Shown here: piece by piece, positions 1 through 25,718 of the stretch
How positions within the stretch are numbered: position 1 is the stretch's first letter
Layout: each line of letters starts with the position of its first letter
Source of the DNA: a virus
IMG/VR virus record: IMGVR_UViG_3300045146_000635
Coordinates: 1 to 25,718 of that record
Direction: 5' to 3' (one strand)
DNA length: 25,718 bases
Program-made: the position numbers and the translations under genes
The notes under the pieces: generated by a model
The model's database searches: none
Told to the model about the DNA's origin: nothing
The model's input: only the letters and a program-made list of their open reading frames with translations

Positions 1-1341
1 ACTCCCTTCAACCCATAACCGAGTTAAATTAGTCAATCCAGCTACACTACCAGAAAGTGTGTTACTTCCAGAGCAGTGCAGAAACGTTAATGATGTGAGA
101 CCAGCAATACTACCTGAAAGCGTATTTGTTCCTCTTACATCAAGATAAGTTAAAGATGTAAGTCCTGCCACACTTCCAGAAAGAGTATTTGCAACAGTTA
201 CATTAAGATAAGTCAAATATATTAGTCCTGCTATACTTCCCGTAAGAACACCACCTAAATGAACAAGATAGGTTAAATTTGTTAATCCACTTACATCACC
301 AGTAATTGTATTAGACCCTGCAGTTATGATATATATAATACTTGTGAGATTAGTAAGACTTCCACTACAAGTATTACCCCCATATAAAATAAGATATTGA
401 AGAGAGGTTAATCCTGAAACACTGCCAGAAATTGTGTTACTTCCGCTTACACGAATATAAGTCAATGAAGTTAATCCAGCTATACTACCCGATATAGTAT
501 TACTCCCTTCAACCCATAACCGAGTTAAATTAGTCAATCCAGCTACACTACCAGAAAGTGTGTTACTTCCAGAGCAGTGCAGAAACGTTAATGATGTGAG
601 ACCAGCAATACTACCTGAAAGCGTATTACTACCACTTATATACAAATAGGTTAATAATGTTAATAATGCTATATTACCTGAAATTGTGTTTGATCCCAAT
701 ATTTTAAGAAATGTAAGGCTTGTAAGTGCATTAATACTTCCCGTTACAGTATTGCTACCAGCAATCATTAGGGTTGCAAGGCTTGTTAATGATGCCACTG
801 AGCCGCTAACAGTATTATTCCCATCTATATATAGATAATCCAATAATGTCAATCCGGCGACACTACCAGAAACAGTATTACTACCTTGCAAATTAAAATG
901 TGTCAGCAAAGTAAGTCCTGCTATACTTCCTGAAATTGTATTATTCCCTTGCACGGATACCCAGGCAAGAAGTGGACAATTAGAAATATCTCCTTCGATT
1001 GTATTAAGTCCTGTACAAGCTAACCAATTAAGATTTGGCATAGCAGCAATACTTCCAGACAGAGTGTTATTAGTAGAATTATCAACACTGCCAACACTTA
1101 AATATTCCATATAGACCAGCGCAGAAATAGAACCTGTAACAGTATTCCATCCTAACAAATTAAATTCTATTAATTCTGTGAGAGCTGCAATACTGCCAGA
1201 AATGGTATTATAACCATGCACAGATACATAGGTGAGATTTATCAATCCACTTATATCACCAGAAAGAGTATTTGATCCATCACACGCTAAATAGGTTATA
1301 AATTTTAAAGAAGAAATATCACCGGAAAGGGTATTATTACC
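1..1341 (-). repeat. 63-bp coding repeats (LRR array) with a perfect 126-bp duplication
   Basis: About 21 in-frame units of 63 bp encode 21-residue LRRs. One unit is a codon short (around 240-300) and one is longer (around 1060-1120). Bases 1-126 are identical to bases 502-627, exactly two units with no mismatch, while neighbouring units have diverged. This points to a recent copy or gene-conversion event within the array. The left limit is unknown because the window ends there. Confidence 0.9.
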
Positions 1342-2040
1342 TAATATACTGATATAAGTAATAGCTTCAAGTACATCTATATTGCCTGAAATACTTGCAG
1401 CATTAGTCCCCGAAGTCCATACCGTCCACTTTATTAATTTGTTTTTATCAGAAATAACAAACGATGCTGTCCCACTTGTACATTTCAGATAAATTGTCCT
1501 TGCGGCACCCGATGTAATTGTCCATGTCGAACTTTCGCCTAATGTTCCTAAAGCATCGGTATAGAACTTTGCATTAGCACCGAGCGTTATGGTAATATTT
1601 GCAGATGATTCCATTGTTAATGTAGATACACCCGCCCCCGTTCCCGTTTTGGTAAGTAGTAATTGACAGTTTTTCTTCTTTGTCCATATAAAATATTCCT
1701 GCATTTTCCTGTAAACACCTTCAGGCTCGAATGAACTCAGGTCAATTTCATTATCAAAATAAATTCCATGAATTATTTCATTTGCGGCTGTTCCAGAATA
1801 ATTCTCAAGGGCTATTCTTACTTCTTCAGCTAATAAATGCGCATTTGTATAGGTTGTTTCATAGCTGTCTATCTGAACACGGACAATATCTAAATCACCA
1901 TAACTGTCTTTGGTTGTTTGCGGATCAGATGAAATAATAGTATAGGTAATCCACGGCAGGGAAACACCCTGTGGGATGACAAGAGGGGAAACATTCGACG
2001 TAACCCCACTCAAAAGTGATACTATTGCCTCACCAACCAT
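1..2040 (-). CDS. Tail-terminator (DUF3168-like) domain fused to leucine-rich-repeat array, partial
   Basis: The frame is open from the ATG at 2040 to the window edge (680 codons, no stop), so the C-terminus is missing. Residues 1-122 look like the DUF3168 / tail-terminator family: a helical start, then LPWITYTIIS, VRVQIDSYETTY, AEEVRIALEN and a closing strand. That protein normally ends near 130 residues and caps the tail tube at the neck. Residues 123-220 form a beta-rich linker. From about residue 233 on there are about 21 leucine-rich repeats of 21 residues with consensus NTLSGSIAGLTSLTYLxVxGS. The start overlaps the end of the gp10-like gene by 11 bp. Position after gp10 fits a tail terminator; the LRR part is not expected there and may be a surface adhesin. 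The family calls are from motif recognition; the fusion is read directly from the open frame. Confidence 0.75.
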   Translation of the reverse strand, partial: MVGEAIVSLLSGVTSNVSPLVIPQGVSLPWITYTIISSDPQTTKDSYGDLDIVRVQIDSYETTYTNAHLLAEEVRIALENYSGTAANEIIHGIYFDNEIDLSSFEPEGVYRKMQEYFIWTKKKNCQLLLTKTGTGAGVSTLTMESSANITITLGANAKFYTDALGTLGESSTWTITSGAARTIYLKCTSGTASFVISDKNKLIKWTVWTSGTNAASISGNIDVLEAITYISILGNNTLSGDISSLKFITYLACDGSNTLSGDISGLINLTYVSVHGYNTISGSIAALTELIEFNLLGWNTVTGSISALVYMEYLSVGSVDNSTNNTLSGSIAAMPNLNWLACTGLNTIEGDISNCPLLAWVSVQGNNTISGSIAGLTLLTHFNLQGSNTVSGSVAGLTLLDYLYIDGNNTVSGSVASLTSLATLMIAGSNTVTGSINALTSLTFLKILGSNTISGNIALLTLLTYLYISGSNTLSGSIAGLTSLTFLHCSGSNTLSGSVAGLTNLTRLWVEGSNTISGSIAGLTSLTYIRVSGSNTISGSVSGLTSLQYLILYGGNTCSGSLTNLTSIIYIITAGSNTITGDVSGLTNLTYLVHLGGVLTGSIAGLIYLTYLNVTVANTLSGSVAGLTSLTYLDVRGTNTLSGSIAGLTSLTFLHCSGSNTLSGSVAGLTNLTRLWVEGS

Positions 2041-2521
2041 GTTTTGTTATCGCTTTGTCCAGAAACCTATTTATAACGTACTGCACCTCTTTTGTAAAAT
2101 CTTTTTTTACAGTCCTGACATTTTGATCCACTGCCCGACGGAACCACCCAGTAGCAGGAATACGCCTGTATATCTTTCCTCTCCGCCACCCTGTACGACC
2201 TCCTCCTGATGCTCCATATTCCAGCCAGTAGCCACCCATCGCCTGCCAGGCTCTTTCTGCCCTTGTCCCTGCAACTTTCCCCGGTAACTTCCACCCGACC
2301 CACACACCTGCTCTCGGTGTTTTTTTCATTGCCCAGGTTTTCACCTGCCTGTAAACGGTATCCGAATATTGCCGCACATTCCATTTGGCTGCTTCTCTTA
2401 TAGGTTTTGAAGCTCTCACGCAAGCCTGGTTAAGCAGTTTTTTATTCAGCTTTTTAGGCAGCTTTTCCAGAACTTCATGAACCTGCTCCAGCCCAATAAT
2501 TTCGGCATATACCTTTGCCAT
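2030..2521 (-). CDS. HK97 gp10-like neck / head-tail protein
   Basis: This 163-residue protein resembles the HK97 gp10 family. It has an N-terminal helix pair (GLEQVHEVLEKLPKKLNKK), a basic middle with many Arg and Lys, YWLEYGASGG near residue 100, and a C-terminal helix. Members help finish the head-to-tail junction. I chose the ATG at 2521 because it shares its A with the TAA of the upstream gene (TAATG coupling); an ATG two codons earlier is possible. Its end overlaps the tail-terminator start. Gene order adaptor, gp10-like, DUF3168-like is the usual one in HK97-type phages. Confidence 0.75.
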   Translation of the reverse strand: MAKVYAEIIGLEQVHEVLEKLPKKLNKKLLNQACVRASKPIREAAKWNVRQYSDTVYRQVKTWAMKKTPRAGVWVGWKLPGKVAGTRAERAWQAMGGYWLEYGASGGGRTGWRRGKIYRRIPATGWFRRAVDQNVRTVKKDFTKEVQYVINRFLDKAITKHGW

Positions 2522-2769
2522 TACCAAAGAGCAACCATGTTAGTTGCTGTCGTGTTAGTCGAATTGACCCTTACAACACTCACCGGGAGAATATCCCCGG
2601 CACTCATCCCGACAAATGTGGCGGTATTGCCACCTTCAGTCAGGACAGCTACGTTGCCGGCACCACCGACATAGATGACGCTCGGTGCATCCAATTTCAC
2701 AGTATCGCTTGCTGTAACGGCGGCTGCATACTTTGGTATCGGTCTTAACATTGATCCTTGAACACTCAT
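2521..2769 (-). CDS. Head-spike base-like protein (RcGTA Rcc01079 type)
   Basis: This is an 82-residue protein. Its core GGAGNVAVLTEGG, then FVGMSAGDILPVSVVRVN and a final TTATNMVALW, resembles the small beta-rich proteins that form the spike base on the head of the Rhodobacter gene transfer agent and related phages. The start at 2769 lies 2 nt after the previous stop; a longer frame to 2808 exists but runs into the upstream gene. The location in the head-completion block supports a virion role. The family call is from memory of the motif and could instead be another small decoration protein. Confidence 0.6.
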   Translation of the reverse strand: MSVQGSMLRPIPKYAAAVTASDTVKLDAPSVIYVGGAGNVAVLTEGGNTATFVGMSAGDILPVSVVRVNSTNTTATNMVALW

Positions 2770-2771
2770 AG

Positions 2772-3089
2772 TTAATCTCTTAATTCGGTTATTAATCGCA
2801 TTCCCCATTTACGACCTACTTCCTGAATGGAAATGATCGTATAATATTTTGATCCATAATAGACCCGCATCAAATCAGTAACGGTACTCTTATAACGAAT
2901 CACAAACACTACTCTCTGAAGGGCTGTCCTTTGGTCTGCCTCATCCACCTCACTCCCCGGCTGGTATTCAATCGAAGCCCACATAGTCGTATGGGTAGCC
3001 CAAGTACTCGTATATTCCCCGGCTGCATTTTGTGTCCGTGTCGGGGTCTGGATGACTATCCTTCGATCGAGTTTGCCTATTTCCATCAC
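2772..3089 (-). CDS. Phage head-tail adaptor (SPP1 gp16-like)
   Basis: The 105-residue product matches the head-tail joining family. It opens with IGKLDRRIVIQTPTRTQNAAGEY, has an alternating-strand centre with WASIEYQPGSEVDEADQ, then VFVIRYKSTV and YYGSKYYTIISIQEVG. Such proteins form the stopper ring that closes the filled head. The start region overlaps the upstream connector stop by 4 bp. There are two adjacent Met codons (3089 and 3086); the second would also serve. The gene lies between the connector and the spike-base gene, as expected. Confidence 0.8.
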   Translation of the reverse strand: MMEIGKLDRRIVIQTPTRTQNAAGEYTSTWATHTTMWASIEYQPGSEVDEADQRTALQRVVFVIRYKSTVTDLMRVYYGSKYYTIISIQEVGRKWGMRLITELRD

Positions 3090-3667
3090 ATATACCTGTA
3101 TTTTCTCAGCATCAGATCCGCAACCCTTGTAAACTGCCTCCCCTTGTCTTCCCTGTTTTCGTACCAGTCCCCGATTATCAACCGCATAGCCTGTTTAATA
3201 TCTTCGGGACAGGTAGCCGGGGATGTCCATCCCATAACAAATTCAACTTTAACAGCATTCGGATAGGCTGTCTTTGTTGAAGGCCAGGAATAAGAATCAT
3301 AAGGCACTATCCGTGCAGGCTTTCCTACCAGGTCGGTCTTATAATTCGAAGAAGATACCGTCTGCTCGGTGCCATTATCATCAATGTACTTCACGGAGGT
3401 AATCGAAGCCACCGGATAGCACCACAATTCAATCTGATAGTTTTCGGTATCGGTAGGGAAGGCATCCAGGTAGGCATAATACGTTGCAGCACTTATATAC
3501 AGGTCGAGCTCCTCTTTTAGCCGTTCCTCGGCAGCTTTGACCAAAGAAAGAATAAGGGCATCATTATCCGTCCCATCCTCTTTTAGATGTAGCTTAATAT
3601 CTGTCAAAGTAGAAGACGGGTAAAGTACCCATGTCGTCTGTGCCGTTTTGAGGGACATTTTTATCAC
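3086..3667 (-). CDS. Head-tail connector (gp6-like)
   Basis: The 193-residue product looks like the phage gp6-like connector family. Features are an N-terminal helix pair after DIKLHLKEDGTDNDALILSLVKAAEERLKEELDLY, a beta hairpin with YQIELWCYPVASITSVKYID, and the C-terminal CPEDIKQAMRLIIGDWYENRED helix. These proteins bind under the portal as a dodecameric ring. The start may be the internal MSLKTAQ (Met-4) rather than the first Met. It overlaps the preceding small gene by 4 bp and the adaptor by 4 bp. Confidence 0.8.
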   Translation of the reverse strand: MIKMSLKTAQTTWVLYPSSTLTDIKLHLKEDGTDNDALILSLVKAAEERLKEELDLYISAATYYAYLDAFPTDTENYQIELWCYPVASITSVKYIDDNGTEQTVSSSNYKTDLVGKPARIVPYDSYSWPSTKTAYPNAVKVEFVMGWTSPATCPEDIKQAMRLIIGDWYENREDKGRQFTRVADLMLRKYRYM

Positions 3668-3876
3668 CTGGTCTGTACTTTTTTGCCCTTCGGCGTTTTA
3701 GCTTCAACTTTTGGTATCAGGGGTCGCTTGGCTTCAGGTGTTTCGTCTTCGAATTCCTTAGTGGCAAGCCCCTCACGGATGTAATATTCAGCCTCCGAAG
3801 AGGGGAGATTAAGTACCTCCCCTGCTCCATAGGCAAAACCTTTACCCGCCAACGATGTCAGAAATTTTACTTTCAT
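3664..3876 (-). CDS. Small protein between capsid and connector
   Basis: A 70-residue protein with a compact N-terminal half (MKVKFLTSLAGKGFAYGAGE, then VLNLPSSEAEYYIREGLA) and a charged Lys/Glu/Pro tail ending KGKKVQTR. I do not recognise a named family; the N-terminal part resembles small beta-barrel-like phage proteins often found right after the major capsid gene. It starts 3 nt after the capsid stop and overlaps the connector by 4 bp, so it is part of the head operon. A head-completion or decoration role is a guess from position. Confidence 0.7.
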   Translation of the reverse strand: MKVKFLTSLAGKGFAYGAGEVLNLPSSEAEYYIREGLATKEFEDETPEAKRPLIPKVEAKTPKGKKVQTR

Positions 3877-3879
3877 GGC

Positions 3880-5103
3880 TTATGTCGTTGCGCAGCGTAT
3901 GTGTTTGATAGGATAATCAGCAGCAACCAGGTTGGAAGCCCAGCGGCCATGAATAGCAAAGCCAACTTCGTCTGTATCAGCATAGAGCTCATTAACCCTT
4001 ATTACGGTCATCGGAAGACATTCTCCGATATAGAAGTTTTTGAAATCACCGAAGAACACTGGCTTATATCTCGGATGCAGACTTTCGCAGTCATCATTCA
4101 CGACAAAAGGACGCCCTTCAAGTAGATCAGGTTCGCCATCCCTCATTGAAAGCTGCCAGAGGGGACGTGCATCAGCTGAACCGATATACAGGGCACGAAT
4201 GGCCAGCATGGTTGAATTGTTGAACATGAACGTACCATTCCTTGAATAAGCCCTATTGACCGAGTACATCAGGTTGACAATGTCATCCCTGGTGATAGCC
4301 CTCTTAGTGGAATCTTCACCTTTGTAGGAAATCCTCCCTACCCCGTAAGGCTGTGAGCTTCCCGTACCGGCTGTGAGGTAGTAGTTCAAACCACGGAACG
4401 TCCTCTTGAAAAGCATCTCAGTAAGCCAGCCGGCAAAGTCAAAGGCCGAATCCTGAAGAAGTTCATTGGATACTTTCACAAGCCCTGAAGTGATCTTGTA
4501 AAAGGTAAGGGTAGCCTGTGCAAAGGTCATATCAGTAGCCGAAGTTGTCTGTGCTGTTTTTTCAGCGATAACATAACCTTTAACAGCGGTATCGTCAACC
4601 GTCGGGAAAGTTATGGCCGACCCTGTTGCGCTCTGGAACCAGTAGGCAAGATTCCTGTCCACCATGCCCCCGACATATTTTTGGGCATCGGCAATCTTAT
4701 CACCCATCAGAGTAGGTACGGTATAACCCCCTTTATTGCCAGCCCCGACATAGAATTGATTAGCTCTTATTTCTGCCTGTCTTTCAGCCTTCAGGTTGTT
4801 ATAACCAAACCTTAAAAGATCGGTAAAATCAGCCATCTGCCGCTTGTCGGCATCGGCCTTATTAGAGGTAGGATTAGGCGTGCCAGGCAGAGGTTCGGAA
4901 AGGCTCGCCAGTTTCTTTTCATTTTCCTCAGCCACTTTGATCTGTGCTGTCAGGTCATCCATCTCAGCAAACCACTTGTTTACCTCGATGTTTTTTTCCT
5001 GTGTGAGTTCGCCACCGGCAGCTTTCGCAGCATCAATGACATCCTCGACCTGTTTTTTAACATTCGCTCTTTTTTCATAAAGCGTTTTTGTCAGTAGTCC
5101 CAT
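3880..5103 (-). CDS. Major capsid protein, HK97 family
   Basis: A 407-residue protein with HK97 capsid layout. Residues 1-70 are a charged coiled coil (KRANVKKQVEDVIDAAKAAGG, DDLTAQIKVAEENEKKLASL) that acts as the built-in scaffold (delta domain). The shell domain follows, with GNKGGYTVPTLMGDKI, KITSGLVKVSNELLQDSAFD and a C-terminal GFAIHGRWASNLVAADYPIKHI. A prohead protease gene directly upstream would remove the delta domain during maturation. It starts 12 nt after the protease stop. Size and context are typical. Confidence 0.92.
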   Translation of the reverse strand: MGLLTKTLYEKRANVKKQVEDVIDAAKAAGGELTQEKNIEVNKWFAEMDDLTAQIKVAEENEKKLASLSEPLPGTPNPTSNKADADKRQMADFTDLLRFGYNNLKAERQAEIRANQFYVGAGNKGGYTVPTLMGDKIADAQKYVGGMVDRNLAYWFQSATGSAITFPTVDDTAVKGYVIAEKTAQTTSATDMTFAQATLTFYKITSGLVKVSNELLQDSAFDFAGWLTEMLFKRTFRGLNYYLTAGTGSSQPYGVGRISYKGEDSTKRAITRDDIVNLMYSVNRAYSRNGTFMFNNSTMLAIRALYIGSADARPLWQLSMRDGEPDLLEGRPFVVNDDCESLHPRYKPVFFGDFKNFYIGECLPMTVIRVNELYADTDEVGFAIHGRWASNLVAADYPIKHIRCATT

Positions 5104-5115
5104 TTTTCTTGAATT

Positions 5116-5808
5116 TTAAAAGTTTAATAACTGTAATTTCGCAACCAAATAATTGAGGTTCCTGGCACTTGCGCCCATCTCTTTCAGCACCGTTTCAGGT
5201 TCTTTGCCTTCAAGGATTGCATAGATGCCTTTGATAGTAAGCTCCTCGGAATAACTCTCACCGAGAGCCTGTTGAAGTATGTATCTGGTCATTTCCATTT
5301 TGTCCTCCGGGGCAGCATTTTTTACAGAGTTGACATTTGAGGGGATGTTAACGATCGACACCTCGACCAGCTCGGCTCTATCGTAATAAAGAACATCCCT
5401 TTCCTCGCCTTTTTCCTCATCCCCTTTGTGGCTTTTCAGTGGATAAAAACCAACCGAAACAGCCCGGATGCTCCCATGTAGGACTTTGCGGAATATTTTT
5501 TCAGCGAGAGGATTGATGTCCCCTGGTTCGAACTTAATGTTCACCAGAAGACGATCATCCTCTTGCTGTGTTTCACCGATCCCTATTACGTTGTCAGGAT
5601 CGTTACGGGAGAACCATCCCCCGTATATATCGTGCATATATCCAATAATCGGATTTTTGCGGTAGCTTTCAAGATCCCACCCTTTAGGGTCAATTATGGA
5701 GTTGTGCCTGTCTTTTGTCCCGTCTGAAGCAACAAAAGAAATAGTTCTTGTCTGCTCCACATCTTGCGGTATTGTCCGCAAGCCCCCGTAACTTCTTAGT
5801 AAGCTCAT
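5116..5808 (-). CDS. Prohead maturation protease, HK97 family
   Basis: A 230-residue serine protease of the HK97 gp4 type, which cleaves the capsid delta domain inside the prohead. Visible motifs are SFVASDGTKDRHNSIIDPKG near residue 24, IIGYMHD with the likely catalytic His-59, GSIRAVSVGF with the likely catalytic Ser-118, and the conserved ELVEVSIVNIPSNVNSV strand near residue 147. It overlaps the portal gene by 4 bp (ATGA), a translational coupling seen throughout this operon. A short C-terminal helical tail ends the protein. Confidence 0.9.
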   Translation of the reverse strand: MSLLRSYGGLRTIPQDVEQTRTISFVASDGTKDRHNSIIDPKGWDLESYRKNPIIGYMHDIYGGWFSRNDPDNVIGIGETQQEDDRLLVNIKFEPGDINPLAEKIFRKVLHGSIRAVSVGFYPLKSHKGDEEKGEERDVLYYDRAELVEVSIVNIPSNVNSVKNAAPEDKMEMTRYILQQALGESYSEELTIKGIYAILEGKEPETVLKEMGASARNLNYLVAKLQLLNF

Positions 5809-7088
5809 GATATTGTTGTGTTTATCGTTTCTGTAACTAATCGTTCGGCTGTCTTTTTATCCGTCTGTCCGTTTTTCCCGACTTTCATCAGGTCCGTGCG
5901 GTTCATTTCGACAAAATACCTGTCCCCGCCTTCGATCTTGTTCATTTCTTCCAACTCCCGAACTTCGTTTACGTTCATCCATCCCATTCTGAGGGCTTTT
6001 TCATAGGCTTCGTACCGGCTTTTCAGGTCTCCTCTGAGAAGGGCATTAACATTGAACTTGAAGAAATAATCGTCTTTTTCACTTTCGGTCAAAAGTTTTT
6101 TATTCAACTCCTCTTCCCACCTTTTGAGCCACGGCATAAGAGAATACATAACAAATTCAACGCTCTGATGTTCGATGTTTGAGAAGGTGGCACGGTCCAG
6201 ATCAGCCAGGAAATGAGGCGGGATGCCAAACCAGCGGGCTATCTCTGTGACAGAGAACTTCCGGGATGCAAGGAACTGAGCCTGGTCAGGAGGTATGGTA
6301 ATTCCCTGGTATTTCATCCCTTCTTCCAGGATCATAACACCTCCGGATTTATCCTTTAGATTTTTATTGAATGATTCCCTTAAATTCTGCACCCCTTTAT
6401 CACCAAGTATTGCCGGGTGCATAAGTATTCCGCTCTGCCGGGCACCGTTTGCTATAAATTCATTTCCGAATTTCTGTAAAGCCAGCCCACCCCCGATAGA
6501 TTCCTTTGCGACTTGGATAGGTGACTTACCTAAAAACCCATCCGTTGTAAGTGCAGGAACATGAAGAATATACTCAGGTGGAATTTTCTCTTCTGAGCCG
6601 ATGACCTGGTAAAAATACTCGTCGTCTTTTTCGTACATACTGACTTTTGAGGGGTCGAGTATCATCAACCGCAAAGGTTCATAAGAACCATTCCTTATGA
6701 TCCGTGCATATCCATTACCCCAAGTAAGTACCCGGTTGTGTACTGTCTCCCTGAAAATCTGCCCGGTCTGGATGTAGTTTGGCTCCCGGAGCAGCCGGGT
6801 TGTTTTGTCGTTTATCTTTTCGAGGTTGCCGTTTGAAATCCGTTTGTACTTATTTATCGGGAGGATTCCAACAATAGACGAAAGAAGGAATATCGCCCGC
6901 CAAACGGCTGAATGAGTAAGGGCCGATTCCTGGTCAACCACCACGCCCGCCTTAGTGGATGAATCCCATCCAATAGAATTAAACCAGTCTTCAAGGGTTG
7001 CGGAAGGGTTGTTTATAGACGCCCGTACCTCGGCTGTATCGCCTATACGATGAATAAACGGGAATTTACCGTTAAACAGCAACTGCAT
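5805..7088 (-). CDS. Portal protein, HK97 family
   Basis: A 427-residue portal protein that would form the dodecameric DNA-entry vertex. Recognisable features are AVWRAIFLLSSIVGILPINKY near residue 63, TGQIFRETVHNRVLTWGNGYARIIRNG, the loop VKGVQNL-like FNKNLKDKSGGVMILEEGMKY, and the helix FSVTEIARWFGIPPHFLADL followed by a clip region. The gene starts a new unit after a 98-bp gap that holds a promoter candidate and two palindromes, unlike the other genes here, which overlap. This suggests separate control of the head genes downstream of the glycosyltransferase cassette. Confidence 0.93.
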   Translation of the reverse strand: MQLLFNGKFPFIHRIGDTAEVRASINNPSATLEDWFNSIGWDSSTKAGVVVDQESALTHSAVWRAIFLLSSIVGILPINKYKRISNGNLEKINDKTTRLLREPNYIQTGQIFRETVHNRVLTWGNGYARIIRNGSYEPLRLMILDPSKVSMYEKDDEYFYQVIGSEEKIPPEYILHVPALTTDGFLGKSPIQVAKESIGGGLALQKFGNEFIANGARQSGILMHPAILGDKGVQNLRESFNKNLKDKSGGVMILEEGMKYQGITIPPDQAQFLASRKFSVTEIARWFGIPPHFLADLDRATFSNIEHQSVEFVMYSLMPWLKRWEEELNKKLLTESEKDDYFFKFNVNALLRGDLKSRYEAYEKALRMGWMNVNEVRELEEMNKIEGGDRYFVEMNRTDLMKVGKNGQTDKKTAERLVTETINTTIS

Positions 7089-7091
7089 TTA

Positions 7092-7150
7092 TTTAGATTA
7101 AATCTAAACAAAGGTACGGCGGGACTGTTTTTTAGGTATTCAGTGAATAC
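7092..7150 (-). promoter_or_regulatory. Late-promoter candidate with two palindromes, upstream of portal
   Basis: On the minus strand, TACCTTTG (7116-7109) fits the Bacteroidota -7 consensus TAnnTTTG. No TTTG is present at -33. In its place, 19 nt upstream, is a perfect 15-bp palindrome GTATTCAGTGAATAC (7136-7150). Directly abutting the -7 box on the downstream side is a 17-bp palindrome with TTTAGATT and AATCTAAA arms (7092-7108), 3 nt before the portal ATG. This would fit an activator-dependent promoter with an operator at the start site. The role is inferred. Confidence 0.5.
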
Positions 7151-7186
7151 TTTTAAAAAGCTAACTGAATGTATTTAAGGCAGTTA

Positions 7187-7855
7187 TCAGAAGGAATTGT
7201 ATAAAGCGGTCATTTCTTCCGGGTGCTGGTAGGCATCATCCCAGATAGTGTGTTCAGGCTGTAAGTATTTGATCCATCCCTCTTTGTGCGGATTGATATG
7301 TATTTTGCAATTCTGCTCATGTGCAAATTTTGCGATCCAAATATCTGCCATGTTTTTAATTAACATTTTATTAACATCGGGATAAAAATAGTCCGAGTGC
7401 CATGCCATAACCCCTGTGCCGCCGATGCTTAGCTCAAAATTTACTGTCACTTCTTCGAGGCAGTGATAGCTTACCCTCCGATCAGAATAAGCATTACCAA
7501 CAGGCTTGGGAAGCATGATCCGCCCGTGGTTCGTGAGTATTACCTTATTGTCGTACTCTTTTAGCTTTGAAATCATCACCCGTGTATAGTCGTGTGGATA
7601 GATAAGATCATCATCGCAGGTGAAGATGTACCCTTTAACTCCTTTAAGATTGTGAAATTTTGCCCCGTCACCCTTGGAGTTGTCCATAAAATAATAAGTA
7701 ATCCGGGAATGGTTCAGGAATTGCGGCACCTGGTTATGTCCATTCAACATAATATTTAACCTGTCAATGGGATCAACCTGGTTTAAAAGTGAATGAACAA
7801 CCAGTTTAAGCAGCCCCGTGCGCTCAGGAATGGTGGCTATTTGGGCAGTGATCAT
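7187..7855 (-). CDS. Glycosyltransferase family 2-like protein
   Basis: A 222-residue, soluble, GT-A-fold-like protein. It begins MITAQIATIPERTGLLKLVV, typical of nucleotide-sugar binding strands, and has the metal-binding acidic motif CDDDLIYPHDY at residues 80-90. A later segment, SIGGTGVMAWHSDYF and then DIWIAKFAHEQ, would hold the acceptor side with an acidic base. It has no membrane segment. It is the last gene of the glycosyltransferase cassette and is coupled by ATGA to the 55-residue gene before it. Donor and acceptor cannot be read from the sequence. Confidence 0.75.
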   Translation of the reverse strand: MITAQIATIPERTGLLKLVVHSLLNQVDPIDRLNIMLNGHNQVPQFLNHSRITYYFMDNSKGDGAKFHNLKGVKGYIFTCDDDLIYPHDYTRVMISKLKEYDNKVILTNHGRIMLPKPVGNAYSDRRVSYHCLEEVTVNFELSIGGTGVMAWHSDYFYPDVNKMLIKNMADIWIAKFAHEQNCKIHINPHKEGWIKYLQPEHTIWDDAYQHPEEMTALYNSF

Positions 7856-8019
7856 TTATAACCTTTTTTATTTTGGTTTTCAAACATTCCTTCGTATTTT
7901 ATAATTCTCCGATGAACAACTATCCCGAATATATAAACTGATTTTACATAGTCCTGATAGGTAATTTCACCGTCGGGCCGGTCTTTGTGAATAACTTCGG
8001 CGCTTGTAATTTTTATCAT
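7852..8019 (-). CDS. Small coupled gene in the glycosyltransferase cassette
   Basis: A 55-residue protein beginning MIKITSAEVIHKDRPDGE and ending KKGYK, with a hydrophobic centre YVKSVYIFGIVVHRRIIKY. I do not recognise it. The reality of the gene is supported by its junctions: its ATG shares an A with the upstream TAA (TAATG at 8021-8017), and its TGA overlaps the next ATG (ATGA at 7855-7852). The strand and packing match its neighbours. It could be a partner of the flanking glycosyltransferases, but that is only suggested by position. Confidence 0.7.
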   Translation of the reverse strand: MIKITSAEVIHKDRPDGEITYQDYVKSVYIFGIVVHRRIIKYEGMFENQNKKGYK

Positions 8020-8720
8020 TATTTAGAATCTTTATAAATAATCTCCTTTCCTACAATCCGGTTAGATATATTCCTGTCATGGATGACCATCCTGTACAGC
8101 TTCTTATCAATTTTCATTGAAGGGAAGTGATCTATCATTTTTGTATGTGAACAATAAAAGCACGTTTTTATCGGCTCCTCCGGCCGTACACCGGAAAGCA
8201 GGGGGGTCATGTCGCCCGCCCGCTCGATGAGTGAAAGGAAAGGCGAATTATTAAAACGCCTCTCGACCGTGTAAAATTTATTACTCTCAAGGTCCCACTG
8301 TACGCCGTCCGTATCAACTATTTTCCGATAATCGTTAAACTGCCTCTGAACCTGAAAGACAAAATCAGGCTCCAAAAAATCGTCATTATCTAAGCGGGTG
8401 GTGATCAGCCAGTCGCCGTTTTTTATCTTTCTTTCCTTAAAGAGATTATTCATATATGTTTTAGGGTAATCATAAATAACCTCGATATATGGATGCTTCA
8501 GGTATTTCAAATAATACTCTTTCGGCGTCTGCCGGTCAAAAGCTAAAAGCCAGGTAAAATTTTTCAACCGCTGTGCTTTAATGGATGGAAGCGTTATTCG
8601 TTCAAACAGCTCCGCCCGGTGTCTCATCCACCCATCAGGATCGGGAGAATTAGTATAAACGCTCTGCCCGTCTAAGAGCAGGTTCCAGCGGGTAAGAATA
8701 AAATGTTTAAACGTAGCCAT
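8019..8720 (-). CDS. Putative rhamnosyltransferase-like protein
   Basis: A 233-residue protein resembling the putative rhamnosyl transferase family (PF11316 type). It opens with FKHFILTRWNLLLDG, has WMRHRAELFERITLPSIKAQ and FTWLLAFDRQTP in order, then the acidic motif TTRLDNDDFL at about residues 108-116, and ends in a region with FYCSHTKMIDHFPS. No membrane segment is visible. The 5' end overlaps the upstream glycosyltransferase by 14 bp. The sugar cannot be told from the sequence; rhamnose is only the family label. Confidence 0.7.
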   Translation of the reverse strand: MATFKHFILTRWNLLLDGQSVYTNSPDPDGWMRHRAELFERITLPSIKAQRLKNFTWLLAFDRQTPKEYYLKYLKHPYIEVIYDYPKTYMNNLFKERKIKNGDWLITTRLDNDDFLEPDFVFQVQRQFNDYRKIVDTDGVQWDLESNKFYTVERRFNNSPFLSLIERAGDMTPLLSGVRPEEPIKTCFYCSHTKMIDHFPSMKIDKKLYRMVIHDRNISNRIVGKEIIYKDSK

Positions 8721-9336
8721 AGTACCTTGCTTTTATTACTTCGTTGATGTACTTTTTTCGGTTTAACTTCGCACGGGGGCTCATGTCCATTGACTTATTA
8801 TGTTCATGCAGCCGGTAGCGATAAACCATTTTATTAACAATCCCAACCTTATAACCTGATGCCAAAAGGTTAAGATGCAAATCGTATTCCTCCCCCGTCC
8901 AAAGTGTTTCATCATAACCGCCTGTTTCATATAATATGCTTGTGCGATAAAGCGTAGTGCCTCCGTGTATCTGGTTGCTTTCCAGCATCCCCGCAAGTGT
9001 CGGCTCAATAGCTTTCCAGTATTGGGCATTTTCCCACCCATTCCGCAAAAGGCCGAAATTCTCAGCATCCCCACAAACCCAGTCATATCCCTCGATTATT
9101 TTACTGTAAAGAATTTCAATCGAATCCGGAAGAAGCAAATCGTCGGATGATAGCACTTTGATATAATCCCCCGTACTCCGCTTTATTCCTTCGTTAACAT
9201 TTTTCCCAAGTGAACAATCCCCTTGTTGAATGATTATCTCATAGTCATCGAATCTTTGCGCTTCTGCAGATGCGATCGCTTCTTCAAGAAATCCTCTATC
9301 CTCTTTATGGGGGATGATAATACTTACCTTTGGCAT
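8707..9336 (-). CDS. Glycosyltransferase family 2 protein
   Basis: A 209-residue GT2 protein, the clearest of the four. It starts MPKVSIIIPHKEDRGFLEEA, followed by IASAEAQRFDDYEIIIQQGD, STGDYIKVLSSDDLLLPDS with SDD in the metal-binding position (residues 64-66), HGGTTLYRTSILYETGGYD and the catalytic-base region LWTGEEYDLHLNLLASGYKV. It lacks a membrane anchor and is shorter than most chromosomal GT2 enzymes. It overlaps both neighbours by 13-14 bp. Confidence 0.88.
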   Translation of the reverse strand: MPKVSIIIPHKEDRGFLEEAIASAEAQRFDDYEIIIQQGDCSLGKNVNEGIKRSTGDYIKVLSSDDLLLPDSIEILYSKIIEGYDWVCGDAENFGLLRNGWENAQYWKAIEPTLAGMLESNQIHGGTTLYRTSILYETGGYDETLWTGEEYDLHLNLLASGYKVGIVNKMVYRYRLHEHNKSMDMSPRAKLNRKKYINEVIKARYYGYV

Positions 9337-10214
9337 TTTGTTTTTCTTTTTAGTGCCTGAAAAAAATATCTATACTTCTTATATTTCCGCCTTCCTAAAA
9401 GTGAAAGATGGATCTTCTCGACTTCTTCGTAGGCATCAACCCGGCTAAGATGTACCCGGAACCGCCAGTAATAAGTTTCAAATCCCTGCAATGTCTGTAT
9501 CTCTTTGATCTTCCCGTCGTACGTCGGCAGACCAAAACAATGACAAATACTATTGTAATCAACTTTTTTTACCAGTTCACCCGTTAAATGTTTCCAGTGA
9601 TTAATGGTTGTATTACTTTTTATGTCTATAATCATCGGCTTATCCCCGCTGTCTATGACCGTTTCTCTGATGCCTTTGTCTTTTAATATCCCGGTCATGG
9701 CGGTGTCTAAACCACAATCCGCATCTTTAGGCCATAACTCTTCCGTGATAATAGACCCCCTGTGTAGCATCCTGCCCGCTCCAAACGTCTGCCCGTCGTT
9801 ATAATTCTTTACAAACATCGCCTCCCGTGTTTCCCAGTTGACAAAGTAAAGCGAGCTGAGGCCAAAGAAATCGAACTTTTTCTCCATGTACGGCTTGTAA
9901 AGGTCGATCAGCTCAGGATTAACGATATCATCACTCCCCAGCTCCATCAGGTAGTCGAAGTCAAAATATTTACAGGCGAATTTCAGGCCAGCGATTTTTT
10001 TCAATCCAAGAGGTTTATTGGGGAAAATACAGCACTCCGCCCCGGCATCGGTGCACATTCTCAAAAGAAGATTATAGAACCTGTCATCAACAGGCGAAAG
10101 GATACATACCAGGCTGATCTCATGGTGATAATTCTTCAGGCGCTTATAACCTTCAAGGAAAAGTCGTACAATCTCAGGGCGCCCGAACATGGGAGTTAAA
10201 ATGAGTATTTTCAT
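9324..10214 (-). CDS. Glycosyltransferase-like protein (GT-A fold)
   Basis: A 296-residue protein opening with MKILILTPMFGRPEIVRLFL, a typical nucleotide-sugar binding start, and carrying FDYLMELGSDDIVNPELIDL, where GSDD (residues 93-96) sits in the metal-binding position. FGAGRMLHRGSII and DCGLDTAMTGILKDKG follow, in the place of an acceptor and catalytic region. A basic C-terminal tail (GRRKYKKYRYFFQALKRKTK) may bind a phosphate-rich partner such as nucleic acid or membrane. The start is coupled by ATGA to the 58-residue gene before it. The exact reaction is unknown. Confidence 0.75.
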   Translation of the reverse strand: MKILILTPMFGRPEIVRLFLEGYKRLKNYHHEISLVCILSPVDDRFYNLLLRMCTDAGAECCIFPNKPLGLKKIAGLKFACKYFDFDYLMELGSDDIVNPELIDLYKPYMEKKFDFFGLSSLYFVNWETREAMFVKNYNDGQTFGAGRMLHRGSIITEELWPKDADCGLDTAMTGILKDKGIRETVIDSGDKPMIIDIKSNTTINHWKHLTGELVKKVDYNSICHCFGLPTYDGKIKEIQTLQGFETYYWRFRVHLSRVDAYEEVEKIHLSLLGRRKYKKYRYFFQALKRKTKCQR

Positions 10215-10387
10215 TCCTTTAAATTTTCAAAGTTATCAGGCCAGTCCCTTACAAAATGACCTGGAAAACTTTGCATATTTTCAAAATTGAAATATTCGTC
10301 CATTTCTGAATCGTAATAAAACTCTTCCCCTTCTTTGATGGAGAACAGCTCTATCGTGCATCTGATATGATCTCCGAGTTCTTTCAT
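10211..10387 (-). CDS. Small acidic gene coupling terminase to the glycosyltransferases
   Basis: A 58-residue acidic protein (MKELGDHIRCTIELFSIKEG at the start, FPGHFVRDWPDNFENLKE at the end) rich in Glu, Asp, Phe and Tyr. It belongs to no family I know. Its ATG overlaps the large-terminase stop (ATGA at 10387-10384) and its own TGA overlaps the next glycosyltransferase ATG (ATGA at 10214-10211), so it is probably translated. It ties the cassette to the terminase message. Confidence 0.7.
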   Translation of the reverse strand: MKELGDHIRCTIELFSIKEGEEFYYDSEMDEYFNFENMQSFPGHFVRDWPDNFENLKE

Positions 10388-11973
10388 ATTGTTTCAATTC
10401 CTCTTTCTGAATAAATACTTGTTTGTCTTACTGTTTTCAGTTCGCTCCATACGTAGATGGAATTAACAAGCGACACAATCCCATCCACTTTTTCCCGGCT
10501 CCGCTTTTTTGTGATCTTGACGTTATTCGCAGCGTCCGTTTCCAAAAGAACATTTGACATCATCCACCGGGCAACAGGATTACCCCCGTGTGCAAGTACA
10601 CGGTTAGCTATCAATTTTTCCAGCTCTTTAGTTGGGTTACTCTGTGAGGCAAACCCCTGACCGACAGGATAGAAAATTTTTTCGATCTCCGATGCCCTCA
10701 TCTCGTAGGGCGGAGCGGTGAGCTTGTTAAATAGTTCGGGAGTGCCCCAACGGTCAAACCCAATAGCCCGGATGTTGTAATCTTTTAAAGCCTGAACGAT
10801 AACCTGAGCGATATAATCTATATCAATAGCATTGCCGGGTGTTGCAGTTATATACCCTTGCCTTACCCACAGGTCGTAATTCACTCCTTCTTTTTTGCTC
10901 CGCTGTTCAATGGCATCTTCAGGAACAAAGAACCACCACTTAGCGGAAACAACAGTACCGGGAAAGATAAGATTAAAGGCTGCAATATCCCGGACGGTAG
11001 CCAGATCCAGCCCGCCGTAACATAACCCATCGAACACAGGAGAACCAGAATTTTCCATCCATGCCTCGTCTGTGATCCAGGTCTCCGCCGTCCCGACCCA
11101 CTGGTTAAGATGCAGGCGCCGGAAGGAACTTTCGTTTGACGGCTGGTTGCGTATCTCATTTATCTGTGCCTGAAAATATGACTTGCCGATTTCTCCAATC
11201 TTCCCGTACCCGGGATTAGCCAGCCTCCAGGTTTCCTCTGAATAGATGTCCGCATCCATCGGGGCACCATATAGAACCGGCAGGAAGGTATCATCTTTTA
11301 TGATCCCCTGCCTGACTTTTTCAGCATATTCGTGAACTTCATAACAGATACTTTCTTTGTCATATCCGGCCGTCGTAAACATCCACATCATAAAATTACC
11401 CCTCTTAACGGCGCCTCTTTTTAAAGTGTCGTATAACTCCCTGTCCGGCTGGACGTGCAGTTCATCAAAGATGATCCCAGAAGGATTGAACCCGTGTTTG
11501 GTGGATGCCTCAGCGGAAATGACTTTATAAAACGAAATGGAACCGTTCTTAACAATGGAATGCTGAAACGCCCGGCACCGGCTGTTAAGCTCCGGGGATT
11601 CAAGTATCATGCCTTTGGCGATGTCAAAAATGATCCCAGCCTGAAACCGGTCACCGGCAGCGCTGAATATCTCCGCCCCCTGTTCACCGTCAGCCAGAAG
11701 AAGATACAAACCGATCGCAGCACCCAGTGTACTTTTGGCGTTACCCTTTGGTATCTCAACGTAGATATATTTAAACCGCCGCCGTCCGTCCGACTTTCTT
11801 TTAATCCCAAAGGCCGGGCAAAGGATGTCCTCTTTCTGCCACTTTGCCAGCTTGATCAACTGTCCGGCTTTGTCTCCTTTGACGTGATGGATATAACCTT
11901 CAATAAAGCGGACTATCTTCTCGGCTGCATCTTTGTCGTAATAATATTTTTCTTTGTCAAAGTCAATCATCAA
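10384..11973 (-). CDS. terL: Terminase large subunit
   Basis: A 529-residue packaging motor of the HK97 / Terminase_1 type. The ATPase domain has a Walker A-like EIPKGNAKST at residues 73-82 and a Walker B GIIFDELHV with D170-E171. TTAGYDKESICYEVHEYAEK follows, as the coupling region. The C-terminal nuclease begins with YGGLDLATVRDIAAF (D323 a likely metal ligand), then IRAIGFDRWGTPELF and a final SREKVDGIVSLVNSIYVW with a further acidic residue. It overlaps the small subunit gene by 4 bp. Length and motifs are complete. Confidence 0.95.
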   Translation of the reverse strand: MMIDFDKEKYYYDKDAAEKIVRFIEGYIHHVKGDKAGQLIKLAKWQKEDILCPAFGIKRKSDGRRRFKYIYVEIPKGNAKSTLGAAIGLYLLLADGEQGAEIFSAAGDRFQAGIIFDIAKGMILESPELNSRCRAFQHSIVKNGSISFYKVISAEASTKHGFNPSGIIFDELHVQPDRELYDTLKRGAVKRGNFMMWMFTTAGYDKESICYEVHEYAEKVRQGIIKDDTFLPVLYGAPMDADIYSEETWRLANPGYGKIGEIGKSYFQAQINEIRNQPSNESSFRRLHLNQWVGTAETWITDEAWMENSGSPVFDGLCYGGLDLATVRDIAAFNLIFPGTVVSAKWWFFVPEDAIEQRSKKEGVNYDLWVRQGYITATPGNAIDIDYIAQVIVQALKDYNIRAIGFDRWGTPELFNKLTAPPYEMRASEIEKIFYPVGQGFASQSNPTKELEKLIANRVLAHGGNPVARWMMSNVLLETDAANNVKITKKRSREKVDGIVSLVNSIYVWSELKTVRQTSIYSERGIETI

Positions 11974-12422
11974 TCAAAAATTTCATCTTTGGTAGTTTTC
12001 TTGGCGCTGGTTATTTTTTCGGAACCGATCAGATTAAGCCCATTCCGTGTCTCAAATTCAACCAAACATTTCTGAGCATCCCTGAGAACACTGAAATAAG
12101 CGCTCACTGTTTTATTCCCGTTTGCCATCTCAATGACATACCCCTCTTCTTTAATATGATCCCTGGCATCACAATAGATATGATACCAACAGGCAGCCCG
12201 CTCAATGTCCGGAATGATCGGAGCAGACAGAAGATTAAGGCTCATGAGCACCTGGCAGCAATGAGTAAAATAATCTTTGCCTTGTTCCGGTACAGTTACC
12301 GGAATATCAGGCAATTTGCTTAATGGTGCAAAGGTTACGTGATCATCCACAACTCTGCACGGCTGCAAGGTTCCCTGTGCCCTTTTAATATGTTCCGGTT
12401 TTCTCGGTCTGCCCGCTGTCAT
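11970..12422 (-). CDS. terS: Terminase small subunit, P27 family
   Basis: A 150-residue protein that starts MTAGRPRKPEHIKRAQGTL, the hallmark of P27-family small terminases, which recognise the packaging site. Middle helices (DYFTHCCQVLMSLNLLSAPI, DIERAACWYHIYCDARDHI) and FSVLRDAQKCLVEFETRNGL match the family. It is the first gene of the late block, preceded by a 71-bp gap with two palindromes that may control it. The stop overlaps the large subunit start. Confidence 0.9.
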   Translation of the reverse strand: MTAGRPRKPEHIKRAQGTLQPCRVVDDHVTFAPLSKLPDIPVTVPEQGKDYFTHCCQVLMSLNLLSAPIIPDIERAACWYHIYCDARDHIKEEGYVIEMANGNKTVSAYFSVLRDAQKCLVEFETRNGLNLIGSEKITSAKKTTKDEIFD

Positions 12423-12426
12423 GTTA

Positions 12427-12461
12427 TTTAGAATTAGTCTAAAGAATTTTGCATGTAAAAT
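12427..12461 (-). promoter_or_regulatory. Two stacked palindromes before the small terminase gene
   Basis: A 17-bp inverted repeat with TTTAGA and TCTAAA arms around 5 nt (12427-12443) ends 4 nt before the terS ATG. It has the same arms, spacing and position as the one before the portal gene. Just upstream is a near-perfect 16-bp palindrome, ATTTTGCATGTAAAAT (12446-12461, one non-matching pair). No TAnnTTTG box is seen next to it. A shared operator for the two late blocks is an inference. Confidence 0.45.
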
Positions 12462-12493
12462 TTCGAAGTTGAGACAACGAACTGCAAGCCGTT

Positions 12494-12802
12494 CTATTTA
12501 GATTTTTCATGCCGCCTCCCCTCTTTTGCGCTTTTCCTGTTATGACACGATTCGCATAAGCTCTGAAGATTGTCCAGGTCGTACCGCTCTCCGCCCTGTT
12601 CTATCGGGATGATATGATCTGCTACTGTCGCCGGAACAGTCAATCCTTTTTGTTTACATTTCCTGCACAACGGCTCTGTTGTTAATTGTAATGTTCTTAG
12701 TTTATTCCAATTTACCCGCTTATAGAACTTCTGATTCTCTCCCCAGGGCTTCTCTTTGCCTTTCATTATTGGTTTGTGCTTTGATTTCGGGAAATATGCC
12801 AT
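12494..12802 (-). CDS. HNH endonuclease
   Basis: A 102-residue HNH nuclease. Two Cys pairs for zinc are C46/C49 (PLCRKC) and C83/C86 (LCESCH). The HNH core is VADHIIPIEQGG (D62-H63), N78 in LDNLQSL and H87 in SCHNRKS. A basic N-terminal extension lies before it. HNH proteins next to terminase genes are common in cos-type phages and help the terminase cut at the packaging site. The stop is 71 bp before terS. Confidence 0.92.
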   Translation of the reverse strand: MAYFPKSKHKPIMKGKEKPWGENQKFYKRVNWNKLRTLQLTTEPLCRKCKQKGLTVPATVADHIIPIEQGGERYDLDNLQSLCESCHNRKSAKEGRRHEKSK

Positions 12803-12810
12803 GATGGTAA

Positions 12811-12939
12811 TTATAAAAGCATAAATGCAACAGCAAACATAATGATCAAGCTAATCAACATGATCAAGAGTAGGTTCCTGCATCCTTTTGGATTGTTCAG
12901 GTCACCTAACATTCCGGAATCGAGGTCTGTGTCGGTCAT
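12811..12939 (-). CDS. Tiny single-pass membrane protein
   Basis: A 42-residue protein with an acidic N-terminus (MTDTDLDSGMLGDL) and one C-terminal hydrophobic helix from about residue 23 to 42 (NLLLIMLISLIIMFAVAFML). Its ATG overlaps the TGA of the zinc-ribbon gene (ATGA at 12939-12936) and its stop lies 8 nt before the HNH start. This supports it as a real small gene. A holin-like or other membrane role is possible but unproven; it is short for a holin. Confidence 0.6.
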   Translation of the reverse strand: MTDTDLDSGMLGDLNNPKGCRNLLLIMLISLIIMFAVAFMLL

Positions 12940-13118
12940 AATAGTTTGGTTATTATATATCCCTTCCCTGAGCACGATTTGCATGGTATTGGCGAAATAT
13001 CTGTATTAGTTGAACTCCATACATCTTCCACTCTATAAAACTCGTGCGGTAATTGACCTTTGCCCAAACAAACCGGGCAAATACATGGCTTTTTCGATGC
13101 ATCATTCTTTGTGCTCAT
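12936..13118 (-). CDS. Small DnaJ-type zinc-ribbon protein
   Basis: A 60-residue protein with two CxxCxGxG motifs, CPVCLGKG at residues 14-21 and CKSCSGKG at residues 46-53, the pattern of the DnaJ central zinc finger. There is no J domain, so it is not a chaperone by itself. It overlaps the gene before it by 17 bp and the tiny membrane gene after it by 4 bp. Such mini zinc proteins occur in phage early operons, but the function is unknown. Confidence 0.7.
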   Translation of the reverse strand: MSTKNDASKKPCICPVCLGKGQLPHEFYRVEDVWSSTNTDISPIPCKSCSGKGYIITKLL

Positions 13119-13311
13119 CTTTTTCGCTCTTCGTAATTTTATTAATCAGATCCCCGATAGCTTTCTGGATGTTGATAGTTGCGTTTCTCAGGTCAGCAAA
13201 AGTTAATCCTACATATACGCCTGTGTCGTTTACCCTGTCGATGACTTTGTAAATGTCCGAATTGATTTCATGTAGGGTCCTGATTTTCTCCTGGTCGGTT
13301 AGTTCTTTCAT
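13102..13311 (-). CDS. Small hypothetical early protein
   Basis: A 69-residue, mostly helical, charged protein beginning MKELTDQEKIRTLHEINSDI and ending KSEKDEHKE. The frame stays open upstream to 13353, but the start at 13311 follows the DnaA-like gene stop by 10 nt and fits the operon better. YVGLTFADLRNATINIQKAI lies in the middle. I recognise no family. It is coupled to its neighbours by spacing and overlap. Confidence 0.6.
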   Translation of the reverse strand: MKELTDQEKIRTLHEINSDIYKVIDRVNDTGVYVGLTFADLRNATINIQKAIGDLINKITKSEKDEHKE

Positions 13312-13321
13312 GGTTGTATAT

Positions 13322-13702
13322 TTAGTACATCGCAAATTCGCAGAAATTGGCATCTGTCAGGTGTCTTTCCGGCCTGATTGTTTCTGTGGAAAGCTCATGC
13401 GCTATTGCCTCACAGGAATTTATTATTTCATTCAATTTTACTTCGTTATATCTCCAGCCTGTATCGAGGCAGTTGTTTATGGCCTTTATCGAATGTATGA
13501 CGGTTGCATGATCTTTCTTTCCTATTGCCTTGCCTATTTCACCTAAAGAACCGAGTTTATATTTAACGGCCAGCCAATAAGCTATCTGCCTCATGATAAC
13601 TATTTTCCTTTCTCTTGTGTTCAGATCAAGTAATCTAACATCACAGCCGAAATATTCTGCAACAGCTGCCTTAATGATCTGGGTGGTTATTTTGTTTTCC
13701 AT
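13322..13702 (-). CDS. Stand-alone DnaA domain IV-like DNA-binding protein
   Basis: A 126-residue protein whose first 85 residues match the DNA-binding domain IV of DnaA. It has IKAAVAEYFGCDVRLLDLNT, RKIVIMRQIAYWLAVKYKL, then the DnaA signature GKAIGKKDHATVIHSIKAI at residues 57-75. There is no AAA+ ATPase domain. In the host initiator this motif reads DnaA boxes. Here it may bind the phage origin, or compete with host DnaA. It lies 4 nt after the methyltransferase and near the replication genes. Confidence 0.85.
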   Translation of the reverse strand: MENKITTQIIKAAVAEYFGCDVRLLDLNTRERKIVIMRQIAYWLAVKYKLGSLGEIGKAIGKKDHATVIHSIKAINNCLDTGWRYNEVKLNEIINSCEAIAHELSTETIRPERHLTDANFCEFAMY

Positions 13703-13706
13703 TGTT

Positions 13707-14450
13707 TCAGAATAATTTTAACTGTCGTTTGTGGTTTTCAATTCTCTTGCTCGCCATTTCCATAAATAAATGATCAATCTCAAAAGCTATATAATTTCTT
13801 TTTTCAATTTGAGCTGCAACACAAGTCGTACCGCTTCCGGCAAACGGATCAAGGACAATATCACCTTCATTTGAATGGAGTAATATTATTTTTCTCATCA
13901 AATCAACAGGTTTAACAGTCGGATGTTCTCTTTCTGAAGGTATTATTTTGGGAATTCTCCATACGTTTGGCGTTGTATTGCCACCATTCCAGCGATGAGC
14001 CGGATCGCCATTTTGTGCTATAAGTATAAATTCATAATTGCGCCGATAATGCAGCCCCATCCCTAATCCCCCTTTATCCCAAACGATTGCTTGCTTAAAT
14101 CCTATATACTTATCCATTAGAAGTGTCCATTTAGCAAATAATGGTTTTGGACCGCCGCCGCCGCCGCAGCAGCAGCAGCAGCATGCACCCTTTTTTAATA
14201 TTCGTTTTGCTGTTTTCAAAAAATCCTCAAATAATTTCATCGCTGTTTCTTCATCATCATTTGCTATCGGACGGGGAACCATTCGTGATTTATCACCATT
14301 AAATATGGCTTCCCAGAGGGAAGCCATATCGCCGTTGTTATAATTTAGTCCATAAGGAGGATCGGTAACTATTAGGTCAATAATTTTATCCGGAATGTTT
14401 TTCATCCCTTCCAAACAATCCATCAGGTATAGTTTATTCAGCTCTAACAT
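13707..14450 (-). CDS. DNA N4/N6-methyltransferase (beta-type order)
   Basis: A 247-residue amino-methyltransferase with the catalytic motif TDPPYG at residues 29-34 ahead of the AdoMet-binding DPFAGSGTTC at 201-210, the beta-class order. HPTVKP at 176-181 is also typical. It may protect phage DNA from host restriction or mark it. Residues 90-100 form an unusual run of six Cys and five Gly encoded by TGC and GGC/GGT repeats. The start overlaps a tiny membrane gene by 17 bp. The recognition site cannot be read. Confidence 0.9.
   Translation of the reverse strand: MLELNKLYLMDCLEGMKNIPDKIIDLIVTDPPYGLNYNNGDMASLWEAIFNGDKSRMVPRPIANDDEETAMKLFEDFLKTAKRILKKGACCCCCCGGGGGPKPLFAKWTLLMDKYIGFKQAIVWDKGGLGMGLHYRRNYEFILIAQNGDPAHRWNGGNTTPNVWRIPKIIPSEREHPTVKPVDLMRKIILLHSNEGDIVLDPFAGSGTTCVAAQIEKRNYIAFEIDHLFMEMASKRIENHKRQLKLF
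14151..14183 (-). repeat. Codon repeat, six TGC then GGC/GGT, in the methyltransferase gene
   Basis: Six TGC codons are followed by four GGC and one GGT on the minus strand, a trinucleotide run of 33 bp that is strikingly GC-rich in an AT-rich gene. It encodes Cys-6, Gly-5 at residues 90-100. Similar Cys/Gly-rich loops are, to my memory, found in related phage methylases, so it may be a functional loop and not drift alone. Confidence 0.85.
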
Positions 14451-14544
14451 CTAAATCATTTTCAAATTCCTGAGCGTCTTTGAGGTCGCCATATATAAGC
14501 CAGGAGAAAAGTGCAACGGCTGAAAGGATTAGTATTGTTGTCAT
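14434..14544 (-). CDS. Tiny membrane protein
   Basis: A 36-residue protein: one N-terminal hydrophobic helix (TTILILSAVALFSWLIYGD) and an acidic tail. The ATG at 14544 lies 3 nt after the SSB-like gene stop, and its stop overlaps the methyltransferase start by 17 bp. This packing is typical of the operon. The product is very short and I assign no function. It could be a translation-coupling leader for the methyltransferase. Confidence 0.5.
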   Translation of the reverse strand: MTTILILSAVALFSWLIYGDLKDAQEFENDLDVRAE

Positions 14545-14547
14545 TGA

Positions 14548-14814
14548 TCAAAAAGGTAAATCCTGTTCAGATACTTTATTTTCAACTTCCGGACTGGCCT
14601 CGTCATGTTTTATGATTATTTTGGCATTGCCAAGTATCCGGCCTTTGATGCCTTTTTCTTTTTCCTCTTTACTTATCTTTTCGACAATCATATAGTCGTT
14701 CCCGTAGGTATTCCCTGGAGTGTCAATCAAAACAAAATCCAGGTAGGTGCCTTTTTCGCCTTTAAACAAGCGTTTTTTGTTAATCTTTGTAACATCAATT
14801 CGTGCTGAGATCAT
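14548..14814 (-). CDS. SSB-like single-stranded DNA-binding protein candidate
   Basis: An 88-residue protein with a strand-rich core (ARIDVTKINKKRLFKGEKGT, YLDFVLIDTPGNTYGNDYMI, GRILGNAKIII) and an acidic tail ending EQDLPF. The acidic-Pro-Phe tip resembles the C-terminal tip of bacterial SSB that docks replication and repair partners. The core is too short for a full classical OB fold, but similar small proteins are common in Bacteroidota phage replication modules. It sits directly after the replication gene. The function is inferred from tail and location. Confidence 0.55.
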   Translation of the reverse strand: MISARIDVTKINKKRLFKGEKGTYLDFVLIDTPGNTYGNDYMIVEKISKEEKEKGIKGRILGNAKIIIKHDEASPEVENKVSEQDLPF

Positions 14815-14825
14815 TGTTTTATATT

Positions 14826-15590
14826 TTAGAAACCTAAGTGTTGACGCATTTTTTGTTTTTCGATCATTTCCTTTTGGGTCATCGGTATTCCTCTGTTGTT
14901 AGATACCTTCTGATAATTAATTTCGTTTAATTCATCTTCCCAACATCTCTGATTTATCCATGTTTTAAAATGTTTCCATTCAGGGATGAACTTACTTTCA
15001 GAAAACAACTTATTCCTGAATTTTTTCTGTTTCTCAATAGCTGGATATAAAAGAGGCATACATATTTTCCAATCAGAATGCTTAATAAAATTCTTAAATT
15101 CGGTATCCAATCCCCTCTTTGTGCCCGGGTAAAATTTCCTCGCCAAATCAAATATATCCTTATTCATATCTTTATCTTTATCCTTATCTTTATCCTTATC
15201 TTTATCCTTAGCTCCTTGTAAGGGGCTTCTAAGGGGCTTATTTATTTTTAAATTATATTTTTCTAATTGATGAATAACTGAATTGTGTGCCCTATTCTCA
15301 ATGTTCAATTTTCCATATTGAAAATCAATAAATGAGCTTATGAACCATTTCTTGCCTGAATCAATCTCTACTATTCTTTTTTCATCAGCATTAAATAATC
15401 TCAGTGCTTCATCTTTATCAATAATCATGTCTGAACCTAAATAAATTCGTGCTATTTCAAAATCAACAATCCAAATACCTGCATGATCACATTCACATAA
15501 AATGAAATCCCAAAGGAGCTTATAAGCCCCAGGTAAGCTCCTTATAAAAGGCTTATGGTATTTTTGTGTATCAATAAATCTTTTTGCCAT
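14826..15590 (-). CDS. Phage replication initiator / replisome organizer-like protein
   Basis: A 254-residue protein with a lambda O-like layout. The N-terminal 120 residues look like a winged-helix origin-binding domain (MAKRFIDTQKYHKPFIRSLP, YKLLWDFILCECDHAGIW, WFISSFIDFQYGKLN). A Lys-Asp repeat linker (seven KD pairs, about residues 128-141) follows. The C-terminal domain has DIFDLARKFYPGTKRGL, KTWINQRCWEDELN and a helical end. It neighbours the SSB-like gene. Several short repeats inside it could be the origin. It overlaps the second-frame gene upstream by 20 bp. I cannot name an exact family. Confidence 0.65.
   Translation of the reverse strand: MAKRFIDTQKYHKPFIRSLPGAYKLLWDFILCECDHAGIWIVDFEIARIYLGSDMIIDKDEALRLFNADEKRIVEIDSGKKWFISSFIDFQYGKLNIENRAHNSVIHQLEKYNLKINKPLRSPLQGAKDKDKDKDKDKDKDMNKDIFDLARKFYPGTKRGLDTEFKNFIKHSDWKICMPLLYPAIEKQKKFRNKLFSESKFIPEWKHFKTWINQRCWEDELNEINYQKVSNNRGIPMTQKEMIEKQKMRQHLGF
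15172..15207 (-). repeat. Three perfect 12-bp tandem repeats encoding the KD linker
   Basis: The plus strand carries TTATCTTTATCC three times without mismatch (15172-15183, 15184-15195, 15196-15207), with partial copies on either side. In the gene this gives the Lys-Asp linker. Repeats in the same place in lambda O form the replication origin, so an origin role is possible. Confidence 0.85.
15210..15543. repeat. Dispersed AAGGRGCTT repeats within the replication gene (candidate iterons)
   Basis: AAGGGGCTT occurs at 15220-15228 and 15231-15239 (11-bp spacing) with an inverted copy at 15210-15217. AAGGAGCTT is at 15513-15521 and its exact inverse AAGCTCCTT at 15535-15543, making 10-bp inverted arms (15513-15522 and 15534-15543) with an 11-nt spacer. 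A weaker AAGCCCC copy lies between them at 15524-15530. The encoded residues differ between the two clusters, so protein sequence alone does not explain the match. A role as initiator binding sites is inferred. Confidence 0.5.
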
Positions 15591-16425
15591 TTTTCATAGA
15601 ATTCAAACATTCCAGTAATATTGAATTTATATGTTTTGGTTCACTTGCAAACCGAGGGTTCAAACTGCCAACACCCGTATTCCTTATTTCTTGACAATTC
15701 CCAAGCATCTTTTGCATATTCCCGTGTGGTGTCCCCGCTGCATCTTCGTTTGATGTCGGTATCGGAAACATCTTCACATATCTCATTAAACTTAATTCTG
15801 CATTCCCGTTTGCAACCATTTGTAATGTCTTTTTTGATGTCCCATCTATGCTTGCTTTGGGAGTCGGAAACATCTTTACATAACTGTTCAATTCCTTTTT
15901 TTGACTGTATCTTTTGCTTTTTGGATTTATGTCTGCTCCTTTGTAATCTCTTTGTAGTGGAGTCGGAATGAATTGTTCTGATCTCCGAATTATTGCCGTC
16001 CCCAAATGCATCTGATAACCTTCTTCCAAGTATTTTTCCGTCCTTATATTCCCCCCATCTCCTGCTGTTGCAGTAGGCAACAATCCATATTCTGTCTCTT
16101 CTATGCCATGTACCGACGGCACAAGCCGGAATAACAAATGTTTCGAGCCTATACCCTGCATCTTCCAGGTCAGCGAATATCCTTTCAAGTGTTCTGCCAT
16201 TTTCCATCGAGATGAGGCCAGCAACGTTTTCGCCAACAACAAAGGCCGGTTGAACTTCCCGGATAATTCTAAGCATTTGAGGCCAGAGGTAACGGTCATC
16301 CTTTGTCCCCTGTCTTTTACCTGCCTGACTAAAGGGCTGACAAGGGAATCCTCCGGAAATAATGTCAACTGATCCCCTGAATTGGGTTCCATCAAATTCG
16401 TATATGTCTCTAAATCGTTTGACAT
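15571..16425 (-). CDS. Second-frame gene overlapping the cytosine methyltransferase
   Basis: An open frame of 284 residues lies almost wholly inside the methyltransferase gene in another frame of the same strand. It reads DQLTLFPEDSLVSPLV, MTVTSGLKCLELSG, then YSLTWKM, LLFRLVPS, and several Pro-Thr-Pro motifs (LLPTATAGD, FIPTPLQRD, MFPTPKAS, MFPIPTSN) and GSLNPRF. As I remember them, phage proteins with repeated PTPTAxD and a C-terminal LNPxFVEWLMGFP are widespread. Here the tail after LNPRF departs from that. It may be a true overprinted protein or an echo of methylase conservation. Function is unknown. It overlaps the replication gene start by 20 bp. Confidence 0.5.
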   Translation of the reverse strand: MSNDLETYTNLMEPNSGDQLTLFPEDSLVSPLVRQVKDRGQRMTVTSGLKCLELSGKFNRPLLLAKTLLASSRWKMAEHLKGYSLTWKMQGIGSKHLLFRLVPSVHGIEETEYGLLPTATAGDGGNIRTEKYLEEGYQMHLGTAIIRRSEQFIPTPLQRDYKGADINPKSKRYSQKKELNSYVKMFPTPKASIDGTSKKTLQMVANGNAELSLMRYVKMFPIPTSNEDAAGTPHGNMQKMLGNCQEIRNTGVGSLNPRFASEPKHINSILLECLNSMKNGKKIY

Positions 16426-16555
16426 CCGGGAAATGTTTTTCTAAAACTTTATTGCAATAATTATCAATTTCAACCTGGAAGATGTTTGTCCACCCTATCC
16501 ACTGTGCTGCCAAATCAAAGCCACCGATACCGGAAAATAAGCTGCCATGATTCAT
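15641..16555 (-). CDS. DNA C5-cytosine methyltransferase, C-terminally short
   Basis: A 304-residue Dcm-type enzyme. Motif I is GSLFSGIGGFD at residues 4-14, motif IV is GFPCQPFS with catalytic C72, motif VI is ENV at 109-111, and motif VIII is HRRDRIWIVA at 151-160. After that come low-complexity, basic segments with two VSD(S/T) stretches, and the protein stops at FEPSVCK. Family members continue with a segment like RVADGIPxRVDRLxxLGN that holds motif X, so AdoMet-binding parts appear missing. It may be weak, need a partner, or be decaying. Its start is coupled by ATGA (4 bp) to the gene before it. Confidence 0.85.
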   Translation of the reverse strand: MNHGSLFSGIGGFDLAAQWIGWTNIFQVEIDNYCNKVLEKHFPDVKRFRDIYEFDGTQFRGSVDIISGGFPCQPFSQAGKRQGTKDDRYLWPQMLRIIREVQPAFVVGENVAGLISMENGRTLERIFADLEDAGYRLETFVIPACAVGTWHRRDRIWIVAYCNSRRWGEYKDGKILGRRLSDAFGDGNNSEIRTIHSDSTTKRLQRSRHKSKKQKIQSKKGIEQLCKDVSDSQSKHRWDIKKDITNGCKRECRIKFNEICEDVSDTDIKRRCSGDTTREYAKDAWELSRNKEYGCWQFEPSVCK

Positions 16556-16842
16556 TTACCTTCTTCATTTTCATTTTTCCCGCTTATAACTTTCTTCCGG
16601 TATTTGATTTTTTCCTCCACTGTTTCAATGAAACTGTCAATCATTGCAAGGGGGAAAGTTCGTGTTTTTGTAACGCAGTTATCATTATTACTCCAATGAG
16701 TAGTAACTATTGCAGTATCAGTTATTTTGATGTCCACCTTATCGAAGGCAACGATATCAGTTTTCACTCCGCTTTCGTTCGATACCTGGTGTAATTCCCT
16801 GATTTTTTCTCTGTATTTTACGAGCTTTTCGATGTGATCCAT
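16552..16842 (-). CDS. Hypothetical early protein
   Basis: A 96-residue protein with charged helices at both ends (MDHIEKLVKYREKIRELHQV and IDSFIETVEEKIKYRKKV) and a beta-rich middle, VDIKITDTAIVTTHWSNNDN. I do not recognise a family. It is coupled by a 4-bp overlap to the cytosine methyltransferase and preceded by a 98-bp gap that contains the end of a startless frame. A role with the methyltransferase is only suggested by position. Confidence 0.65.
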   Translation of the reverse strand: MDHIEKLVKYREKIRELHQVSNESGVKTDIVAFDKVDIKITDTAIVTTHWSNNDNCVTKTRTFPLAMIDSFIETVEEKIKYRKKVISGKNENEEGK

Positions 16843-16861
16843 TTTGGTATTTTAACTGTTT

Positions 16862-16999
16862 TTAAAGAGTAATTTGTTTCCCATTAACAGTGATTGTAAT
16901 TTCAATGTCAACGCCAAACTTCTGTGATTCAACTTTCCTGTTAATAAGCGTCTGTAATTTTACCGATGATATAGTATCTTTTAAAGTCCTTTTTCTTTT
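16862..16999 (-). other. Short open frame without a normal start codon
   Basis: A frame of 45 codons ends at 16862 and overlaps the 3' end of the repeat-protein gene in another frame. Its second half reads like a real peptide (LINRKVESQKFGVDIEITIT, then VNGKQITL) but contains no ATG, GTG or TTG after the preceding stop. It could be the tail of a gene whose start was lost, or a product reached by recoding from the overlapping gene. I see no clear slippery site in the needed direction. Confidence 0.3.
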
Positions 17000-17702
17000 T
17001 CAGTTCATAAAGTACAGCTGCTTTTTCGCCTCCATGAAGCCTCCACGTTGTACCATAATAACTTGCGACAAGTCCTTGTTCCCATAGGTCAATGGCTGGC
17101 TGAAATGGATTTTTAAACGGCTCATGATCTATTCCTTTACATTTTTCTATTCTGAAAAATGATGAATAATAAGCCCAGACCGAATCCCAGACCGAAACCC
17201 TGACCGAATCCCTGACCGAAACCCAGATCGAAACCCTGACCGAATCCCAGACCGAATCCCTGACCGAAACCCCGACCGAATCCCTGACCGAATCCCTGAC
17301 CGAATCCCAGACCGAATCGCTGACCGAATCCCTGACCGAAGCCCATTCTTTCAGTAATTCAATATGTTTTTCCGTTATTTCAGGGGGAGAAATTTTAAGA
17401 GGGTTAACAATTTCTTTGATTATTAAAGGTTCGCAGACCTTTTTAAAATCAAACTTCTGAACCCATCTTTTAGCCAAAGCCTGGTCATCCTTGATATTTA
17501 TCTGATCGACCTGAAAGACTTTAGTTAGCGGGTTGTATTCATAATTATTAACCTTTTCGTCCAACCCGTAAAAATCAATTATCGAACTGTGCGAATCAGG
17601 TTCATATCCTTTTGGATTATTTTTCAGTAATTCCTGTCTTTGAGGCCAGTCAAAATAATATCTTTTACTGCCCTTTGTTACGAATGAAAAAAATTGACAC
17701 AT
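16941..17702 (-). CDS. Protein with xSVx tetrapeptide repeats (WDSV/RDSV)
   Basis: A 253-residue protein in three parts. The N-terminal 115 residues (MCQFFSFVTKGSKRYYFDWP at the start) look globular. Residues 120-177 hold 14 tetrapeptide units of the type [D/V]SV[W/R], for example WDSVRDSVRDSVGVSVRDSV. The C-terminal part has YYSSFFRIEKCKG, FQPAIDLWEQGLVASYYGTT and WRLHGGEKA. Similar repeats followed by a WRLHG-type ending occur in phage proteins of unknown role; I know no proven function. A regular beta fold is plausible. It lies 4 nt after NinG. Confidence 0.7.
   Translation of the reverse strand: MCQFFSFVTKGSKRYYFDWPQRQELLKNNPKGYEPDSHSSIIDFYGLDEKVNNYEYNPLTKVFQVDQINIKDDQALAKRWVQKFDFKKVCEPLIIKEIVNPLKISPPEITEKHIELLKEWASVRDSVSDSVWDSVRDSVRDSVGVSVRDSVWDSVRVSIWVSVRDSVRVSVWDSVWAYYSSFFRIEKCKGIDHEPFKNPFQPAIDLWEQGLVASYYGTTWRLHGGEKAAVLYELKKKKDFKRYYIIGKITDAY
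17160..17343 (-). repeat. 12-bp coding tandem repeat
   Basis: Fourteen or so units of 12 bp, plus-strand pattern GACCGAATCCCT or GACCGAAACCCA and close variants. Because the unit length is a multiple of three, no stop appears in two frames of the minus strand; the alternate frame reads as GFGQ repeats. The unit changes are mostly single bases that swap Trp and Arg or Asp and Val in the main frame. Confidence 0.85.
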
Positions 17703-17706
17703 AGCT

Positions 17707-18093
17707 TTAAAGGTTTTTAGATTTTTTCAGTTCTTCAGCCAGCCACTTGTAGTGTTCAGCAATAACTTTCAGCTCGAAAGATCCTAAATGAAGCATGCCG
17801 TTTTTCATTGCCAGTAATTTCTCAGCAGTACCAGGACCGTATTTCCGATCTAATCCTTTGGCATATTCTATATCATTACCTTGTTTTAACCAGTTGCATT
17901 CCCTATCCTGTCCATTTACATTAATTTCAGAGAACCTCAATGCCTTGTGTTGGCGCTTAACAAAATGCCCTGCATCGGCTTTTATCCAGTGTACGGGTTT
18001 CCCACAAGAAATACAACGGATGATTCCATTTTCATCAGCATCCCTCAGGCGGATGAACATTGAGAACCATTTATCTGCTGTTTTAAGGCTCAA
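17707..18093 (-). CDS. ninG: NinG / Rap recombination endonuclease-like protein
   Basis: A 128-residue protein of the lambda NinG type, which works in phage recombination. Visible parts are IIRCISCGKPVHWIKADAGH (C27, C30, H43), ALRFSEINVNGQ and CNWLKQGNDIEYAKGL. The family usually has a second zinc pair as QCxxCN; here the first Cys is Asp (QDRECN, D63, C66), so one zinc ligand is missing. It overlaps the 117-residue gene upstream by 4 bp and belongs to the RecT recombination block. Confidence 0.8.
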   Translation of the reverse strand: MSLKTADKWFSMFIRLRDADENGIIRCISCGKPVHWIKADAGHFVKRQHKALRFSEINVNGQDRECNWLKQGNDIEYAKGLDRKYGPGTAEKLLAMKNGMLHLGSFELKVIAEHYKWLAEELKKSKNL

Positions 18094-18443
18094 TCGAGTT
18101 TCGTTTTGAAGTGTTTGATGATCTTTTCCATTTGGAAATCATAGTACCTGTTAAAATCCTGGTATCCTTCAGGGTCTTTTTCCCATACTCTGTAAAGCAC
18201 TCCCCTTAATCGTTGTGAAGGGCTTTTGCCAGTGTCGTTATAGTCCGGCTCCAGTTGTTCGATTACCTCTTTTTCCTTATCCTTGAATGGCGTCTCCTTA
18301 AAAGCCAGGTATCCGAAATTTCCTAAAGTCTGGCTCAGGCCGGCAACCTGTTCGGGTGTCAGCTCCTGGCTGTCGAAAATGATCTTGTAGGATTTATCCT
18401 TTAAAGACCGGAAGCTCTCAAGAATTCCAGGGATGATGTTCAT
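18090..18443 (-). CDS. Hypothetical recombination-block protein
   Basis: A 117-residue protein: SLKDKSYKIIFDSQELTPEQ, then AGLSQTLGNFGYLAFKETPF, SPSQRLRGVLYRVWEKDPEG and a C-terminal YYDFQMEKIIKHFKTKLD. Similar proteins occur beside RecT and NinG in Bacteroidota phages, to my memory, without a known function. Position between RecT and NinG recalls NinB (single-strand DNA binding) but I see no sequence proof. It is coupled by 4-bp overlaps on both sides. Confidence 0.65.
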   Translation of the reverse strand: MNIIPGILESFRSLKDKSYKIIFDSQELTPEQVAGLSQTLGNFGYLAFKETPFKDKEKEVIEQLEPDYNDTGKSPSQRLRGVLYRVWEKDPEGYQDFNRYYDFQMEKIIKHFKTKLD

Positions 18444-18607
18444 TTTCGTTCTTTTTCAAGCATTACCATTTTCCGGGCAATCAAATCAGCTAGATCACAA
18501 AGACCATCAACCATTCTGACATTCTGCTCTTTTGTACCTTAAAAGATTTCATATTTTTGCAGCAAGGCATTTAATGCCTGCCCTACATAATAATTGTACG
18601 GTTTCAT
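18440..18607 (-). pseudogene. Small gene interrupted by an in-frame TAA
   Basis: An in-frame run of 56 codons starts with ATG at 18607, overlapping the recT stop (ATGA), and ends with TGA at 18440, overlapping the next ATG (ATGA at 18443-18440). A single TAA at codon 23 (18541-18539) breaks it: MKPYNYYVGQALNALLQKYE IF, stop, then GTKEQNVRMVDGLCDLADLI ARKMVMLEKERK. The two intact junctions imply one ancestral gene. A 22-residue product, restart at the internal ATG (18517), or a sequencing error are the alternatives. Confidence 0.65.
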
Positions 18608-19530
18608 TTATCGGTTTGCATTATTAAGTCAAGCTGTTTATGAATTTCTCCCTGACTGCCGGCGCCAACGTCAGTTATGGCATTCGGCTGGTGCTCATTC
18701 AGGTATGAAATCATTTTGTTAAGCTGAAAAACATTACAGGTGGATAGTTCTCTTTCGAGCTGTTCTTTTGTTGGTTCGATCAAAGTAGATGTGTAAATGA
18801 GATGCTGAGCAAGTGCGATCTGTGAACCGGACGGTATAAAATCCTGGTTCATCAATTCGATAGCATTGTCGAGTTTTTCGGCTTGTTCCGACCGTGGTAA
18901 ATATTTGGTGATCCTTTTAAGGCAGGTCTTGCGGACCATTTCACCGTACCAGTCATTCCATATCGAATGTTTTGTATTATCTTTCTTCCAGGCCTGGTAG
19001 CTTTCAGATATGTCCCTGATTTCGTTTACCTCTTCGATTGTCATGTATTCGATCTGCTGTTCGCCTGATTTCAGGTTTGCAACCGAATAGACCCCGACAA
19101 TCTCACCCCTGTTTTTCAGGGCAGGGGTATGTATAACCTGTGTCCGGCTTCCCAGGGTCATTTCAAAGTGATCATTTTCATAAACAATGTTTGTCTGAAT
19201 TGAAGTGACAGATCCCGTGTCTGTGATCAACTTGAACAGACCTATATATGACGGCTCCAGGTGGCACTCAACCTGTTTTAAATAACTTGAATAGCGGGGA
19301 ATCAGAAAGGCCTCTTTTGCTACCGGGTTAAGTGTTAAACCCGTCTGTGCGACATTTATAAGACTTTTAAGCAGGCTTTCCTTTGTAGCTTTCGCCAGGT
19401 ACGCATTTTTAGGATCATTCCATATCTGAAGTGCAAACCGTGCCTCTTTTTCGAACTTTTCAATAGTAAATCCCAACCGGATTATAGGCTGTTTAATTTC
19501 GTCAAAGGTTTTTAAGGTTAGTTTTTCCAT
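18604..19530 (-). CDS. recT: RecT family single-strand annealing recombinase
   Basis: A 308-residue RecT-type protein that anneals complementary single strands in phage recombination. Typical segments are SLLKSLINVAQTGLTLNPVA near residue 50, KEAFLIPRYSS, CHLEPSYIGLFKLITDTG, and AWKKDNTKHSIWNDWYGEMV followed by RKTCLKRITKYLPRSEQAEK. The C-terminal 60 residues are more variable, as usual. No exonuclease partner (RecE or YqaJ) is seen nearby, so it may use a host nuclease. It is coupled by ATGA to the broken small gene downstream. Confidence 0.92.
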   Translation of the reverse strand: MEKLTLKTFDEIKQPIIRLGFTIEKFEKEARFALQIWNDPKNAYLAKATKESLLKSLINVAQTGLTLNPVAKEAFLIPRYSSYLKQVECHLEPSYIGLFKLITDTGSVTSIQTNIVYENDHFEMTLGSRTQVIHTPALKNRGEIVGVYSVANLKSGEQQIEYMTIEEVNEIRDISESYQAWKKDNTKHSIWNDWYGEMVRKTCLKRITKYLPRSEQAEKLDNAIELMNQDFIPSGSQIALAQHLIYTSTLIEPTKEQLERELSTCNVFQLNKMISYLNEHQPNAITDVGAGSQGEIHKQLDLIMQTDK

Positions 19531-19531
19531 A

Positions 19532-19726
19532 TTAAGGTTTATTTATTTCTGCGATCACTTTAAAATAATAGTCCGACATCCTTTTATCTCTGGCATAGTC
19601 GAACATTTCTTTAAGCAGTGATTGAGGTAAACAATCACTGAAGTCGGACAGGTCCATCCATTCGGCCTGTTCGCCGTCGCTGAGCTTAACTTTATCTTCC
19701 CAAAATTCAATATCAATTACTTCCAC
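19532..19726 (-). CDS. Small acidic hypothetical protein
   Basis: A 64-residue acidic protein (MEVIDIEFWEDKVKLSDGEQ, AEWMDLSDFSDCLPQSLLKE) of unknown family. It overlaps the upstream gene by 14 bp and ends 1 nt before the recT ATG, so it may couple to recT translation. Confidence 0.65.
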   Translation of the reverse strand: MEVIDIEFWEDKVKLSDGEQAEWMDLSDFSDCLPQSLLKEMFDYARDKRMSDYYFKVIAEINKP

Positions 19727-19904
19727 TTTGTGTATTTTTAATCAACCTTTTATATATTTTCCCCGGTAAGTCCAGAAATTCAACATTCCAGCATTCGAAA
19801 TCTGGTGCATGATCGTATTCATGGCTTATTAACTTTGCCTGACCTTCAGGATAACGGCACCAGAAAGGGTCTGCATAGATCATCACTATATCATCGGGTT
19901 TCAC
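19713..19904 (-). CDS. Small hypothetical protein, GTG start
   Basis: A 63-residue protein beginning (GTG) KPDDIVMIYADPFWCRYPE and continuing GQAKLISHEYDHAPDFECWN. The start is GTG at 19904-19902 and overlaps the previous gene's TGA as GTGA, which explains the choice. DHAPDFECWNVEFLDLPGKI may form a small beta fold. No family is recognised. Confidence 0.65.
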   Translation of the reverse strand: MKPDDIVMIYADPFWCRYPEGQAKLISHEYDHAPDFECWNVEFLDLPGKIYKRLIKNTQSGSN

Positions 19905-20074
19905 GAAAGGCTTATTTTAGGTTCAAAATGTGTCGTAATTTCTTGTTTGGTTGTTAGCTCCATCCAATAGTTGAAAGCGACAAACATAAAAGGCCGGCTA
20001 AAAGGCAAACGGACATCGAGGATGAGGCCTTTCGGGTCGGATGGATAAACAATTATATCAGATATTAAGGTCAT
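19901..20074 (-). CDS. Small hypothetical protein
   Basis: A 57-residue protein: MTLISDIIVYPSDPKGLILD, VRLPFSRPFMFVAFNYWMEL and a polar end. The ATG at 20074 overlaps the upstream gene by 17 bp and the TGA is part of a GTGA junction with the next gene. The product is mildly hydrophobic and unknown to me. Confidence 0.6.
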   Translation of the reverse strand: MTLISDIIVYPSDPKGLILDVRLPFSRPFMFVAFNYWMELTTKQEITTHFEPKISLS

Positions 20075-20300
20075 ATTTAATAACTTTAAATTTGCCTATA
20101 TTCTCCTGGTACCTTCCGAGATTGTAAACAATTTTACCCTGACTTGTAATTGCAGTCATAAGGGTGTATCTGCGGTCGCCCTTCTTGATATGGTGATGCG
20201 TTATTGACTGAACAAATGTTTTTTTCCGCATGATGCCTTTATATTGACGGAATATAAAAGCCTCCCAAATCGCAGTCAAGTACCTTTTTATTCTTTTCAT
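20058..20300 (-). CDS. Small basic hypothetical protein
   Basis: An 80-residue basic protein beginning MKRIKRYLTAIWEAFIFRQY and carrying THHHIKKGDRRYTLMTAITS. A nucleic-acid or membrane-surface role would fit the charge, but I recognise no family. It follows the Cys-rich gene by 3 nt and overlaps the next gene. Confidence 0.6.
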   Translation of the reverse strand: MKRIKRYLTAIWEAFIFRQYKGIMRKKTFVQSITHHHIKKGDRRYTLMTAITSQGKIVYNLGRYQENIGKFKVIKYDLNI

Positions 20301-20303
20301 TTC

Positions 20304-20426
20304 TCATACTATTTGTTGTCCTGTTTCAAAATCAAAATCTTCAAATTGATACCGAAAGACCGAACATCCATAACAGCCTTCGTCTGAACATTCACAGCCA
20401 CATAACGGACATATCCCTTCGTTCAT
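20304..20426 (-). CDS. Tiny cysteine-rich zinc-binding-like protein
   Basis: A 40-residue protein with six Cys in 17 residues (CPLCGCECSDEGCYGC), likely binding one or two zinc ions, then an acidic tail. Its ATG overlaps the TGA of the excisionase-like gene (ATGA at 20426-20423). It is too small for a full fold without metal. The function is unknown. Confidence 0.6.
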   Translation of the reverse strand: MNEGICPLCGCECSDEGCYGCSVFRYQFEDFDFETGQQIV

Positions 20427-20692
20427 TTACTTTCTGTTTTAATTAATGCCTCAATTTCAGAGCGCAGGAAACGATTCTGTCTGCCTACACGGTACATTTT
20501 CATTTTGTGTGACCTTCTGAACTTCCAGAGGGCGGTGGTGGAGCAACCCAATAGCTGGCAGGCTTCGTTTGTGGACAGCCACTCATCTTTTTCATGTATC
20601 TTTAGCATCTCAGAGCGCACCTCTTCCCGCACAGCCTCTCGTATCTTAAGTATCGAATCGGGACTTAATTCTATTTGAATGATATTGCTCAT
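20423..20692 (-). CDS. Excisionase / HTH_17-type DNA-binding protein
   Basis: An 89-residue protein. A coiled N-terminal half (MSNIIQIELSPDSILKIREA, REEVRSEMLKIHEKDE) is followed by a winged helix of the excisionase type: WLSTNEACQLLGCSTTALWK, then GRQNRFLRSEIEALI. The start at 20692 is chosen because it overlaps the previous stop as ATGA; a longer frame to 20863 is not needed. Such proteins steer integrase direction or act as regulators. Confidence 0.8.
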   Translation of the reverse strand: MSNIIQIELSPDSILKIREAVREEVRSEMLKIHEKDEWLSTNEACQLLGCSTTALWKFRRSHKMKMYRVGRQNRFLRSEIEALIKTESK

Positions 20693-21051
20693 GCACTCAT
20701 TAAATAGGTGTCTTTCCTGCGTGCTCGGCTTATCTTTGCCATTTTCACAACCCTTGCAGTCCGGGTGCGGATCATATCGCAGTGAACAAATTCGGAATAG
20801 ATTGTTAATGCCAGAAAGAAACAAGCCAGGTGAATGACCCGCCGGGGACTGAGGCCGAAACATAATCCGGTCTGATTCTGAAAAAACCAGCGGGTTAAAT
20901 CTGCGGCATTGTGGCCGCCAATCTTTTGCAGGATGTTCTTCCTGTGTGTTCGGGCTGTCTCAGGACTGATCCTGAGCTCCAGAGCTACCTCTTTGTCAGA
21001 GGCACCCCAAGCTATGAGCCCGGCGATAATATTTTCCCTTGCGGAGATCAT
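20689..21051 (-). CDS. LuxR-type HTH protein with hydrophobic C-terminal segment
   Basis: A 120-residue protein whose first 55 residues form a LuxR/GerE helix-turn-helix: ENIIAGLIAWGASDKEVALE, then LRISPETARTHRKNILQKIG. Unlike response regulators it has no receiver domain. Residues about 73-89 (IHLACFFLALTIYSEF) are hydrophobic and may be a membrane or packing helix, and the tail is basic. It overlaps both neighbours by 4 bp (ATGA). A role as an early regulator is inferred. Confidence 0.75.
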   Translation of the reverse strand: MISARENIIAGLIAWGASDKEVALELRISPETARTHRKNILQKIGGHNAADLTRWFFQNQTGLCFGLSPRRVIHLACFFLALTIYSEFVHCDMIRTRTARVVKMAKISRARRKDTYLMSA

Positions 21052-21242
21052 TTTCCAAAAAGTTTAAATTTTCTTTTAGGCTTGCTCAGGACAGCATCGA
21101 GCTGCTCCTGACTGAAAAGCAGCTTATTGCCTCCGGGATTGTAAGCCTGAATTTTACCTTTGCGGCGCCATATCTTTAATGTTTGAACAGATACCCGGAG
21201 ATATTCGGCGGCTTCTTTGGCGGTGTATAATGTATTACCCAT
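21048..21242 (-). CDS. HTH_17 (excisionase/MerR-like) early regulator
   Basis: A 64-residue winged helix of the excisionase family: MGNTLYTAKEAAEYLRVSVQ, TLKIWRRKGKIQAYNPGGNK and LLFSQEQLDAVL, ending in a basic tail. It is the first gene of the leftward operon, starting about 50 nt after the proposed leftward start site, so it is the product most directly governed by the switch. It could be Xis or a Cro-like protein. It is coupled by ATGA to the LuxR-type gene. Confidence 0.8.
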   Translation of the reverse strand: MGNTLYTAKEAAEYLRVSVQTLKIWRRKGKIQAYNPGGNKLLFSQEQLDAVLSKPKRKFKLFGK

Positions 21243-21250
21243 ATTGCGGT

Positions 21251-21283
21251 ATTGACTTATTAGCGATTAATTGCGTATATTTG
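21251..21283 (+). promoter_or_regulatory. Rightward promoter for the repressor
   Basis: ATTG at 21251-21254 (inside TATTGACTT) and TATATTTG at 21276-21283 are 21 nt apart, a good match to the Bacteroidota -33/-7 pattern. The start site would be near 21290. It faces the leftward promoter, so each transcript runs through the other promoter. Confidence 0.65.
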
Positions 21284-21299
21284 TGGATATTTACAGTAG

Positions 21300-21331
21300 C
21301 AAAGGTATAAATATTTGTCTGTTAAAGTCAA
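21300..21331 (-). promoter_or_regulatory. Leftward early promoter
   Basis: On the minus strand TTG at 21331-21329 (inside TATTGACTT) and TACCTTTG at 21307-21300 are again 21 nt apart. The -7 box is identical to the late promoter candidate before portal. The -33 element is the inverted copy of the one used by the rightward promoter. It would drive the whole early operon. Confidence 0.65.
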
Positions 21332-21357
21332 TATATTGCCTAATTATTTTATATGTT

Positions 21358-21759
21358 ATGCAACATATTTCTGAAAGATTTAAATGGATTCGTGATAAGC
21401 ATTTAGGATTCACACAGACAAAAATGGCTGCCGCTCTGGATGTTGGCGAAACAACCATTAAGAATTATGAAAGTAAAAATGGTACTATGCCAGGATCGGC
21501 AGAACTCATAAAGTTGTACGAATTAGACAAAAATATAAACGTTTGCTGGCTTTTAACTGGAGAGGGCAAGAGGTTGTTAAGCGATAATTCTGGTGGGGAA
21601 TTTAACAGGCATCATATTGACCAGCTACTCAATGAAGGTTGTAAGAAAGATGAAACAATAAAAGAACTGCTAAAGCAAAATTCCATGCTTCAGAAAATAA
21701 TAGACAATCTGCTCAATCCCCAAATTGACGTAAAAAAGAAAGAGGCCGGCTCTCAGTGA
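21358..21759 (+). CDS. CI-like phage repressor (XRE family HTH)
   Basis: A 133-residue repressor. Residues 1-65 hold an XRE helix-turn-helix: ISERFKWIRDKHLGFTQTKM, then AAALDVGETTIKNYESKNGT, with the phage-repressor phrase NVCWLLTGEGKRLL after it. The C-terminal part is a short coiled coil (ETIKELLKQNSMLQKIIDNL) for oligomerisation. There is no LexA-type protease domain, so induction is not by RecA-driven self-cleavage. I chose the ATG at 21358 over 21271 because the HTH begins there and the earlier start would lie before the promoter's start site. Confidence 0.85.
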   Translation: MQHISERFKWIRDKHLGFTQTKMAAALDVGETTIKNYESKNGTMPGSAELIKLYELDKNINVCWLLTGEGKRLLSDNSGGEFNRHHIDQLLNEGCKKDETIKELLKQNSMLQKIIDNLLNPQIDVKKKEAGSQ

Positions 21760-21777
21760 CATGGAACTCCGGCCTCT
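21741..21777 (-). terminator. Hairpin at the end of the repressor gene
   Basis: AGAGGCCGG (21741-21749) pairs perfectly with CCGGCCTCT (21769-21777) around 19 nt. On the minus strand it is followed by TTCTTTCTTTTTT, so it looks like an intrinsic terminator for leftward transcripts coming from integrase. On the plus side there is no T-run. Confidence 0.55.
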
Positions 21778-21823
21778 CGAAAGGGCAAAGAGAGAATGAA
21801 GTTAATAAAATTTTAACAATAAA

Positions 21824-22258
21824 ATGAGAATAAAGATTTTAATTCTCTGTTTATTTATTGCCGGGCAGGTCAATTCGCAATGGTATTTTAGCCAGTTCGG
21901 GGTTACAGATATGAATGAGCTGAACGAAAAACAATTAAATTTAGCGTTAGAACAATCTGAAAAGACAATCGGAGCAGGACAGGCTTTAACTGCTGTTGGT
22001 TTATTAGGAACAATAATAGGATTCGTTGTTTACACGCAGGGATTAAATGAAATTATGGATATGAATTCAGATATTAACGAAGGATTAAACAAGGCCACAA
22101 CGGGGATACTTGTTGCAACAGGATTCGGGACATTAGCATCAATCGGCATCCCGACGTGGATTGTTGGTAATAATCGAAAAAATGTTATTAATATCCACCT
22201 GGTAAAATTTCAGGATCAGGGATATATGCCCTCAGCAGGAATAAGATTGTATTTTTAG
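21824..22258 (+). CDS. Signal-peptide membrane protein, lysogenic-gene candidate
   Basis: A 144-residue protein with a signal peptide (residues 1-19, ending before QWYF), a polar segment with MNELNEKQLNLALEQSEKTI, two hydrophobic segments (about 54-70, VGLLGTIIGFVVYTQGL, and 92-112, GILVATGFGTLASIGI), and a C-terminal polar tail. Similar envelope proteins are common on Bacteroidota chromosomes. It follows the repressor on the same strand and has no promoter of its own that I can see, so it is probably expressed in the lysogen. Its end overlaps the integrase end by 4 bp in the opposite direction. A surface or exclusion role is conjecture. Confidence 0.65.
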   Translation: MRIKILILCLFIAGQVNSQWYFSQFGVTDMNELNEKQLNLALEQSEKTIGAGQALTAVGLLGTIIGFVVYTQGLNEIMDMNSDINEGLNKATTGILVATGFGTLASIGIPTWIVGNNRKNVINIHLVKFQDQGYMPSAGIRLYF

Positions 22259-23484
22259 TTCAGGTTAAACTTTTTCATTTCCTCGACCTTCTGCTCTTCC
22301 ATCACGTCATAATACCCTTTGATCGTTTCAAACGTCTGCCCGGTGTATTTCATCATCACCTGAATTGGTATCCCCAGGTAAAGCCCGTTTGATATGAAGG
22401 TCCGCCGGGCAACATGACAGGTAAGAAGATCAGCCTTTGTCTTTCTTATTTCTATCCGGGTATTCCCCTGAAATTTCACAAGGGTAATTACCTCATCCAG
22501 CTCTGCAAGCGCACCCAGCTCCCTTAGTTTGTGGTTCATCTGCTGGTTTGAGATCACAGGCAGGGCAAATTCTGTCAGATCCTCATACTTTTTCAGGATC
22601 GCCTGAGCAAATTCATTCAAGGGGACAGAGATCATTTCAGGCTCCTTTTGCATCGTTAAAACGATTTTACCCTCCCTGATATCAGAATGCCTTAGTCGTT
22701 TGAGGTCGCTCCATCTGAGCCCGGAGAAGCAGCCAAAACAGAAAACATCACGTATCCTGCCGAGTGATTCCCCGGCGATCTTCAGATTGTAAACCCTCAT
22801 CAGCTCATCCCAGGAGAGGAACAGCCGGTTAAGGATGTTTTTAACCTGTTTCTTTTTCGCCTGGTAACTCTTGTACTTGATGTTCCTGTTAATTCCTCTT
22901 TTGAAGGACCAGTTAAGGAACCATTTAAGGAGCTCTATCTTCTTTTGGATAGTCGAATTAAGGCGACCGGCCTCTAAATAGTATTCGCTGAGCTTTTCAA
23001 AAAAAGGGATGTCGATACTTTCAAATTCAATATGGACAGATTTTGTCCTGCTAAATTTTGTCAAGTCATTTTTCAGCCATTGAAATTTCTCGACTGTTGT
23101 TTTTTCCCAGTCCCTTTCCCTGCTTTGCGTCTGGACAAACTCATCCAGTGCGGAAAAGAAATCATGCCGTGGAGGCTTACCAAATAGTAACTTACTCTTA
23201 AGTAACTCAATGGTCACAGGAATACGCATGATCCTGAGCTCCCGGTAAACCTGAAGGACCTCCTGCTCCATGCTGTCAAGCAGGGCATTGATCTGAACCA
23301 CGCCCCGGGCTGTTGGTTTTAACCTTCTTTTGTCCGGCATCCAGTCTTTTAAAAAAGTCTGCTCCCCGGTGTAAATCTTAAAACGTTTGCCCTCAAAAGA
23401 AAAATAAAGATAGATGGGTAGCTTCTTTGGCGGGTTGTCATCCTGGTTGAACTGCCTCCTATCCAGGTAGAAATTGACCTTCAT
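22255..23484 (-). CDS. int: Tyrosine recombinase integrase
   Basis: A 409-residue integrase of the Bacteroidota phage type. The N-terminal 100 residues are an arm-type DNA-binding domain (YLDRRQFNQDDNPPKKLPIY), residues 105-205 a SAM-like core-binding domain, and the rest the catalytic domain. Active-site residues are R257 in GLRWSDL, K280 in a beta hairpin, H357 and R360 in HVARRTF, and the nucleophile Y391 or Y392 in TIKGYYDVM. The usual His in TGH is Gln (TGQ, Q383). The gene lies beside the attachment site and reads leftward. Confidence 0.92.
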   Translation of the reverse strand: MKVNFYLDRRQFNQDDNPPKKLPIYLYFSFEGKRFKIYTGEQTFLKDWMPDKRRLKPTARGVVQINALLDSMEQEVLQVYRELRIMRIPVTIELLKSKLLFGKPPRHDFFSALDEFVQTQSRERDWEKTTVEKFQWLKNDLTKFSRTKSVHIEFESIDIPFFEKLSEYYLEAGRLNSTIQKKIELLKWFLNWSFKRGINRNIKYKSYQAKKKQVKNILNRLFLSWDELMRVYNLKIAGESLGRIRDVFCFGCFSGLRWSDLKRLRHSDIREGKIVLTMQKEPEMISVPLNEFAQAILKKYEDLTEFALPVISNQQMNHKLRELGALAELDEVITLVKFQGNTRIEIRKTKADLLTCHVARRTFISNGLYLGIPIQVMMKYTGQTFETIKGYYDVMEEQKVEEMKKFNLN

Positions 23485-23524
23485 TTTGAGTACAGTTTTG
23501 GGGACACTTTCCAGTTAATACAGG

Positions 23525-23555
23525 CAAATGTACATAAAAGAATATAAAAAGCAAG
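23525..23555 (-). promoter_or_regulatory. Integrase promoter candidate
   Basis: On the minus strand CTTG (23555-23552), 19 nt, TACATTTG (23532-23525) fits the TTG/TAnnTTTG pattern, about 40 nt before the integrase ATG. An inverted repeat with CCCG and CGGG arms (23558-23581) just upstream could bind integrase or a regulator. Confidence 0.5.
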
Positions 23556-23616
23556 TACCCGGAAAGCATATATTTTTCGGGCAAAGTAACCGTTCCTGAA
23601 AGTGTGTGAAAACATC

Positions 23617-23640
23617 GGCCAAGTCCCTCTTTCTCCGCAA
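23617..23640 (+). other. Attachment-site candidate: 3' end of a tRNA gene
   Basis: The plus-strand run CCAAGTCCCTCTTTCTCCGC resembles the 3' end of a tRNA, probably serine: part of a T-loop (CAAGT), T-stem 3' half CCCTC and acceptor 3' half TTTCTCCG. No tRNA body lies upstream; instead there is phage DNA. A rho-independent terminator follows 10 nt later. This is what integration into a tRNA gene leaves at the far end. The core length cannot be set without the other end. Confidence 0.6.
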
Positions 23641-23649
23641 CCCCAAACC

Positions 23650-23673
23650 AAACCGCGCGATGCGCGGTTTTTT
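23650..23673 (+). terminator. Intrinsic terminator after the tRNA 3' end
   Basis: AAACCGCGC and GCGCGGTTT pair over 9 bp with a GAT loop, followed by TTT. It is a classical host terminator for the tRNA gene and marks the start of host sequence. Confidence 0.85.
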
Positions 23674-23686
23674 ATTTGAAGGAGGA

Positions 23687-23714
23687 CGCAGGTGAAAGCA
23701 TGCTTTCACCTGCG
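23687..23714. repeat. 28-bp perfect palindrome
   Basis: CGCAGGTGAAAGCA is followed directly by its exact reverse complement. It is the first element of the hairpin array. A related, shorter GAAAGC-TT-GCTTTC hairpin recurs at about 24101-24114, ahead of the same flanking text. Confidence 0.9.
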
Positions 23715-23760
23715 GTTGACTGAAAATAAAAATAAAACCCGTCAGGGTTTGGTTTGGGCT

Positions 23761-24034
23761 GCAGGATACCCCGAATGGGATCACGAGCCGCACAGCGGCG
23801 AGTAATCCCTTTGGTCTGAGGAGCATGAAATGCGCTTTCATAAGCGGATCAGAGCAATAAAAATTACAACACGCAGTGTTGAGTTGTATTTTGGTTTGCA
23901 GGATACCCCGAATGGGATCACGAGCCGCACAGCGGCGAGTAATCCCTTTGGTCTGAGGAGCATGAAATGCGCTTTCATAAGCGGATCAGAGCAATAAAAA
24001 TTACAACACGCAGTGTTGAGTTGTATTTTGGTTT
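23761..24034. repeat. Two identical 137-bp tandem units
   Basis: Bases 23761-23897 and 23898-24034 are identical over 137 bp. Each unit contains a GGGAT..ATCCC hairpin, a TCTGA..TCAGA hairpin with inner ATGAAA/TTTCAT pairing, and an ACAAC..GTTGT hairpin. A diverged third unit starts at 24035. There is no convincing coding frame. Confidence 0.92.
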
Positions 24035-24212
24035 GCAGGGTACTCCAAACGGGATCACAAGCAACACGAAGTGATGCTTGTAATCCCTACCCCTGTTGAA
24101 AGCTTGCTTTCGATCAGCAGCTGACTGAAAATAAAAAGAAAACCCATAAGGGTTTGGGGTTGCAGGATCCTCCGAATGGGATCATGAGCGAACGGAGTGA
24201 GCGAATAATCCC
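23777..24212. repeat. Hairpin family GGGAT-N-ATCCC with varying stems (four copies)
   Basis: Copies at 23777-23809, 23914-23946, 24051-24087 and 24178-24212 share a left box (GCAGG..CC.AA.GGGATC) and outer GGGAT/ATCCC arms with a C.A mismatch. The inner stem differs: GCCGC/GCGGC, ACAAGCA/TGCTTGT with CAC-GAA-GTG, or GC, AC / GT, GC separated by GA.GA pairs. Each keeps pairing. AAACCC-N4-GGGTTT hairpins lie between some copies. This is intergenic and host-side. Confidence 0.8.
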
Positions 24213-24480
24213 GTTCAAAGCTTACTCTGTAAGGGAGCGCATAAAATAAAAATAATCCGCCGGCATATTTTGACCATCCATTTCAATAGTAAAGTGTTCA
24301 CTAACATGTTAATTACCAATATTAAATTATTTCCGGTGAAAGATTGTCAGAACTTCCGATATTTGCTCTTAATGAAAGGTTTGATGCAATAATGCCATCC
24401 ATCCCAACCTGATCATTGCTGAAAAACTCCCGGACAAACTTTCATTATATCAGTTCGTTTTTATAAACTTTGTAATATAT
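24213..24480. other. Intergenic host DNA without visible gene
   Basis: About 270 bp between the hairpin array and the toxin-antitoxin promoter. It holds a small CTTAC-TCT-GTAAG hairpin at its left edge and otherwise AT-rich sequence with stops in all frames. I see no gene, tRNA or clear promoter. Confidence 0.6.
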
Positions 24481-24523
24481 TAATACAAACATTTGTATTA
24501 TTATCCAACATTGAATATCTTTG
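24481..24523 (+). promoter_or_regulatory. Toxin-antitoxin promoter with overlapping operator palindrome
   Basis: TTTG at 24492-24495, 20 nt, TATCTTTG at 24516-24523 fits the Bacteroidota consensus. A perfect inverted repeat TAATACAAA-CA-TTTGTATTA (24481-24500) covers the -33 box. Binding by the HTH antitoxin there would shut the promoter, the usual autoregulation. Confidence 0.65.
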
Positions 24524-24545
24524 TACCAAAATTAAACCAAAGCAT

Positions 24546-25352
24546 ATGGATTTAAGACCTTCCCGGAGAGAGCTGGGAACCAGAATAGCAGAATTTAGAA
24601 AATCCAAAGGATTATCCCAGGAGGATTTAGCTAAGTTATTGAATATTCCAAGGCCTTCCCTTGCTCAAATCGAATTGGGTAAAAGAAACATTTCAGTCAT
24701 GGAGTTGATCAGGCTCTCGAATGCCCTTAAAATCTCTTATGAGAAACTACTGGCCAGGGACATTAAAAAAAACATTGAAGAAATTGACCTGGCTGAACAG
24801 GTTGAAAATAAACAACCTGATATTCGTATTTCGTTACCTGAACTGAATATTGAGAAGTTTAAACATATACTTCTTTATATTCTTGAAAAAACTGCCGGGA
24901 AGCCAAATGTAGGAGAAACAGTTTTATACAAATTGCTTTACTTCTGCGATTTTAACTATTATGAGCTCTATGAAGCACATCTGACAGGCGCAGAGTATCG
25001 AAAACTTCCCTACGGACCAGTACCACAAAAGCTGGATGGAATATTAAACCAGATGTTATTGAACAAGCAGATTCACAGAATGAAAACCGATTTCCATGGC
25101 TATCCACAGACACGGTATTTCCCTCTTTTAAAACCAGATTTAGCCAGAATCTCAGGAGCTGAGAAACAGATTATTGATCAGGTTATTGAACGTTTCTCAG
25201 ATTGGTCTGCGTCCAGTATCAGCGATTTTTCGCATAATGACATGCCTTGGAAAGCATCCAGGGATGGCGAAGTGATAGAGTATGAACTCGTATTTTACCG
25301 TGAACCCCCTTACAGTGTTAGAACCTATGAAAACAATGAAGAGCTTCCATGA
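24546..25352 (+). CDS. HTH-Panacea (DUF4065/SocA-like) antitoxin
   Basis: A 268-residue protein. Residues 8-68 form an XRE helix-turn-helix (LGTRIAEFRKSKGLSQEDLA, LLNIPRPSLAQIELGKRNIS). From about residue 100 comes a Panacea domain: FKHILLYILEKTAGKPNVGE, then YKLLYFCDFNYYELY, YRKLPYGPVPQKLDGILN and the late MPWKASRDGEVIEYELVFYR. Panacea proteins are known as antitoxins for many unrelated toxins. The RelE-like gene follows after 21 bp. It lies outside the prophage. Confidence 0.85.
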   Translation: MDLRPSRRELGTRIAEFRKSKGLSQEDLAKLLNIPRPSLAQIELGKRNISVMELIRLSNALKISYEKLLARDIKKNIEEIDLAEQVENKQPDIRISLPELNIEKFKHILLYILEKTAGKPNVGETVLYKLLYFCDFNYYELYEAHLTGAEYRKLPYGPVPQKLDGILNQMLLNKQIHRMKTDFHGYPQTRYFPLLKPDLARISGAEKQIIDQVIERFSDWSASSISDFSHNDMPWKASRDGEVIEYELVFYREPPYSVRTYENNEELP

Positions 25353-25373
25353 TTAATTTAATTTACAAATATT

Positions 25374-25718
25374 ATGGAATTCGTTGAAATTGAAGAATTT
25401 AATAAGGACTTGAAGAAGCTGTCAAAAAGATTTATTACTCTTTCTGATGATTTGGAGATAGTGAAAAAGGTTCTAACGGTGAATGCCGATGAAAGGCCAC
25501 CCTTCAGTTACCGGATTGATGGATTAGGAATAAAAACTTGTATTATTAAGATTAAGAAAATTGCGTCAAGGAGCTTAAAAGGCAGGGGTGCAGATTCAGG
25601 ATTACGGATTGTTTATGCGCATTTCAAAGCAGAAGAGAGGATCATCTTCATTGAGTTTTTTTTCAAGGGGGACAAGGAGAATGAGGATAGAGAAAGAATA
25701 CATAGGAATTTTACGTAA
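25374..25718 (+). CDS. RelE/ParE-like toxin
   Basis: A 114-residue basic protein with RelE/ParE features: an N-terminal helix pair (EEFNKDLKKLSKRFITLSDD), then beta strands with CIIKIKKIAS, GLRIVYAHFKAEERIIFIEF and a terminal KGDKENEDRERIHRNF helix. It ends with a TAA at the last bases of the window and so is complete. Its place after a Panacea antitoxin makes a toxin role likely. The target (ribosome-bound mRNA or gyrase) cannot be decided here. Confidence 0.75.
   Translation: MEFVEIEEFNKDLKKLSKRFITLSDDLEIVKKVLTVNADERPPFSYRIDGLGIKTCIIKIKKIASRSLKGRGADSGLRIVYAHFKAEERIIFIEFFFKGDKENEDRERIHRNFT

Follow-up and report, generated by a model that had tools for sequence, protein, structure and literature searches.

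The C5-methyltransferase M.EcoHK31I recognises YGGCCR and consists of two polypeptides, alpha and beta. In 1995 Lee, Kam and Shaw reportedly placed its beta reading frame inside that of alpha, in an alternative frame, and both polypeptides are said to be needed in vitro. Motifs I-VIII and X of M.EcoHK31I reside in the larger polypeptide, where the recognition domain is also predicted to lie, and motif IX resides in the smaller one (PMC3404938). In M.AquI, the catalytic half and the recognition half with motifs IX-X occupy two polypeptides (PMC3404938). Our search of the literature found no report of nested methylase genes in phages. Prokaryotes seldom have long same-strand gene nesting in which selection acts on each frame, and such cases are difficult to prove; the nesting described here has been conserved in phages as well as in several bacterial phyla, and lends itself to base-by-base testing.

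The locus lies in a 25.7-kb virus record (25,718 nt; IMG/VR record IMGVR_UViG_3300045146_000635), the whole of which is termed the window. Its integrase, repressor, RecT-like protein, terminase, portal and major head protein genes are those of a temperate tailed phage. Three other features of the window were recorded in passing. An N4/N6-type DNA methylase gene (13707-14450) contains six Cys and then five Gly codons in a run (ACCCCCCGGGGGP). A 12-bp repeat occurs 14 times at 17174-17344, inside the ORF 16941..17702, where it encodes DSVRDSV repeats and leaves a second frame (GFGQGF) open as well. Lastly, a 137-bp tandem repeat of 2.3 copies with 95% matches occupies 23753-24062, near the integrase gene.

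A first-pass annotation of this DNA had described two long open frames on one strand inside a Dcm gene, with signatures linked base by base. Both descriptions hold. The ORFs 16555..15641 (alpha) and 16425..15571 (beta) have 785 bp in common, or 752 bp when counted from the ATG at 16392, and GAAAACGTTGCTGGCCTC, for example, encodes ENVAGL in the alpha frame and KTLLAS in the beta frame. The third frame of the same strand has 21 stops over the overlap. The features of the locus are as follows.

16555..15641, minus strand: alpha, catalytic ORF of a C5-cytosine methyltransferase with motifs I-VIII; 304 codons, frame 0; Pfam PF00145, phrog_363.
16425..15571, minus strand: beta, ORF in the +1 frame relative to alpha; 284 codons; phrog_1008.
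16392, minus strand: ATG taken as the homologous start of beta by comparison with relatives; 273 aa, MEPNSGDQLTLFPEDS.
15641..16392, minus strand: same-strand overlap of alpha and beta, 752 bp from the homologous beta start.
16085..16392, minus strand: proximal overlap, alpha motifs IV-VIII over the beta N-terminal arm (LTLFPEDS...TSGLKCLEL...LTWKMQG...LLFRLVPS).
15641..16083, minus strand: distal overlap, putative recognition-domain region of beta, where alpha is unconserved.
16340..16342, minus strand: codon of the motif IV catalytic Cys (FPCQP) in alpha.
16063..16083, minus strand: beta repeat LLPTATA.
15946..15972, minus strand: beta repeat FIPTPLQRD.
15853..15873, minus strand: beta repeat MFPTPKA.
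15751..15771, minus strand: beta repeat MFPIPTS.
15649..15663, minus strand: LNPRF, the first half of motif IX, in beta; the remainder (WLMGYPxGWT in relatives) is absent.
15591..15648, minus strand: truncation junction of both frames, where similarity to intact relatives stops; the next ORF begins at 15590.

Alpha matches the C5-cytosine DNA methyltransferase family PF00145 (Pfam, E 6e-50), and motifs I, IV (PCQ), VI (ENV) and VIII are present in the window's copy. Between motifs VIII and X, an alignment of relatives has no majority residue across about 90 columns. When alpha of an intact relative (L001) was modelled with AlphaFold2, motifs I-VIII and X were mostly of high confidence, and residues 195-292 fell below a pLDDT of 50 and are predicted to be disordered. 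Alpha of intact relatives carries motif X (GN); a conserved recognition domain and motif IX are absent from alpha, intact relatives included. Across the family, motif IX is located in beta rather than alpha: beta of intact relatives combines PTPxA repeats with a motif IX of the form LNPxWVEWLMGYPxGWT, of which the window's copy retains LNPRF alone. The phage protein family with PTPTAxD and LNPxF that the first-pass annotation had mentioned exists: the window's beta ORF matches phrog_1008, labelled 'DNA methyltransferase' (E = 5e-22), a match that beta makes in 60 of 60 members. No beta family was found in Pfam or NCBIfam, no recognised domain in the beta N-terminal arm, no homology between alpha and beta by profile comparison, and no match of beta to solved structures by sequence search; a low-confidence model of beta (pLDDT 60) gave nothing significant against solved folds, including the small domain, with Foldseek or VIA-align.

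The locus very probably encodes a two-subunit C5-cytosine methyltransferase, with the smaller gene, beta, nested in the +1 frame within the larger, alpha. Two-part cytosine methylases of this kind have been known since the 1990s, and beta is most likely the subunit that recognises DNA. Alpha would serve as the catalytic subunit and beta would supply target recognition and motif IX, the two presumably assembling into one enzyme. Over the DNA of the beta recognition domain, alpha would be read in the other frame as an unstructured linker whose main use would be to reach motif X, and translation of beta is probably begun independently from the internal ATG. A temperate phage may use such an enzyme for site-specific modification of its DNA, presumably as protection from restriction. 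The first-pass annotation had suggested that a second product might be added to a defence-evasion gene; this is only partly right, beta being most likely no extra function but the missing half of one and the same enzyme, with the recognition domain and motif IX.

Beta also occurs outside the nested layout. In three loci (L027-L029) it is open for 414 codons through the PTPxA repeats, motif IX and motif X, and frame 0 has 27-28 stops from beta codon 125 onward. A locus from a bacterial genome (L164) has the layout of L027, with frame 0 broken after motif VIII and beta open. Mycobacterium phage Shaka (gp77/gp76) and Gordonia phage Upyo (54/53) encode split methylases whose second protein bears the PTPxA repeats and motifs IX and X, and gp64 of Mycobacterium phage Deb65 and gp5 of Gordonia phage MelBins each carry the beta C-terminal unit behind the catalytic half, without a change of frame. 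A profile of the beta C-terminal half matches the free-standing ORFs of Shaka gp76 (4e-18) and Upyo gp53 (4e-24) as well as frame 0 of Deb65 gp64 (1e-14) and MelBins gp5 (5e-12), and has no match to ordinary monomeric methylases. The free-standing and fused occurrences thus indicate that the C-terminal half of beta is the part of a C5-methyltransferase that comprises recognition domain and motif IX.

Among 80 bacterial genome loci retrieved by beta motif IX, 76 have beta overlapping alpha in the +1 frame, 75 of these being nested with motif X in alpha and one overlapping without motif X; the other four are fused or frame-swapped. The nested form itself may have originated through an indel between motifs IX and X that shifted X into the alpha frame. 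Several individual loci have features of their own. The fused monomers of Deb65 (L122, 799-2823) and MelBins (L123, 1192-2679) retain a beta-like +1 ORF over motifs IV-VIII, an arrangement that looks like a frame swap by indel within the recognition domain, and four further loci (L079, L179, L203 and L207) swap the alpha and beta frames midway, apparently by indel. Five loci from one Roseovarius chromosome (L183-L187) share one best match to the nested methylase. The alpha frame of another locus (L041, 828-2393) has a long in-frame insertion that ends in VHN directly before the catalytic Cys (CQPFS) and resembles an active-site intein.

The split layouts bear on whether the two frames yield two proteins or are joined into one polypeptide by a programmed +1 frameshift. 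One such shift near the alpha stop would give a complete monomer in L027, L164 and Shaka gp77/gp76, and fused monomers do exist. We nevertheless consider this reading improbable, since the beta N-terminal arm, which lies upstream of the shift site, is conserved beyond any echo of alpha, since beta begins with an ATG and Shine-Dalgarno signals, and since the nested form has motif X in the alpha frame, so that a single shift would lose it. It is similarly doubtful, to a degree bordering on the implausible, that beta is a separate overprinted protein with a function of its own, such as a regulator or an anti-restriction protein, and not a methylase subunit. The beta N-terminal arm, which is under selection yet has no known domain, would fit such a protein; the C-terminal half, however, is homologous in frame to that part of fused methylases which holds the recognition domain and motif IX, these same elements are missing from alpha, and beta nearly always accompanies alpha. 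The best reading of the sequences is accordingly not overprinting by an unrelated protein but a beta that would form the other half of the enzyme.

Whether the second frame encodes protein at all was addressed with 80 viral loci retrieved by alpha alone, beta having played no part in their selection. All 80 have a beta match, in the +1 frame only, and this frame is open for about 130-360 codons in each; across the overlaps, the beta frame contains 0 stops, compared with 1393 in the third frame. In a shuffle test, alpha codons were permuted among synonymous positions such that the protein was unchanged. The longest open +1 run of the window is 264 codons, against a mean of 96 and a maximum of 189 in 200 shuffles, and the real beta profile score was reached by 0 of 17,200 shuffles over 86 loci. 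The beta profile gave shuffled alphas approximately 50 bits on average, and this third or so of the real scores is the true size of the echo. With profiles built from half of the loci and scored on the other half, the beta C-terminal half reached a median of 107 bits for real and 7 for shuffled sequences, and the N-terminal half reached 163 and 88 bits, respectively. Echo accounts for about half of the signal in the N-terminal half and for almost none in the C-terminal half.

Substitutions were counted in 48 disjoint pairs, with alpha-synonymous change scored at conserved codons. This change was 0.36 upstream and 0.41 downstream of the overlap, whereas inside it the values fell to 0.225 in the proximal and 0.183 in the distal part (Wilcoxon p 3e-8). 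Change at alpha positions 1/2/3 was 0.159/0.106/0.387 upstream, 0.145/0.077/0.239 in the proximal overlap and 0.363/0.237/0.309 in the distal overlap. The fastest site of the distal overlap is alpha position 1, which is beta position 3; because the freest site is thus the third position of beta, beta is the better protected frame there. Shine-Dalgarno matches of at least 5 nt precede 35% of beta starts, versus 7-10% in controls consisting of internal ATGs and synonymous resamplings (p ~2e-4), and the window's own beta start has no clear Shine-Dalgarno sequence.

Large-scale dual coding, as the first-pass annotation had proposed, is therefore backed by stop patterns, shuffles and synonymous-site suppression over many homologues, the last of these being a check it had proposed; many second-frame stops and unreduced synonymous change were both looked for and not found. 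Its own alternative, in which methylase conservation and codon bias merely hold the +1 frame open and similar, would explain the bits that shuffled alphas retain, but it is extremely improbable in view of the shuffles that never reach the real score, the near absence of echo from the beta C-terminal half, the suppressed synonymous sites within the overlap, and the survival of beta where the alpha frame is broken, where it is fused and where it is free-standing. Judged on comparative grounds, the second frame is a genuine overlapping gene, and both frames are conserved as proteins.

More tentatively, the beta N-terminal arm (~100-140 residues over motifs IV-VIII) could be an additional, overprinted domain that does more than take part in recognition, for example by docking to alpha or by controlling assembly or timing, and nesting could be a general, largely unannotated coding format for phage and bacterial cytosine methylases; we hold this combined proposal to be possible but rather unlikely. 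Annotation often lists alpha alone, so the recognition subunit is missed, and alpha expressed alone would probably fail or mislead. The annotated cytosine methylases of phage SEN5 (L154, 778-1767) and phage epsilon15 (L155, 613-1782) contain unannotated nested betas of 282 and 348 codons, respectively, with motif IX-like ends. This wider nested pattern, often unannotated, is of more interest than the window's own copy.

In that copy, the 3' ends of both frames are missing, a point that the first-pass annotation had passed over. Similarity to intact relatives stops near 15648 in each of the two; a search of the window in all six frames found no motif X, and the MGYP half of motif IX was not found there either. 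The next ORF starts at 15590, its relatives begin at the same ATG, and all but one of the loci with such relatives have no such methylase alongside. The alpha/beta pair was probably shortened by deletion, and an assembly error is also conceivable; the 26-mer at the junction was not found in other viral contigs of a collection from which near-identical records may be missing. As both frames are otherwise open, the deletion would be recent or a product still in use. Lacking motif X and half of motif IX, the window's copy probably has no activity by itself, or its damage is recent. From its sequence, then, the locus is a damaged copy in which the dual coding is real and belongs to a known kind.

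Among described genes, gp50 of Paenibacillus phage Diva corresponds to this nested gene and was annotated by its depositors as 'g49 internal gene'; neither this label nor that of phrog_1008 states a subunit role. The split layout of M.AquI is common to L027, L164, Shaka gp77/gp76 and Upyo 54/53, whereas the nested family has motif X in the alpha frame and beta buried within alpha. M.EcoHK31I differs in that its recognition domain is predicted in alpha, while the conserved PTPxA region here lies in beta; it also differs from the window's copy, which is without motif X and half of motif IX, although intact relatives have X in alpha. The family would work as M.EcoHK31I does, and its likeness in layout extends to the distribution of motifs and to the nested arrangement itself, with a smaller ORF inside alpha, in the other frame, that is under selection here.
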